Source: a virus. Taken from it: a stretch of DNA of 35,888 bases. The notes beneath the pieces were generated by a model. It was not told the origin of the DNA, searched no databases, and was given only the letters and a program-made list of their open reading frames with translations. The first letter of the stretch is position 1. The number at the start of each line of letters is the position of its first letter. Below are positions 1 through 35,888 of the stretch, piece after piece. The position numbers and the translations under genes were made by a program. The stretch is from IMG/VR virus record IMGVR_UViG_3300034198_015647, positions 1 to 35,888 of that record. The stretch is one strand, 5' to 3'.

Positions 1-1
1 C

Positions 2-223
2 ACGCTCAAACAGGCGGGTTTGATCAACGAAATTGCAAAAGTAGTCAAGGTCATCAAAACAGGCGAAATCAAAATTGCAGTCAAGCTTGGTACGCTCGCG
101 CGTGGTCGGAAAATGGAAAGTCGAGAAAACGGCCGAGGGGCACTTTCCGAACGGCTTTCGGCGAAATGGGGCCGCTCTCGTGTGAATCGGCGCGGGATTG
201 TGGCGAAGTGGTGGCGGTTGTGA
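2..223 (+). other. Left-edge open frame, partial and doubtful
   Basis: The frame is open from the window edge to the TGA at 221-223, and its first usable start is TTG at 20. The first 88 or so bases encode a lysine- and isoleucine-rich stretch using AAA, ATT and GAA codons, unlike the GC-rich codons elsewhere. The rest is arginine-rich without recognisable domains. It loosely recalls part of ribosomal protein L15 (a GLI then VKV then GEI pattern), but that is only an impression. It could be the end of a gene running in from the left, a joined foreign fragment, or a chance frame upstream of the small terminase. No function is assigned. Confidence 0.2.
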
Positions 224-757
224 GTGAAAACGGGGTGGTTTGTGCCGGGCACAAGTAGATCGGGGCGGCGTTCGGCGCCTGAGTCCGTGCGCAATATGCG
301 CGGGTCGCGGACGCGTGAACGGCACAAGGGCGAGGCGTCGTATCCGGTGGGGTTGCCTGAGGCGCCGGCGTTCATTGAAGCGGATGCGCTCGCGCGTCAG
401 AAGTGGTTAGAGATCGGCGCTCGATTGGTGTCGGTGAAGGTGTTGACGACTGCGCACGGTGAAATGCTCGCGCTGTTGTGTTCGGCCTGGGCGGATTTGG
501 ACCGCGCGCGCGTGGAGTTTGCCGAGGGCGGGTATCGGCAAGTCGTACCCGAAACGCGCATTACGGCGAGCGGCCACAAAGTGACGACGGTAAAGGCTAA
601 CCCGCTCGTGCTGCGGATAGAGAAACTCTCGTATCAGGTGGCGCGCTACCTGGGCGAGTTCGGTCTAACGCCGATGACGGCGACAAAAGCCAAAGCAAAC
701 GGCGGCGGCGCCGGCGCCGGTGATCCGTGGGCCGAGTTCTTCGGTGAGAAACACTAA
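224..757 (+). CDS. terS: Terminase small subunit, P27 family
   Basis: This 177-residue protein would recognise phage DNA and hand it to the large terminase during packaging. The middle (about residues 55-150) has the P27-family pattern: a W-x-E helix, the L-T-x-A-H-x-E-x-L box, and a helix with NP followed by a G-L-T-P box near the C-terminus (NPLVLRIEKL, then GEFGLTPMTATKA). The GTG at 224 gives the full frame. An ATG at 296 (MRGSRTRERHKG) starts where many P27 proteins start, so the true N-terminus may be 24 residues shorter. Neither start has a strong ribosome site. The 3' end overlaps the large terminase, as expected for a packaging pair. Family call is firm, start is not. Confidence 0.9.
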   Translation: MKTGWFVPGTSRSGRRSAPESVRNMRGSRTRERHKGEASYPVGLPEAPAFIEADALARQKWLEIGARLVSVKVLTTAHGEMLALLCSAWADLDRARVEFAEGGYRQVVPETRITASGHKVTTVKANPLVLRIEKLSYQVARYLGEFGLTPMTATKAKANGGGAGAGDPWAEFFGEKH

Positions 758-2450
758 ACGCGCTCGGCGCGCTGCGTCGGATCGCGTGGCGGCCGTTGAT
801 CCGGTGACGGCGTACGCTGATAGGGTCGTGTCGGGCGATGAGCCGGCCGGCGAGCTTTTGCGTCTCGGATGCGAGCGGCATCTGGCGGATCGTGACGCGG
901 CCGCGGCCGGCGGTGAGTTTGTATTTCGTCCTGAGTTGGCCGAGCGCTCATTTCGTTTGTATGGGCGCTTTCGACACTACAAGGGCGAATGGTCCGGCCA
1001 GCCGATCAAGCTCGAGCCGTTTCAACAATTCAAAGTCGGCTGTTTGATGGGGTGGGTATCTCGAGAGACCGGGTTGCGTCGATTTCGTCAAGCGTACCAA
1101 GAGGAACCGCGCGGCCAAGGCAAGAGCACGACGGCGGCGTGCGTTGCGTTGGATCTCGCGTTTTTCGACGGCGAGCCCGGCGCCGAGGTGTACTGTTGCG
1201 CGACGAAACGCGAGCAAGCCCGTATTACTTGGGAGACCGCGCGGCAAATTGTGATCCGGTCTGGCCTGAGTGGTCGTATCACGCCAATGGTCGGCAATCT
1301 GTACGAGGCTAATCACGCGTCGAAACTTCAACCGCTCGGCGCGGATGCTGACTCGCTCGACGGGTTGCGTCCTAACGGCGTCATTATCGACGAGCTACAC
1401 GCACACAAAAATTCTGCAATGGTTGACGTTATGACGACGGCGACGGGCACGCGTCGTCAACCGTTGATCTTTGAAATCACTACGGCCGGCGTGGGGCAAA
1501 TTGGCGTCTGTTGGGATCATCACGAGTATTCATCGAAGGTGTTACGCGGTGTCGTTGATGATCCGTCGTGGTTCGCGTCAATCATTGCGGCTGATCCTGG
1601 TGACGATTGGCGCTCGCCGGACGTGTGGCGCAAGGCTAATCCCAATTTAGGCGTGAGCGTGAAGCTCGACGATATTGCGAGGAAGGCCAAACAGGCCGAG
1701 CATATCGCGGCTTTTCAGACGGAATTTCAGCGGCTCCACTTGTGCCAATGGGTACAGCAAGCCGAGAAGTTTATCCGGTTAGCGGATTGGGATTTGCCGG
1801 CAAACGTGGCGCCGATTGATCGGGCGTCGCTGCGGCGTATGCCGTGCGTTCTCGGGCTGGATCTCTCGAGCAAGAACGACATAACCGCAGTGGTGGCGGT
1901 GTTCGCTCGGCCTGATGGCGGCGTGGTGGTGTTGCCGTTTTTCTTCGCGCCTGAGTCGGTTGTGGCTGATAGTCGGCGCTCGTTGGTGCCGTTGGACGCG
2001 TGGCGGCGTGCCGGTCTGTTGACGGTGACGCCGGGCAATGTCATTGACCAATCACATATCAAAGCGCACATTGTCGCGCTCTCTAAAGAGTTCTCGGTGC
2101 GCGAGGTGGCGTTTGATGCGTGGAACGCTACACAGATTGCCGTGGAGCTCGCGCAAGATGCCGGGCTCGAGGTGGTCGAGGTGCGGCAAGGTTTCCGCAC
2201 GCTCTCCGAGCCGACAAAAGAGCTCGCGGCGTTTGCTGCGTCGGGTCAATTGCAGCATGGCGGAAATCCTGTGCTGCGTTGGATGGCTGACAACCTGGTC
2301 GTACGTCGAGATGCAAATGGGAACGTGGCGCCGGATAAAGCACAAGCGAAGGAAAAGATCGACGGCATTGTGGCGCTAATCATGGGACTGAGCCGGCGCG
2401 GTGTACTGCGTGCGCGCAAGTCGCGCTCGAGTGGCATTGTTGTTATTTGA
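744..2450 (+). CDS. terL: Terminase large subunit (ATPase and nuclease)
   Basis: This is the packaging motor: an N-terminal ATPase drives DNA into the prohead and a C-terminal RNase H-like nuclease cuts the concatemer. Counting from an upstream GTG at 720, a Walker A-like PRGQGKST lies near residues 130-137 and Walker B GVIIDE at 220-225. The nuclease begins at VLGLDLSSKND (acidic D381), with further acidic positions near D466 and D548. Length (about 570 residues) fits the family. I chose GTG 744, giving a 14-base overlap with the small subunit; GTG 720 or 786 are alternatives. The partner is the P27 small terminase just upstream. Confidence 0.95.
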   Translation: MRNTKRARRAASDRVAAVDPVTAYADRVVSGDEPAGELLRLGCERHLADRDAAAAGGEFVFRPELAERSFRLYGRFRHYKGEWSGQPIKLEPFQQFKVGCLMGWVSRETGLRRFRQAYQEEPRGQGKSTTAACVALDLAFFDGEPGAEVYCCATKREQARITWETARQIVIRSGLSGRITPMVGNLYEANHASKLQPLGADADSLDGLRPNGVIIDELHAHKNSAMVDVMTTATGTRRQPLIFEITTAGVGQIGVCWDHHEYSSKVLRGVVDDPSWFASIIAADPGDDWRSPDVWRKANPNLGVSVKLDDIARKAKQAEHIAAFQTEFQRLHLCQWVQQAEKFIRLADWDLPANVAPIDRASLRRMPCVLGLDLSSKNDITAVVAVFARPDGGVVVLPFFFAPESVVADSRRSLVPLDAWRRAGLLTVTPGNVIDQSHIKAHIVALSKEFSVREVAFDAWNATQIAVELAQDAGLEVVEVRQGFRTLSEPTKELAAFAASGQLQHGGNPVLRWMADNLVVRRDANGNVAPDKAQAKEKIDGIVALIMGLSRRGVLRARKSRSSGIVVI

Positions 2451-2466
2451 GAACGTGGGGGCGCGT

Positions 2467-2670
2467 GTGATAGATCGTCGATTTGTGACAGTGCGCGAGG
2501 CGGCCGAGCTCGCGCGGGTATCGCGTCGGACGGTTGAGCGATGGATAGAGAAGGGCGCCGTACGAACGTGTCGGCCGTCACCGATTGCGCGCCGGCTCCT
2601 GGTGGTGCGTGCGGATGTCGAGCCGGTTATGCCAAAGGCCGACATGTCGCCGGCGCTTCGCGACAAATAA
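2467..2670 (+). CDS. Small helix-turn-helix protein (HTH_17/excisionase-like)
   Basis: The 67-residue product opens with FVTVREAAELARVSRRTVERW, the classic MerR/excisionase-type HTH, followed by a short wing (ARRLLVVRADVE) and a tail of about 15 residues. Such proteins bind DNA as Xis factors or small regulators. GTG 2467 is chosen because it follows a G-rich stretch and starts just before the HTH; the frame also extends upstream inside the terminase gene. Its position between large terminase and portal is unusual for an Xis and more in keeping with a late-gene regulator or packaging accessory. A second, separate HTH_17-type protein lies at 25438. Confidence 0.7.
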   Translation: MIDRRFVTVREAAELARVSRRTVERWIEKGAVRTCRPSPIARRLLVVRADVEPVMPKADMSPALRDK

Positions 2671-2921
2671 CGAAATATACGACATAGCCACAGGCGCGCG
2701 GTGGTGGTGCCGTCGCGTGCGGCCGCATTGTGTGATTGCACGGTGCGCGCTTCGATGGGCGGCCGGGCGTGGAAGGTGCCGAGCCGGCCGCCGGGGTTCT
2801 CTCCCTACTAGCCCGAACCGGACCGTATGGCCGGCGGTGCTCTCTTGCGGACCACGACGGCGGCTGGTTCGGCACTCTCCACGCTCTACCAAACATCGAG
2901 GCGGCGTACCACTTTTGTGGG
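2671..2921. other. Gap between HTH gene and portal gene
   Basis: About 250 bases without a convincing gene. The portal frame is open back to 2736, and its upstream extension holds a Cys/His-rich stretch (one Cys near 35, several His, Cys61 counted from 2736). A 36-codon GTG frame runs from 2701 to a TAG near 2810, but it lacks a ribosome site and any recognisable motif. The first bases after the HTH stop (2670-2692) are unusually AT-rich, so a promoter is possible, but I cannot identify boxes. Confidence 0.3.
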
Positions 2922-4193
2922 GTGCCGTTGGATTTGTTCAAGTGGTTCCGCCGAAATCCTAAGCGCAAGTCGTCCGACTGGTCTGCACCGTTGGCGGAAA
3001 TGTACTTGCGCGGTGGCGGTACCGCGCGCGTCACGGTCGAGACGGCGTTACAGATTGCGGCCGTGTATTCCTGCGTGCGCATCATTTCCGAGTCGCTCGC
3101 GTCGGTGCCGTTGGTGCTGTACCGGCGCAATGCGGACGGCCGAAGCAAGACGCGCGCGGAAAGCGACTCCCTGTATGAGCTCATGCGGTGGCGGCCTAAT
3201 CCGTTCGAGACGTCGCTCGAGTGGCGCGAGCTCGCGTTGGCCGAGGTGATCTTAGCCGGCAATCACTTTAGCCACATTACCCGCATGCCTAAATCCGGCG
3301 ATGTGGTGGAAGTGATGCCACTCGAGCGCGCGTTTATGAGAGTTGAGCGCGGCAAGTTTGGCCCGAAGTTCATCTACGAACCTAACGGCGAACCGCGGCG
3401 CGTGTTCGAGAAGAAAAGCCCGACCGATGCGCCGGAAGTGTTGCATTTGCGCGGTTTGAGGATGGGTAAAGACTTGCTCGGCCGGTCAGTGCTCGAGGAT
3501 GCGGCCGAAACGTTCGGGCTCGCGGCCGCGGGGCAAGAGTACGGCCGGCGCGTATTTGATAACGACGCGACGCCGGGGCTCGTAATTGAGATGGGCGGCG
3601 ATTTTCCCGCGGACGACGAAGAAGCGATTAAGAAATTTCGCGAGGCGTGGCACGAGGCATACGCCGGACCGCGTAACGCCGGCAAGGTTGCGATTTTGAC
3701 GAACGGCGCGAAGGCGTCGAAATTGTCGTTTACGGCGCAAGAGGTGCAATTCCTCGAAACGCGTAAATTTTCGCGCTCGGAGATTGCCTCGCTGTTTCGC
3801 GTTCCGCCACACATGATCGGCGATTTGGACCGCGCGACGTTCTCGAATATCGAGCAACAGTCGATTGAGTTTGTCGTGCATACGCTCCGTCCCTGGGCGG
3901 TTCGGTTCGAGCAAGCGTTGCATTCTGCGCTCTTGTCAGATTCATCACAGCAGAAACGCGGGTATTTTTTCGAGTTCTTGCTCGAGGGGCTCATGCGCGG
4001 GGATCTGAAATCGCGTTACGAAGCGTACAAGGTCGGCCGCGAGGGTGGCTGGTTGTCGGCAAACGACATCCTAGCGCTTGAAAACAGTAACCCAATCGAG
4101 GGCGGCGACCGCTACTTAGAACCAATGAACTATCGGCCGGTGTCTGGAAGCGGCGCCGCGGGTACTGGTGACTCAACAGGGGCGGCAGCATGA
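2922..4193 (+). CDS. Portal protein, HK97 family
   Basis: This forms the dodecameric ring at the head vertex through which DNA enters and leaves, and to which the connectors attach. The signature VYSCVRIISESLASVPLVLY near the N-terminus, the MPLER box and the late segment FRVPPHMIGDLDRATFSNIE are typical of HK97-type portals. From GTG 2922 the product has 423 residues, close to the family norm, and begins MPLDLFKWFRR like many relatives; a TGTGGGG stretch precedes it. The frame extends to 2736, but that extension is not family-like. The end overlaps the protease start by ATGA. A conserved head module follows. Confidence 0.93.
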   Translation: MPLDLFKWFRRNPKRKSSDWSAPLAEMYLRGGGTARVTVETALQIAAVYSCVRIISESLASVPLVLYRRNADGRSKTRAESDSLYELMRWRPNPFETSLEWRELALAEVILAGNHFSHITRMPKSGDVVEVMPLERAFMRVERGKFGPKFIYEPNGEPRRVFEKKSPTDAPEVLHLRGLRMGKDLLGRSVLEDAAETFGLAAAGQEYGRRVFDNDATPGLVIEMGGDFPADDEEAIKKFREAWHEAYAGPRNAGKVAILTNGAKASKLSFTAQEVQFLETRKFSRSEIASLFRVPPHMIGDLDRATFSNIEQQSIEFVVHTLRPWAVRFEQALHSALLSDSSQQKRGYFFEFLLEGLMRGDLKSRYEAYKVGREGGWLSANDILALENSNPIEGGDRYLEPMNYRPVSGSGAAGTGDSTGAAA

Positions 4194-4843
4194 CGACATC
4201 AAAGAAACCGGCGGCGCTCGAGATCCGCGCGGCGGCGTGTGAGTTCAAGGCGGCCGGCGCCGAACTCGAGTTCGAGGGGTACGGCTCGGTGTTTGGCGTG
4301 GTGGATTCCTACCGCGAGCGCGTCATGCCTGGCGCGTTTGCGGATTCGCTGGCGCGCTCGTTCGCGGCCGGGCTCATGCCGGCGATGCTGTGGCAACACC
4401 GAGCGGATATGCCGTGCGGTGTGTGGTTGGAAATGCGCGAGGACGCGCGCGGCCTGTTTGTTCGTGGCCGGCTTGCGAGTACGCAATTGGGGCGCGAGGC
4501 GTACGAGTTACTGAAAATTGGCGCGCTCTCGGGGCTCTCGATTGGCTTTGTTGTGAAGTCGGACCACTACAACGAAGCGGACGATGTAACCGAACTTCTC
4601 GCGGTGGATTTGTGGGAGGTCTCGCCGGTGACGTTTCCGGCGTGTCCAGATGCGCGAGTTGAAAGTGTGAAGTCCGAGGGGTTGAGCGTGCGAGCGCTCG
4701 AGCGAATCCTGCGCGAGGCCGGATTGTCTCGATCAGACGCGAAGATCGCTGCCTCTCGAGGATTGGCGGCCGTGCGGGACGCATCGGGCGAGGATCTCAG
4801 TCGAGAAGTTGCGGAGAAGCTCTGCCGCATGTATCAGGGCTAA
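4190..4843 (+). CDS. Prohead maturation protease, U35 family
   Basis: This serine protease trims the capsid protein delta domain inside the prohead, then digests itself. In 217 residues it shows the herpesvirus-protease-like fold signs: FEGYGSVFGVVDSYRERVMPGAF near residue 28-50, the presumed catalytic His70 in MLWQHRADMP, the catalytic-serine region GALSGLSIGF (Ser114 or Ser117) and the DLWEVSPVTFPA box (140-151) that completes the site. The C-terminal 55 residues are a helical tail with a helix-hairpin flavour. ATG 4190 overlaps the portal stop and has CAGGGGCGG upstream. It lies directly before its substrate, the capsid gene. Confidence 0.93.
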   Translation: MTTSKKPAALEIRAAACEFKAAGAELEFEGYGSVFGVVDSYRERVMPGAFADSLARSFAAGLMPAMLWQHRADMPCGVWLEMREDARGLFVRGRLASTQLGREAYELLKIGALSGLSIGFVVKSDHYNEADDVTELLAVDLWEVSPVTFPACPDARVESVKSEGLSVRALERILREAGLSRSDAKIAASRGLAAVRDASGEDLSREVAEKLCRMYQG

Positions 4844-4874
4844 ACAGGGACATTCAGGGGAAGGGGTACAGACC

Positions 4875-6077
4875 GTGGAAAACATCGAAAAAGTACTCGA
4901 GGCTCAGGCGCGAGCGTTCGAGGACCTCAAGAGCACGAATGAGCAGCGGCTGAAGGCCATCGAGGCGGGATCGGGACGAGTGTCCGAGCTCGAGGCAAAG
5001 TTGAAGCGCATCAACGAAGACATGGACAAGATGGCGGTTGAGCTCCGCGGCATGGTGGCGGCGAGCAATCGCGTCGGCGCCGGCGAAGGCTCGGCCGATG
5101 ATCTCGAGGCGCGCGAGGCTATTGTGGCCTATCTGCGAAAGGGCGATACTTCCAAGCTCGCGGCCAAGGGCATGAGCGCGAGTGTCGATGCTGATGGCGG
5201 GTACATGCTACCGCCGTCGGTCGTGGGTCGCATCATTACGCGGATTCAGGAACTCTCGCCAATTCGTCAGATTGCCGACGTTCAGCAGGTCGGCGGCGGT
5301 TCGATTTCCGGCGTTGTCGATTACGGCGCGGCCGAGGTTGAGTGGCCGGGCGATGACGTGACGGAATCGGATGATACGGACGCCGGCGAGCTCAAGGCGT
5401 ACAACATCCCGGTACATCTTGCACAGGCGGCGCCGCAGATTTCGACTGTGCTCGCCGAGGATGGCATGTACGACATCGAAGCCTGGCTACTCGGCAAGAT
5501 GGGCCGCGCGTTCGGTATTGCCGGCGGCGCAAAGTTCGTCAATGGCGACGGAAACGGCAAGCCGCGCGGCTTCGCGACGTACACCACGGTTGCGACGGCT
5601 GACGGCTCGCGGACGTGGGGCCAGTTGGAACATGTGGCGACTGGCACGAATGGCTCGTTCGGTACGGCGCCGAATGGCTCCGACAAGCTCATTGCGCTGG
5701 TGCATTCGCTCAAGGCTGACTATCGCTCGGGCGCGCGCTTCGTCATGAACAAGACCACGTTGGGCGCCGCTCGCACGCTCAAGGCGAACGGCTCTTATAT
5801 CTGGCTCCCGTCACTCGATCAGGCTGGCGCGTCTACATTGCTTGGCTATGGCGTTACCGAGGCCGAGGATATGCCGACGTACACCACGACTGATGCGCTC
5901 GCGATTGCGTTCGGCAATTTCAAGGCCGGATACCTCATTCCTGAGCGCCGCGCGTTCTCGGTGCTGCGCAATCCGTACCGCAAGAACGGAAAAATCGTAT
6001 TCGATTGCTCCGCTCGGTTTGGCGGCGGCGTCGTGGATTTCGACGCGATCAAGTTCTTGAAGTTCGGCACGTCGTAA
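4875..6077 (+). CDS. Major capsid protein, HK97 fold
   Basis: This is the main shell subunit. The 400-residue product has an N-terminal coiled-coil delta-type region (roughly residues 1-75, rich in E, K, L and A) that should be removed by the upstream protease. The capsid body then starts around the SASVDADGGYMLPPSVV box, a common HK97-family entry segment. Later segments (NGKPRGF, FVMNKTTL, GYGVTEAEDMP, AIAFGNFKAGYLI, FDCSARFGGGV) match the order seen in the family. GTG 4875 is preceded by AGGGGAAGGGG at 4856-4866. The strong ribosome site, and the hairpin straight after the gene, suit a highly expressed protein. Confidence 0.95.
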   Translation: MENIEKVLEAQARAFEDLKSTNEQRLKAIEAGSGRVSELEAKLKRINEDMDKMAVELRGMVAASNRVGAGEGSADDLEAREAIVAYLRKGDTSKLAAKGMSASVDADGGYMLPPSVVGRIITRIQELSPIRQIADVQQVGGGSISGVVDYGAAEVEWPGDDVTESDDTDAGELKAYNIPVHLAQAAPQISTVLAEDGMYDIEAWLLGKMGRAFGIAGGAKFVNGDGNGKPRGFATYTTVATADGSRTWGQLEHVATGTNGSFGTAPNGSDKLIALVHSLKADYRSGARFVMNKTTLGAARTLKANGSYIWLPSLDQAGASTLLGYGVTEAEDMPTYTTTDALAIAFGNFKAGYLIPERRAFSVLRNPYRKNGKIVFDCSARFGGGVVDFDAIKFLKFGTS

Positions 6078-6088
6078 ATACTCGCCGA

Positions 6089-6118
6089 GCCGGCGGCGCG
6101 TTGTAGCGCGTCGCCGGC
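6089..6118 (+). terminator. Strong hairpin after the capsid gene
   Basis: A 12-bp GC-rich stem (6089-6100 with 6107-6118, one G-T pair) closes a TTGTAG loop, 11 bases after the capsid stop. It is followed by a moderately T-rich stretch, not a perfect U-tract. It could end part of the transcription, or protect the abundant capsid mRNA from 3' decay. Confidence 0.6.
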
Positions 6119-6177
6119 CGGGTTCTGTTTGTTGGGTTGGCAGTTCTGATACTGGTGAGTGTGCGGGGGGTAACTAC

Positions 6178-6594
6178 ATGCGATCTCAGGTTGACGCGTT
6201 CAAGTTTGAAAACGCGATTCGGTTCGGGCAGTACACGGCGACAAAGACGGGATCAACGATTGATACCCGCGGGTTTGGCGCCGTTACCTTTATCGTGGAA
6301 GTTGGCGCTGTAGCGACGGCCGACGGTTCTAATACCGTGTCGTTTTCGCTCGATCACTCGGACGACGGTTCGACGTGGACCGCGGTCGGCGCATCAAAGA
6401 CGAAGGGTGACGGCATCACGATTGACGCGACGGGCGACGCGCACAAGGTCGGCGCGCTCGGCTACATCGGCGGGAAGCGTTATGTTCGGCTCGTTGGCAC
6501 GGAGACAGGCACGACCGACGCCAATTACGGCGCGTTGGCGTTGCTCGGATTGCCTGAGTTGGCGCCGGTCGGCGATTCCGGTTTGACGGCGTAG
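6178..6594 (+). CDS. Small head-associated structural protein, putative
   Basis: This 138-residue protein sits between capsid and connector genes, where decoration or head-stabilising proteins are common. It is rich in G, T, S and V in a beta-sandwich-like pattern (alternating strands such as GFGAVTFIVEVGAV, NTVSFSLDHSDDGSTW, KRYVRLVGTET), with no Cys, no signal peptide and no coiled coil. The SxDHSDDGSTW segment resembles segments in other phage proteins found right after capsid genes. ATG 6178 follows GGGGGG. Hairpins flank the gene on both sides, suggesting its dosage is set separately. Decoration role is inference from position and fold-like pattern. Confidence 0.7.
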   Translation: MRSQVDAFKFENAIRFGQYTATKTGSTIDTRGFGAVTFIVEVGAVATADGSNTVSFSLDHSDDGSTWTAVGASKTKGDGITIDATGDAHKVGALGYIGGKRYVRLVGTETGTTDANYGALALLGLPELAPVGDSGLTA

Positions 6595-6603
6595 GAGTGT
6601 GCA

Positions 6604-6633
6604 TCGGCGCCGGGGCTCATGTTCCGGCGCCGA
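6604..6633 (+). terminator. Perfect inverted repeat with T-rich tail
   Basis: TCGGCGCCGG (6604-6613) pairs perfectly with CCGGCGCCGA (6624-6633) around a 10-base loop, and a run rich in T and G (TTGTTTTGTGTTGTG) follows at 6645-6660. This is the most terminator-like structure of the structural module. It lies between the putative decoration gene and the first connector gene, and probably lowers readthrough into the neck and tail genes. Confidence 0.65.
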
Positions 6634-6675
6634 GTACTGCGCGTGTTGTTTTGTGTTGTGTCCTGGTGAGGTGTG

Positions 6676-7281
6676 ATGTCTCGTTGGCGCTCTGATTTTT
6701 CGGTGTCGGTGGTGTCGGGTCCAGCGGCCGAGGTGGTCTCGGTCGAGGACGCGAAACTGTACACGAAAATAGACGCATCGGCCGATGACGCGTTGGTGTC
6801 GCTATTTGCGGCGAGCGCGCGCGAGTACTGCGAGACGTGGACGCGTCGCGCGTTCACTACACAGACGCTCGAGGCGTCGTATCGCGGTTGGCCGTGGTGC
6901 GGCGCGCCGCTCATTCTCCCGCGGCCGCCATTGCAGCAAGTGAGCAAGGTTGAATACATCGACACGGACGGCGTACGGCGCGAGCTCTCGAGCTCGGCGT
7001 ATGTCGTGACGGCGCCGGCCGGGCCGCGCGCGTCGCATGGCACGCTCGATATTGCGCGCGGCGTATCGCTGCCGGCGCTCGGTGCTGTCGAGCGGCCGGT
7101 AATCGTGACGCTGATTGCGGGATACGGTGACGCGGCCGAGGACGTGCCGGAAGGGTTGCGCTCAGCGGTGTTGGTGCATCTCTGTGATTTGCATATGAAC
7201 CGCGGTACGGGCGATGCGGACGCGTGGCCGGCGGTCGAGCGATTGTTGCGGCCGTACCGTGTGAGCCTGGGCGCGCTATGA
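6676..7281 (+). CDS. Head-tail connector, gp6/phiE125 gp8-like
   Basis: The 201-residue product should form the adaptor ring under the portal. Early residues show the family pattern: VVSVEDAKLYTKIDASADDALVSLFAASAREYCETWTRRAF (about 17-57), with D-x-x-L-x-x-L-x-x-A-A-R. A strand-rich middle (LPRPPLQQVSKVEYID) and a helical end (RSAVLVHLCDLHMNRG) complete it. ATG 6676 has GGTGAGG before it; a GTG one codon upstream also exists. It is the first of four neck genes in the usual order and overlaps the next start (ATGA). Confidence 0.85.
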   Translation: MSRWRSDFSVSVVSGPAAEVVSVEDAKLYTKIDASADDALVSLFAASAREYCETWTRRAFTTQTLEASYRGWPWCGAPLILPRPPLQQVSKVEYIDTDGVRRELSSSAYVVTAPAGPRASHGTLDIARGVSLPALGAVERPVIVTLIAGYGDAAEDVPEGLRSAVLVHLCDLHMNRGTGDADAWPAVERLLRPYRVSLGAL

Positions 7282-7613
7282 ACGTCGGCGAGTTGCGTCA
7301 CCGTGTGGCGGTACTCAATCCGTCGGCGCCGGTGAGCGATGGCGCCGGCGGGTTCTCTGTCGAGTGGTCGTCGGCGAGTCCTGGCGAGGTGTGGGCAAAG
7401 GTTGAGCCGTCGTCGTCTCGTACGGCTGAGCGTTTGGCCGGCTTGAAGCTCGAGGCGTCGTATTCGCATGTGGTGACGGTGCGGTATCACGCGGAGATCA
7501 CGGCGCGGACGCGGTTGACGTTGGGCGCGCGCGTGTTTGCCGTGCGTGGCGTGGTTGATCCGCTCGAGCGGCACGAGTGGCTCATTGTGGCGGTTGATGA
7601 GGTTGCGTCGTAG
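7278..7613 (+). CDS. Head closure / head-tail joining protein (SPP1 gp16-like)
   Basis: A 111-residue protein beginning MNVGELRHRVAVLNP, the standard opening of the phage head-tail joining family. It continues with DGAGGFSVEW, GEVWAKVEP and a final beta segment (RLTLGARVFAVRGVVDP, EWLIVAVDEV), again as in the family. Such stoppers close the portal channel and receive the tail. ATG 7278 overlaps the preceding stop, and its own stop shares one base with the next GTG (TAGTG), so the neck genes are translated as a chain. Confidence 0.85.
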   Translation: MNVGELRHRVAVLNPSAPVSDGAGGFSVEWSSASPGEVWAKVEPSSSRTAERLAGLKLEASYSHVVTVRYHAEITARTRLTLGARVFAVRGVVDPLERHEWLIVAVDEVAS

Positions 7614-8032
7614 TGCCTGACCAGACGATTTCAGAATTTCGCCGGGCGCTCCTGGGTCTGCCTGAGGAACTCCGAGGCGAGGGCCGGGCGCTAGTGCTCG
7701 AGTCCGTCGAGGCGTGCGCGGCCGAGGTGCGCGCGGCCTATGCGGCGCATAAATCGACGGTCGGCAAGCGCGCCGCGGAACATCTCGCCGAGAACGTCGT
7801 GGTTCGCAAGATCGAATCCGCCGGCGGGGTGTCGGCGGTGGTGTTGAGTATGTCGCCGCACTCCCATTTGTACGAGTACGGCACGGCGGCGCGAAGTGAT
7901 CGGGGCATGAATCGCGGCACGATGCCGGCACAACCGACCATGATTCCGATTGCGCGGCGGTGGCGTGCGCGCGTCGTGGACCGTCTCAAAGAAACGGTCA
8001 AGGCGATGGGGTTCGAGGTGTCCGGTGAGTGA
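7613..8032 (+). CDS. Neck/tail-completion protein, HK97 gp10-like
   Basis: The 139-residue product carries the HK97 gp10 pattern: an N-terminal helix pair, then SPHSHLYEYGTAAR (about 80-93) and PAQPTMIPIARRW (104-116), corresponding to the usual hxHLxExGT and PxPFMxPA boxes. The end is basic and helical. These proteins complete the head-tail interface. GTG 7613 overlaps the previous stop by one base. Its stop overlaps the next gene's GTG, keeping the chain of neck genes intact. Confidence 0.85.
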   Translation: MPDQTISEFRRALLGLPEELRGEGRALVLESVEACAAEVRAAYAAHKSTVGKRAAEHLAENVVVRKIESAGGVSAVVLSMSPHSHLYEYGTAARSDRGMNRGTMPAQPTMIPIARRWRARVVDRLKETVKAMGFEVSGE

Positions 8033-8450
8033 GTCGGCCGTGGATCAAGCCGTTATCGCGGCGCTCAGGGCCGATAGCGTTTTGATGGCGGCGGCGCCTG
8101 GCGGTGTGTTTCGCGACGTGGCGCCGGCTGGCGTGTCTGAGCCGTATGGAATTGTCACGCTCCAGAGTGCGGCCGATGCGTACGGCATTGCAGGATGCGC
8201 CGCGCTCGAGCGTGCGGTGTATCTCGTGAAGTGGGTACAGGAAGCCAACGCGAGCGCCGGCGTTCAAGCTGCGGCGGATCGTGCGCACGTCGTTTTGCAA
8301 GGCGCCACGCTCACGGCGTCCGATCGGCGTGTGTTGAATGTGCAGCGAGTGGAGCGTATCGCCTATGTCGAGACTGTAGACGAATCCGAACGGCGGTTTC
8401 AGCATCGGGGCGGGTTGTATGAGGTTGAGTCTGAGGCGGTGTCGGCGTGA
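8025..8450 (+). CDS. Tail terminator-like protein (DUF3168-like)
   Basis: A 141-residue protein starting MSESAVDQAVIAALRADSVL, followed by GGVFRDVAPAGVSEPYGIVTLQS and a longer strand-helix body. This matches the general plan of tail terminators (a short helix, a gxVyd-type segment, PYv-type segment, then alternating helices and strands). Position after the gp10-like gene is also where the terminator is expected. GTG 8025 overlaps the previous gene by eight bases, and its stop overlaps the glycosyltransferase start (GTGA). The call relies on gene order plus pattern. Confidence 0.72.
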   Translation: MSESAVDQAVIAALRADSVLMAAAPGGVFRDVAPAGVSEPYGIVTLQSAADAYGIAGCAALERAVYLVKWVQEANASAGVQAAADRAHVVLQGATLTASDRRVLNVQRVERIAYVETVDESERRFQHRGGLYEVESEAVSA

Positions 8451-9520
8451 GTAAGTTTCTGGTTGTACATCCTGGCGCATCGTGGGCGACACACGACGTA
8501 TACGTGGGCGTCGTGGAAGGTCTGCGCGCGCGTGGTTGTGCGGTGGCCGAGTTCCGTCTCGATGGTCGTCTCGAGCGCTCGCGCGATTTTCTCCACTTCC
8601 TATGGCGCCGTCAAAAGCGCGCCGCGGCCGAGCGCAAATGGCCGAAACCGACACTCGGCGACGTGCTCTTTATGGCGTCGCAAGGGATCATCGAGCGCGC
8701 GCTCGAGCGTGGCTGTACTGACGTGCTCTTTATCTCGGCGTCGTTTCTGCCGGCCGAGCGGCTCGAGTTGGCGCGCCGCGCGGGGCTGCGCGTCTGGATG
8801 CTTTGCACGGAAACGCCTTACGAGATGGCGCGCGAGCTCGAGTTGGCGTCGATGGCCGATGGTGTGTGGACGCATGAGCGCGCGGCGTTGCCGGCGTTTC
8901 GCGCGGTCAATCCGCGCGCGGAGTATCTGCCGCACGCGTGGCGGTCGGGCGTGCATGATGCGCCGGCGGCGCCTGAGTCGCCAGAGTGCGATGTGCTGTT
9001 TTGCGGCTCGATGTTTCCTGAGCGTGCGGCGTGGTTCGAGTCGATCAATTGGGACGGGATCAATCTTGCGCTCTATGGCAATTTTGACGGCCTGGCGCCG
9101 CGGTCTCCGCTGCGGAAATTTATCCGCGGTGGTTTGGTCCCGAATGGCGCGCTCGTGAGTCTCGCGCGTCGTTCGCGCATTGTCTTAAATTTCTTCCGCG
9201 CGCCTGAGTCCGGCGTGCCGGCTGAGAGTCTCAATCCGCGCTGCTATGAAATGGCGGCGGCGCGCGTGTGCTTGGTAACGGATCGACGCTCCGAGGTGCT
9301 CGAGAAGTTCGGCGAAGCTGTGCCGACATTCTCGACGCCGGCGGAGGCTGAGACGCTCATTCGCGCGCTCTTGGCTGACGACGAACGGCGTACAGCGTGC
9401 GCGGCATCGGCCGCGCGTGCGGTGGCGGCGGATACGTGGGGCGCTCGCGTTGAGCAAATGTTGGCGAATGTGGCGGCGTGGCGCTCGAGCGCTTCGGCGT
9501 CGTTGAAAAAGGGGGCGTAA
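8447..9520 (+). CDS. Glycosyltransferase, CgeB/GT group 1-like
   Basis: A 357-residue protein resembling CgeB-type glycosyltransferases. The N-half is a Rossmann-like domain (HPGASWATHDVYVGVVEGL at 8-26, then VLFISASFLP and VWMLCTETPYE). The C-half has the sugar-nucleotide-binding GT group 1 pattern: CDVLFCGSMFPER, NFFRAPESGVPAESLNPRCYEMAA, CLVTDRRSEVLEKFGEAVPTFSTPAEAETLI and a TW box at the end. It would transfer a sugar from an activated donor; the acceptor is unknown. It sits in the tail module, overlapped by the tail terminator gene and four bases before the tail tube gene, so a virion protein is a plausible acceptor. A role in altering host surface glycans is the main alternative. Confidence 0.85.
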   Translation: MSKFLVVHPGASWATHDVYVGVVEGLRARGCAVAEFRLDGRLERSRDFLHFLWRRQKRAAAERKWPKPTLGDVLFMASQGIIERALERGCTDVLFISASFLPAERLELARRAGLRVWMLCTETPYEMARELELASMADGVWTHERAALPAFRAVNPRAEYLPHAWRSGVHDAPAAPESPECDVLFCGSMFPERAAWFESINWDGINLALYGNFDGLAPRSPLRKFIRGGLVPNGALVSLARRSRIVLNFFRAPESGVPAESLNPRCYEMAAARVCLVTDRRSEVLEKFGEAVPTFSTPAEAETLIRALLADDERRTACAASAARAVAADTWGARVEQMLANVAAWRSSASASLKKGA

Positions 9521-9524
9521 GGAA

Positions 9525-9935
9525 ATGCCGAAATATCACGGTAAAAATGGAGCGTTGCTCCTGGCGGCCGCCAATGCGGGTACGGCGTCGTTGGTTGCCA
9601 ATCTCACGTCGTGGTCGCTCGATATTGAGATGGATCTCGCGGACGTGACGGCCATCGGTGACGATTTTCGCTCGTTCGTGGCCGGCGTCAAGGGCGGCTC
9701 GAGCTCGATGAGCGGCTTTCTCGCTGATGACGCTGATATTCCGTTTGATGCGTTCGATCAGGCTCAGAGCGGCGGCAAGGTGGCTGCGTATCTGTACCCG
9801 TTTGGCACGTCGGTTGCCAAGTACTGGTACTTCAATGCGTGGCCGAAGAAAGTCAATGTTGATGATCCGGTGTCGGGTCCGGTCGCGTTCAAGGCCGATC
9901 TGACGGCCGACGGCACCGTGGCGCGTCGCGGCTAA
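9525..9935 (+). CDS. Major tail tube protein
   Basis: A 136-residue protein with a pattern common to siphovirus tube subunits: a short start (MPKYHGKNGALLLA), LTSWSLDIEMDLADVTAIGDDFRSFVAG (about 27-54), then SMSGFLADDA and the ending FKADLTADGTVARRG. Tube proteins stack as hexameric rings around the tape measure. ATG 9525 follows AAGGA. It is four bases after the glycosyltransferase stop and is followed by the two chaperone-region genes, as in other siphoviruses. Confidence 0.85.
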   Translation: MPKYHGKNGALLLAAANAGTASLVANLTSWSLDIEMDLADVTAIGDDFRSFVAGVKGGSSSMSGFLADDADIPFDAFDQAQSGGKVAAYLYPFGTSVAKYWYFNAWPKKVNVDDPVSGPVAFKADLTADGTVARRG

Positions 9936-9946
9936 GAGGCGCCGTT

Positions 9947-10216
9947 GTGTTGAATCTCCAAGGCGTGACGGGTGAAATCCGCTGGTCGTACATGACGGCC
10001 GCGGTCTTTGGTCCGTGGCGCATTGAGGCGGGAAACGATCGCTTGGAGCTCACGGCACATGTCGTGAGCTCCGACGATTACAGGATGGGGCAGAGTCCGT
10101 TGATTGCGGCCGTTCAGATCGGACGGCAGCGTATGACGTTTCCCGTTATCTCTCTGCAAGTGGTCGGCGGCACGCTCACGGCGGCGCTTGGGCCACGTCA
10201 CAAGGACGGTCACTAG
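9947..10216 (+). CDS. Small tail-module protein of unknown function
   Basis: An 89-residue protein between tail tube and tail chaperone genes. It has no known motif; strands alternate (GEIRWSYMTAAVFGPWRIEAG, RLELTAHVVSS, RQRMTFPVISLQVVGGTLTAAL), suggesting a small beta domain. GTG 9947 follows AAGAGG; a TTG one codon later is possible. The stop (TAG) directly abuts the ATG of the chaperone gene. It may be a tail accessory component. I do not recognise a family. Confidence 0.65.
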   Translation: MLNLQGVTGEIRWSYMTAAVFGPWRIEAGNDRLELTAHVVSSDDYRMGQSPLIAAVQIGRQRMTFPVISLQVVGGTLTAALGPRHKDGH

Positions 10217-10597
10217 ATGGACGTAACAACGAAAATGGCGTGGTTCGTCACGCCGGCGATTGATCGGCTCGATTTGCCTGATGGTCATTGGCTCGAGGTG
10301 CGGCGCGAGCTCACCGTGGGAGAGGAACGGCGCGCGTTCTCGGGCGTCGTGGATCGCGTGAATGCGGACGGCTCATTCCGGCCAAACTTCGACCAGATCG
10401 GCCGGGCCGAAAAAATCGCGTACATCGTCGATTGGTCGCTGACGGATTCGCTCGGGAAACACATCCCGTTCAGCGAGAGAGCCGTGGACAATTTGCGGCC
10501 GGCCGCCTGGGCCATCATCGAGAAGGCACTCGACAAACACATCGAAGCTATCGAGGCGGCCGCAAAAAACCGCGAGACCGCGAGCGTATCGAGCTAG
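10217..10597 (+). CDS. Tail assembly chaperone, short product (G-like)
   Basis: This 126-residue protein would bind the tape measure during tail assembly. It has no enzyme motif; the N-half is beta-like (KMAWFVTPAIDRLDLPDGHWLEVRREL) and the C-half helical (RPAAWAIIEKALDKHIEAIEAAAKN). Near the 3' end is the slippery A-AAA-AAC, letting some ribosomes shift back by one and extend the protein. The zero-frame stop is TAG at 10595-10597. Position immediately before the tape measure, together with the shift, identifies the lambda G/GT-type pair. Confidence 0.85.
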   Translation: MDVTTKMAWFVTPAIDRLDLPDGHWLEVRRELTVGEERRAFSGVVDRVNADGSFRPNFDQIGRAEKIAYIVDWSLTDSLGKHIPFSERAVDNLRPAAWAIIEKALDKHIEAIEAAAKNRETASVSS

Positions 10598-10737
10598 CGC
10601 TCTCGGTCTGCCGGCTCATGGGTTGGTCATGGGCCGATTACGAAAACACGCCGGCGCGTGTCGTCGGCGTGCTCGTTGAAAAGCTCACAAAGGAAGTACC
10701 CGCGGCCGAGCAATCGAACGGTACCGGGTTTGACTGA
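10217..10737 (+). CDS. Tail assembly chaperone, frameshifted product (GT-like)
   Basis: Slipping by -1 on A-AAA-AAC at 10564-10570 joins the first 118 residues of the short chaperone to a 55-residue extension read from CCG at 10570-10572 to the TGA at 10735-10737. The extension (RIELALSVCRLMGWSWADYENTPARVVGVLVEKL) is helical, and resembles T-domain pieces that contact the tail tube. It has no start of its own that would make sense alone. The fused protein would have about 173 residues. This arrangement is conserved in siphoviruses, where the ratio of the two products matters for tail length. Confidence 0.8.
10564..10609 (+). promoter_or_regulatory. Programmed -1 frameshift site with hairpin
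   Basis: A-AAA-AAC (10564-10570) is in the correct zero-frame phase (GCA AAA AAC). Four bases later an almost perfect hairpin begins: 10575-10586 pairs with 10598-10609 in 11 of 12 positions, with one internal C-T mismatch. The 11-base loop contains the zero-frame TAG stop. A heptamer of the classical X-XXY-YYZ type plus a close stem is what stimulates -1 slipping. Confidence 0.85.
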
Positions 10738-10748
10738 GGGTTGGGCCT

Positions 10749-13700
10749 GTGGCTGTTTCCGCAACATTTAGCGCGAATTTCGATAAGTTCTTCGCGGCCG
10801 TCGAGAAGGCCGACGTACAGTTGCGTGATTTCGAGGGCGCGGCTTCTAAAGTCCAATCCGGTATCAATAAGCTCGGAAACTCGTTCTCGGGCGAAAACAT
10901 CATCAAGCAAGCGCTACTCACGGCCGAGGCTATCGAGAAAATCGGCGGCGCTACCACGCTGACCGATAGCGAGGCTAAGCGCGTCAACGCCACGATGACG
11001 GAAGCGCTCGACAAAATGCGCCGGCTCGGCGTGGAGATTCCGCCGGGGATTGAAAAGCTCGCGAGCGAAACGAATCGAGCCGGCAAGGAAACGTCGGCGC
11101 TCGGTGGCGTCTTCGGTGACGTGATCGGGCTCGCGAAACAAGCCGCGGTCGCATTCGGCGCCATGTTCGCTGTTGGTCAGATTGTCGGCGCGGTGAAGTC
11201 GGTAATTTCGCTCGGCGGCGAGCTTACGGACCTGTCGGCAAAGACGGGTATCGGTACGACGGCGTTGCAAGAGTTCAAGTACGCCGGCGAACAAGTCGGC
11301 GTCGGGCTCGATGCGATTACTGGCGGCGTCAATCAGTTACAAAAGCGGCTCGCGTCCGACGATGACGGCGCGGTGGGCGCGGTCAAAAAGTTGGGTCTGT
11401 CGCTCGATGATCTCAAGGGCAAACGGCCGGAAGATCAATTTAAGGCAATCGCCGAAAAGGTCGGCGGCATTGAAGATCCGATGCTGCGCACAAAGGCGGC
11501 TACGGATCTATTCGGCAAGTCCGGCGCGGATCTGCTCCCGGTGTTGACGACGGAATTTAGCGAGCTCACACGGAAGGCCGACGCGCTCGGAATTGTGATG
11601 GATGAGCAGACCGTGGCGGCAATGGATGACCTGGGCGATACGGCAAGCTCGCTCGGCTCGGTCGCGCTCGGCGCGCTCGGCCGTGTGATTGCGCCGCTGA
11701 TTCCCTTGCTGTCTCTGCTGGCAAATATCGCATTACAAGTGGCAAGCGTGCTCGGCGACGTGCTCGGCGTGGCGATGGGCTATATCGTCACGGCGTCCAA
11801 AAAGCTGGCCGACGGCTTCGTGTCGATGGCTAAGTTCGTGCTCGAGGGCGTGAGCTCGATTGTTGGCGTGATTCCTGGGCTCAAGAATGTGTCGGCCGTC
11901 ACGGACGGGATTACCTGGGCAATGGGTAAGCTCGAGTCGGCGCATAGGGCGCTCAATGAAACACAGCCGGCGACCGTCGAGAAGACGAAGGCTACGGGCG
12001 TTGCATTCGAGGCGACATCGAAACAGGCTGACAAATTCGCCGAGGCTGTGCGCGCGTTGCTCGATGAGATCACGGGCAAAAAGGCCAAGGAAGAATTGGC
12101 GATTATGGCGGCCGCGGTGACGGCCGCCGGCGGCGCGTCGAAGCTCTCGGCGTTCGAGCTCGAGAACCTGGCAAAGAAAGTCGGCGATTTGTCGCGCGTT
12201 GGCGTCGAAGTTCCGCCGGTGCTCTTTAATATTTGGCTCGCTCATGAGAAGTGGAGCGCGGCCGTCACGACGAATACGGACGCGATTCTCAAGCTCGGCG
12301 GCGCGTCGGCGTATGCCTCTGAGCAAATGCGGCAATTTATCCCGCCGCTCGTGGCGCTCACGTCTCAACCGCTCGAGAACCTCTTTAAGCTGCGCTCGTT
12401 CGATCTCTCGAAATTCAGTGTCAAACCGCCGGATTTCTCTACCGCGTTTGAGGCGGCGTTGGCGCACGGACTGCGCGCGGCCGCGGATCGAATCGCCGGC
12501 GCCGATTCCTTCGCTGAGGCCGTAGGCGGGTTGGCGTCGGGGTTGGCGTCTCACTTGGGCGCGAACCTACAGGCGAACGGCTCCGGACCGCTGGCGAAGG
12601 GGATCGGCTCGGCATTGGTTGCGGCATCTCAGGCCGGCTCGTTTACCGAGGGCGCGTCCGTGTTTATGGGCAAACTCGGCTCGACGCTCGGTGGCATGGC
12701 TGGCGCGGCGTTTGGTCCGCTCGGCTCGGCGCTCGGCGAGATGCTCGGCTCGTTTCTCGGTCCGCTCACGAGCAAGATTACCGGGTTGTTCGGTGGCGTG
12801 TCGGCCGAGGTGAAAAAGGCGCGCTCGTCTATTGGCGAGTTCGAGGACGGGCTACGGGCGACGCTCACGGCATCGGAGAAGGCCGAGGCCGGCGGCGTCG
12901 CGTGGAAAGAGACCGTGATCGCTGTACGCGATGCGTACTTGGCGACGGGTCGCACGGCGGCCGATGCCGAGGCCATCGTGAAGCAATTGTGGAACGACAA
13001 AGATCCTAAGGCGAGCGCCGCGGCAATCGCCACAATCAATGGCGTGCTTGATGAGCAAAAGGCGAAGTACGCCGATATCCGAGGCCAGATAGACGGGCTC
13101 AATGGTGAGCTCTCGAATCTGCGTGACCAAAATACGGTCAAGTTCTCCGACATGAAGTCGATAGCGGAGAAGTACGGCATCTCTCTAAAGGATCTCGGGC
13201 CGGCGTTCAAACAAGCAAATATCAGTGAACGCGCGCAAGAAATCATAGACGCAATGGAAACCATGAAGCGTGGCGGCGCCGATAATGCCGCAGTGCTGCA
13301 TGGCCTGGGCGACGAAATCAGCGCGTTGGTTACTGACTCGATACAGTTCGGCACGAAAATACCTGAGAACATGCGGCCGATGATCGAAGGTCTGATTAAG
13401 TCGGGGGATCTCGTGGACGCGAACGGCGACAAGATCACCGATATGGCACAGATCAATTTCGGAGATCCGGTCGCCGATAAGTTTACCAAGATCGCGGATC
13501 GCATGAAGGAAGTGGCCGACAAGATCCAAGCCTTGATAGACAAGATGGGCGGGGGCATGACGACGGCCGCAGAGACCGCGGCGCGCAATGTTACGTCGTC
13601 GTTCGAGTCAATCCCTAAAGACTGGGATTTCAACATCCGCGCGCGCGTCGATACGGGCGGATCAGGGGAAGGCTCGGGGCCGGGTTTTGCGCTCGGCACG

Positions 13701-13943
13701 CGCGGCGCGACTGGTCAGTGGTTCCGTAATTTCGGCGCCGGAACTCCGACGATGTTGCATGGTGACGAGGCCGTGGTGCGCAAGGATCAGGCCGGCGATT
13801 TCGCGGCCGAGTTTGGCGGCGCCGGCGCGGGTATGTCGTCGGCGCTTCTCGAGGAAGTGCGCGGGTTGCGGTCTGACTTTGACCGGTTGCAAGGCTCAAT
13901 CACGCGCGGCGTGCGCGATGGCCTGTTGTTGGGTGCGCGGTAA
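10749..13943 (+). CDS. Tape measure protein
   Basis: The longest gene (1064 residues), positioned after the chaperones. It sets tail length, which at about 1.5 angstrom per residue would be near 160 nm, and later may help DNA entry. The N-third is helical and coiled-coil-rich with LSAKTGIGTTALQEFKYAGEQVG, a segment typical of these proteins. Hydrophobic stretches lie near residues 315-345 and, rich in Gly and Ala, around 620-680. The C-end (FALGTRGATGQWFRNFGAGTPTMLHGDEAVV) is the common tape measure ending. GTG 10749 follows GAGGGTTGGG. No peptidase motif is obvious. Confidence 0.93.
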   Translation: MAVSATFSANFDKFFAAVEKADVQLRDFEGAASKVQSGINKLGNSFSGENIIKQALLTAEAIEKIGGATTLTDSEAKRVNATMTEALDKMRRLGVEIPPGIEKLASETNRAGKETSALGGVFGDVIGLAKQAAVAFGAMFAVGQIVGAVKSVISLGGELTDLSAKTGIGTTALQEFKYAGEQVGVGLDAITGGVNQLQKRLASDDDGAVGAVKKLGLSLDDLKGKRPEDQFKAIAEKVGGIEDPMLRTKAATDLFGKSGADLLPVLTTEFSELTRKADALGIVMDEQTVAAMDDLGDTASSLGSVALGALGRVIAPLIPLLSLLANIALQVASVLGDVLGVAMGYIVTASKKLADGFVSMAKFVLEGVSSIVGVIPGLKNVSAVTDGITWAMGKLESAHRALNETQPATVEKTKATGVAFEATSKQADKFAEAVRALLDEITGKKAKEELAIMAAAVTAAGGASKLSAFELENLAKKVGDLSRVGVEVPPVLFNIWLAHEKWSAAVTTNTDAILKLGGASAYASEQMRQFIPPLVALTSQPLENLFKLRSFDLSKFSVKPPDFSTAFEAALAHGLRAAADRIAGADSFAEAVGGLASGLASHLGANLQANGSGPLAKGIGSALVAASQAGSFTEGASVFMGKLGSTLGGMAGAAFGPLGSALGEMLGSFLGPLTSKITGLFGGVSAEVKKARSSIGEFEDGLRATLTASEKAEAGGVAWKETVIAVRDAYLATGRTAADAEAIVKQLWNDKDPKASAAAIATINGVLDEQKAKYADIRGQIDGLNGELSNLRDQNTVKFSDMKSIAEKYGISLKDLGPAFKQANISERAQEIIDAMETMKRGGADNAAVLHGLGDEISALVTDSIQFGTKIPENMRPMIEGLIKSGDLVDANGDKITDMAQINFGDPVADKFTKIADRMKEVADKIQALIDKMGGGMTTAAETAARNVTSSFESIPKDWDFNIRARVDTGGSGEGSGPGFALGTRGATGQWFRNFGAGTPTMLHGDEAVVRKDQAGDFAAEFGGAGAGMSSALLEEVRGLRSDFDRLQGSITRGVRDGLLLGAR

Positions 13944-15476
13944 ATGGTGACGCTCGATAGCGTACACGTCGAGCTCGAGCTCGACGGCGACGGGGGCGGA
14001 TGGACGGACGTTACGGCCGACGTGTTTTTGAGCGCGCGTATCAAGTGGCGCCGCGGGCTGACTGGCTCGGGGCCGTTGGATCAGGTGGCGTCGCCTGGCC
14101 GGCTGGTGTGGTCGCTCAACAATTCCGAGGCGAATAGCGCGCGGACGCTCGGGTATTACACGCCGGGCGGCGCGTTCTGCCGTGCCGGGTTTGATGTCGG
14201 CATCGGGGTACGTCTCCGCGCGGTCTACGCCGGCGTCTCTCGTACGCTGTTTGTCGGCGTGCTTGATGAGGCCGTGCCGGCGGCCGGCCGCTACGGCGGC
14301 CGCGGCGTCTCGTGTGTGGCGTTCGATTGGCTCGAGGAAGCGGCACGGTTCCCGTTGTCGGATTTGTCGATACAGACGGACGTGCGCGGCGATGAGGTGT
14401 TGTCGGTGATTGTGGCATCCATGCCACGACAACCGCAGGGCGGCACGTCGTTTGAGGTGGGGCGGAGCACGTTTGCCTATGCGCTCGATACGGCTCGTGA
14501 TGAGTCGTCGCGCGCGCTCGGCGAGTTCGCGAAGCTCGCGGCGTCGGAGGGAGGACGCATCTATACAAAGGCCGACGGTACGTTGCGGTTTGAGTCGCGA
14601 GTCACGCGTCCGGCTACACGCACGGTGTCGTTCTCTCTCGCTGACACGATGACGGCATTACCCGGTGTCTCTCGCCGGCGTAGTGCGATTTTGAACTCGG
14701 TACAGGCGACCGTCCATCCGCGGCGCGTCGATGCGTCGGTGGTGACGCTCTACACGTTGCGCACGTCTACCTTGATACGAGCCGGTGAATCGCTGCCGTT
14801 GTTTGGCGGGTACGTTGATCCTGAGCAATTGGCGTCACGCGTCGGCGGCGTGTCGATGGTGGCGCCGGTACCGACAACCGATTACACGTTTAACTCGGCC
14901 GAGGATGGCTCGGGCGCGGATCTCACGTCGGCGCTGATGGTGGTCATGAGCTCGGGCTATCTGTCGGGCGGTAATGGTTTCTACGCGACGATTACCAATA
15001 CGGGCTCGGCTGACGGGTACCTGACGACGTTTCGCACGCGCGGCCGCGGCGTCTATGACTACGAATCTTCCGTGCTCTACGCGGACAATTCGGCGTCGGC
15101 GTCCACTTACGGCCAAAACGGCGTCGCGCTTGATTTGCCGTACCAGAATGACCCAGTGGCCGGCAATGCGATTGCCTTGTATACGCTCGCGCTTTTTGGT
15201 GACGCGTCACGTACGTACGTGCCGGCGGTGTCGTTCAGCGCGAATCGTGACGCGTCGCACATGCTCGCGGCGCTTGATTCGGACATTTCGACGCGCGGCG
15301 AGGTTTCCGAGTTGGTGACGGCCATTGATGAGGGCGTTTTTATCAATGGTGTCGAGGGCGAAATCGGGCCGCGCGGGTCGTTGTCGATGACGTGGACGTT
15401 GGCGCCGGCCGATCTCGAGGGTATCTGGATTGTTGGCGTGTCGTCCATTGGGGGCGGGGACAGGGTGGGCTACTAG
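13944..15476 (+). CDS. Minor tail / distal tail protein, putative
   Basis: A 510-residue protein directly after the tape measure, where distal-tail and hub proteins lie. The opening (VHVELELDGDGGGWTDVTADV, then WRRGLTGSGPLDQVASPGRLVWSLNNSEAN and LGYYTPGG) is a pattern of tail proteins that cap the tube. The middle region resembles hub modules (LGEFAKLAASEGGRIYTKADGTLRFESR). The rest is Ser/Thr/Gly-rich beta structure. ATG 13944 abuts the tape measure TAA. It probably forms part of the tail tip or baseplate. Exact role not determined. Confidence 0.75.
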   Translation: MVTLDSVHVELELDGDGGGWTDVTADVFLSARIKWRRGLTGSGPLDQVASPGRLVWSLNNSEANSARTLGYYTPGGAFCRAGFDVGIGVRLRAVYAGVSRTLFVGVLDEAVPAAGRYGGRGVSCVAFDWLEEAARFPLSDLSIQTDVRGDEVLSVIVASMPRQPQGGTSFEVGRSTFAYALDTARDESSRALGEFAKLAASEGGRIYTKADGTLRFESRVTRPATRTVSFSLADTMTALPGVSRRRSAILNSVQATVHPRRVDASVVTLYTLRTSTLIRAGESLPLFGGYVDPEQLASRVGGVSMVAPVPTTDYTFNSAEDGSGADLTSALMVVMSSGYLSGGNGFYATITNTGSADGYLTTFRTRGRGVYDYESSVLYADNSASASTYGQNGVALDLPYQNDPVAGNAIALYTLALFGDASRTYVPAVSFSANRDASHMLAALDSDISTRGEVSELVTAIDEGVFINGVEGEIGPRGSLSMTWTLAPADLEGIWIVGVSSIGGGDRVGY

Positions 15477-16760
15477 ATGAGTTACACGCGTAAGACCTGG
15501 GCGCCTGGCGACGTGCCGTTGGCGTCGGATTTTAACAATTGGGAAGGCCAGTACGCGGCCGTGTTTGACTCGACGGCGAAGGCTCCGACCGCTGATTGGT
15601 TCTGGTCGTCGTCGAAGGTGTTCGGGTTTTCTGACGGCTACTTTGCGCGCACGGCCGCCAATGCAATCAAGTTTTGGAACGGCTCGACGTTGGGCACGCT
15701 CGCGGCCGGCACGCTGAGCGATAGCGTCGGCTCGCTCGCGTCGGTCCGTGGCGGCGCGCTCGGTCTCTCAGGGCAAGCGGCGCTCGATTTCGTGTATGCG
15801 CTCAATTCGGGCCAATTGGCACGGAAGGCGGCCGGCTCGGCATTGCAGTATCCGCGGATCAATGCGGCGGGGACTGATTGGGAGTTTGCCACGCTCGCGT
15901 CGAACAAAGACGTATGCAATGGTCGGCTTACGCTCGAGTCGGGCGTGCCGATTAGCACGTCCAATCAATCCGGAAAAACGACGCTCTATTTTTCACCGTT
16001 TGGCGGAAACCAAATCGGACTCTATGACGGTTCGGTATGGTCGGTGTTGTCGTTCTCTGAGCTCTCGCTCTCGCTGAGCGGCTACACGGCGAGTAAGCCC
16101 TACGACATCTTTGCGTACAACAATGCCGGCTCGGTGGCGCTCGAGTCGCTCGTGTGGACAAACACCACGACGCGCGCCACGGCGTTGGTGTTACAGGATG
16201 GCGTGTACGTCAAGAGCGGAGCGACCACGCGGCGCTATCTCGGTTCGATCTTGATTAATGCGTCTGGGGGCCAGTGTGACGACACGTTGTCGGCGCCGTC
16301 CGTCTGGAATTTGTATAACCGGCGCGAGCGGCCGGTGGGTGTGTCCGATTCGACGAGCTCGTGGACGTGGGCGACGCCTGGCGGTGTGTTCCGTGCGTCT
16401 CGCAACACGACGGCTAATAGCGTCGATGTGTTTGTGGGCATTGCTGGCCTGAGTCGTATTCGGCTCGTGGCGTCCTCAATGGGTTTGCTCGACGATGGTA
16501 ACGGCGTGCTCGGTGTCGGCATCGGGATTGATTCGAGCACGACGAACTCGGCGCAATTGTCGCAGACGGTGAGCGTGGGATCTTCGGTTAATACGATGAT
16601 GCCCACAATTGCGACTTACGACGGGTACCCGGCGATTGGCAAGCGCCAATTTCGCTGGCTTGAGTATGGAAACTCGTTTTCGGGAACCGGGACGGCGACG
16701 CTCTACGGCGCCACGTCTGGCGGTCGCAATGTTGGTATGACGGGAGTTCTCGAGCGATGA
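15477..16760 (+). CDS. Tail fibre / receptor-binding protein, putative
   Basis: A 427-residue late tail protein. The N-end (MSYTRKTWAPGDVPLASDFNNWE) looks like an attachment segment. The centre carries a phage tail pattern: TTLYFSPFGGNQIGLYDGSVW, YDIFAYNNAGSVALE, then WTNTTTRATALVLQDGVYVKSG and RRYLGSI, followed by WNLYNRR. The tail is Ser/Thr/Gly-rich, as in adhesive beta-structured proteins. Position as the last large tail gene supports receptor binding. The end overlaps the next gene (ATGA). The specific receptor cannot be read from sequence. Confidence 0.75.
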   Translation: MSYTRKTWAPGDVPLASDFNNWEGQYAAVFDSTAKAPTADWFWSSSKVFGFSDGYFARTAANAIKFWNGSTLGTLAAGTLSDSVGSLASVRGGALGLSGQAALDFVYALNSGQLARKAAGSALQYPRINAAGTDWEFATLASNKDVCNGRLTLESGVPISTSNQSGKTTLYFSPFGGNQIGLYDGSVWSVLSFSELSLSLSGYTASKPYDIFAYNNAGSVALESLVWTNTTTRATALVLQDGVYVKSGATTRRYLGSILINASGGQCDDTLSAPSVWNLYNRRERPVGVSDSTSSWTWATPGGVFRASRNTTANSVDVFVGIAGLSRIRLVASSMGLLDDGNGVLGVGIGIDSSTTNSAQLSQTVSVGSSVNTMMPTIATYDGYPAIGKRQFRWLEYGNSFSGTGTATLYGATSGGRNVGMTGVLER

Positions 16761-17044
16761 GCGGCGCCGTCGTGGTCACGTTGAGCGAATCGGAATATAA
16801 CGCGGTGCTCGTGAAGTTGCACGCGTGCTCGGCCGCGGCGCGCGAGCTCGCGTCGATTGAGCAATTGATGCGCCTGGCGTCGGCCGGCGCGCGTGATCGG
16901 TTCGCGCGTGCTGATGCGGCCATGTCCGAGGCTTTGCGCTCGGTCGGTCTTGATCCGGTCGCGCGGTACGAGTTTGACGACGAGCGCCGGGAGATCCGGC
17001 GCGCCGATGAGCCGGCCGGCGCCGGTGAAAGCGAGGGGGCGTGA
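16757..17044 (+). CDS. Small helical protein, unknown
   Basis: A 95-residue, mostly helical, Ala- and Glu-rich protein with one Cys and no recognised domain; the middle (ARDRFARADAAMSEALRSVG) is amphipathic. The acidic end is low in complexity. It overlaps the tail fibre gene by ATGA and the next gene by GTGA, so it is co-translated with late genes. It could be a fibre chaperone or minor structural piece; neither is shown. Confidence 0.65.
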   Translation: MSGAVVVTLSESEYNAVLVKLHACSAAARELASIEQLMRLASAGARDRFARADAAMSEALRSVGLDPVARYEFDDERREIRRADEPAGAGESEGA

Positions 17045-17505
17045 GCGAGGGCAAAGCGGTATCCATTGTCGGGTTGTCGGCTGATGAATCGGCGTTGTTG
17101 TATGAGTGGGCCGGCCGTCGGGCGGCGGATGATGCGGCGGCGGCCGCGCGTGAGCTCGAGGCAGAGCGCGCGGAGTATGTGACGGCTCTCGAGGCATTCC
17201 AAACGGCGAGCGCTCGGCACGATGCGCTCGTGGCGTCGGTGAGCGCGGATCAGGTGGCCGATTTCCCGGCGCCTGAGTCGCCGGCTGAGCCGGTGTTGCG
17301 GCCGTCGGTGTCGGCGGATGAGTTTCTCGTGCGGTTCGTGCGGGAAGCGCTCGAGCCGGTGTTGCGTACGGCCGCGATGGCGCGCGAGATGGCGGCCGCG
17401 GCCGCGCGCGCTCGGCGCGCCGTCGATGATCCGGTGTCGGTGTTCGCGGAGTTGACGCGCGAGCAGCAGGTGGCGCTCTTGCTGCAAGGCGGTACCAATG
17501 GGTGA
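17041..17505 (+). CDS. Coiled-coil-rich protein, unknown
   Basis: A 154-residue Ala/Glu/Arg-rich protein. Residues 20-65 and 105-145 are predicted by eye to be long helices with coiled-coil spacing (AAAARELEAERAEYVTALEAF, for example). The central segment is Pro-rich. No catalytic motif, no signal and no membrane stretch. It overlaps both neighbours, the next by eight bases. Its place between fibre and lysis genes suggests a late accessory role. Confidence 0.65.
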   Translation: MSEGKAVSIVGLSADESALLYEWAGRRAADDAAAAARELEAERAEYVTALEAFQTASARHDALVASVSADQVADFPAPESPAEPVLRPSVSADEFLVRFVREALEPVLRTAAMAREMAAAAARARRAVDDPVSVFAELTREQQVALLLQGGTNG

Positions 17506-17779
17506 GTCTCCGCTCACTGTGCGAGAGTTTCTCGCGCACATTGAGCCGATGCGTTCTCGGCTTGATGAGGTCGTCGAGTTGCAACAAAAGGCGAACGGAC
17601 GGACGGGCGCGCTCGAGGGCCGGGTGGCGGTCCTCGAGGATCGCGTGCCGGCGCCGTTCGAGCCACGTATTCGCGTGCTCGAGGATCGGTCGCCGGGGCG
17701 TGTCGGCATGATCGCCGGCGGGGGCGTGGCCGGTGCGCTGTACGTGCTCGTGTGGCTACTACAGCACGCGGGAAAATGA
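17498..17779 (+). CDS. Coiled coil plus C-terminal TM protein, holin candidate
   Basis: A 93-residue protein: helix and coiled-coil segments rich in LED repeats (residues 15-65, with VAVLEDRVPAPFEPRIRVLED), followed by one membrane span (about 70-88, MIAGGGVAGALYVLVWLL). This layout recalls XhlA-type haemolysin/holin partners. Being immediately before the endolysin strengthens a lysis role. ATG 17498 overlaps the preceding gene. No second span is visible, so it may need a partner. Confidence 0.6.
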   Translation: MGESPLTVREFLAHIEPMRSRLDEVVELQQKANGRTGALEGRVAVLEDRVPAPFEPRIRVLEDRSPGRVGMIAGGGVAGALYVLVWLLQHAGK

Positions 17780-17810
17780 CGCATCGGCTTACAGTGGAAA
17801 AAGGCATACG

Positions 17811-18305
17811 GTGACGGTCGCGGAAATCATCGACGGCGTAATCGGGCGCGAGGGCGGGTACGTGAATCGCGCGACGGACCGCGGCGGCTGTACGAAATAC
17901 GGCGTGACGCGTCCGGTGCTCGCGGCGCATCGTGGCCGGCCGGTGACGTGCGCGGACGTGGAAGCGCTCGAGCGTGCCGAGGCGGCCGAGATCCTGACCG
18001 GGTTCTTTGTCCGTGTGCCTGGATTTGATCGGTTGACTGACGACGCGTTGCGCGTACTCGCGGTGGATTTTGCGGTGCATAGCGGCGCCGGCGTGGCGGT
18101 GGCGAAGCTGCAAGCGGCCGCCGGCGTGCGCGTCGATGGGTTGCTCGGTCCAGACACGCGCGCCGCGATTGATCGGCTCGGCGCTGCGGTGGTCTATCGC
18201 CGTTTCTTGAAGTTGCGCGCCGAGTATCTCTCGGTGCTGTTGCGTCGGGCGGATCAATGGGAATACGCGGCGGGTTGGATGGGCCGGCTTGCCGCGTTTA
18301 TGTGA
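17811..18305 (+). CDS. Endolysin, GH108-type muramidase
   Basis: A 164-residue lysin that should cleave peptidoglycan glycan strands. The start MTVAEIIDGVIGREGGYVNR gives the GH108 E-G-G-Y motif, with probable catalytic Glu14; DRGGCTKYGVTRPVL follows at 24-38. The C-half (LAVDFAVHSGAGVAVAKLQAAAGVRVDGLLGPDTRAAI) matches the peptidoglycan-binding end found in this family. GTG 17811 is preceded by GGAAAAAGG. There is no signal peptide, so it needs a holin for release. The frame continues upstream to 17733, but GTG 17811 matches the family start. Confidence 0.88.
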   Translation: MTVAEIIDGVIGREGGYVNRATDRGGCTKYGVTRPVLAAHRGRPVTCADVEALERAEAAEILTGFFVRVPGFDRLTDDALRVLAVDFAVHSGAGVAVAKLQAAAGVRVDGLLGPDTRAAIDRLGAAVVYRRFLKLRAEYLSVLLRRADQWEYAAGWMGRLAAFM

Positions 18306-18322
18306 AGGGGAAAGGGGACGTG

Positions 18323-18610
18323 ATGGGGTTGGATATCTCGAAGGTGCTCGGCGTGGCGCAAGTGGTCGCCGGGGTGGTGCGTGCGGTGCAGTCGGCGCAC
18401 GCGGACAAGGCCGGCGCGGACAAACACGAGATCGCGCGTACGGCGATTCTCGGCCTATTGCCGGGTCTCGAGGGGTTGACGGGCGCCGAGCTCGATAATC
18501 CCGAAGTCGTCGAAGCGGTCAACGCGTGCATCGTGGCCGAAAAGGCCGTGCTCAAGGCGCGCGCCGCGGTGGCGGATGCGGTGGCGGTCGTGAGGGCGGC
18601 GCGCGGCTAA
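18323..18610 (+). CDS. Small late protein, unknown
   Basis: A 95-residue Ala- and Val-rich protein. Residues 9-25 are moderately hydrophobic (LGVAQVVAGVVRAVQSA), the middle holds ILGLLPGLEGLTG, and the end is a long Ala-rich helix. Membrane association is possible but not strong. ATG 18323 has an excellent ribosome site (AGGGGAAAGGGG), suggesting abundant expression. It lies right after the endolysin, so a second lysis factor is possible. The stop shares a base with the next start (TAATG). Confidence 0.65.
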   Translation: MGLDISKVLGVAQVVAGVVRAVQSAHADKAGADKHEIARTAILGLLPGLEGLTGAELDNPEVVEAVNACIVAEKAVLKARAAVADAVAVVRAARG

Positions 18611-19773
18611 TGGCAGCACGGCCGCTCGATGTCGATACGCTGCGCGCGACGCTCGAAATCGTCGGGCGTCATGGGATTGTCGCCGGGGCAAAGATGCTCG
18701 GCATACCGCGTAACACGTTTGTGTCGCGGTGGCAGCGTGCGCGCGTGTGGGCGGCCGAGTCGGGCGTGCCGTGCCCGGCGCCGGCGTCTGGTGTGCCTGT
18801 CGTGGGTGGTGACAGCACGCCGGCGCCGGCGCCTCAGGTGCTCGGCGATGCGTTGTTGTCGGTGACGGGGGCGCGTCGGTTGCCGTCGTCGTCCGATGAG
18901 GCGTGGCTAGAGCTCGACAAGTGGATCGGGCGAAGCGCGCGCGAGATGGTGACGCCTGGCCGCGCGCCTGAGTCGGGCCGGCTCCGTGTGTGCGTGGCCG
19001 GGGATTTTCACTCGCCATTCTATGAGCCGGCGTTGGTGGCTCAGTTGATCGCCGAGGAAGGGCCGCGTACTGACTTGCTCGTGATAAACGGCGATTTGCA
19101 AGACTTCTATTCGATCTCGCGTTTTGTGAAGTACGAAACGGTGACGATTGAGGATGAGTTGGCGGCCGTCGATGCGTTGCTCGGTCGGCTCAGTGCGGCG
19201 TTTCCCGAAGTCCTGGTCGTGTGCGGCAATCATGACCGGCCACGCTTTGAAAAGCAGTTGCGCTCGCTCGTGCCGGCGGATCTCGTGAAGGTAATCGAGT
19301 TCCTGAGCGGCGGCGAGCTCGACGTGTTGCGCGTGATAGGCAAGCGATACCCGAATGTCCGTTTTGCTCGGCATGGCGTCGGGCGTCACGCGGTCGGCTG
19401 GTTTGCGCAAGTTGGCGATTTGATCGTGACGCATGCGGAGAAGTTCTCGCGCGTGCCTGGCGCGGCGCTGCGTGGCATTGAGGAATGGTTGGCGGATCGT
19501 CGAGACGTGCTCGGCCTGGCGCCGTGGCGCGTGCTGATTCAAGCCCACACGCATCAAATGGGCGTGTTCCCGTGGCACGCTGACCGGCTGTTGATCGAGG
19601 GCGGGTGCATGTGCCAAACGCACGGGTACCAGTTAGATGCGCGCATTGCTGGCCGGCCACAAAGGCGCGGGTACGTGACGCTCACGCAGTACGAAGGGGT
19701 TACGGATTTGAACTCGGTGCGCACGTTCTGGTGGGACGTGTCGGGCCGGGCGACACATGACGAATCACTCTAA
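18610..19773 (+). CDS. HTH-calcineurin-like metallophosphoesterase
   Basis: A 387-residue protein with an N-terminal HTH-like segment (residues 11-45, VGRHGIVAGAKMLGIPRNTF), a Pro/Ala linker to about 80 and a metallophosphoesterase domain from about 125. Metal-binding motifs are in order: GDFH (131-134), GDLQD (161-165), GNHD (206-209), VTHAEK (His275) and QAHTHQ (His313, His315). It should hydrolyse phosphoesters; the substrate could be nucleic acid, nucleotide or phosphoprotein. All motifs are intact. The HTH may target it to DNA. It follows TAATG from the previous gene and overlaps the following lipoprotein frame. Confidence 0.85.
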   Translation: MAARPLDVDTLRATLEIVGRHGIVAGAKMLGIPRNTFVSRWQRARVWAAESGVPCPAPASGVPVVGGDSTPAPAPQVLGDALLSVTGARRLPSSSDEAWLELDKWIGRSAREMVTPGRAPESGRLRVCVAGDFHSPFYEPALVAQLIAEEGPRTDLLVINGDLQDFYSISRFVKYETVTIEDELAAVDALLGRLSAAFPEVLVVCGNHDRPRFEKQLRSLVPADLVKVIEFLSGGELDVLRVIGKRYPNVRFARHGVGRHAVGWFAQVGDLIVTHAEKFSRVPGAALRGIEEWLADRRDVLGLAPWRVLIQAHTHQMGVFPWHADRLLIEGGCMCQTHGYQLDARIAGRPQRRGYVTLTQYEGVTDLNSVRTFWWDVSGRATHDESL

Positions 19774-19786
19774 AGGACAAAAAGAC

Positions 19787-21091
19787 ATGAGAAAACAACT
19801 AGCGATTATCGTTTGGTCTGCGATGGTGGCGGCGGCGTGCGCCGGCCATCGTCCGGCGGTGGTGGCGCCGTCGGCGCCGGTGGTGGTGGCGTCGGTTCCA
19901 GTGGTGGCGGCGCCGTCGGTGGCGACGTTGGCAGTGATTGCGGCGGATCAGGTCGGCGCGCCGATTGCCGGCGCCGAGGTCGTGCTCGAGCCGTCCGGCG
20001 TGGCGATGGCGGCGACGAATCCAGACGGCTATACGGCCGCCGAGCAGGTGCTTGGCGCGTATCGCGTCACCGTGCGCGCGGCCGGGTTCGTGCCGTCGTC
20101 TGTCGAGGTGGCGCTCTCGGAAAATCGCGACGTGCGCGTGTCGCTCGCGCGTGAGCGGCCGCGGCCGGCGACTGAGGCCGAGTTGCACGAGATCCGCGCG
20201 AACTTCTGCAATCTCATTGACGGCCGCGGCCGGGTCGTTTTCACGCCGTTCTATATCTCGCTCTCGGCGGCCGAGCGCGCGGAATGGCTCGAGCTCCAGC
20301 GACGCGAGGGCGCGACTCACTTTGTGATCTCGCCGGCGATTGACTATCCCGGCTCGGCTATTGCGCCGCGGGATTTGTCGCGCGAGCCGGAAACGTTCGC
20401 GCGCTACGTGCGCGAGTTGCTCGATACGCCGAGCGCGAGCGGCGCCGGGTTTACGCCGATTCTCATACTCGATGATGGCGCCGCGGGGTTTCGCGCGCGC
20501 GTTGATGCGCTGTGGCCGGCGATTCGCGCGGCGCTCGGCGATGATGTCGCGCGAGTAATCGTCGTACCTGGGTGGGAGTTGGTCAAGGCAAGCACGGTGA
20601 CAAGCGCCGAGTTTGCGTACTCGCTCGAGAAGTTGCACACGCTCGGCTTTCCTCATATCTGGGCGCATCTCTCACCAAACCGCGCGTCGGCGTCGTCGAA
20701 TCCGCTCGAATCGGATGATCCGTGGCAGGGCGCCGAGTCTGGTATGTGGAAATCGCACGGCGGCGAGTTTGTCGAGGGGCTGTTGTACCAGTCGGAAGCG
20801 GTGCGGCCGGGCGACGAGAAATGCAATCCGGCTGACGGTGATTGCTGGCTCAATCGGTGGGCCGATGTGGTGCCGCGGATCATGGGGCGGCCTGAGATCG
20901 GCCGCGGCATGAACGGGTGGCGCGCGATGTATCTGGCCTATTTCGAGGGGCCGGCCTACTACTTCTTCCGCGGTCAAGCTGACTCGAATTTTGCGCGCGT
21001 GATCGCCGAGAAGGCGTTGGCAATGTGCCGCGATTTCGGCGCGGCGTGCGGGTTCGGTAACGGGCTTCCGCTCTCGTGGGGCATTCGATGA
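19787..21091 (+). CDS. Phage lipoprotein with Ig-like and barrel-like domains
   Basis: A 434-residue protein beginning MRKQLAIIVWSAMVAAACAG, which reads as a lipoprotein signal with Cys18 as the lipidated residue (A-A-A-C lipobox). A Pro/Val/Ala linker leads to a carboxypeptidase-regulatory-like domain (about 42-125, with GAPIAGAEVVLEPSG, GAYRVTVRAAGFVPSSVEV). The C-terminal 300 residues look like a TIM-barrel hydrolase-type domain (VFTPFYISLSAAERAEWLE, FTPILILDDG, FPHIWAHLSPNR, MNGWRAMYLAYFEGPAYY). ATG 19787 follows AAAGGAC; an ATG at 19757 overlaps the phosphoesterase but would hide the signal. It should be exported and membrane-anchored. Possible roles are surface remodelling or exclusion of other phages; the related tail-type barrels suggest sugar binding. 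Confidence 0.7.
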   Translation: MRKQLAIIVWSAMVAAACAGHRPAVVAPSAPVVVASVPVVAAPSVATLAVIAADQVGAPIAGAEVVLEPSGVAMAATNPDGYTAAEQVLGAYRVTVRAAGFVPSSVEVALSENRDVRVSLARERPRPATEAELHEIRANFCNLIDGRGRVVFTPFYISLSAAERAEWLELQRREGATHFVISPAIDYPGSAIAPRDLSREPETFARYVRELLDTPSASGAGFTPILILDDGAAGFRARVDALWPAIRAALGDDVARVIVVPGWELVKASTVTSAEFAYSLEKLHTLGFPHIWAHLSPNRASASSNPLESDDPWQGAESGMWKSHGGEFVEGLLYQSEAVRPGDEKCNPADGDCWLNRWADVVPRIMGRPEIGRGMNGWRAMYLAYFEGPAYYFFRGQADSNFARVIAEKALAMCRDFGAACGFGNGLPLSWGIR

Positions 21092-21630
21092 CGGCCGCCG
21101 GCGTGCGCGTGGTCGGTATTACGGGCGCGGCGCGACACGGTAAAGACGAGCTCGCGCGCGCGCTCGTGTCGGTGGTGCCCGGCGCCGAGCGCTTCGCGTT
21201 CTCGGATGCCGTGGCGGCTGTGGCGCGTGCCGAGGGGCGCATGGTGGCGCGCGACGCGCGCGTGCTACAAGCCGTCGGCACGGAGCGCCGGCGCGCGCGG
21301 CCGAGCGTGTGGCTCGAGTGTCTCGAGGGCGCCATACGTGACCGGCGGCCGGTGCTCGCGGTCGTGACGGGCGTTCGATACCCTGACGAGTTCGCGTTGA
21401 TTGAATCGCTCGGCGGCGTCGTCGTGGGCGTGGTGCGTCCTGGCGCGCCGGCGCTCACCGATCGCGACGCAGGGCACGAGGTCGAGTCGCATGTGCCGGC
21501 GTTGCTCGCGCGTTGTGGCGCGCGTGTGGTGACGGTGCCGGAACTTTCCGACGATGACGCGCGCGCGGTGTTTTTCCGCCGGCTCGCGGTGTCGGTGGCG
21601 TCTGAGGTGGCATCGTGCATCGGCCTGTAA
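21088..21630 (+). CDS. dNMP kinase-like P-loop protein
   Basis: A 180-residue P-loop NTPase: VVGITGAARHGKDELARAL near the N-terminus holds the Walker A motif GAARHGKD (13-20), whose trailing Asp is usual in phage deoxynucleoside monophosphate kinases. Later segments VLQAVGTERRR, PVLAVVTGVRYPDEFALI and GVVVGVVRPGAP also fit that family (lid and nucleotide region). It would phosphorylate dNMPs for DNA synthesis or for modified bases. ATG 21088 overlaps the lipoprotein stop (ATGA). The next gene is a methyltransferase. Confidence 0.75.
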   Translation: MTAAGVRVVGITGAARHGKDELARALVSVVPGAERFAFSDAVAAVARAEGRMVARDARVLQAVGTERRRARPSVWLECLEGAIRDRRPVLAVVTGVRYPDEFALIESLGGVVVGVVRPGAPALTDRDAGHEVESHVPALLARCGARVVTVPELSDDDARAVFFRRLAVSVASEVASCIGL

Positions 21631-22151
21631 TGGAGTGGCTCGCGGCCGAGCTTGCGCTCGAGGCGCCGCGCGCCGCGGTGCTCGAGATCGGCTCGCGCAA
21701 TGTGAACGGCTCCGCGCGCGAGGCGTTCAACATGGCCGCGCGGTACTGGGGCGTCGATATCGCGGCCGGGCCGGGCGTGGATCAGGTGGCCGACGGCGCG
21801 GCCGTCGTTCCGCCGTTTGAGCCCGATACGGTCGTGTGTTGCGAGGTGCTCGAGCATACGCCGGCGTGGCGCGAGATCGTTCGGCACGCGTGCGAGGTAT
21901 TGGCGCCGGGCGGCTTGTTGCTCGTGACGGCGGCGTGTGATCCGCGCGCGCCGCATTCGGCGACCGATGGCGGCCGCGTGCGCGTCGGCGAGTATTACGG
22001 GAACGTTGAGCCGGCCGAGCTCGGCGCGGTGGTGCGCGAGGCCGGCTTGGCTGGGCGTGTGAGCGTGTTTCTCGAGCGGGGCGACGTGTACGTGGTGGGG
22101 CGTAAGCCGTGGTCGTCGGTGGCGCTCGAGCGCTCGGAGGTGGTGTCGTGA
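21615..22151 (+). CDS. Class I SAM-dependent methyltransferase
   Basis: A 178-residue enzyme. Motif I is VLEIGSRNVNGSAR (about 22-35), followed by YWGVDIAAGPGVD, VVCCEVLEHTPAWREI (acidic motif) and CEVLAPGGLLLVTAAC, all typical of Methyltransf_11-type enzymes. The C-end is a strand-rich cap. The acceptor cannot be predicted. GTG 21615 overlaps the kinase; ATG 21630 (TAATG) is an alternative start five residues later. Translational coupling to the kinase suggests a shared pathway, perhaps nucleotide or DNA modification. Confidence 0.82.
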   Translation: MHRPVMEWLAAELALEAPRAAVLEIGSRNVNGSAREAFNMAARYWGVDIAAGPGVDQVADGAAVVPPFEPDTVVCCEVLEHTPAWREIVRHACEVLAPGGLLLVTAACDPRAPHSATDGGRVRVGEYYGNVEPAELGAVVREAGLAGRVSVFLERGDVYVVGRKPWSSVALERSEVVS

Positions 22152-22429
22152 TTGGGGCGCGTGGCGGGTTGGCGATTGCCGGCCGCGCGTTCTTGCAAGT
22201 GGTCCTCGTGTCGGCGCAAACGGTGACGCTCGCGGCGTATCAGCAGCACGGCGAGCCGTGGCGGCTGGCAGTCGCTGGCGCCGTCGCGTTCTCGATTTCG
22301 TGGGTATGGTGGGCGAATGCGCGCGCGGCGACGCTCTCGAGCGTGCCGGCGGGGCGGTGGTGGTATGCCGGCGGCGCCGCGGCCGGTACGTTGGCCGGCG
22401 CGGCGTCTATGGGCTGGTTGATGCGTTAG
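22148..22429 (+). CDS. Small membrane protein
   Basis: A 93-residue protein with three hydrophobic spans: about 6-32 (LAIAGRAFLQVVLVSAQTV), 38-58 (WRLAVAGAVAFSISWVWWA) and 70-90 (YAGGAAAGTLAGAASMGWLM). No signal peptidase site. GTG 22148 overlaps the methyltransferase stop (GTGA). Holin-like topology is possible, but its distance from the endolysin makes other roles likely. Its 3' end overlaps a minus-strand gene by 23 bases. Confidence 0.7.
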   Translation: MIGARGGLAIAGRAFLQVVLVSAQTVTLAAYQQHGEPWRLAVAGAVAFSISWVWWANARAATLSSVPAGRWWYAGGAAAGTLAGAASMGWLMR

Positions 22430-22619
22430 CGTTTCTGCCCGTTCGGCGTGCAAAAGGCCTTAGCGGCCGCGCTTTGCGAAGGTGCGCGCGCAGTGCCCGT
22501 TGCCCGATAAGCGCTAAGCCCGACGGTGTGAGTACTAGGCGCCGCCTGTCGCGATTCCGGCGATACCTAAGTAAGCGGCGCGGGACATTGAAAAGTCGAG
22601 CGATAAAAGATTTTTTCAT
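22407..22619 (-). CDS. Basic protein, third gene of minus-strand cassette
   Basis: A 70-residue very basic protein starting MKKSFIARLFNV, with many Arg (about a quarter of residues) and a central LVLTPSGLALIGQRAL segment reminiscent of a winged-helix wing. ATG 22619 overlaps the upstream gene's TGA in ATGA, indicating coupled translation. Codon choice (TTA, CTT, AGG) differs from the plus-strand genes. It runs 23 bases into the end of the convergent membrane-protein gene. DNA or RNA binding is suggested only by charge. It could also be a chance frame. Confidence 0.4.
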   Translation of the reverse strand: MKKSFIARLFNVPRRLLRYRRNRDRRRLVLTPSGLALIGQRALRAHLRKARPLRPFARRTGRNANASTSP

Positions 22620-22783
22620 TTCGGTCGCAGGGGGCACAGTACAACAACAAGGTATTGTCGAGTATCTCCCAATGCGGTGGCGTCGGCGAGCTCGTGGCCG
22701 CCGAGCAGGTAGCCTGGGAGAATGGGTTGTTGGCACGTCGGGCAGAACGCCGGCCGCGGTGGTAGCAGTGGCGCGGCGCTCAC
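22616..22783 (-). CDS. Cys-containing small protein, second gene of minus-strand cassette
   Basis: A 55-residue protein starting MSAAPLLPPRPAFCPTC, with Cys14 and Cys17 forming a C-x2-C knuckle and possible further ligands His30 and Cys50. GTG 22783 overlaps the upstream TGA in GTGA, and the stop overlaps the next ATG in ATGA. The reading frame is too short for usual ORF cut-offs. It is probably a zinc-binding module, but only one complete knuckle is visible. The tight overlaps on both sides are the strongest evidence that it is real. Confidence 0.5.
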   Translation of the reverse strand: MSAAPLLPPRPAFCPTCQQPILPGYLLGGHELADATALGDTRQYLVVVLCPLRPK

Positions 22784-22944
22784 TGTGTGACGCCTTCCGA
22801 ATGTAGGCCGATCAGGCCGACGGCGAGAAATCCGGCGCCAGTGACCGGCGCGCCGGTGGCGAGCATGAGCGCGCCGGCGACGATGACGGCGACAATCATC
22901 GAACCAATCACAAGACGATAGAGCAATGGGGCGCGGTGCGTCAT
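22780..22944 (-). CDS. Small membrane protein, first gene of minus-strand cassette
   Basis: A 54-residue protein, MTHRAPLLYRLVIGSMIVAVIVAG then a second hydrophobic stretch, giving two probable spans (about 9-30 and 32-48) with a short polar C-end. It starts at ATG 22944 on the minus strand, only eight bases after a CATAAT -10-like box, so its mRNA may be leaderless. It overlaps the next minus-strand gene by GTGA. A perfect 17-bp palindrome lies in its promoter. In a prophage it would be a candidate superinfection-exclusion or lysogeny factor. No homology is claimed. Confidence 0.58.
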   Translation of the reverse strand: MTHRAPLLYRLVIGSMIVAVIVAGALMLATGAPVTGAGFLAVGLIGLHSEGVTQ

Positions 22945-22952
22945 GGGTAGAG

Positions 22953-22979
22953 ATTATGACAATTTGTCATAGAGTGCAA
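22953..22979 (-). promoter_or_regulatory. Minus-strand promoter with operator O1
   Basis: On the minus strand, TTGCAC (22979-22974) and CATAAT (22958-22953) form -35 and -10 candidates separated by 15 bases. The perfect palindrome TATGACAATTTGTCATA (22955-22971, 8-bp arms around one base) fills the promoter. Binding there would block polymerase. The -10 match is good, the spacing is short. Confidence 0.6.
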
Positions 22980-23022
22980 GTTGTAATTGTGACTGCGCGC
23001 TGACCGAGTTGTGAGTGCTTTT

Positions 23023-23039
23023 TATGACGAATGCGCATA
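23023..23039 (+). promoter_or_regulatory. Operator-like site O2 upstream of repressor
   Basis: TATGACGAATGCGCATA matches O1 at 12 of 17 positions, keeping the outer TATGAC and CATA. It is 78 bases before the repressor ATG, in the divergent promoter region, where autoregulation would be expected. Symmetry is weaker than in O1. The -35 and -10 for the repressor are not clear. Confidence 0.5.
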
Positions 23040-23116
23040 GAGTTAAAACATTGAGGCTCTAGCGTTTACCTCTCGTGGGAGGGGCGAAACGGCCGGGGCA
23101 AAGGTGGGTTAGAGGT

Positions 23117-23497
23117 ATGGTCGCGCGTCATTCTCGGTCGTTGTCGGATTTAGTGCGTCGGCGGCTGGCGGCGCATCTCGAGGGCATGCCGGCGCGGCCG
23201 ACGCAATCGGCCATTGCCGACGCGCTCGGCGTGACGCAAACGTGGGTCTCTCATTACTTCCGCGGTCGGCACGATGTAGACCTAGACACGTTGGCGAAGC
23301 TGGCCGACTTTCTCGGCGTGCGGCTCGAGTCGCTCGTGGCTGACTCGGAGAATGCCAAGGCGGTAAGCGCGCATCCGGCCGGCTTTGGCGAGGTGTGGAC
23401 GTTGCTGCAATCGGTGACGCCGGCCGAGCGGGACGTGGTACGCGACGTGTTGCGCGTGGTGGCTCGGCGTCCGGCGTCGAAGCGCGCGCGCGTCTGA
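23117..23497 (+). CDS. XRE-family repressor, putative CI
   Basis: A 126-residue DNA-binding protein. The HTH lies at about residues 28-58: QSAIADALGVTQTWVSHYFRG, followed by the fourth-helix region DVDLDTLAKLADFLGV. The C-end is helical and basic, without a LexA-type peptidase domain, so induction would not be by RecA-stimulated self-cleavage. ATG 23117 is chosen (AAAGG about ten bases upstream); GTG 23075 is in frame. It lies divergent to the minus-strand cassette and next to the integrase. Together with the operators this makes it the best candidate for lysogeny repressor, though a Cro-like role is not excluded. Confidence 0.75.
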   Translation: MVARHSRSLSDLVRRRLAAHLEGMPARPTQSAIADALGVTQTWVSHYFRGRHDVDLDTLAKLADFLGVRLESLVADSENAKAVSAHPAGFGEVWTLLQSVTPAERDVVRDVLRVVARRPASKRARV

Positions 23498-23504
23498 GGG
23501 CATC

Positions 23505-24659
23505 GTGGGCCGCGGCAAGCGGCGCCGGCTGGCGGCCGGCGTCTATTCGGACGGATCAGGGGTCGCGCTCGTGGTGTGGTCGCACGGCCGGCAAATTGAG
23601 CGGCGGTTGCCGGCCGGGCTCGAGCTCGCCGAGCTCAAGCGGCTCCGCGCGCAAATGCGGCTCGAGCTCGAGGCCGAGGCGCCGGCGGCCGTCACGCGTG
23701 GCACGTTCGAGGCCGACGTGGCGCGCTATCTGGATCTTTCGACGGCGCTCGCGGCCTGGAAGTCTCGGCGCTCGGAGTTGCGCGCCTGGTCGGATCTCTA
23801 CGGCCGGCGCGCGCGGTTCTCGCTGGTGCGCGCGGATGTGCTCGGCGCGATGGCGACGTGGCGCGCGGCCGGCGCGTCACCAAAGACCATCAACAATCGG
23901 GTAATCGCGCTCCGTGCGCTGTACGCCACGCTCGATGGTCCTGAGCGCGCATGCCCGGCGGATTATGTGCGGCCGCTCGAGGTGCCGCGCGCGCCGGCGC
24001 TCGTGGTGACGGCGGCGACCATTGCCGAGGTGTACGCGCGCCTGAGTACGGCCATTGCCGATCAGGCGAGCACGCGGCCGCGGTCGCATCATCGGATAGA
24101 CCGGCCGCGGTTGCGGCATCTTGTGACCACGCGCGCGCGGTTTCGTTTGCTCGCGGTGTCCGGTGTGCGGCCGTCGGAATTGATGCGCGCGCGGCCGGAA
24201 GATTTCGACCTAGACCGGCGGGTCTGGCTGACGCGTGACGGCAAGGGCGGCCGCCGGCCGGCCGGCGTGCCGATTACCGAGGCGGTCGAGGCGGCCGTGC
24301 GCGAGTTTATCGAGGCCGGGGCGTTCGGGAAATTCGATACGGGCGTGTTTGCTGATACGGTGCGGCGGTTCGGCTGGCCGGCGCATCTGCGGCCGTATGC
24401 GTTGCGACGGACGCTTGGGCAAGCGCTCACGGCTGAGGGCGTAGACCTGGCCGATACGGCGGCGTTGCTCGGCCATCGGCGCATCGACACGACGCGTCAA
24501 TTTTACGTGCCGGCGCGCGATGAGCAATTACGCGGCGCGCTCGAGCGGCTCGACGCACGCGTGGCGTTCGAGGGGGCCGGCGTGCCGGCGTTGCCGGCGC
24601 CGGACGGTCCGGCGCGGCGCGTGGTGCGCCGGCGCCGTGCGTGGAGTTCGGGAACGTGA
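23505..24659 (+). CDS. int: Tyrosine integrase
   Basis: A 384-residue site-specific recombinase. An N-terminal arm-binding region of about 65 residues is followed by the core-binding domain (about 70-150) and the catalytic domain (about 165-350). Catalytic residues: Arg222 in SGVRPSEL, Lys247 in DGKGG, Arg301 in RPYALRRT, His324 in LLGHRRIDTT and the nucleophile Tyr334. The first box II histidine is Tyr (Y298), a known variation. GTG 23505 follows the repressor by seven bases. The attP lies directly downstream. Confidence 0.92.
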   Translation: MGRGKRRRLAAGVYSDGSGVALVVWSHGRQIERRLPAGLELAELKRLRAQMRLELEAEAPAAVTRGTFEADVARYLDLSTALAAWKSRRSELRAWSDLYGRRARFSLVRADVLGAMATWRAAGASPKTINNRVIALRALYATLDGPERACPADYVRPLEVPRAPALVVTAATIAEVYARLSTAIADQASTRPRSHHRIDRPRLRHLVTTRARFRLLAVSGVRPSELMRARPEDFDLDRRVWLTRDGKGGRRPAGVPITEAVEAAVREFIEAGAFGKFDTGVFADTVRRFGWPAHLRPYALRRTLGQALTAEGVDLADTAALLGHRRIDTTRQFYVPARDEQLRGALERLDARVAFEGAGVPALPAPDGPARRVVRRRRAWSSGT

Positions 24660-24690
24660 TACAGTCCCTTTTGTCGTCGGAATGGCTCGA

Positions 24691-24714
24691 GTACATGGCA
24701 CGGCGACATGGCAC
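24691..24714 (+). repeat. Left arm-type repeat pair beside attP
   Basis: Two copies of ATGGCAC (24695-24701 and 24708-24714), 13 bases apart. The first is part of GTACATGGCACGG, repeated at 24930. The pair ends 10 bases before the tRNA-like core. They look like integrase arm-binding sites. Confidence 0.65.
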
Positions 24715-24724
24715 TAACCATCGT

Positions 24725-24765
24725 CGCGGGGTGGAGCAGTCCGGTAGCTCGTTGGGCTCATAACC
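24725..24765 (+). other. attP: attP core candidate: 5' half of initiator tRNA-Met
   Basis: Forty-one bases read as the first half of a bacterial initiator tRNA-Met: acceptor strand CGCGGGG (initial C1), the D arm GAGCAGTCCGGTAGCTC, then TTGGG and the loop CTCATAA with anticodon CAT at 24759-24761. The match stops after CC at 24765, within the 3' anticodon stem; no T arm or 3' acceptor follows. It starts 66 bases after int. This is the expected form of a tRNA-gene attachment core, but with the 5' part carried by the phage. Confidence 0.75.
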
Positions 24766-24784
24766 GGCGCGGCGAATGTGCAAA

Positions 24785-24806
24785 ATCGGCCGAGTTCTTC
24801 GGCGAT
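24785..24806 (+). terminator. Hairpin after attP core, possible terminator
   Basis: ATCGGCCGA (24785-24793) pairs with TCGGCGAT (24799-24806) with one bulged base, around a five-base loop, and is followed by TCTCTCTCC. It could end integrase transcription. The pyrimidine tail is imperfect. Confidence 0.35.
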
Positions 24807-24929
24807 TCTCTCTCCTGAAAATGACGGAAACGTATAGAGCTATAGGGCCAAAATTGGGTCGATAGCTCGGCGCGCGCGTTGGGGCGTTTCGCGCCAAAAA
24901 ATGACAATTCGTGACGTGTTACGACGCGC

Positions 24930-24953
24930 GTACATGGCACGGACGCATGGCAC
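24930..24953 (+). repeat. Right arm-type repeat pair beside attP
   Basis: Two copies of ATGGCAC (24934-24940 and 24947-24953), again 13 bases apart, beginning with GTACATGGCACGG identical to 24691-24703. They flank the att core on the far side, about 165 bases away. Equal spacing in both pairs supports cooperative integrase binding. Confidence 0.65.
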
Positions 24954-25034
24954 GCGCGCGCGCTGATTAAAAAACTCTAAGGATTGGTAAATACACATGC
25001 TGAGCTCGGCGTTTCGGTAAAGCGGGGGGAATTT

Positions 25035-25175
25035 GTGTCTATGCCGTATCGGTCGGGTGGTCTCGTTGTACTCAAGGCGGCGGCGGCCGTCCTGGCGGTC
25101 TCTCAGGGTAGCAAAGTGGCTGCCGCGGCGCGTGTGTTGGCGGCGGCGCTGCGTGTCGTCAGGCGCCGTAAATAA
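25035..25175 (+). CDS. Short Ala/Arg-rich protein, uncertain
   Basis: A 46-codon frame (GTG 25035; ATG 25041 possible) coding for a helical Ala- and Val-rich peptide with a basic end (RVVRRRK). GCGGGGGGA lies at a suitable distance upstream. It could be a small membrane-active or DNA-associated peptide. It has no recognised motif. A CGCCGT/ACGGCG inverted repeat surrounds its stop. Confidence 0.35.
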   Translation: MSMPYRSGGLVVLKAAAAVLAVSQGSKVAAAARVLAAALRVVRRRK

Positions 25176-25193
25176 AAAAATCTCGCACGGCGT

Positions 25194-25222
25194 TTGACTT
25201 ATGCTGATTTGTCATATAGGGT
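25194..25222 (+). promoter_or_regulatory. Early promoter with operator O3 in the spacer
   Basis: TTGACT (25194-25199) and TAGGGT (25217-25222) are exactly 17 bases apart, and the spacer is the operator-like TATGCTGATTTGTCATA (14 of 17 bases equal to O1). Transcription would begin a few bases before the ATG at 25232, so the first early mRNA is nearly leaderless; there is no ribosome site. This should be the lytic early promoter controlled by the repressor. Confidence 0.72.
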
Positions 25223-25231
25223 TATTCCGCA

Positions 25232-25438
25232 ATGGCGACGAGCGGAACTTCTCACACAGTCGGACGGGTGCTCACGCGCGTGATGCGTGAGCGCCGGTGT
25301 AATCAAACCGAGCTCGCGCGCGCGTTTCGCGTGCCGCAATCGACGCTCTCACGTTGGATGGCCGGCGAGCGACGACCGCGCGAGCGGCGGGCGCGTCTCG
25401 AGCTTTTGCGGCTTGGCGTTGATCCGCGGTGGCTCTGA
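25232..25438 (+). CDS. Cro-like XRE HTH protein
   Basis: A 68-residue protein with a clear HTH (CNQTELARAFRVPQSTLSRWMAGERRP, about 23-49) and little else, as in Cro-type proteins. It is the first gene of the early operon, right behind the operator-containing promoter, opposite in role to the repressor at 23117. ATG 25232 has no ribosome site, in line with a leaderless start. Its stop overlaps the next ATG (TGATG). Confidence 0.8.
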   Translation: MATSGTSHTVGRVLTRVMRERRCNQTELARAFRVPQSTLSRWMAGERRPRERRARLELLRLGVDPRWL

Positions 25439-25671
25439 TGGCGCTGCGCATGGGCGAGGTCTCCGAGTCCAGAAACCGCGCGGCCGGCGAGTTGCCGTTG
25501 GTGCTCGTGATTGCCGAGGTGGCCGAGCTCTTTCGGTGCTCGGTGCGCACGGTCGAGCGCCGGTTGGCCGAGAACACGTTTCCCGTTTTACCGATGCGCG
25601 AGTTCTCGAGGGGCTCGCGTCGGTGGCGCCGCGATGAGGTGTTGCGCTGGCTCGAGCGGGGGCGCCGGTGA
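25438..25671 (+). CDS. Excisionase-like HTH protein
   Basis: A 77-residue protein with LVIAEVAELFRCSVRTVERRL (about 23-43) and a following wing (FPVLPMREFSRGSRRWRRDEVLRWLE). This is the HTH_17/MerR pattern of phage excisionases. Location in the first early genes, within 800 bases of attP, fits a directionality factor. It could also be a transcription regulator. Its stop overlaps the next GTG. Confidence 0.75.
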   Translation: MALRMGEVSESRNRAAGELPLVLVIAEVAELFRCSVRTVERRLAENTFPVLPMREFSRGSRRWRRDEVLRWLERGRR

Positions 25672-25991
25672 GCGCGTTGGCCGAGTGGCGCGCGTTCGTG
25701 GATGCGCAAACGTTCAAGCCGTCGCGCTCGGAATTTGTGAAGGCGTGGCGCGGTATGAGCGGCGGCAAGAATCCGCCGGCCGCGGCGCTCGAGCATTATG
25801 GCGCGCGCGTGGTTCGGTTGTTCGCTGCGGCGTGCGTCGAGGCTCCGGTCGAAATGCTCGAGGAAGATTTGTACCCGGCGGTTGATCTTGCCGACGGTGG
25901 TGACGTGCTCGGTTGGCCGTTGCCAACATTGCCGGAAGTGAAGCGCGCGCGGTTCGTGCTCAATCGTGAGCTCATGGGAGGGCGGCGCTAA
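25668..25991 (+). CDS. Early protein, unknown
   Basis: A 107-residue protein with no known motif. The N-half is rich in aromatic and basic residues (EWRAFVDAQTFKPSRSEFVKAWRGM), the middle is helical, and the end is Pro- and Asp-containing. GTG 25668 overlaps the preceding gene by four bases and its stop overlaps the next ATG (TAATG). Co-expression with HTH genes is all that can be said. Confidence 0.65.
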   Translation: MSALAEWRAFVDAQTFKPSRSEFVKAWRGMSGGKNPPAAALEHYGARVVRLFAAACVEAPVEMLEEDLYPAVDLADGGDVLGWPLPTLPEVKRARFVLNRELMGGRR

Positions 25992-26176
25992 TGGGCACGG
26001 TTTCGCCGAGGCCGCGGCCGCCGGTGCCGGCGCCGGTAACGGTGCCGTGTGAGTATTGCCGTTGCATGGTGGCGCCGGCGCCGCTGTGCTCGCAGTGCGG
26101 CGCGCCGATTCGCGCGCGCGTTGTCGCGCCGGCGACGTTTTGCACTATGCCGGATTTCGGGAGCAAGGTTCGATGA
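25991..26176 (+). CDS. Small zinc-ribbon-like protein
   Basis: A 61-residue protein with a Pro-rich start and CEYC then CSQCG (about 20-23 and 33-37), the two knuckles of a zinc ribbon; a further Cys lies at about 51. Likely a small zinc-binding regulator. ATG 25991 overlaps the previous stop and its stop overlaps the next ATG. Confidence 0.7.
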   Translation: MGTVSPRPRPPVPAPVTVPCEYCRCMVAPAPLCSQCGAPIRARVVAPATFCTMPDFGSKVR

Positions 26177-26472
26177 CGGCCGCGCGTTGGGGTAACAGGC
26201 CGTCACCGAACGACGGCGACCGCTCGCGAATGTTAAAACGTTCGCTCGGCGTGCTGGCCGTGCTTGCTTCCACAACCTACGGCCGCGAACTTGAAAGCCT
26301 GGCGCACGAGTTCGGCGTATCGGGTCGCACGATGTATCGCGACGTGCTCGCGCTCGAGGCGGCCGGTTTTCCTATTGAACGCCTTGGCGGGGATCTGCCG
26401 GGCGAGCGTTGTCGGTGGCGCATTGCTCGCTCGCAATCAGTCGTTCGTGTACTCGAGGCGGTGAAACGGTGA
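26173..26472 (+). CDS. Winged-helix HTH protein (HTH_11-like)
   Basis: A 99-residue protein whose core RELESLAHEFGVSGRTMYRDVLALEAAGFPIE (about 38-69) matches the HTH_11/DeoR-type winged helix, ending with the wing RCRWRIARS. It lacks the WYL effector domain often attached to this fold. It is probably an early transcription factor. Overlaps on both ends by four bases. Confidence 0.75.
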   Translation: MTAARWGNRPSPNDGDRSRMLKRSLGVLAVLASTTYGRELESLAHEFGVSGRTMYRDVLALEAAGFPIERLGGDLPGERCRWRIARSQSVVRVLEAVKR

Positions 26473-27092
26473 GGCGCGCGGCGATTGCGACTCGGCGCGC
26501 TCGCGCGCTCGAGAGTTTCAAGACGGCCGCCGATTGCATCGGCACAATCGAGCCGGGGTGCTCGTTGTTCGCGCTCACGCGTGGGCAATTCTCCATGATT
26601 GATGCCATTTTGGCGTGTTTGGATCAGGCCGGCCCGGCTGACGTGTCGGTGTGGACGTGGACGGTCGCCGAGTACGAAATCGAGACGCTGGCGCGACTGC
26701 GGCAAGACGGGCGCGTGCGGTCGGGCCTGTTGGTGATCGACTACGGCGCGCGGTTGAAGAATGCCGGCTTGATTCGTCAGTGGAAGGACTCGCACGGCGA
26801 GGACTCGGTACGCTATGTCGTCAATCACGCGAAAATCGCGACCGTTTCTAATGAACGGTTCCGACTGTTGCTGCGTGGCTCGTTCAATCTCAATGCAAAT
26901 GCCCGGTTCGAGCAATTCGATTTGACCGAGGGCGGCGCCGATTTCGAGTTGATTCGGTCGGTTGAGTCGTCGTTGCCGGTGCTCGCCGATGACGCGAGCG
27001 GCGCGGAGTGCTATCGCGCGAGCAAGTGCGACCGTATCGCGGCCGACATTCCGCGGCCGTTGTTCCGAGGGGTTAAGACGTGGGCAAAGTGA
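26469..27092 (+). CDS. PLD-like nuclease family protein
   Basis: A 207-residue protein. The late segment VNHAKIATVSNERFRLLLRG with GSFNLNANARFEQFDL (about 118-152) holds the H-x-K signature (His120, Lys122) and the downstream G-S-x-N-L of phospholipase D-type nucleases. One copy is visible, so activity would need a dimer. The N-half may be the substrate domain (VSVWTWTVAEYEIETLARL). DNA processing is the most likely job. GTG 26469 overlaps the previous gene. Confidence 0.68.
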   Translation: MRRAAIATRRARALESFKTAADCIGTIEPGCSLFALTRGQFSMIDAILACLDQAGPADVSVWTWTVAEYEIETLARLRQDGRVRSGLLVIDYGARLKNAGLIRQWKDSHGEDSVRYVVNHAKIATVSNERFRLLLRGSFNLNANARFEQFDLTEGGADFELIRSVESSLPVLADDASGAECYRASKCDRIAADIPRPLFRGVKTWAK

Positions 27093-27096
27093 CGCG

Positions 27097-27474
27097 ATGG
27101 CAGAAATAGCGGGGGCATTTCAGGTACCGCCGGCCGACGGTGAGGCCGTCACGGTGGGCGAGTTAGTGGACGTGCTCCGCAAGGACAATCCCGACGCGCG
27201 CACGGCTGACTTGGTGGTGTTCGCGGACGCGTTGAAGTTGTATGCCGAGGCGGCGGCAAACGTGCGCGCGCTCGGTGCGGTGGTCGGGCATCCGCGGACG
27301 GGCGCGCCGCTGGAAAATCCGTACCTGAAAGTCCTGGGATCTCAGGGCGCCATCATTGGCCGTATGGGCTGGATCGTCTCGGAGAACGCATCGGCAAAGC
27401 TGGCGCCGGTCGGCCGCGGTCCTGGGTTGCAGTTGTCGGCCGCATCGGCCGCGGGGGGAGAGGATGACGAATAG
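27097..27474 (+). CDS. P27 small-terminase-like protein, early copy
   Basis: A 125-residue protein with VTVGELVDVLRKDNPDARTADLVVFADALKLYAEAAANVRALGAVVGHPRTGAPLENPYLKVLGSQ, which follows the P27 pattern: D-x-x-x-L-x-x-Y-A, an L-G-x-V segment, then hPxTGxxxxNPYL. The genome already has a full terS at 224. It may be a duplicated or diverged DNA-binding protein used early. The end is Ser/Ala-rich. ATG 27097 lies four bases after the nuclease stop. Confidence 0.62.
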   Translation: MAEIAGAFQVPPADGEAVTVGELVDVLRKDNPDARTADLVVFADALKLYAEAAANVRALGAVVGHPRTGAPLENPYLKVLGSQGAIIGRMGWIVSENASAKLAPVGRGPGLQLSAASAAGGEDDE

Positions 27475-27856
27475 CGCTCTAGTTGCAATAGTGTTAGACG
27501 TGCTCGCTAAGTTCGTGACGGCGGCCGGGTTTGTGGTGGCGTGCTCGCTGGTCTTGCTGTGCGTGGTCGTGGTCGGCGTGGCGGTATTGCTGTTGCTCGA
27601 GTCCGCGTTGCGGCGCGGTTCGGCGCGACTGCATCGGGCGCGCGTGGCGTGGTTTGTCGCGCGCACGATGCGCAAATACGCATCCGTCGAGGGGCTCGCG
27701 CGTGCGCTTGCGGATCAGGCGACGGCCGAGCTTGTGACCGAGGCAACGTTGCAGGAAATCGTGCGCGGCCAGTACATGAAGTCGCGTTATGAGGCACTCG
27801 AGCGCGCGCGTCGAAAATCGGCCACGGTCGCACGAGGACAAAGGGGGAAGCGGTGA
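27464..27856 (+). CDS. Membrane protein with cytoplasmic tail
   Basis: A 130-residue protein with a long hydrophobic start: two spans, about 5-24 and 25-46 (VVACSLVLLCVVVVGVAVLLLLE), then a basic helical tail of about 80 residues. ATG 27464 follows GGGGGGAGAGG. It may anchor an early complex at the membrane or act in exclusion. No family recognised. Confidence 0.65.
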   Translation: MTNSALVAIVLDVLAKFVTAAGFVVACSLVLLCVVVVGVAVLLLLESALRRGSARLHRARVAWFVARTMRKYASVEGLARALADQATAELVTEATLQEIVRGQYMKSRYEALERARRKSATVARGQRGKR

Positions 27857-28215
27857 GCGAACAAGCACAAAAACTCGCGGAAGTACGCATCGTCGCGCGT
27901 GCGAAGGCGGCGATTGTTGGCGTGGCGATGACGCAACAAATTAGTACGCGTCATTGGATCGCGGCGCTCGTGGTGCTGCTGGCAAAAAATACGCTCGCGG
28001 TGGGGTTGTCGCGAGATCAGGTACTCGAGATGGTCGGGGACGCGTACGAGGGTTTCTCGGCCGGTGAGATTCACGAGCTCGAAGTGCTAGGCGACGGCGA
28101 CGTGCCGGCGGCCGAGGGCACGGTGGGTGAATCGGCGCCGGCGGCCGGCGGCCGCGGTGCTCGTGGTGGTCGTGTGCTGCAATTCGCGGCGCATCGTGTC
28201 GGAAGGGGTGAGTAG
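27853..28215 (+). CDS. Early protein, unknown
   Basis: A 120-residue protein. Residues 20-50 are Ala- and Val-rich (AIVGVAMTQQISTRHWIAALVVLLA), the next part acidic, and the end Gly/Arg-rich. GTG 27853 overlaps the membrane-protein gene by four bases; the stop is followed at once by the next ATG. No motif is recognised. Confidence 0.62.
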   Translation: MSEQAQKLAEVRIVARAKAAIVGVAMTQQISTRHWIAALVVLLAKNTLAVGLSRDQVLEMVGDAYEGFSAGEIHELEVLGDGDVPAAEGTVGESAPAAGGRGARGGRVLQFAAHRVGRGE

Positions 28216-28605
28216 ATGGCGCGTAAAGGGTTGCTCAGTACGTTGGCGGCAATGGTGGGCATGGGTGGCGCGGCGTCGTCGGCCGCGGAGGCGACAAGCG
28301 CGCTCAATGCTCGTCTCGATTCGTTTCGCGCGGCGGCGAAGGAAGCGCGCCGGCTGTTTGCTCGGCCGCGGCGCGGGTCGGCCAAGTGGCGCCGGAACGC
28401 GCGGCGCGAGGGTGTCGGCAGTCGGCGGAATTTTCAAGGGAAGGCGTTCCGGCGGCGCTCGTTGCCGTTGCGCGAGTGGGCGGCGAAGAATGGCGCTGTG
28501 CCCGTGTGCATGATGCGGCGAGACCGTACGTTGCGCATGAGAAACGGGCAGCGATACGGCGTGCTCGAGTCGGGCATGGTCGTACGGTTGGCGGTGGGGC
28601 AGTAA
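28216..28605 (+). CDS. Strongly basic protein, unknown
   Basis: A 129-residue Arg-rich protein (ARRLFARPRRGSAKWRRNARRE is one cluster), with an Ala/Gly-rich N-end and a small beta end (GQRYGVLESGMVVRLAV). Charge suggests nucleic acid binding. ATG 28216 abuts the previous TAG. Its last base is shared with the next ATG. Confidence 0.62.
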   Translation: MARKGLLSTLAAMVGMGGAASSAAEATSALNARLDSFRAAAKEARRLFARPRRGSAKWRRNARREGVGSRRNFQGKAFRRRSLPLREWAAKNGAVPVCMMRRDRTLRMRNGQRYGVLESGMVVRLAVGQ

Positions 28606-29030
28606 TGGCGCCGGCGCGGTTCTATGTGGATGACACGCTCGACGCTATTGCGCTCGAGTCGATCATGCTCGAGGCCGTGTCGAAGCTCGAAGGCGTGGAT
28701 GTGGAATTGATCCGCGCGGCCGCGGCGCGCGTGGTGGCGCACGAGCGTTTGCGGGAAACGTTGACGGCGTTTCGTTCGGTCGGCTCGGCCGAGGCGAGCG
28801 TGGCGCGCGAGAACCGTCGGCGCGAGTCGTCACGCGCGCGCATCCTGGCGCGGTTGATGCGGGGGCCGGCGACGGGGCGCGAGCTCGGCGACATTGCGAG
28901 CCGGTTCGGGTCTCGGATTGATGAGCTCAGAAAGGCCGGCCACATTATCCCGGCGCCTGAGTGCCTCGAGCCGGGGTTGTTCCGTTACGTGTGGCTCGGT
29001 CGGAACATCGAAGGCCGGCCGGCCGAGTGA
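28605..29030 (+). CDS. Protein with C-terminal winged-helix domain
   Basis: A 141-residue protein. The N-half is helical; residues 78-130 carry a winged-helix pattern (ILARLMRGPATGRELGDIASRFGSRIDELRKAGHIIPA) of the kind seen in phage proteins that bind DNA. It ends with an LFRYVWLGR strand. TAATG couples it to the preceding gene. A regulator or replication accessory is likely. Confidence 0.68.
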   Translation: MAPARFYVDDTLDAIALESIMLEAVSKLEGVDVELIRAAAARVVAHERLRETLTAFRSVGSAEASVARENRRRESSRARILARLMRGPATGRELGDIASRFGSRIDELRKAGHIIPAPECLEPGLFRYVWLGRNIEGRPAE

Positions 29031-29090
29031 GAAATGGTCGTCTAGTGCGGTGCGTCATGGTGACGGCCGCGAGTGGGAGGACGTGAGCGT

Positions 29091-29543
29091 ATGGGTGTGA
29101 TCTCGAAAATATCCGATTCCGAGCCGTGGGAAGCGCCGCCGGCCGGCTGGTCGGTGGCGGTGGTCTGTGATGCCGTCGATCTCGGCCTAAGAAATCAGGG
29201 GTTTGGCGAAAAACATTACGTCGAGATTCGTTGGCAATTGCCGTACCGAAACGCGCGCAACGAACGGCTGATTGTGCGGCGTCGCTACGTGAACTCGCTA
29301 CACGCGAAGGCGTGGTTGCGCAAGCACGTCGAGCTCATGCTCGGCCGCGAGTTGACCGAGGGCGAGTTGCGCGGATTCGATCTCGAGACGTTGATCGGGC
29401 TGTCGGTGAACATTGATATTCGACTGCACACAAAAGAGGACCGCGTGTACGCCGACGCGTACGACGTGGCGCCGCTCGGCGACTCGCACGAGGGGCTCGA
29501 GGTAGATCCGGCCTACGTGCGCGAGGCGGCGCGCCGGCGATGA
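29091..29543 (+). CDS. Phage ssDNA-binding-like protein, tentative
   Basis: A 150-residue protein whose layout resembles OB-like early proteins near recombination or replication genes: EPWEAPPAGWSVAVVCDAVDLGLR, FGEKHYVEIRWQLPYR, LIVRRRYVNSLHAKAWLRKHVELMLGRELTEGELRGFDLETLIG. The order (pro-rich start, aromatic strand, SLH box, FDLE-LIG box) recalls a family seen widely in phages; DUF669-type is my best guess. ATG 29091 follows GGGAGG. DNA binding is inference. It overlaps the next gene (ATGA). Confidence 0.6.
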   Translation: MGVISKISDSEPWEAPPAGWSVAVVCDAVDLGLRNQGFGEKHYVEIRWQLPYRNARNERLIVRRRYVNSLHAKAWLRKHVELMLGRELTEGELRGFDLETLIGLSVNIDIRLHTKEDRVYADAYDVAPLGDSHEGLEVDPAYVREAARRR

Positions 29544-29971
29544 GCGCGCCGGTTGGGCGTGGCTTGCCGGTTGAGCCTGGGCCGTGCGTGTTGCGGCTGT
29601 TGCATCCGGCGCCGGTGGTGTCGGTGTCGGCGCCGTTGCATCTCGTGCGTGGATTCCTGACCACGACGGCGCATGAGTTTACCGAGGGTGACGCGCTCGA
29701 GTTCCGCCGGTTGCTAGAGGCTGGCGTCGGTGATTGCGTCGAGCGATCGGCGCGCGCTGAGTTGTCGCTAAACCTTGCGCCGACGCCGGCGGATGTGTCG
29801 GCCGCGGAGTTGGCCGATAAGGCGCGAGCTCAGGCGCGCGAGGATCTCGAGAAGTGGGCGCGCTCGTTCGTATCGGGCGAGTCGTGCTCGAAGTTTTACT
29901 CGAATGGTCCGCATGGCGACGTGTGTCGAGTCGGCAAGCTGCTTGAGATTTTGGTGAGGTTGGACGGGTAA
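29540..29971 (+). CDS. Early protein, unknown
   Basis: A 143-residue protein with no recognised domain. A beta-like first third (PCVLRLLHPAPVVSVSAPLHLV) is followed by a helical acidic half and two late Cys (SCSKFYSNGPHGDVC). ATG 29540 overlaps the preceding stop. It may be a partner of the preceding protein. A small hairpin lies after it. Confidence 0.6.
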   Translation: MSAPVGRGLPVEPGPCVLRLLHPAPVVSVSAPLHLVRGFLTTTAHEFTEGDALEFRRLLEAGVGDCVERSARAELSLNLAPTPADVSAAELADKARAQAREDLEKWARSFVSGESCSKFYSNGPHGDVCRVGKLLEILVRLDG

Positions 29972-29999
29972 GAGATCAGGCGGCCGGCCACGTTGTAGG

Positions 30000-30023
30000 G
30001 ACGGCGCCGGCCGTCGAAATTTT
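30000..30023 (+). terminator. Short hairpin followed by TTTT
   Basis: GACGGC (30000-30005) pairs with GCCGTC (30010-30015) around GCCG, and GAAATTTT follows at 30016-30023. It lies between two early genes. Stem is short, so it may only weaken transcription. Confidence 0.4.
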
Positions 30024-30035
30024 CAGGGGGTCCGC

Positions 30036-30356
30036 ATGGGTTGGTTATCGAGGTTGAGTTGTGTATTTGGGCACGATAACGAAGGGCGATACCGCGAGCG
30101 GCGCGCCGGCGGCCGGGTGTGGCTCGTGTGTCCGCGGTGCGGTCATTCGGTGCCCATGATTGCCGGCACGGTCGGCCGGCCGCGGCGCGCGCGTCGCGCG
30201 GGGGAGTCGCCGAGGCGGCGTGGCCGTTCGCGGAAGGCTTGCGCGCCTGAGTCGGCGCCGGTCGAGTTGCCGTTGCTCGATGCGGTCGTGGCCGGTGAGG
30301 TGCGCGAGCGTGTCGGCGCTGATGGTTGGTCGCCGGCCGGGGCGGGTTTGTTGTGA
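30036..30356 (+). CDS. Small zinc-finger-like protein
   Basis: A 106-residue protein with CVFGH near residue 9 and VCPRCGH near residue 31-37, a probable zinc-binding pair, followed by an Arg-rich linker and an acidic end. ATG 30036 follows CAGGGGG. It resembles small phage zinc proteins of unknown job. The stop overlaps the next GTG (GTGA). Confidence 0.65.
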   Translation: MGWLSRLSCVFGHDNEGRYRERRAGGRVWLVCPRCGHSVPMIAGTVGRPRRARRAGESPRRRGRSRKACAPESAPVELPLLDAVVAGEVRERVGADGWSPAGAGLL

Positions 30357-30667
30357 GACTCGCCGGGTATCGTCGGGTGGCGCTCGAGGTGATTCGGCAA
30401 GCAATCATCGACTCTCGATATCGAGGCCAAAAAGGGCCGCTCGTGGCGGCGCGGGATCAGGCGTCGCGGTTTCTCTTGTCTCGCACAGATGGCGCGGTGC
30501 GGTTGTGGTTCGGCCTGGCCGGGCTCGATGTCGTCGAGGCGCGCCGGCGGTGGGCCGGCCGGCCGTTTGGTCGATTCCGCGAGATGGGCTTTGTGAACGA
30601 TGCCGTGCGGCGCGAACGGGCCGCGGCGCGCCGGCGTGCTCGCGCGCGCGAGCGGGTGGCGCGATGA
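30353..30667 (+). CDS. Early protein, unknown, common phage pattern
   Basis: A 104-residue protein with VIRQAIIDSRYRGQKGPLVAARDQASRFLLS and LWFGLAGLDVVEARRRW, an arrangement I have seen in small proteins beside phage replication genes. The end is very basic. GTG 30353 and the stop both overlap neighbours. No function is assigned. Confidence 0.65.
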   Translation: MRLAGYRRVALEVIRQAIIDSRYRGQKGPLVAARDQASRFLLSRTDGAVRLWFGLAGLDVVEARRRWAGRPFGRFREMGFVNDAVRRERAAARRRARARERVAR

Positions 30668-30921
30668 CGGCCGCACATTGGGCGCGGTTGCGCGATTACT
30701 TGCGGCGTGAGCTCGAGCGCTCGCGGCGTGCCTCGCTGGCGGCTGTGGACGATGACGCGCGCGCGGCCGCTCGTGAGCGTGCGGGAACGTTGGCGGCTGT
30801 CTCGGGGCGTATGTCGCTGATTTGTTCGGCACAGCGTACGCGCGCGATGGGGCAGACGCGCTCGGCCATCAAGCGAGCCATTGACGCTCGGCGAAAGGCG
30901 GCGGTACATGCCGAGAATTAG
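30664..30921 (+). CDS. Small helical protein, unknown
   Basis: An 85-residue helical, Arg- and Ala-rich protein (LRDYLRRELERSRRASLAAV at the N-half) with no motif. ATG 30664 overlaps the previous gene (ATGA), and its end overlaps the replication gene by 14 bases, suggesting coupled expression with it. Confidence 0.62.
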   Translation: MTAAHWARLRDYLRRELERSRRASLAAVDDDARAAARERAGTLAAVSGRMSLICSAQRTRAMGQTRSAIKRAIDARRKAAVHAEN

Positions 30922-31756
30922 GACCATCAAACCGGAGTTTTTCACGTCCGAGGACGTGTGCCGGTTGTCGCCGTTGGCGCGGTTGCTGTTTATTGCGGCG
31001 TGGTGCGAGGCTGACCGCGAGGGCCGGTTGGTCTGGAAACCGGGTACGCTCAAGTTGCGGTATTTGCCGGCGGACGCGTGCGACATTGACGCGTTGGCGG
31101 GTGAGCTCATAGCGGCCGATCTGGTCGTGCCTTACGGTAACGGGCTCGCGTGGGTGCCGCGGTTCCTGGCGCATCAAGTCGTCAATAATCGTGAGTCCGA
31201 GTCGCGCTTGCCGGCGCCGGATGCCGAACTGGTTGAGGCGTGGGGCTCGCGTCGCGACGCGTCAGGCACGCGTGAGCACGCGTCGAGCTCGCGTCGCGAC
31301 GCGTCGAGCACGCGTGAGCACGCGACTAGCACGCGGGTTCCTTTCCTTTCCTTTCCAGTTCTTGAACTAAAGGCAGATATAGCAGAACAAGAGGGCGCGA
31401 GCCTTTTTGCTCAGTTCTGGAATGCGTACCCGAAAAAAGATGCCAAGGTGGCGGCGTTGAAGGCGTGGCGCAAGTTGGCGCCGTCGTCGGCGTTGGTCGA
31501 GGTCATGCTCGGCGCCATTGCGCGCCAGTCGGCGACGGACGCGTGGGTGCGCGGGTTTGTGCCGAATCCGGCAACGTGGCTAAACGGCCGCCGGTGGGAG
31601 GATCAGGCCGGAACGCCGGCGGGGTCTACGGCGGCCGGGGCGGCTCCTGGCGGGGCGAGGACAGGTCAAATTGGACTACAGGCCGAAAAGACGCGCGCGG
31701 CCGTGGCGCGGCGTTCTGAGCTATTGGCGCCGGCGGCGCCGGAAGGGTTGCCGTGA
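30908..31756 (+). CDS. Replication initiation protein (O-like), with internal origin
   Basis: A 282-residue protein. The N-end (RIRTIKPEFFTSEDVCRLSPLARLLFIAAWCEADREGRL) is the winged-helix-type start of phage replisome organisers; the C-terminal part (LFAQFWNAYPKKDAKVAALKAWRKL, then FVPNPATWLNGRRWED) is a frequent partner domain that contacts the helicase or loader. Residues 113-140, between them, are encoded by 42-bp repeats and are low complexity (SRRDAS, TREHAS), as in lambda O. ATG 30908 overlaps the gene before it, and the stop overlaps the next GTG. A DnaB-like helicase follows downstream. Confidence 0.8.
   Translation: MPRIRTIKPEFFTSEDVCRLSPLARLLFIAAWCEADREGRLVWKPGTLKLRYLPADACDIDALAGELIAADLVVPYGNGLAWVPRFLAHQVVNNRESESRLPAPDAELVEAWGSRRDASGTREHASSSRRDASSTREHATSTRVPFLSFPVLELKADIAEQEGASLFAQFWNAYPKKDAKVAALKAWRKLAPSSALVEVMLGAIARQSATDAWVRGFVPNPATWLNGRRWEDQAGTPAGSTAAGAAPGGARTGQIGLQAEKTRAAVARRSELLAPAAPEGLP
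31245..31328 (+). repeat. Two 42-bp tandem repeats, origin iteron candidates
   Basis: Copies at 31245-31286 and 31287-31328 differ at only a few bases. Each contains the 14-bp palindrome CGCGTCGCGACGCG (31248-31261, 31290-31303) and CACGCGTG (31267-31274, 31309-31316). A partial third unit follows. They lie inside the initiator gene. Confidence 0.72.
31337..31390 (+). other. ori: Pyrimidine tract and AT-rich region, unwinding element candidate
   Basis: A run of TTTCC units (about 31338-31356) leads into AT-rich DNA (31357-31390) with AGTTCTTGAACT. Next to the iterons, this has the layout of a phage origin: initiator-binding repeats followed by an easily melted segment. Confidence 0.6.
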
Positions 31757-32172
31757 GATCGGGGCGTGAGGTGTTTGGTTTCGAGGTTTCCGTGCGTGGC
31801 TTTGATTACGTCGTGGTCGTCAATCATCGGACGGCGGGGCGAGCTAAATCGGCGTTCTTTTCATCGTTGACGGACGCTTGGCCGGATGTGCCGTTTACCG
31901 ATCTGCGCGTGCGAAAGGTCGGCGCGCCGGTCACTGGTGAGCAGTTCGAGCATTGCGCGCGTATCCGCGGCGTTTCGGGCTGGCGGTGTGGTGATCGCGT
32001 GGCGGTTCTGGAATTGGCCGGCGCCGGCGCCGTGTTGGTCGGTTCGGATTCGAGCGCGTGTTTCCGTGTCTTGCTCGATGACGATGCGCGCTCGGCCTGT
32101 AAATGTCCGGCGGTGGTGTCTGTGCATCCGGCGGGGTTGTTGTGGCGTGGCGCCGGCGGCGCCGGAAAGTGA
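31753..32172 (+). CDS. Early protein, unknown
   Basis: A 139-residue protein with a beta-rich N-half (FGFEVSVRGFDYVVVVNHRTAGRAK) and later Cys-containing loops. No family recognised. GTG 31753 overlaps the replication gene by four bases. It may help the initiator; no evidence beyond co-translation. Confidence 0.62.
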   Translation: MRSGREVFGFEVSVRGFDYVVVVNHRTAGRAKSAFFSSLTDAWPDVPFTDLRVRKVGAPVTGEQFEHCARIRGVSGWRCGDRVAVLELAGAGAVLVGSDSSACFRVLLDDDARSACKCPAVVSVHPAGLLWRGAGGAGK

Positions 32173-32183
32173 AGGGGTGGGCA

Positions 32184-32408
32184 ATGGGTGAGCTTGTGGT
32201 GGCGTTGTTGCTGTTGGTGTTGCTGTTGCTGTGCTTGCTTGTGCTGATGACGGGCGACCGTGACCGATGGCGGCGCGAGGTGTCGAGCGAGCGGGAGCGC
32301 AAGGCGGCCGCGGTGGCCGAGGTGGAGCGCGCTATTGCCGGGCTCGAGAAGGCCGTGCGCGCGTTCGAGGTGTCGTTGACTTGCGAGATTAAAAGGTGCC
32401 GGCGATGA
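32184..32408 (+). CDS. N-anchored coiled-coil protein
   Basis: A 74-residue protein with one N-terminal span (about 3-23, LVVALLLLVLLLLCLLVLM) and a coiled-coil-like helix (30-68). The topology equals an inner-membrane spanin or small scaffold, but position in the replication module does not support lysis. ATG 32184 follows GGGGTGGG. Its stop overlaps the next ATG. Confidence 0.62.
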   Translation: MGELVVALLLLVLLLLCLLVLMTGDRDRWRREVSSERERKAAAVAEVERAIAGLEKAVRAFEVSLTCEIKRCRR

Positions 32409-32719
32409 CGCGAACGTGTAAGCGCTGCGGCGTTCAGGCTGGTTTTTGTATGGTGTCTTACGCGATAGGCGTACCGTCGGTGGAGGTGTGCGGGTCGTGT
32501 TGGGCGGCCCTTTCGGCGCTCTGTACGCGTTGGTTGGCCGGCGAGGGGTTCGTGTCGGTCGGCGAGGTGTCGTCAGTGCGATGCGAGCTCGAGGTGTTGG
32601 CGAATCTCGCCGGCCATGCGTCGTGGGCCGATGGGCTGATTGAGGCGGCCGATTTGATCGAGTTGCGCTTGCTGCGGCCGGCCGTCAAGGTGCCGGCGCG
32701 CGCCGAGGGCGGTCAATGA
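32405..32719 (+). CDS. Zinc-binding-type early protein
   Basis: A 104-residue protein with CKRCG at about 5-9 and CGSC at about 29-32, a plausible zinc ribbon, then a helical domain (CELEVLANLAGHASWADGLIEAADLIEL). ATG 32405 overlaps the gene before it, and its stop overlaps the 38-residue frame after it. A role in replication or regulation is likely but unproved. Confidence 0.65.
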   Translation: MTRTCKRCGVQAGFCMVSYAIGVPSVEVCGSCWAALSALCTRWLAGEGFVSVGEVSSVRCELEVLANLAGHASWADGLIEAADLIELRLLRPAVKVPARAEGGQ

Positions 32720-32832
32720 ACCGCTTTACCGTCTTGCATCGTCGAGCCGTGCGACATAACAAGGCGAAGGCGGCCGCGGCGTCTCGCGCGGTGCCGATTG
32801 TCAATGCGCGCCGGGATCAGGGGCGGAAATGA
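32716..32832 (+). CDS. 38-residue basic peptide gene
   Basis: A very short frame, MNRFTVLHRRAVRHNKAKAA then a basic end, that starts with ATGA on the previous stop and ends with ATGA on the helicase start. It exactly fills the gap, and this double coupling is strong evidence for translation. It may exist to couple helicase translation as much as to make a product. Confidence 0.6.
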   Translation: MNRFTVLHRRAVRHNKAKAAAASRAVPIVNARRDQGRK

Positions 32833-34244
32833 GCCGAGATTTCGAGACGGTCGTGGATTTGGACGACGTGGCCGAGGTGATCGAACCGGCGGCCGGCCGT
32901 CGGCTGTCGCGCGAACAAAAACATGACCGCGTATTAGATCGCACGCTCGAGGCTGAGCGCGCGACGCTCGGCGCCGTCCTGGTGGACGGAAATCGTTTCC
33001 ATGAGGCGGCAACGATTGTCGGCGTGGATCATTGGTTCCGGCTCGCGCATCGGGTGATCTGGCAAGGGCTCGGGCGGCTCGTGTCGGCCGGCCGGCCGTG
33101 CGATTTGGTCACGTTGTCGGCCGTGTTGACGCCGGGCGAGCTCGAGGACTGCGGCGGGATGGCGTATATCTCGACGCTGACCGATGGCGTACCGCGTTCC
33201 GCAAACGTCGGCGCCTATGCGGCTCAGGTGCGCGACTACGCGTTGCGGCGCCGGCTCGAGTTCGCGGCGCGCGAGGTAATCGCCGAAGCGCAAGCCGGCA
33301 ACATGGGCGGCTCGGCGTTGCTCGAGTTTGCCGAGGGCGCGTTGGTCGGGTTGCGGTCGCTCACCGATCAGGCGGCCGTGATTGATCCGGAAGCGCGCGC
33401 GGTGGCGGCGCTGTCCGCGCTCGAGAGTGCGGCCGAGGGCAAACGGCCGGGCGTGCTGACCGGGTTTCGCTCGCTCGATGCGATGACGTTCGGTTGGCGG
33501 CCTGGGCAATTGATCGTTCTTGGCGGCCGGCCGGGGCAAGGTAAGACCGCGCTCGCGATGGCGTTTGCTGTGGCGGCGGGTCGTGTCGGTCCGGTGCTCG
33601 TGGCGTCGCTTGAAATGTCGGCGGATGAGTTGAACGGCCGCGAGCTCTCGTATCGTTCTGGTCGGCCACACGTCGAGATACAGGCCGGCCGGATTGGCGG
33701 CGAGCGCGACGCGCGCGCCATCTCTGACGCTGTGGCTGAGATGGCGGCCGGGCGTGTCTTTGTGTTTGACCGTGCCGCGGCCACGCTCTCGCAAATTCGC
33801 GGCGCCGCTCACCGTCTCAAGGCGACGGCCGGGCCGTTGGCGCTCGTGGTCGTCGATTACCTGCAATTGATGGGCTCCGAGCCGGGCGTGCGTTCGGAAA
33901 ATCGTACGCTCGAGGTCGCGAAGTTCTCGGGAGGGCTTAAGGCATTGGCGCGTGATCTCGAGGTGCCGGTGATTGTGCTCTCTCAGTTGTCACGCGGGAA
34001 CGAGCAGAGATCCGACAAGCGGCCGATGCCGTCTGATTTGCGCGACTCAGGGGCGATTGAACAAGACGCGGACGTAATTTTGTTCGTGCATCGGCCGGGG
34101 ATTTACTCGGGCAATTTCGATGACACGACGGCCGAGATTATCGTGGGCAAGCAAAGAAACGGGCCGCCGGGGTTGTTGGTGTGGCGCTTCGACGGTGAAA
34201 CGATGCGGTTTGATGATGCGCCGGTGATGGCGCGGGGAGTGTGA
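32829..34244 (+). CDS. Replicative DNA helicase, DnaB-like
   Basis: A 471-residue ring helicase. The N-domain (about 40-185) has EAERATLGAVLVDGNRFHEA and WQGLGRLVSAGRPCDLVTLS, typical of DnaB. The RecA-like domain carries GGRPGQGKTALAMAFA (Walker A about 232-240), LEMSADEL, the Walker B segment LALVVVDYLQLM (337-348) and the later SQLSRGNEQRSDKRPMPSDLRDSGAIEQDADVILFVHR. It unwinds the fork and would be loaded with the O-like protein. ATG 32829 overlaps the preceding 38-residue gene. Confidence 0.92.
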   Translation: MSRDFETVVDLDDVAEVIEPAAGRRLSREQKHDRVLDRTLEAERATLGAVLVDGNRFHEAATIVGVDHWFRLAHRVIWQGLGRLVSAGRPCDLVTLSAVLTPGELEDCGGMAYISTLTDGVPRSANVGAYAAQVRDYALRRRLEFAAREVIAEAQAGNMGGSALLEFAEGALVGLRSLTDQAAVIDPEARAVAALSALESAAEGKRPGVLTGFRSLDAMTFGWRPGQLIVLGGRPGQGKTALAMAFAVAAGRVGPVLVASLEMSADELNGRELSYRSGRPHVEIQAGRIGGERDARAISDAVAEMAAGRVFVFDRAAATLSQIRGAAHRLKATAGPLALVVVDYLQLMGSEPGVRSENRTLEVAKFSGGLKALARDLEVPVIVLSQLSRGNEQRSDKRPMPSDLRDSGAIEQDADVILFVHRPGIYSGNFDDTTAEIIVGKQRNGPPGLLVWRFDGETMRFDDAPVMARGV

Positions 34245-34247
34245 CGC

Positions 34248-34532
34248 GTGGCGTCGGATGCGGCGTTATCAATCGCTCGTGCATTGCCACTCGATCGGAT
34301 CTCTGCCGGCCGGCTCGAGCTCGAGCTCTCGGAAGTCGAGCGCGCGGTGCTTGATGAGACGCGCGCGCGTCTGGGCGTGTTGAATGACGCCGATTTGTTG
34401 CGGGTGGCGCTCTGGAAAGTGTGCGGCGAGGCGCTCGGTAAGGACATGCCGGCCGAGGCATTCGAGTTGCCGTTGAGATCAGGTCGGAGTTACTCAAAGC
34501 TCGCTCGAGCATTGGCCGGCGCTGCGCGCTAA
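34248..34532 (+). CDS. Small protein, unknown
   Basis: A 94-residue helical protein with LELELSEVERAVLDETRARLGVLNDADLLRVALWKVCGEAL, suggestive of a ribbon-helix-helix-like or small regulatory fold but not conclusive. GTG 34248 is three bases after the helicase. It may be a regulator of the last early genes. Confidence 0.6.
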   Translation: MASDAALSIARALPLDRISAGRLELELSEVERAVLDETRARLGVLNDADLLRVALWKVCGEALGKDMPAEAFELPLRSGRSYSKLARALAGAAR

Positions 34533-34570
34533 GGTTATGTCGAATAGACGTGTAGTATCAGGGGTAATAC

Positions 34571-34972
34571 ATGGCTGAGCTCATCAAAGGCGCGAGCGAG
34601 TCTCTCGTGGGCCGGATTCTCGACAAGATCGCGGCGCCGGCCGCCGATGATGCGTGCTGGTTTTGGATGGGCTCGTACGTGCGCGAGTCGGACGGGAAGG
34701 AACGGCCAAAGATCCAAGTAGGCGGCCGCGGGTCTCGGACGGTGACAGTCGCGCGGTTGTTGTTGTGCTTGGCGGATGGTGTGCCGCTCGTGCGTCGGCG
34801 TAGGCGCGAGGCGGCGCATAGGTGCGGCCATTGGTGGTGTGTGAATCCAGCTCATTTGCGGTGGGCGACACGAGAAGAAAACGAGCGCGACAAGTTCGCG
34901 GCGAATCCGCCGGCGCTCAATGCTGAGGCGGCCGAGGCTTGGGCGCGATGGCAGGAAGGCGAGAGGGGTTGA
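34571..34972 (+). CDS. HNH-type endonuclease (Zn-loop)
   Basis: A 133-residue protein with the Zn-binding HNH layout: an early CWFWMGSYV segment, P-x-x-x-V and RLLLCLADG, then AHRCGHWWCVNPAHLRWATREENERD (about 86-111), the hallmark C-x4-CVNPxHL. This family nicks or cuts DNA and is common in mobile genes. ATG 34571 follows CAGGGGTAAT. It has its own short leader, so it may be a separately acquired gene. Confidence 0.82.
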   Translation: MAELIKGASESLVGRILDKIAAPAADDACWFWMGSYVRESDGKERPKIQVGGRGSRTVTVARLLLCLADGVPLVRRRRREAAHRCGHWWCVNPAHLRWATREENERDKFAANPPALNAEAAEAWARWQEGERG

Positions 34973-34974
34973 GG

Positions 34975-35457
34975 GTGCGTCGATTTGGCGGCGTGCGCGT
35001 GTATCGCATCAAGCCGGCGGCTGGTAGATCGGCGGCCGTGCGTGGCGTTAGTGCGCCGGTGGTGAAGCGCAAGCGCTCGCCTGGCGGGAAGTCTAACGAC
35101 GTTTTCTCTAGCATGCTCGTTGAGCAATTACGGCTCGCTGGTGTCACTGTGCCGGCGGTCGAGTTTCGCTTTGATCCGTTGCGGCGTTGGAAGTTCGATT
35201 TAGCGTGGCCTGGTATCAAGCTCGCGATTGAGGTCGAGGGCGCGATTTGGAAGTTAGGCCGACACAATCGGCCGGCCGGGTTCATCAAAGACATGGAGAA
35301 GTACAACACGGCGACGCTAAACAATTGGCGCGTCCTTCGTGTGACTACGGATCAGGTGCGCGCCGGCGATGCGTTGCGGTTGGTGTTGGTGGCGCTCGCG
35401 CGCTTTGATTGGTCGCATGTTCGCTCGCGCGTGCCGGCGCCTGAGTCGGGGCGGTAG
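34975..35457 (+). CDS. PD-(D/E)XK nuclease, DUF559/VSR-like
   Basis: A 160-residue protein with a nuclease core: FRFDPLRRWKFDLAWPGIKLAIEVEG, giving Asp75 and Glu86-x-Glu88 as likely metal ligands, followed by GFIKDMEKYNTATLNNWRVLRVTTDQV. This is a common phage resolvase/endonuclease pattern. GTG 34975 has GAGAGGGG at good spacing, two bases after the HNH stop. It may resolve replication intermediates before packaging. Confidence 0.78.
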   Translation: MRRFGGVRVYRIKPAAGRSAAVRGVSAPVVKRKRSPGGKSNDVFSSMLVEQLRLAGVTVPAVEFRFDPLRRWKFDLAWPGIKLAIEVEGAIWKLGRHNRPAGFIKDMEKYNTATLNNWRVLRVTTDQVRAGDALRLVLVALARFDWSHVRSRVPAPESGR

Positions 35458-35460
35458 ACC

Positions 35461-35865
35461 GTGCCAATGCAAGCGCCGCGCGCGTGTATCACGCCTGGTT
35501 GTGTTGGTGTTGCCGTGTTTCGTGGTCGGTGTGCTGCGTGTGCTCCGCCGGTGCGTCAGTCGCTCGAGCGTGCGCGCGCGATCGAGGCCGGGCGCTCGCT
35601 GTATCACTCGAAGCGTTGGCGCGATCTGCGGTTGGTCGTGTTGAATGCCGAGCCGTTGTGCCGGCTCTGTGTCTCTCGAGGACGCGTGTCGGCCGCCACT
35701 GAGGTTGACCATATCGCGGCGCACAAGGGCGATGCGGTTCGGTTCTGGTCGCGCGCGAATCTTCAACCGTTGTGCCGTGATTGCCACATAGCAAAGACGC
35801 GCGAGGAACGCCGGCAAGCGGCCAAGGGGGGGCGGGGTGAATCTCTGGCGCGGACTGCTGTCTAA
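35461..35865 (+). CDS. HNH endonuclease, terminase-linked type
   Basis: A 134-residue HNH nuclease. N-terminal CxxC-type zinc site (CITPGCVG, CAACAPP), then LYHSKRWRDLR, CRLCVSRGRVSAATEVDHIAAHKGD and LQPLCRDCHIAKT with the catalytic VDH and the CRDCH zinc site. This type usually sits beside terminase genes and is needed for packaging in HK97-like phages. If the sequence is joined end to end it lies about 250 bases before terS. GTG 35461 is used; ATG 35467 is possible. Confidence 0.88.
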   Translation: MPMQAPRACITPGCVGVAVFRGRCAACAPPVRQSLERARAIEAGRSLYHSKRWRDLRLVVLNAEPLCRLCVSRGRVSAATEVDHIAAHKGDAVRFWSRANLQPLCRDCHIAKTREERRQAAKGGRGESLARTAV

Positions 35866-35888
35866 CCGGCTTGGGAGGTACGCTCGCG
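35866..35888. other. Right edge, no gene
   Basis: Twenty-three bases after the HNH stop. They contain GGGAGGT, a possible ribosome site, and end in GGTACGCTCGCG, which also occurs at 89-100. No start codon follows inside the window. Confidence 0.5.

Follow-up and report, generated by a model that had tools for sequence, protein, structure and literature searches.

The minus-strand stretch between positions 22407 and 22944 is probably a PL-type unit, leftward and early, belonging to a lambda-like immunity region, a reading to which we assign a probability of about 0.6. The window analysed is an entire virus record of 35,888 bases. Its sequence supports the presence of a putatively repressor-regulated minus-strand unit with at least one real gene for a small membrane protein. 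This gene, m1, is very probably genuine despite its 54 codons, which is below the usual ORF cut-offs, and it can be separated from neighbouring frames that merely look coupled to it. The arrangement is of a known kind, whereas the proteins are without known relatives in our searches. Together, these features make it possible to read the genetic switch of a temperate phage for which the searched collections contain no close relative.

Genes of this phage lie almost all on the plus strand and encode, among others, terminase, portal and tape-measure proteins, an HTH repressor, a tyrosine integrase, a replication protein and a DnaB helicase. Three minus-strand frames of 54, 55 and 70 codons (m1, m2 and m3, Table 1) are present exactly as described in the original prediction, including the GTGA and ATGA junctions between them. 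The remainder of the window had been described as plus-strand. Consistent with this, a greedy, model-based gene call over the whole window, made without any hint, chose m1 as the sole minus-strand ORF and placed no plus-strand gene of comparable total score in the region 22430–22944.

Table 1. Predicted features of the leftward unit and of the adjoining immunity and integration region.
Feature	Coordinates	Strand	Basis and remarks
Hydrophobic 93-aa protein	22148-22429	+	After methyltransferase gene, convergent with cassette
m3, 70 aa, Arg-rich	22407-22619	-	Probably not a gene
m2, 55 aa, candidate second gene	22616-22783	-	GTGA overlap with m1, SD-like site
m1, 54 aa, very probably first gene of leftward unit	22780-22944	-	Codon score, hydrophobicity, fold
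PL, predicted	22951-22979	-	-35 TTGCAC (22974-22979), 17-nt spacer, -10 TAATCT (22951-22956)
O1, perfect palindrome TATGACAATTTGTCATA	22955-22971	.	In PL spacer and first two bases of -10
O2, operator-like TATGACGAATGCGCATA	23023-23039	.	Upstream of rep, 68 bp from O1
rep, Cro/CI-type HTH repressor	23117-23497	+	Pfam HTH_3 1.4e-9; PHROG transcriptional regulator/repressor
int, tyrosine integrase	23505-24659	+	PF00589 2.8e-14; phrog_1 3.9e-26
attP core, 5' half of tRNA-fMet gene	24725-24766	+	Matches tRNA-Met genes at ~92-97%
O4, weak operator-like AATGACAATTCGTGACG	24900-24916	.	Beside attP, 5 mismatches to O1
PR, predicted	25194-25222	+	TTGACT - 17 nt - TAGGGT, O3 in spacer
O3, operator-like TATGCTGATTTGTCATA	25200-25216	.	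Exactly fills the 17-nt spacer of PR
Cro-like HTH protein P0008, first rightward gene	25232-25438	+	HTH_3 1.1e-7; 10 nt downstream of PR

A probable membrane-protein gene opens the leftward unit

The codon statistics of m1 are those of a gene. When codon usage was modelled on the well-supported plus-strand genes, m1 scored 0.164 per codon, above the 121 other minus-strand ORFs of 45–120 aa and above every stop-free antisense window of equal length (312/312). When the model was made indifferent to third-position strand skew, m1 scored 0.314, which places it at the 61st percentile among windows from real coding sequence. The synonymous-only score is weak (-0.086, a value reached by 16% of antisense windows) and, thus, the support for m1 comes mainly from GC content by codon position and from amino-acid make-up.

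A two-span membrane protein had been proposed for this frame, and two hydrophobic spans are indeed found. The 19-residue hydrophobicity maximum of m1 (2.69) is the highest among 124 minus-strand ORFs, with the next one reaching 2.04. AlphaFold, run without an alignment, produced two helices (residues 5–30 and 33–53) at a mean pLDDT of 81. The fold search with m1 yielded weak matches only (best E 1.3), as expected for a short hairpin. The protein would be a small two-helix hairpin that is presumably inserted into the membrane. Its size and topology invite the guess that it modifies the host envelope or shuts out other phages in early infection.

Coupled frames probably do not amount to three genes

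The original prediction considered all three frames to be tiny genes. This very probably holds for m1, which carries a coding signal; m2 is a candidate, with statistics that do not exceed antisense noise, and m3 looks non-coding. The three frames do not stand or fall as one. A stronger form of the PL-unit reading, in which m1, m2 and m3 are all genes of one coupled, repressor-controlled operon for a membrane hairpin, a zinc-finger-like protein and a basic protein, draws on the exact GTGA and ATGA overlaps. It also draws on dinucleotide shuffling of the 538-bp stretch alone, in which none of 3000 shuffles contained such a chain, indicating that its openness goes beyond what composition would lead one to expect. 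However, any TGA stop that follows A or G yields an overlap, which makes coupling weak evidence. We counted chains of three ORFs, each of at least 50 aa, joined by NTGA overlaps. The minus strand holds six of them, and codon-shuffled genomes contain 2.3 on average and 6 at most. Since five of the six chains are antisense to ordinary plus-strand genes, the overlaps alone prove no genes.

The properties of m3 weigh against a three-gene operon, which we consider unlikely. This frame is basic, as had been noted, with 18 arginines among its 70 residues, but an arginine excess of this kind is typical of spurious frames. GC content by codon position is flat (.61/.59/.56), the codon score is -0.54, and m3 ranks below practically all real coding windows under every model. 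It also lacks an SD (duplex -1.4) and overlaps the 3' end of the plus-strand gene ending at 22429. The ATG of the 70-codon version sits within a longer GTG-initiated ORF (22407–22736, 109 aa). Therefore, m3 is probably not a gene.

The case of m2 is more balanced, and we treat it as a candidate gene. An SD-like GGAAGG located ~9 nt upstream (weak, duplex -5.7 kcal/mol) speaks for the longer operon, and GC content by codon position is roughly gene-like (.76/.53/.65). The codon scores of m2 fall within the antisense-noise distribution (skew-neutral, -0.065). This is not decisive, because the Cro-like gene of the same phage, near-certain by its HTH_3 match, scores lower still (-0.139). The single-sequence fold of m2 was uninformative (pLDDT 49). 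As for the claim of a C-x2-C protein, m2 does carry one CPTC; there is no second in-frame cysteine pair, the CAPC being in the +1 frame, which argues against a zinc ribbon and against the zinc-finger-like member of the operon. A frameshifted zinc-ribbon version of m2 that includes the CAPC was also considered and rejected, since neither of the two frames, nor a join of them, matches a family.

Opposite m2, a stop-free plus-strand frame of 52 codons (22607–22765) has a gene-like score of 0.27 in one 120-nt window at its start; a good start codon and a family match are both absent from this frame. No strong RNA structure was detected in 22407–22625 on either strand (z ~ +1), and the Rfam search gave no match.

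Related operator-like sites in two predicted divergent early promoters

An operator-containing, leaderless-type promoter had been predicted in front of m1, and all of its elements are in place, including the ATG at 22944 and the palindrome O1. The TAATCT hexamer ends 6 nt before this ATG and, hence, the PL transcript is expected to start at the ATG or adjoining it. PL is a consensus-type match read from the sequence, and the generic sigma-70 scan did not list it. An 8+8 palindrome such as O1 arises in 12 of 2000 local shuffles. O2 differs from O1 by four mismatches in the better orientation (five or fewer were reached in 18/2000 shuffles), and a 22-nt direct repeat with 77% identity accompanies it. 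O3 is closer, with three mismatches, and a match this good was obtained in 1 of 2000 shuffles of 25160–25231. When the whole window (35.9 kb) was scanned for TATGACAATTTGTCATA with up to five mismatches, four sites only were found, at 22955 (0 mismatches), 23023 (4), 25200 (3) and 24900 (5). All four belong to the rep-int-attP region and fall outside its coding sequences. Both Rep and the Cro-like protein belong to the HTH_3 family, and int and attP are present as well.

PL and PR have in common the 17-nt spacer and the presence of an operator in it, and in both the -10 element is followed by an ATG at no more than ~10 nt. Such similar construction suggests that the same protein is likely to control both. 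Judging from position and similarity, Rep would be the protein that binds the operators, or the Cro-like protein could bind them instead. The rep gene, divergent from m1, starts with ATG behind the SD AGAGGT, and its product had no match to a cleavage domain. Between O1 and O2, there are further repeats, AGTTGTAATTGTGACTGC and GAGTTGTGAGTGC (22979–23020), which may be bound by another regulator, for example the Cro-like protein.

The attP core, which has the same orientation as int, follows it immediately, and integration would thus put the tRNA gene of the host downstream of the rep-int transcript. The core is flanked by paired ACATGGCAC-type repeats, acatggcacggcgacatggcac and acatggcacggacgcatggcac, at 24690–24720 and 24930–24956, which look like integrase arm sites.

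A proposed switch and its relation to known phages

The order of elements under the PL-unit reading would be late genes (+), m3, m2 and m1 (-), PL/O1, O2, rep and int (+), attP, PR/O3 and the Cro-like HTH gene (+). Bound to O1 and O3 in the lysogen, the repressor would shut PL and PR together. Upon infection or induction, PL would fire early, and m1 would be translated as an inner-membrane hairpin from an mRNA with no leader or almost none. If m2 is a real gene, it would follow by translational coupling. An extended version, in which m1 and m2 (perhaps also m3) form an undescribed, coupled and repressor-switched early-left operon on leaderless mRNA, with the hairpin modifying the host envelope or excluding rivals in the first minutes of infection, appears doubtful to us as a whole. 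Should an early-left operon prove to be real, m1 would represent another orphan early membrane protein and a candidate for host takeover or exclusion.

The lambda repressor silences both PL and PR by way of operators that flank its gene (PMC11077077). Similarly, the HTH repressor gene of the present phage lies between two divergent early promoters, both predicted from sequence only. As in lambda, related operators overlap both promoters (O1 in PL and O3 in PR, three mismatches apart), a Cro-like HTH gene opens the rightward unit, and a small gene opens the leftward one. By contrast, rep and int are here both rightward and are found together between PL and PR, with attP just before PR. The leftward unit of lambda starts with N, an antiterminator. 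In our phage, there is no antiterminator-like first gene, and the unit opens with the membrane hairpin m1, suggesting a unit that resembles a PL operon in function without duplicating the one in lambda.

Cluster N mycobacteriophages provide a different precedent, because their central defence genes include the lysogen-expressed gp30/gp31 of Butters (PMC7542560). By analogy, m1–m3 could be a prophage-made exclusion or lysogeny cassette blocking other phages, a possibility raised in the original prediction. A small membrane protein whose gene separates the late genes from the immunity module does resemble the situation of Butters gp30/31 and Sbash gp30/31, and the central genome position and a multi-span membrane protein are shared with the Butters pair (PMC7542560). 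However, the Butters membrane protein has four spans versus two predicted in m1, and a sequence relation between them was not found. In contrast to lysogen-expressed genes, m1 has an operator-overlapped promoter. The best operator of the phage is positioned between the -35 and -10 elements of PL, in a layout nearly the same as that of PR, and the repressor should accordingly silence the cassette in the lysogen. With neither a PADLOC match nor relatives of the three frames, expression as a lysogen function is disfavoured and this reading is improbable. A role in exclusion or takeover during infection is possible under the PL-unit reading.

It is similarly improbable that the region is purely regulatory, with O1 serving the divergent repressor promoter and m1–m3 being ORFs that arose by chance in GC-rich DNA: chains of three ORFs are frequent on the antisense strand of genes in this phage, m2 and m3 are without coding signal and homologues were not found, but m1 surpasses the other minus-strand ORFs in both coding score and hydrophobicity, is predicted, without an alignment, to form a hairpin with fair confidence and has its ATG at the expected PL start, and a gap of almost 700 bp (22430–23116) would be left in a densely packed genome.

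Homologues and a lead to the host

Used as single queries against IMG/VR, m1, m2 and m3 had no relatives; that search needs exact 8-residue seeds, so distant relatives there may be missed. Nothing real was found for m1 and m2 in INPHARED phages, and m1–m3 gave nothing above noise in Pfam, PHROGs, NCBIfam and PADLOC, including no known Sie or defence family. Two apparent matches were rejected. The m1 match in 396 Acidobacteriota genomes is a single chance match of 27 residues inside a 1120-aa frame. The m2 match (in L255, E 3.5e-4) was absent when the search was rerun with pairwise output at a cut-off of 0.01, and it also spans the start of an unrelated gene, thioredoxin-like in appearance. For the strongly hydrophobic 93-aa protein encoded convergently with the cassette, a possible holin, a family match was not found.

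The terminase shares 64–67% identity with those of a handful of short IMG/VR contigs (5.6–16 kb), none of which contains a match to rep. A close relative of the integrase was not found among the phages and viral contigs searched. The closest one found (37%) is from IMGVR 3300006845_000403, an element likewise located at tRNA-fMet. Next to its int, that element has the 3' half of the tRNA, whereas the phage described here has the 5' half, and the part of the element that was read has no match to m1–m3 or rep. The nearest integrases are those of this tRNA-fMet element and of an acidobacterial genome; among the 396 Acidobacteriota genomes, the integrase has one relative, already known. The attP 41-mer is present in many bacterial genomes and is spread over many phyla; of the matches listed, those in Acidobacteriota form the largest group. 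We regard Acidobacteriota as a tentative lead to the host.

The operator 17-mer, with one mismatch allowed, has six matches in the same 396 genomes. Neither rep nor int of the phage had a match at these six loci, and we recognised no prophage around them. In an acidobacterial locus (L259:1501–1517), TATGACAATATGTCATA, a single base away from O1, is located just upstream of two ORFs, which by eye we take to resemble HigB and HigA.

Follow-up and report, generated by a model that had tools for sequence, protein, structure and literature searches.

A probable phage attachment site of reversed polarity carrying the 5' half of a bacterial initiator tRNA-Met gene

The DNA analysed here, hereafter the window, is a metagenomic contig of 35,888 nucleotides; it is not closed, runs from the terminase region to a predicted HNH gene and looks near-complete. 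A tyrosine integrase is encoded at 23505-24659 on the plus strand (Phage_integrase, E 2.8e-14; phrog_1, E 3.9e-26; alignment). All features given below are also on the plus strand. Aligned with its family, the integrase has the conserved R222, R301, H324 and Y334, and the box-II His is replaced by Tyr (Y298) in the whole family. Its start is 7 bp past the stop codon of a helix-turn-helix (HTH) repressor candidate (23075-23497; HTH_3, E 1.4e-9; PHROG transcriptional repressors). Upstream of the repressor gene is a near-perfect palindrome, TATGACAATTTGTCATA (22955-22971), a likely operator. A weaker copy of the palindrome at 25200-25216 precedes the next HTH gene; 0.04 matches were expected, and none of 100 shuffles reached three. 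This next gene is Cro/Xre-like by domain and PHROG searches (25232-25438) and presumably opens an early operon beyond the site described below. It is followed by an HTH_17 protein (25429-25671; PF12728, E 1.9e-8; phrog_66 excisionase, E 4.3e-8) that is a candidate excisionase. Farther away, amid the tail genes, positions 8447-9520 encode a predicted 357-aa protein, glycosyltransferase-like and 54% identical to its counterpart in L004.

Between these two sets of genes, starting 65 bp past the integrase stop codon, the 41 bases at 24725-24765 (CGCGGGGTGGAGCAGTCCGGTAGCTCGTTGGGCTCATAACC) are the exact 5' half of a bacterial initiator tRNA-Met gene. The complete initiator tRNA-Met genes of viral contigs L002 and L003 contain all 41 bases, as do those of two acidobacterial genomes, G934 and G1182. 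With the G934 gene, identity covers 43 bases (24723-24765). Elsewhere in the window the second-best site for the half matches at 24 of 41 bases. No complete tRNA is detected in the window by ARAGORN or Rfam, and a search of the whole window found no 3' half. The preliminary description had named this stretch as the 5' half of initiator tRNA-Met, which the 41 of 41 matches to complete genes and the absence of the 3' half confirm. It had the half reach up to the anticodon stem, which understates the extent, as the half begins at base 1, includes all of the anticodon loop and ends two bases into the 3' strand of the anticodon stem. The search for a bacterial initiator tRNA with these bases that it proposed succeeded with G934 and G1182. 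We also considered whether the sequence right of the core is what remains of a 3' half; 16 of 38 positions match without gaps (P 0.02 ungapped, 0.09-0.26 in other tests), and no such remnant is claimed. In the phage collection, the four matches to the half that were checked are complete tRNAs.

The half has the surroundings of an attachment site. The anticodon loop CTCATAA (24757-24763) is the presumed 7-bp overlap region for strand exchange, its boundary being shared with relatives: the same seven bases limit the tRNA homology in the phages L074 and L069/L075 and in displaced tRNA fragments of genomes G934 and G1176. Putative arm sites are repeated on both sides of this core. The P arm (24694-24714) has two CATGGCAC repeats, at 24694 and 24707, 63 and 50 bp before the overlap, and the P' arm (24933-24953) has two, at 24933 and 24946, 176 and 189 bp after the overlap start. 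The repeat is found five times in the window, versus 0.35 expected in a shuffled genome. Just past the half, a hairpin with a T-rich tail (24789-24803) may act as a terminator for the displaced host 5' half, such predictions being no more numerous here than in shuffles. As the half lies closely behind a tyrosine integrase gene with its catalytic residues, and between paired arms, 24725-24765 is very probably a genuine attP, with a core identical to host tRNA and bounded at the anticodon loop. It carries the 5' part of the tRNA gene and not the 3' part, and is thus an attP of reversed polarity.

The main evidence for the attP comes from relatives. The nearest integrase homologue is that of L074 (45% identity in alignment). 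This phage has homologous genes on both sides of its attP, including an excisionase candidate and, ahead of the integrase, a repressor candidate (53%). After the integrase catalytic region, it has in order two CATGGAA, unrelated sequence, CTCATAA with a complete tRNA-Met 3' half, and two more CATGGAA. The arm distances are -71/-59 and +183/+196 in L074 versus -63/-50 and +176/+189 in the window. Joined together, the 5' half of the window and the 3' half of L074 give the tRNA-Met of L002. The phage C35/L075, probably circular as it has a 137-bp end repeat, also carries the 3' half, and L076-L081 carry the 3' part of an apparent tRNA-Gly. Since the window and L074 share neighbours, core and arms while L074 has the 3' half, we consider the window a reversed-polarity member of a family mostly of the usual polarity at the same gene. 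The adjoining integrase, the paired arms and a sister phage with an attP at the same site support the preliminary reading as attP. The window is opposite both to the usual polarity, as that reading also had it, and to family members at the same tRNA.

A second reversed member was found in L099, a phage contig (G1020:C402) with portal and major head protein genes. There, the 5' half of a tRNA-Arg, ending in the anticodon stem, comes after an HTH-like gene and a related integrase gene. This half begins 20 bp past the integrase stop, and GTGGCAC repeats flank both sides. In the integrase tree L099 is nearest the tRNA-Gly group and the window is beside L074, several forks being weakly supported. 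The sequence GCACTAAC is present shortly ahead of the tRNA half in both reversed members (2583-2590 in L099, 24711-24718 in the window); the distances differ and this may be chance. Comparison of 22100-25660 of the window with L074 shows the block of repressor, integrase and attP in opposite orientation with respect to the homologous genes around it. Flipping of the core, an idea from L069, was dropped as the origin of the reversal because the orientation of the overlap relative to the arms is the same in L074 and the window.

The phage host is probably a member of the Acidobacteriota, as judged from relatives and tRNA identity. Of 396 Acidobacteriota, 11 have a match to the integrase at E 1e-8. 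At E 1e-10 none of the 398 genomes from the phylum to which Marinobacter L061 belongs has one, and one of 297 from a third phylum does, this one being C35; as the thresholds differ and most matches are distant, these counts are supporting evidence only. C35 (G049:C35, L070-L072) was rejected as a sign of a deltaproteobacterial host and is probably misbinned, since its tRNA 3' half mismatches the tRNA-Met of that genome and is identical to that of G934. In the acidobacterial genome G934 an integrase adjoins an intact tRNA-Met whose 5' half equals that of the window and whose 3' half equals that of C35. Repeats of similar geometry flank this site, and 48.3 kb off there is a displaced 3' half. 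The 48-kb element between the intact and displaced copies is consistent with a related prophage. Two more displaced 3' halves, both starting at CTCATAA, are in G1176, and the displaced fragments of the two genomes place the crossover region in the anticodon loop. G934, G1182 and G1206, all draft genomes, have one intact initiator tRNA gene apiece, in keeping with the earlier suggestion that an essential host tRNA is affected.

We joined the window and G934 in silico at CTCATAA. One intact tRNA-Met results, on the phage-integrase side, and none on the other, so the intact gene is regenerated downstream of phage sequence. This agrees with the preliminary proposal of an intact tRNA with a phage-supplied 5' half and upstream region. 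In nearly all tRNA-targeting elements the host promoter stays on the restored gene. The G934 gene has a promoter-like site, TTGGCA-17-TAGTAT (9/12), that would remain with the displaced 5' half, and as identity stops two bases before the tRNA the phage does not carry the host promoter.

In the explanation we favour, the window belongs to a temperate tailed phage, probably of Acidobacteriota, whose tyrosine integrase would recombine inside the anticodon loop CTCATAA of the host initiator tRNA. The tRNA 5' half is on the side of the attP that has the short arm and the integrase gene, and the opposite side has unrelated sequence. Integration would leave the host promoter and its 5' half beside the P' arm and early genes, that junction joining host promoter and 5' half to CCGGCGCGGCG. 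At the far end the phage 5' half and host 3' half would form an intact tRNA (window 24680-24763 joined to CCCAAAGGTCG), with repressor, integrase and tRNA codirectional. If the phage excised precisely, the host gene would be whole again under its own promoter, and lethality would follow only if the integrase end were deleted or decayed; to call the integration addictive, as was first done, is an overstatement. We hold with good confidence the explanation as a whole, that is, a reversed 5'-half attP at the initiator tRNA, a displaced host promoter and a tRNA placed behind repressor and integrase. Recombination and transcription are deduced from sequence, as no lysogen of the window phage or of L099 was found.

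How the regenerated tRNA would be transcribed is less certain. Before the phage tRNA half the best sigma-70 promoter site scores 7/12 and before the repressor 8/12, both against a consensus from which acidobacterial promoters may depart. No good site was found at either place. The earlier claim that the tRNA would depend on a phage promoter is supported as to position, the in silico joined gene lying behind phage sequence; the promoter itself did not emerge from the search. No terminator is predicted between integrase and tRNA. The simplest reading is that the tRNA is probably made by read-through of the repressor-integrase operon, which would have to be active in the lysogen, and trimmed by RNase P. 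Integration could also occur as described with the tRNA transcribed from a weak local phage promoter in the integrase end or P arm. Such a promoter was demonstrated by reporter for the tRNA of phage Fionnbharth (PMC10865867), and acidobacterial promoters need not follow the consensus; yet the best site between integrase and tRNA matches 7/12 against 9/12 for the host's own, and L099 leaves only 20 bp from integrase stop to tRNA, so we think a local promoter unlikely, if a serious contender. We propose tentatively, with slightly more doubt than belief, that one integrase family switched attP polarity while overlap and arm geometry hardly changed, and that in reversed lysogens the repressor-integrase operon of the prophage ends with the only initiator tRNA gene of the host. 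If so, translation initiation and the maintenance of lysogeny would share one transcript.

It is very improbable that the half has nothing to do with attachment and is a captured or decayed tRNA gene or serves as a decoy RNA. Phages often carry tRNA genes, and complete tRNA-Met genes are present in many phage records. The half in the window, however, has no mismatch to host genes and stops in the anticodon stem; it lies between arm repeats beside an integrase, where the sister phage L074 has its anticodon-loop attP; and L099 has the same layout with a different tRNA. In three acidobacterial draft genomes a group I intron splits tRNA-Met at the same loop. A reading of the half as the 5' exon of such a split gene has next to no chance of being right and is refuted at the sensitivity of the searches run: the window contains no 3' exon, and 24600-25700 gave no group I intron match at E 5. 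The intron-split acidobacterial genes (L047 811-1027, L053 6473-6682, L056 7397-7625) are split at the site of the integrase family, and an intron there would remove the attachment site.

We also scanned for further reversed attP sites of this kind with patterns for a 5' half ending at this point. IMG/VR gave one match, L045, a mutated whole tRNA; among other viral-contig matches, L083 is chance and L084-L093 are complete tRNAs. The same pattern gave 18 matches in 84,980 genomes (L046-L063). These are sequence variants, partial duplications or deletions and intron-split genes, and none is an evident lysogen of this type, so the prophages ending at the half that the preliminary description suggested looking for did not appear. 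The patterns demand this tRNA and the exact end of the phage half, and records near the window may be missing; the scans thus give no measure of reversed elements in general. No related integrase was found in contigs with related terminases, many contigs being fragments. One of the matched genomes, Craterilacuibacter sinensis, has seven tandem tRNA-Met genes (L058 5240-6041), two with an altered anticodon-stem base.

Among the closest systems are the L074 and C35/L075 phages. Like the window they have a homologous integrase, the same tRNA gene and overlap and similar arm geometry, and unlike it they carry the tRNA 3' half; L074 additionally shares the flanking genes of the window, its repressor-integrase-attP block being inverted relative to the rest of its genome. 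The archaeal pTN3-like integrases have their attP inside the integrase gene, whereas the core in the window starts past the integrase stop codon. They use the tRNA gene 5' half as the window does, but belong to an archaeal plasmid family with suicidal integrases, while the window is from a bacterial phage with its attP outside the integrase gene. Their attB is the 5' half of the tRNA gene, the integrase promoter drives the restored tRNA, and a similar situation is seldom encountered in bacteria according to a review (PMC8371274). Recombination at the 5' part of tRNA genes is described as considerably rarer than at the 3' part (PMC6563490, citing Zhao & Williams 2002). Zhao & Williams (J Bacteriol 184:859, cited in PMC6563490) described an integrative element of reversed orientation that, like the window, recombines with the tRNA 5' part and so supplies the upstream side of the restored gene. 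As far as the citing description goes, the window differs from it in its initiator tRNA target and in close relatives that keep the usual polarity. The mode called unusual in the preliminary description is therefore rare and not unprecedented (PMC6563490, PMC8371274). In tRNA-dependent lysogeny, as in our model, the lysogen relies on phage DNA for an essential tRNA; there, the phage has a complete cognate tRNA gene, the common core is ~10 bp and integration rebuilds no tRNA (PMC10865867), none of which is true of the window. What is new here is the initiator tRNA as target and the close relatives of opposite polarity, the reversed polarity itself being known and rare. If the tRNA is transcribed from a prophage operon, lysogeny would put a gene of translation initiation under phage control. 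As the family uses both polarities at one gene that is essential and apparently single-copy, the reasons for the usual preference become testable with closely comparable phages.
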